Under the pieces are notes generated by a model. That model saw only the letters and a program-made list of their open reading frames with translations, did no database searches and was not told the DNA's origin. A stretch of DNA of 5,805 nucleotides, from the NCBI GenBank assembly GCA_017380275.1, contig JAFOEH010000189.1, positions 1 to 5,805 on the forward strand. The letters run 5' to 3'. This document shows positions 1-5,805 of the stretch, one piece after another (the stretch's first letter is position 1; every line of letters starts with the position of its first letter). A program made the position numbers and the translations under genes. The DNA is from Alistipes sp. (GTDB taxonomy: Bacteria; Bacteroidota; Bacteroidia; Bacteroidales; Rikenellaceae).

Positions 1-1284
1 GAAGTACTGCTCGAAGGCGTAAAGGTCGATCATACCGTGGCCCGAAAGGTTGAAAAGAATAGTCTTTTCGCGGCCCTCCTCCTTGGCCTGCAATGCCTCA
101 CGAACAGCAACAGCAATGGCGTGGCAAGACTCAGGAGCGGGGATGATACCCTCGCTATTGGCGAACATCATACCTGCAGAGAAGGTCTCAAGCTGCTGCA
201 CCGACTGCGCCTCCATTAAGCCATCCTTATAGAGCTGACTCACGATAGGACCTGCACCGTGGTAACGCAGACCTCCGGCGTGAATGCTCGAGGGGTTGAA
301 GGTATGGCCGAGGGTGTACATAGGCATCATAGGTGTCATACCAGCCGTATCGCCATAGTCGTACTGGAACTCTCCACGAGTGAGTTTGGGGCACGATGCG
401 GGCTCTACCGCAACGACACGAGTCTTCTTACCCTCGGTCAGATTACGGCGGATGAAGGGGAAACCGATACCTGCGAAGTTAGAACCACCACCAAAGCAAC
501 CGATTACAACATCAGGCTCATCGCCCGCCATCTCCATCTGCTTGATGGCCTCCTCGCCAATGATGGTCTGGTGCATAAGAACGTGATTCATAACACTTCC
601 CAGACAGTAACGGGTATCCTCACCGTGGTCCAGCGCACTCTCGACAGCCTCCGAGATTGCCATACCCAGGTTACCTCCGCAATCTGGGTCCTCGGCCAAC
701 ACATTGCGGCCAAAGCGGGTTGTATCGCTCGGTGAGGGAATCACGTTTGCACCCCACGCATTCATCAAGAGCTTACGGTAGGGCTTCTGCTGGCAGCTCA
801 CCTTTACCATATAGACACGCAGGTCGATATTGAAGTATTGGCACGCAAGCGAAATAGCACTACCCCACTGGCCACCACCGGTCTCCGTAGCCAGATACTT
901 GATGCCCTGCTTGGCATTGTAGTAGGCCTGCGGGAAGGCAGTATTGGGCTTATGAGAGCCTGCGGGAGAGGTACCCTCGTTCTTGAAATAAATCTTGGCG
1001 GGGGTGTCGAGCATACGCTCAAGGTTGCGGGCGCGAACGACGGGCGTAGGACGCCAGATCTTATATAGCTCCTGAACCTCCTCGGGAATCTCGATAAAAC
1101 GCTCGGTTGAGAGCTCCTGACGCACCAGCTCCTCACCGAAAATGCGCGACATCGACTCAAACGTAACGGGCTGCTTGGTCTGAGGGTCGAGGCACGGCAT
1201 AGGTTTCGTAGGCATATCGGCCACGATGTTATACCACGCTGTGGGCATCTCACTCTCAGGCAAGATAAATTTCTTTGTACTCAT
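1..1284 (-). CDS. trpB2: TrpB2-type tryptophan synthase beta chain (3' end outside the window)
   Basis: PLP enzyme that condenses indole with L-serine to make L-tryptophan in the cytoplasm. The frame is open for 428 codons from the ATG at 1284 to the left edge without a stop. TrpB2 proteins are usually somewhat over 450 residues, so only a short C-terminal piece should be missing. The N-terminus (LPESEMPTAWYNI, about 8-20) and IWRPTPVVRARNLE (76-89) are the TrpB2 extension and entry motif, which ordinary TrpB lacks. GSHKPNTA (109-116) carries the Schiff-base lysine K112. ETGGGQWG (134-141) holds the catalytic glutamate E134 and the substrate-carboxylate loop. CFGGGSN (263-269) is the PLP phosphate loop, and LSGHG (413-417) holds the serine facing the pyridine nitrogen. 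The ATG was chosen because MSTKKFILPE matches the family start and follows an A-rich leader without a Shine-Dalgarno sequence. The gene sits behind a Trp leader-peptide attenuator. Other PLP beta-replacement activities of the TrpB2 subfamily cannot be excluded by sequence, but the attenuator favours a Trp role. Confidence -1.
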   Translation of the reverse strand, partial: MSTKKFILPESEMPTAWYNIVADMPTKPMPCLDPQTKQPVTFESMSRIFGEELVRQELSTERFIEIPEEVQELYKIWRPTPVVRARNLERMLDTPAKIYFKNEGTSPAGSHKPNTAFPQAYYNAKQGIKYLATETGGGQWGSAISLACQYFNIDLRVYMVKVSCQQKPYRKLLMNAWGANVIPSPSDTTRFGRNVLAEDPDCGGNLGMAISEAVESALDHGEDTRYCLGSVMNHVLMHQTIIGEEAIKQMEMAGDEPDVVIGCFGGGSNFAGIGFPFIRRNLTEGKKTRVVAVEPASCPKLTRGEFQYDYGDTAGMTPMMPMYTLGHTFNPSSIHAGGLRYHGAGPIVSQLYKDGLMEAQSVQQLETFSAGMMFANSEGIIPAPESCHAIAVAVREALQAKEEGREKTILFNLSGHGMIDLYAFEQYF

Positions 1285-1334
1285 AATCTTATCTTTTTAT
1301 TTATATCTCAACTCAATCGCTGCAGCACAACAGA

Positions 1335-1367
1335 AAAACCATCGTTCCGTAGCGAACAATGGTTTTC
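1335..1367 (-). terminator. Intrinsic terminator hairpin of the trp attenuator
   Basis: On the minus strand, AAAACCATTGTTC (1366-1354) pairs with GAACGATGGTTTT (1347-1335) across the six-base loop GCTACG (1353-1348). This gives 13 consecutive base pairs including one U-G wobble (1358 with 1343); G1367 can add a G-U pair with 1334. The 3' side runs into a U-rich tract (UUUUUCUGUUGU). On the plus strand the wobble becomes a C-A mismatch, so the structure fits minus-strand RNA. It lies about 50 bases before the trpB2 start and 191 bases after the ksgA stop. It should therefore decide entry into trpB2 and could also stop read-through from ksgA. Confidence -1.
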
Positions 1368-1449
1368 TTATTTTTTGATTATTCGGGTGTACACACATAC
1401 GATTTCAACGCCATTGTTCTAATAGTCCAACGAGCGCCACCACCAATAG
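1335..1449 (-). promoter_or_regulatory. Tryptophan attenuator with mutually exclusive RNA hairpins
   Basis: Three pairings compete on the minus-strand RNA. First, CUAUUG (1449-1444), which overlaps the Tyr codon and first Trp codon of the leader peptide, can pair with CAAUGG (1416-1411); CGUUG (1432-1428) is a second possible partner for the same segment. Second, GAACAAUGG (1419-1411) is a perfect 9-base complement of CCAUUGUUC (1362-1354), giving an antiterminator that uses the 5' arm of the terminator. Third, the terminator stem itself (1366-1354 with 1347-1335). The arm at 1419-1411 begins on the last base of the leader stop codon. A ribosome that finishes the peptide would cover it and the terminator forms. 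A ribosome stalled at Trp codons (1445-1437) leaves it free and the antiterminator forms. The pairings are read from the sequence; the mechanism is inferred from classical trp and his attenuators. Confidence -1.
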
Positions 1450-1469
1450 TTATGTACCTGCTGCATCAT
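1419..1469 (-). CDS. Trp-rich leader peptide MMQQVHNYWWWRSLDY (attenuator sensor)
   Basis: A 16-codon open frame ending in TAG, with three tandem UGG codons at residues 9-11 (bases 1445-1437). Three Trp in 16 residues, in the leader of a tryptophan synthase gene, is the hallmark of a transcription-attenuation leader peptide, whose translation rather than its product matters. There are two consecutive ATG codons (1469 and 1466), so the start could be either. No Shine-Dalgarno sequence precedes them, as is usual in Bacteroidota. The predicted transcript start lies about 16-18 bases upstream of the first ATG. The stop codon's last base is also the first base of the antiterminator arm, so ribosome position is directly coupled to RNA folding. 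Confidence -1.
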   Translation of the reverse strand: MMQQVHNYWWWRSLDY

Positions 1470-1490
1470 TCAAGATAAATGTTTGTAATG

Positions 1491-1498
1491 CAAATATA
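1491..1498 (-). promoter_or_regulatory. Probable promoter -7 box of the trp leader
   Basis: The minus strand reads TATATTTG, an exact match to the Bacteroidota -7 consensus TAnnTTTG used by the RpoD-type sigma ABfr. The predicted start of transcription is about 1484-1487, just upstream of the leader peptide. I see no good -33 element at the usual distance of about 19 bases: the nearest TTTG (1529-1526) is 27 bases away, so upstream support is weak. Confidence -1.
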
Positions 1499-1557
1499 TG
1501 AATAAATTCGTTATGTTGTTCTCCTCAAAGAGACTTTTTTACATATATTTCTGAATA

Positions 1558-2346
1558 TTATGCTATATGCTCGGCAACCCAATTTGTCAGTTCAACAAAA
1601 TCGGCAACCGACAACTGCTCAGCTCGCTGGGTGAAGAAACGATGCTCGGCACCTCCGAAGTCACCAAAGACCGAACGAAGCGAGTTGCGAATCATCTTAC
1701 GGCGTTGGCCAAACGAGGCCTTAACGACCTTAACGAAGAGCGCCTCATCGCAGCCCAGATGCTCGGTTGCGTTGCGTGTAAGGCGGATGACAGCCGACTT
1801 GACCTTCGGGGGCGGATTGAAGACCTTCTCACCAACGGTGAAGAGATACTCAATGTCGTACCACGCCTGCAACAGAACGCTCAGGATGCCATACTCGCGC
1901 GAACCGGGAGGCTCGGCGATACGGACGGCCACCTCGCGCTGGATCATACCCACACACTCGGGGACGATATCGCGGTTCTCGATAACCTTGAAGAAAATCT
2001 GCGAAGAAATATTATACGGGAAATTGCCGATAACGCGTACCTCGTTGCCAAATCGCTCGCGTAGGTTCATCTTCAGGAAGTCGCCCTCGATAAGGCGGGG
2101 CGTAAAATCGGGATAGTGTTCGTGAAGATAAACAACACTCTCGGAGTCGATTTCGGCACCGTAGGTTATGATATCATCGCGCTGAAGAAGGAACTGCGTG
2201 AGCACACCCATACCACAACCCACCTCTAACACCTTACAGGGGGCATCGGCTGTTCCGCCCGACAGCGAGAAACATATCTTGCGGGCGATATTTAGGTCGG
2301 TCAGGAAGTGCTGGCCAAGCGCTTTTTTTGCTCTTACTTGTGTCAT
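1558..2346 (-). CDS. rsmA: 16S rRNA (adenine1518-N6/adenine1519-N6)-dimethyltransferase KsgA
   Basis: Also called ksgA. It transfers four methyl groups from S-adenosylmethionine to the two adjacent adenines in the helix 45 loop of 16S rRNA, a late 30S assembly step in the cytoplasm. The 262-residue protein is full length for the family. KKALGQHFL (7-15) is the family N-terminus. LEVGCGMGVLT (40-50) is SAM-binding motif I, the acidic residue of AEID (64-67) contacts the ribose, and EGDF (87-90) contacts the adenine. NFPYNIS (108-114) is the catalytic motif IV that holds the target base; the Phe form is common in Bacteroidota, where E. coli has NLPYN. FNPPPKVKSAVIRL (176-189) and the C-terminal FGQRRKMIRNSL (212-223) complete the fold. 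The start is fixed by MTQVRAKKALGQHF, which matches homologues. It is divergent from cutC. No convincing terminator follows its TAA before the trp leader promoter. Confidence -1.
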   Translation of the reverse strand: MTQVRAKKALGQHFLTDLNIARKICFSLSGGTADAPCKVLEVGCGMGVLTQFLLQRDDIITYGAEIDSESVVYLHEHYPDFTPRLIEGDFLKMNLRERFGNEVRVIGNFPYNISSQIFFKVIENRDIVPECVGMIQREVAVRIAEPPGSREYGILSVLLQAWYDIEYLFTVGEKVFNPPPKVKSAVIRLTRNATEHLGCDEALFVKVVKASFGQRRKMIRNSLRSVFGDFGGAEHRFFTQRAEQLSVADFVELTNWVAEHIA

Positions 2347-2353
2347 ATGGCTA

Positions 2354-2380
2354 CAAAGTTAGTTAATTTCAACTCATCAA
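2354..2380 (-). promoter_or_regulatory. Probable ksgA promoter giving a very short leader
   Basis: The minus strand reads TAACTTTG at 2361-2354, an exact TAnnTTTG box. A TTG at 2380-2378 lies 16 bases upstream, a few bases short of the usual spacing. Transcription would begin about 4-8 bases past the box, so the ksgA mRNA would have almost no 5' untranslated region before its ATG at 2346. Confidence -1.
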
Positions 2381-2404
2381 GCGAGAAATATCAAACAAAA
2401 TTGA

Positions 2405-2412
2405 TAACTTTA
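2405..2412 (+). promoter_or_regulatory. Weak candidate cutC promoter -7 box
   Basis: TAACTTTA matches the TAnnTTTG consensus in all but the last base and lies 22 bases before the cutC ATG, the spacing seen for the other promoters here. No TTG is found at the expected -33 position. It is the best candidate in the 88-base divergent region but not a secure one. Confidence -1.
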
Positions 2413-2434
2413 CATTGATTAAAAACTTTTTTCG

Positions 2435-3169
2435 ATGCGTACAATAGAAGTTTGTTGCTCCTCGCTCGACGAAGCTCGCGAGGCCGAGGCGGGGGGCGCC
2501 CGCAGAATAGAGCTTTGTGCCGCCATAACCTGCGGTGGCGTAACACCAAGTTTAGGTGTGATTAGAGCAATCGTCGATGCTGGGCTGGAGATAGATATAA
2601 ACGTGCTGATACGTCCGCGTGAGGGCGGATTCTGCTATTCGGAGGCGGAGGTCGATGCAATGTGCCGCGACATCGAGACCTGCCGACGAATGGGTTTGCA
2701 CGGAGTAGTGATAGGAGCGCTGACCACAGAGGGCGATATAGATGTTGCCGCCTGCCGTCAGATGATGGAGGCCACAGGGGATATGTCGGTAACATTCCAC
2801 AGAGCCTTTGACGTGTGTCGCAAGCCTACGGAGGCATTGGAGCAGATCATTGCGTTAGGGTGTGACCGACTGCTCACATCGGGACAGAAGCCTACGGCAG
2901 CAGAGGGCGCAGAGCTCATTGCACAACTTGTTGGACAGGCTGCTGGGCGCATCATAATAATGCCCGGAGCAGGAATAAACCCATCGAACGTGGCACTCAT
3001 CGAGCAAAAAACAGCGGCCACGGAGTTTCACTCCACAGCCGCCGTCAATCTTATCGATTGTGCCTATCGTGGCGCCGACGTTTCGTTTGCTGCCTACCCC
3101 GACCGCGAGGGAATCATACGCCACTCGGCTCGGGAGGTGGTATCAGAGCTTGTGAATAACACTCTTTAG
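2435..3169 (+). CDS. cutC: Copper homeostasis protein CutC
   Basis: Cytoplasmic TIM-barrel protein of the CutC family, linked genetically to copper tolerance; its exact biochemical role in bacteria remains unsettled, and a copper-trafficking role is inferred from the family name. At 244 residues it is close to the E. coli length. Family motifs appear in order: IEVCCSS (4-10), IELCAAITCGGVTPSLGV (25-42), IRPREGGFCYS (59-69), GALTTEGDID (94-103), TFHRAFD (120-126), LTSGQK (147-152), IIMPGAG (174-180) and EFHS (197-200). Cysteines at 7, 8, 28 and 67 fall in these conserved blocks. The ATG at 2435 matches the family N-terminus. It is divergent from ksgA (88 bases between starts). Its last nine codons, including the TAG, overlap the 3' end of the lipoprotein gene on the other strand by 27 bases. 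No linked copper pump or sensor is visible. Confidence -1.
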   Translation: MRTIEVCCSSLDEAREAEAGGARRIELCAAITCGGVTPSLGVIRAIVDAGLEIDINVLIRPREGGFCYSEAEVDAMCRDIETCRRMGLHGVVIGALTTEGDIDVAACRQMMEATGDMSVTFHRAFDVCRKPTEALEQIIALGCDRLLTSGQKPTAAEGAELIAQLVGQAAGRIIIMPGAGINPSNVALIEQKTAATEFHSTAAVNLIDCAYRGADVSFAAYPDREGIIRHSAREVVSELVNNTL

Positions 3170-5758
3170 CTGCTCGGCAAGCGAGGTGTTATAGCCCTGT
3201 GAGAAGTAGACCACGCGACCGAACGTGTCGCAAAGAGCTATCACCGGCAGGGTTTTCGACGTTGAGTTACAGCCCGAGCAGAGCATCTGACGAACCTTAT
3301 CGTCAACATCGACTCCAAAGTGCGCCTCCAGATCGCCCAGCATCGAGCGGTTATACTTAGCGGCATCCTCCTTCGACGAGTTAAGCAGCACGATAGGGCG
3401 TCCCCACTGCTTAAGTTCCCCAGCAATAGAGGCCAAACCGCGTGAAGCGTGGTTGGTAGGCTCATCGCTCGTTCCCATAACCGCTACGAGGAAGTAGCCT
3501 CGGCCCGTAGTGGAGAGCAACGAGGTCTCCATCTCGGCACCCTCGGGCAAGTAACGCATCTCGGCATCCATCGAGCCAATTACACCCACCTCGTCGTTAG
3601 CAGGGCGCAGGCGCAACTCTATATCCTTGACCTTACCCTCCTCGACAGAGAATGTTACCACACGCGCCAAGATCTTACCGCTGGCCATACGGTTACCCGT
3701 AGTGAGGATGTAGTGGCCCTCGTCGAGTTCGATATGCTCGGCCAAAAGGCTTGGGTCGGCCGTAGCACCCAAATCATTCTTCAGGTTACTATCGAAACGG
3801 ATGGCACGCAGACGGCCATTCTCGATTTTACTGATTGAGCAGTGAGTATAATAGGTAGGTGTGGGGATCGCCGGAACGATGCGGGGATCGTATATCGTTC
3901 GGATAGCTCCACGACGCGCCTCACGCTCGGCAACATCTCCGTCGAGCATAACATCAACCCAACCATTCTCGCCCAGATACTGCGGCATACCGCTCATACT
4001 GCTCATACGCGATGCGACGCCGAACGCACGACACGCTGCAACAAAGAAAATCTCGCGCGAGAGGCTATCGGCACGGCGCAGACGCAAAACGCCAGCGGGA
4101 GTTGAGAGGATTTGGATGGGGTTGTATTCGTCCGCGGTCTTGATATTAGTCTTTACCCACTCGATAATCTGCGTAGCCGATGGTGTAGCTCCCAACTCGG
4201 AACCAAGCGTCTGGCGTATCACCGTGCGATATGGCTGCAGGAACTCGAAGTCGATGCGTGGGTTGAGGATATAATTAACGTAGGTGTCGGTAAGCTGAGC
4301 GGGCTCCACCGCAGAGAGAGCATCCTCCAGAACGGCCAACTTCGTATCGTGCAGATCCTTCGGGGCAAGGGCCTCGAGCATAGCGAGTGCGCGGTCGCGG
4401 TCGGCGCCCGACTTCGAATCGATGAAGGCCTTGACATCGCGCCAATTACCCATAGCTTCGATCAGCAGCGCCTGTTCGCGGGGCGTGTACTCCTTGCACT
4501 TATCGGCTGTCATAAAGGTTGAAGTGTAAGCCATACGGATTGCATCCTCATTCGAGAGGCGCACCTTATTGGCGGCAACCTGCTCATCTGTAAGATTGAC
4601 AGGGATCTCGCCCGGAACGGGTGGCATCATATCCTCCTCGAAGGTGAATGAATCACCATCGCGCTTATCGAGCTTGACTGTAATACTATCGCCCGAGAGC
4701 TTGCCGAAGCCGAAGCGGCCCTCGTGCGAGGCCCAGATGAAGATATCGCCCAAACCCATATGCAGCGACACCTCGCCCGCAGCATCGGTCGGGAGGGTTA
4801 CAACGGTGGTGAACTCGCCATAGTTGAAGATCTGAAACTCGACGGTAGCGCCCTCGACAGCCTTGCCGTCGGCATCCACAACGTGAACTACGGAGTGGCG
4901 CACGGGGGCGTAGTTGTCGATGACGTTGATCTCGGTGAAGCAGTTGGTCTTCTGGATGGCATCCTCGGGGCCAGAGTAGTCGCCCGTAACGCGGGTGTGC
5001 ATCAGCATTGCGCGGGTGGCAGGCTGGTTGAACCACGCCACGTTAAGCTCAGGCTCAGGCTCGCACGCTCCCATAAAGTACCACTCGCCATCAATCCACG
5101 CCTCAACCCAAGCGTGGTTACTGTCAGTATGTGCCCAGCGGGGCGTATAAACCTGACGTGCGGGGATTCCGACAGCACGCAGAGCCGAGACCGTAAAGGT
5201 TGACTCCTCACCACAACGGCCCTCGCCCGTGAGCATCGTGGCCATAGGCGATGAGGTGCGGCGGTCGGTGGGGACATATGTAGCCTTCTCGTGGCACCAA
5301 TGGTTGATCTCCAGCGCTGCATCGTGCAGCGACAGGCCCTTGATGCGCTTCGACAGTTCATCGTAGTACTCCATACGGAACTCATCAAGGCGCTCATTGT
5401 TGACACGAATGGGCAGCACAAAGTGACGGAAAAGATCCTCCGGCACATCATTACCCCACGGCATCTGCTCGCGTGCAAGCAATGACTGGCGCACGTTGGC
5501 AAGGAAAAACTCGCCATCGTAATCACCCAAATCGGATGAGGTCATCGACGAATAGAGGAACTCCATCGCACCACGCTCATCCTCGGTTAGTTCGCTATCG
5601 AAAATATCAAATACACCACCCTCGGTAAATACAGCTCGGCGCTGCTCGAAGGCCTCGTGAACCGATTGGCGGACCTCCGACGAGGAGATGAAATGGTGCT
5701 GGCAACTTATAAACATCAATGCCGAAAAGGCAATGAGGAAGATGTGTTTCATTCTCAT
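3143..5758 (-). CDS. Large lipoprotein with active-like and degenerate transglutaminase domains
   Basis: An 871-residue predicted lipoprotein; specific function unknown. MRMKHIFLIAFSALMFISC is a lipoprotein signal peptide ending at Cys19 (FISC lipobox), placing it in the envelope. After a helical N-terminal part (about 25-145) comes a transglutaminase/protease-like core (about 145-240): GRCGEES has Cys182, SNHAWVEAW has His215, and ACEPEP has Glu233 where an Asp is usual. A beta-sandwich-like segment follows (about 283-365; DADGKAVEGATVEF, TDAAGEVSLHMG). Then come a helical stretch (395-500), a second transglutaminase-like segment (about 525-607) with Ser565 and Asn598 replacing Cys and His, a beta-rich region (630-745), and a C-terminal thioredoxin-like segment (752-871). 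The open frame extends upstream to an ATG at 5803, but the promoter box lies inside that extension, so the ATG at 5758 (or 5752) is preferred. It is transcribed alone here, convergent with cutC. A peptidase or amidase on peptides or glycopeptides is as likely as crosslinking. Confidence -1.
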   Translation of the reverse strand: MRMKHIFLIAFSALMFISCQHHFISSSEVRQSVHEAFEQRRAVFTEGGVFDIFDSELTEDERGAMEFLYSSMTSSDLGDYDGEFFLANVRQSLLAREQMPWGNDVPEDLFRHFVLPIRVNNERLDEFRMEYYDELSKRIKGLSLHDAALEINHWCHEKATYVPTDRRTSSPMATMLTGEGRCGEESTFTVSALRAVGIPARQVYTPRWAHTDSNHAWVEAWIDGEWYFMGACEPEPELNVAWFNQPATRAMLMHTRVTGDYSGPEDAIQKTNCFTEINVIDNYAPVRHSVVHVVDADGKAVEGATVEFQIFNYGEFTTVVTLPTDAAGEVSLHMGLGDIFIWASHEGRFGFGKLSGDSITVKLDKRDGDSFTFEEDMMPPVPGEIPVNLTDEQVAANKVRLSNEDAIRMAYTSTFMTADKCKEYTPREQALLIEAMGNWRDVKAFIDSKSGADRDRALAMLEALAPKDLHDTKLAVLEDALSAVEPAQLTDTYVNYILNPRIDFEFLQPYRTVIRQTLGSELGATPSATQIIEWVKTNIKTADEYNPIQILSTPAGVLRLRRADSLSREIFFVAACRAFGVASRMSSMSGMPQYLGENGWVDVMLDGDVAEREARRGAIRTIYDPRIVPAIPTPTYYTHCSISKIENGRLRAIRFDSNLKNDLGATADPSLLAEHIELDEGHYILTTGNRMASGKILARVVTFSVEEGKVKDIELRLRPANDEVGVIGSMDAEMRYLPEGAEMETSLLSTTGRGYFLVAVMGTSDEPTNHASRGLASIAGELKQWGRPIVLLNSSKEDAAKYNRSMLGDLEAHFGVDVDDKVRQMLCSGCNSTSKTLPVIALCDTFGRVVYFSQGYNTSLAEQLKSVIHKL
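3156..3192. repeat. Inverted repeat at the convergent cutC/lipoprotein gene ends
   Basis: ATAACAC (3156-3162) is mirrored by GTGTTAT (3186-3192). Inside is a second small pair, CTCG (3173-3176) and CGAG (3182-3185). The stem straddles the cutC stop codon and lies within the last codons of the lipoprotein gene. It could act as a two-way terminator between converging genes, but no U-tract follows on either strand, so this is only a possibility. Confidence -1.
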
Positions 5759-5774
5759 ATCGATATAATTTTGA

Positions 5775-5803
5775 CAAATATACGAATTTTCGGCCGTCGT
5801 CAA
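5775..5803 (-). promoter_or_regulatory. Promoter of the lipoprotein gene
   Basis: The minus strand reads TATATTTG at 5782-5775, an exact Bacteroidota -7 box. TTG at 5803-5801 lies 18 bases upstream and suits the -33 element. The predicted transcript start is about 5768-5771, leaving a leader of some 10-18 bases before the ATG at 5758 or 5752, with no Shine-Dalgarno sequence. This is the best-formed promoter in the window, and it rules against the longer reading frame that starts at 5803. Confidence -1.
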
Positions 5804-5805
5804 CC

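Follow-up and report, generated by a model that had tools for sequence, protein, structure and literature searches.

Organization of the locus

The window, which is the whole stretch of 5,805 nucleotides analysed here (Alistipes sp., contig JAFOEH010000189.1), contains a candidate attenuator on its minus strand, in the interval from the ksgA stop (1558) to the trpB2 start (1284). The parts of this element and the gene that follows it are listed below, together with the evidence on which the assignments are based.

1498-1491, minus strand: presumed promoter -7 box TATATTTG, of the Bacteroidota TAnnTTTG type (sequence; enrichment of TAnnTTTG in the leader set)
1469-1419, minus strand: leader peptide ORF MMQQVHNYWWWRSLDY, 16 codons and TAG (sequence; conservation; frame test)
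1445-1437, minus strand: tandem Trp codons TGG TGG TGG, the proposed sensing site (sequence)
1457-1428, minus strand: strand 1, consisting of GTACATA (1457-1451) and the R-S-L codons CGCTCGTTG (1436-1428) (base pairs; fold of the window; swap test)
1419-1389, minus strand: strand 2, consisting of the antiterminator segment GAACAATGG (1419-1411) and the 3' half that closes the 1:2 hairpin
1362-1354, minus strand: strand 3, CCATTGTTC, common to the antiterminator (2:3) and the terminator (3:4)
1366-1329, minus strand: intrinsic terminator (3:4) and U-rich tail (stem conservation in 29 aligned leaders)
1284-1, minus strand: trpB2, encoding a TrpB-like PLP enzyme and continuing beyond the window edge (NCBIfam matches)

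The original prediction, made from the sequence of this stretch alone, proposed a TAnnTTTG box, a 16-codon peptide with three tandem Trp codons, a 9-base segment perfectly complementary to the 5' arm of the terminator, and a 13-bp terminator with a U-rich tail, and all of them are present. The leader ORF starts at ATG 1469, with a further ATG at 1466, and ends with TAG at 1421-1419; strand 2 begins at 1419, so that the antiterminator arm starts on the last base of the leader stop, as predicted. The antiterminator segment (1419-1411) is the exact reverse complement of strand 3 (1362-1354). The terminator stem is formed between 1366-1354 and 1347-1335 with one G-U pair and is followed by UUUUU, and the trpB2 start is located approximately 50 nt past this stem. 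The element was also predicted to be complete. The listed pieces support this, but a 1:2 anti-antiterminator hairpin (1457-1428 with 1416-1389) was overlooked. In this hairpin, GTACATA pairs with 1395-1389 and the R-S-L codons pair with CAATGGCG (1416-1409). The hairpin sequesters the antiterminator segment and has the Trp codons inside it, and it would therefore be opened by a ribosome positioned on these codons.

The trpB2 product matches NF009057 with 707 bits and TIGR01415 with 628 bits, both above the curated cut-off, and the classical trpB model TIGR00263 with 154 bits, which is under its cut-off. Its best structural relatives by sequence are 6hul, labelled as beta chain 1, and 4qys and 6hte, both labelled as beta chain 2. 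The trpB2 gene, whose end lies outside the window, looks mostly monocistronic, because at the loci inspected the next sizeable ORF 3' of trpB2 is encoded by the other strand (5/8) or by the same strand at a distance of 128-275 nt (3/8). Elsewhere in the window, the minus strand encodes an 869 aa protein with a transglutaminase core domain (PF01841) at 3143-5752, starting from ATG 5752; this protein has no NCBIfam match.

Conservation of the leader peptide ORF

The window's TrpB2 was used to scan for related loci, and the best 80 of at least 579 loci were analysed. An ATG-initiated leader with in-frame TGGTGG is located upstream of trpB2 at 45 of these 80 Bacteroidota loci, and these 45 leaders and that of the window constitute the leader set (46 leaders). 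A spurious MWWD frame at L024 was dropped from this set, and the first of two frames was used at L044. The Flavobacteriales locus L062, which has a leader with a TTG start, is outside the 46 but is counted as leader-bearing in the genome comparison described below, and L020 and L046, with only 32 and 51 upstream bases, were scored as leader-less among the 80. The leader-bearing loci are titled Alistipes, Rikenellaceae, Butyricimonas, Sanguibacteroides, Odoribacter, Paludibacteraceae, Egerieousia and others. No leader is seen at eight Spirosoma, Larkinella, Ferruginibacter and Niabella loci, and the leader is also absent from L014 and from the close relative L011, the TrpB2 of which is 87% identical to that of the window.

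The TGGTGG sequence is invariant in an alignment of 29 leaders (A1), although the leaders had been selected for TGGTGG. ATG frames of up to 40 codons that contain TGGTGG in frame and precede a strong terminator were counted on both strands of the 80 loci (945,182 bases). Such frames are found 73 times within 300 nt upstream of trpB2 and once elsewhere, with nested ATGs of a single leader counted separately. This result agrees with the expectation that the chance of a Trp-rich peptide, a matching antiterminator and a terminator all falling in front of this gene is very small. When the TGGTGG clusters within 300 nt upstream of trpB2 are examined by frame, 46 of 48 lie in a closed ATG frame that reads them as Trp codons, as compared with 3 and 3 in the other two frames. 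Of the 46 leaders, 38 have a TAnnTTTG sequence no more than 110 nt upstream of the Trp codons, as compared with a mean of 4.6 and a maximum of 9 in shuffled sequences. The UGG run and the competing stems, the loss of which in close relatives would have spoken against the prediction, are kept at loci titled Alistipes, Rikenellaceae, Butyricimonas, Odoribacter, Paludibacteraceae and others, with compensatory changes in both the terminator and the antiterminator.

Single-Trp short frames are observed upstream of trpB2 at L025 (SKYWRRRKSA...) and L047 (NRYWRRSQYIS), with a strong terminator clear only at L025. They may represent leaders in decay or leaders that rely on one Trp codon; both genomes retain trpA.

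A candidate methionine leader attenuator is observed in the Butyricimonas family at L026 (5038-5106), L028 (from 4908) and L032 (from 4833), and also at L164-L170. It consists of a short ORF ending in a sequence like MMCMQRLFAG, followed, as judged by eye, by an intrinsic terminator and a gene that is presumably aspartokinase-like, as named from its start KFGGTSVG. A pattern derived from the DNA of the Met leader peptide matches 7 of 56 genomes of this family, and an intact aspartokinase-like ORF follows in six of the seven, with L170 having none longer than 150 aa. An eighth match, L171, is unrelated.

Competing helices of the leader RNA

A terminator-like hairpin is present in all 46 leaders according to a loose rule (a stem of at least 6 bp and four or more U among the following 8 bases); in some relatives, L049 among them, the U tract is weak. 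The sequence of strand 2 differs between lineages: it is GAACAATGG in the window's kin, TAGTAAACAATG in Butyricimonas, TGTGAGCATTG in Egerieousia and AGGTGGAT at a Paludibacteraceae locus, and the segment of the terminator hairpin with which it pairs varies in step with it. The antiterminator complementarity, when compared with dinucleotide shuffles, reaches p≤0.05 in 35 and p≤0.01 in 22 of the 46 leaders. This comparison uses a target consisting of the 5' arm, the loop and half of the 3' arm of the terminator, which was widened because the Paludibacteraceae and Egerieousia leaders pair with the loop. With a narrower target (the 5' arm of the terminator and 3 bases), for which the type of shuffle also differs, p≤0.05 is reached in 30 of 46. 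For the window alone, the strand 2 match gives p=0.004 with the narrow target and p=0.013 with the wider one.

In the 29 aligned leaders, 97.0% of the cells of the 3:4 terminator are paired, and 9 of 13 pairs and 60 cells are changed on both sides. For the 2:3 antiterminator, 91.1% are paired, and 3 of 9 pairs and 12 cells are changed on both sides. None of 500 shuffles is as high for either helix. The pair count of the 1:2 helix on the MAFFT columns is not above that of shuffles (72.0% versus 70.9%), probably because the alignment drifts in this region. An alignment-free partner-swap test, in which each strand is paired either with its own partner or with the partners of other leaders, was therefore adopted for the 1:2 helix. 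For the 46 leaders, the mean energies with own and swapped partners are -12.2 and -7.9 kcal/mol for 1:2 outer, -11.5 and -8.6 kcal/mol for 1:2 inner, -15.7 and -10.2 kcal/mol for 2:3, and -19.8 and -8.6 kcal/mol for 3:4. The p value is 0.0002, the floor of the test, for each helix, and each helix behaves in the same way with 17 dissimilar representatives. The window's own partners are not outstanding, because foreign partners are as good in 47%, 31%, 29% and 9% of the cases for 1:2 outer, 1:2 inner, 2:3 and 3:4 respectively. The support from this test comes from the leader set and not from the window alone, the margins of which are modest. At the level of sequence, the leader ORF with its Trp run, the mutually exclusive 1:2, 2:3 and 3:4 helices with co-changing partners, the terminator and the linkage to trpB2 are established.

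The whole leader of the window folds with -42.9 kcal/mol (z of -3.2 against shuffles). The pre-terminator fold has z below -1 in 34 of 46 leaders, with a mean of -2.0, and only -0.8 in the window alone. When the RNA is freed from 1426 on, which mimics a ribosome at the Trp codons, the minimum-energy fold contains the terminator and not the 2:3 antiterminator. Because the freed RNA prefers the terminator at equilibrium, antitermination must rely on formation of the 2:3 helix before strand 4 is synthesized. Attenuators usually work by the order of strand synthesis.

Relation to the trp operon leaders of Bacteroidota

Bacteroid-trp (RF01692) is listed as a likely cis-regulatory RNA of Bacteroidetes in a 2010 report (Weinberg; PMC2864571), and another paper places it ahead of the trp operon of Flavobacterium psychrophilum and compares it to the leader of E. 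coli (PMC6414381). Tryptophan attenuation in Bacteroidota is thus prior art, since Bacteroid-trp was reported in 2010. The original prediction, which named no well-characterized example before a trpB2 gene in this phylum, stands for trpB2, for which no attenuator in Bacteroidota is described among the open-access matches listed, but it did not take into account that Trp attenuation is already known there, as the entry for RF01692 in PMC2864571 indicates.

RF01692 (gathering score of 49 bits) does not match the window at E values up to 10. With stricter filters, it matches none of the 39 trpB2 leaders of 50 genomes at E≤0.001, and it matches none of 11 leader-bearing trpB2 loci at E up to 1. 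It does match 4 of the 50 trpB2-bearing genomes. All four matches lie in front of the trpB1 gene of a trp operon, and MNLYFSNIWWWRLQLLKS is an example of the leaders found there. The seven Rfam matches to the window at E up to 10 are all below the gathering score. ohsC_RNA at 1330-1409 (28 bits against a gathering score of 50; E=0.34 in the wider search and 0.013 with a short stretch) is a chance match to a terminator-like hairpin, and GibS, SSRC34_2, RcsR1, bantam, AbsR25 and sR12 (E of 0.28 to 7.9) were set aside.

A model, R1, was built from 29 of the 46 leaders, all of them trpB2 leaders. R1 detects 13 of 17 left-out trpB2 leaders at E≤0.001; the others are weak or missed (L038, 0.0042; L035, 0.018; L033, 0.035; L079, 0.68). 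Three trp operon leaders of the RF01692 type (L081, L083 and L084) are matched over the full model with E of 5e-13 to 8e-12 (55-59 bits), and the fourth (L082) is matched weakly (E of 0.0016). In the phylum, R1 matches 67 of 296 genomes, including G001 of the training set. The best 30 loci behind these matches were fetched, one of which (L115) is a training sequence; some of the weaker matches are partial. A TrpE-like ORF follows the match at 28 of the 29 untrained loci, and 27 of these 28 have a leader with WW or WWW; at L144 no ORF was detected downstream, and L133 has no WW leader by the rule used. The best NCBIfam family of four TrpE-like ORFs is trpE_most in all four cases, above the cut-off in two. 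WW/WWW leader peptides with terminators are thus observed before trpE across Bacteroidota (L116-L143), and nearly all of them are missed by RF01692.

Of the 29 genomes that contain the best untrained R1 matches, RF01692 matches 2 at E≤0.001, one of them above the cut-off. Its failure to match the other 27 suggests that the Bacteroid-trp model misses many such leaders. In the swap test, the trp operon leaders (31, excluding L133 and L144) favour their own partners for 1:2 outer, 2:3 and 3:4. As judged from these sequences, the trpB2 leaders and the trp operon leaders are the same kind of device and possibly belong to the same family. Their common descent seems likely, but the shared TGG run and terminator could be convergent.

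Tryptophan pathway genes in related genomes

Fifty genomes were picked by hand from the best 80 loci to spread over lineages. trpB1, trpA and trpC (IGPS) are detected above the cut-off in 16, 15 and 14 of them respectively, and neither trpA nor trpB1 is found in 33. A trpB2 leader is present in 32 of these 33 genomes, as compared with 7 of the 17 others (Fisher p=1.8e-5, a value that overstates independence, because the genomes are related and hand-picked and many are MAGs that may be incomplete). The sole leader-less genome among the 33 is that of L014, and that of L062 is counted as leader-bearing. This distribution suggests a role for lone TrpB2 in indole salvage, with the regulation of a tryptophan enzyme. 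Among the genomes searched, those closest to the window (G001, G002, G004 and G007; TrpB2 92-94% identical) show no trpA, trpB1 or trpC. The organism of the window has probably lost the trp pathway as well, to judge from its relatives, many of which are MAGs that may be incomplete.

Leaders are present at both trpB1 and trpB2 in at least five genomes. R1 matches at both genes in G012 and G013; it matches at trpB1 in G024 and G029, which have a leader by frame at trpB2; and in G038 RF01692 matches at trpB1, and the frame and R1 are found at trpB2. A gene of the tryptophanase family, the model of which may also catch tyrosine phenol-lyases, is detected above the cut-off in 31 of the 50 genomes, including 24 of the 33 without trpA and trpB1.

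Proposed mechanism and alternative explanations

The element is very probably a ribosome-mediated transcription attenuator of the classical four-strand type, by which trpB2 is controlled in response to charged tRNA-Trp. Ribosome-mediated Trp attenuation, as originally proposed for this locus, is strongly supported by the conservation of the leader, the antiterminator and the terminator in relatives. The mechanism is derived from the anatomy by analogy with the established E. coli model, according to which leader translation, ribosome stalling, termination and the response to Trp would proceed as follows. When Trp is ample, the ribosome would reach the stop codon at 1421-1419 and mask strand 2, because the footprint of a ribosome at the leader stop would reach 1419-1411, and the 3:4 terminator would halt RNA polymerase ahead of trpB2. 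When Trp is scarce, the ribosome would stall at 1445-1437 and mask strand 1, leaving strand 2 free to pair with strand 3 once strand 3 has been made, so that trpB2 would be transcribed. Without a ribosome, the 1:2 hairpin would form, and termination would occur by default. An attenuator of this design requires the leader ribosome and RNA polymerase to be in step. To our knowledge, the coupling of ribosome and polymerase has been little studied in Bacteroidota.

It is very unlikely that attenuation is translational or linked to Rho and does not proceed through the intrinsic terminator. The weak U tract of relatives such as L049 would fit such a mode, as would the initiation signals of Bacteroidota, which differ from those of E. 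coli, but the terminator stem is the best-conserved helix, a U-rich stretch follows it in 46 of 46 leaders by the loose rule, and the trpB2 start of the window is located approximately 50 nt beyond it. A leader that binds a protein or a ligand, either TRAP-like or a riboswitch, and contains the short ORF only incidentally is somewhat less likely still. Stable alternative structures exist irrespective of the sensor; against this explanation, the TGGTGG clusters lie in a closed ATG frame in 46 of 48 cases and in the other frames in 3 and 3, strands 1-4 co-vary between lineages while the Trp run remains constant, and the seven Rfam matches at E up to 10, all of them sub-gathering, include no riboswitch family.

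The least likely alternative is a TnaC-like sensor, in which the nascent peptide would bind free Trp, stall the ribosome at high Trp and induce the gene. A short Trp-containing leader is present, and a gene of the tryptophanase family is located elsewhere in many related genomes (31/50 above the cut-off). The comparison with the features of TnaC argues against such a sensor, because the Trp codons form a tandem run and the remaining peptide is variable outside close kin, an intrinsic terminator and an antiterminator compete, and the same kind of leader stands before trpE. Induction of a Trp-making enzyme by free Trp would also have the wrong sign.

Attenuation in response to charged tRNA-Trp is the preferred explanation, and it bears on the question of what stand-alone TrpB2 does (PMC1854888). 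According to that paper, the role of TrpB2 outside trp operons has been debated, a proposed serine deaminase function was found to be poor, and the lone trpB2 of Pyrococcus horikoshii, the only trp gene of its genome, was regarded as pointing to an unidentified function. Because a Trp-codon attenuator is located on lone trpB2, the cell apparently treats the enzyme as a source of tryptophan. The simplest reading is that the regulated product of lone TrpB2 is tryptophan, which the enzyme is predicted to make from indole, and in bacteria without trpA and trpB1 the enzyme would use salvaged indole and serine. The element would be a divergent relative of the trp operon attenuators of the phylum, of the Bacteroid-trp kind, that has been joined to lone TrpB2. 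A broader reading, for which the chances are about even, is that the phylum possesses one ancient family of tRNA-Trp attenuators, most of which RF01692 does not detect. In lineages that lost the trp pathway, the element would have persisted on, or moved to, lone trpB2, encoding an indole-salvage enzyme of gut bacteria that is induced by Trp starvation, and this regulation would answer what stand-alone TrpB2 is for. If so, many Alistipes-like and Odoribacter-like gut bacteria would import their own or their neighbours' indole and reconvert it to Trp when starved.

Comparison with known systems

The element resembles Bacteroid-trp in its occurrence in Bacteroidota, its WW or WWW leader peptide, the position of the antiterminator strand at the leader stop and its intrinsic terminator, but it precedes a lone trpB2 instead of a trp operon. 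It shares a UGG-run leader and competing hairpins with the actinobacterial trp attenuators (Seliverstov 2005; PMC1262725), which include a reported candidate upstream of Corynebacterium diphtheriae trpB2A. In that account, the C. diphtheriae trpB2 adjoins trpA and the genome also contains trpB1EDGC, whereas the trpB2 of the window, which is of the TIGR01415 type, is alone. The mechanism is known, and its attachment to trpB2 is absent from the Rfam library searched. A wider survey of attenuation by Lopatovskaya, which appeared in 2010 in Mol. Biol., may mention Bacteroidetes. Trp_leader (RF00513), the model of the E. coli trpL attenuator, is not among the Rfam matches to the window at E up to 10. 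Like E. coli trpL, the element has four strands and tandem Trp codons in strand 1, and a terminating ribosome would mask strand 2; unlike trpL, it has three Trp codons, belongs to another phylum and would control trpB2 instead of trpEDCBA.
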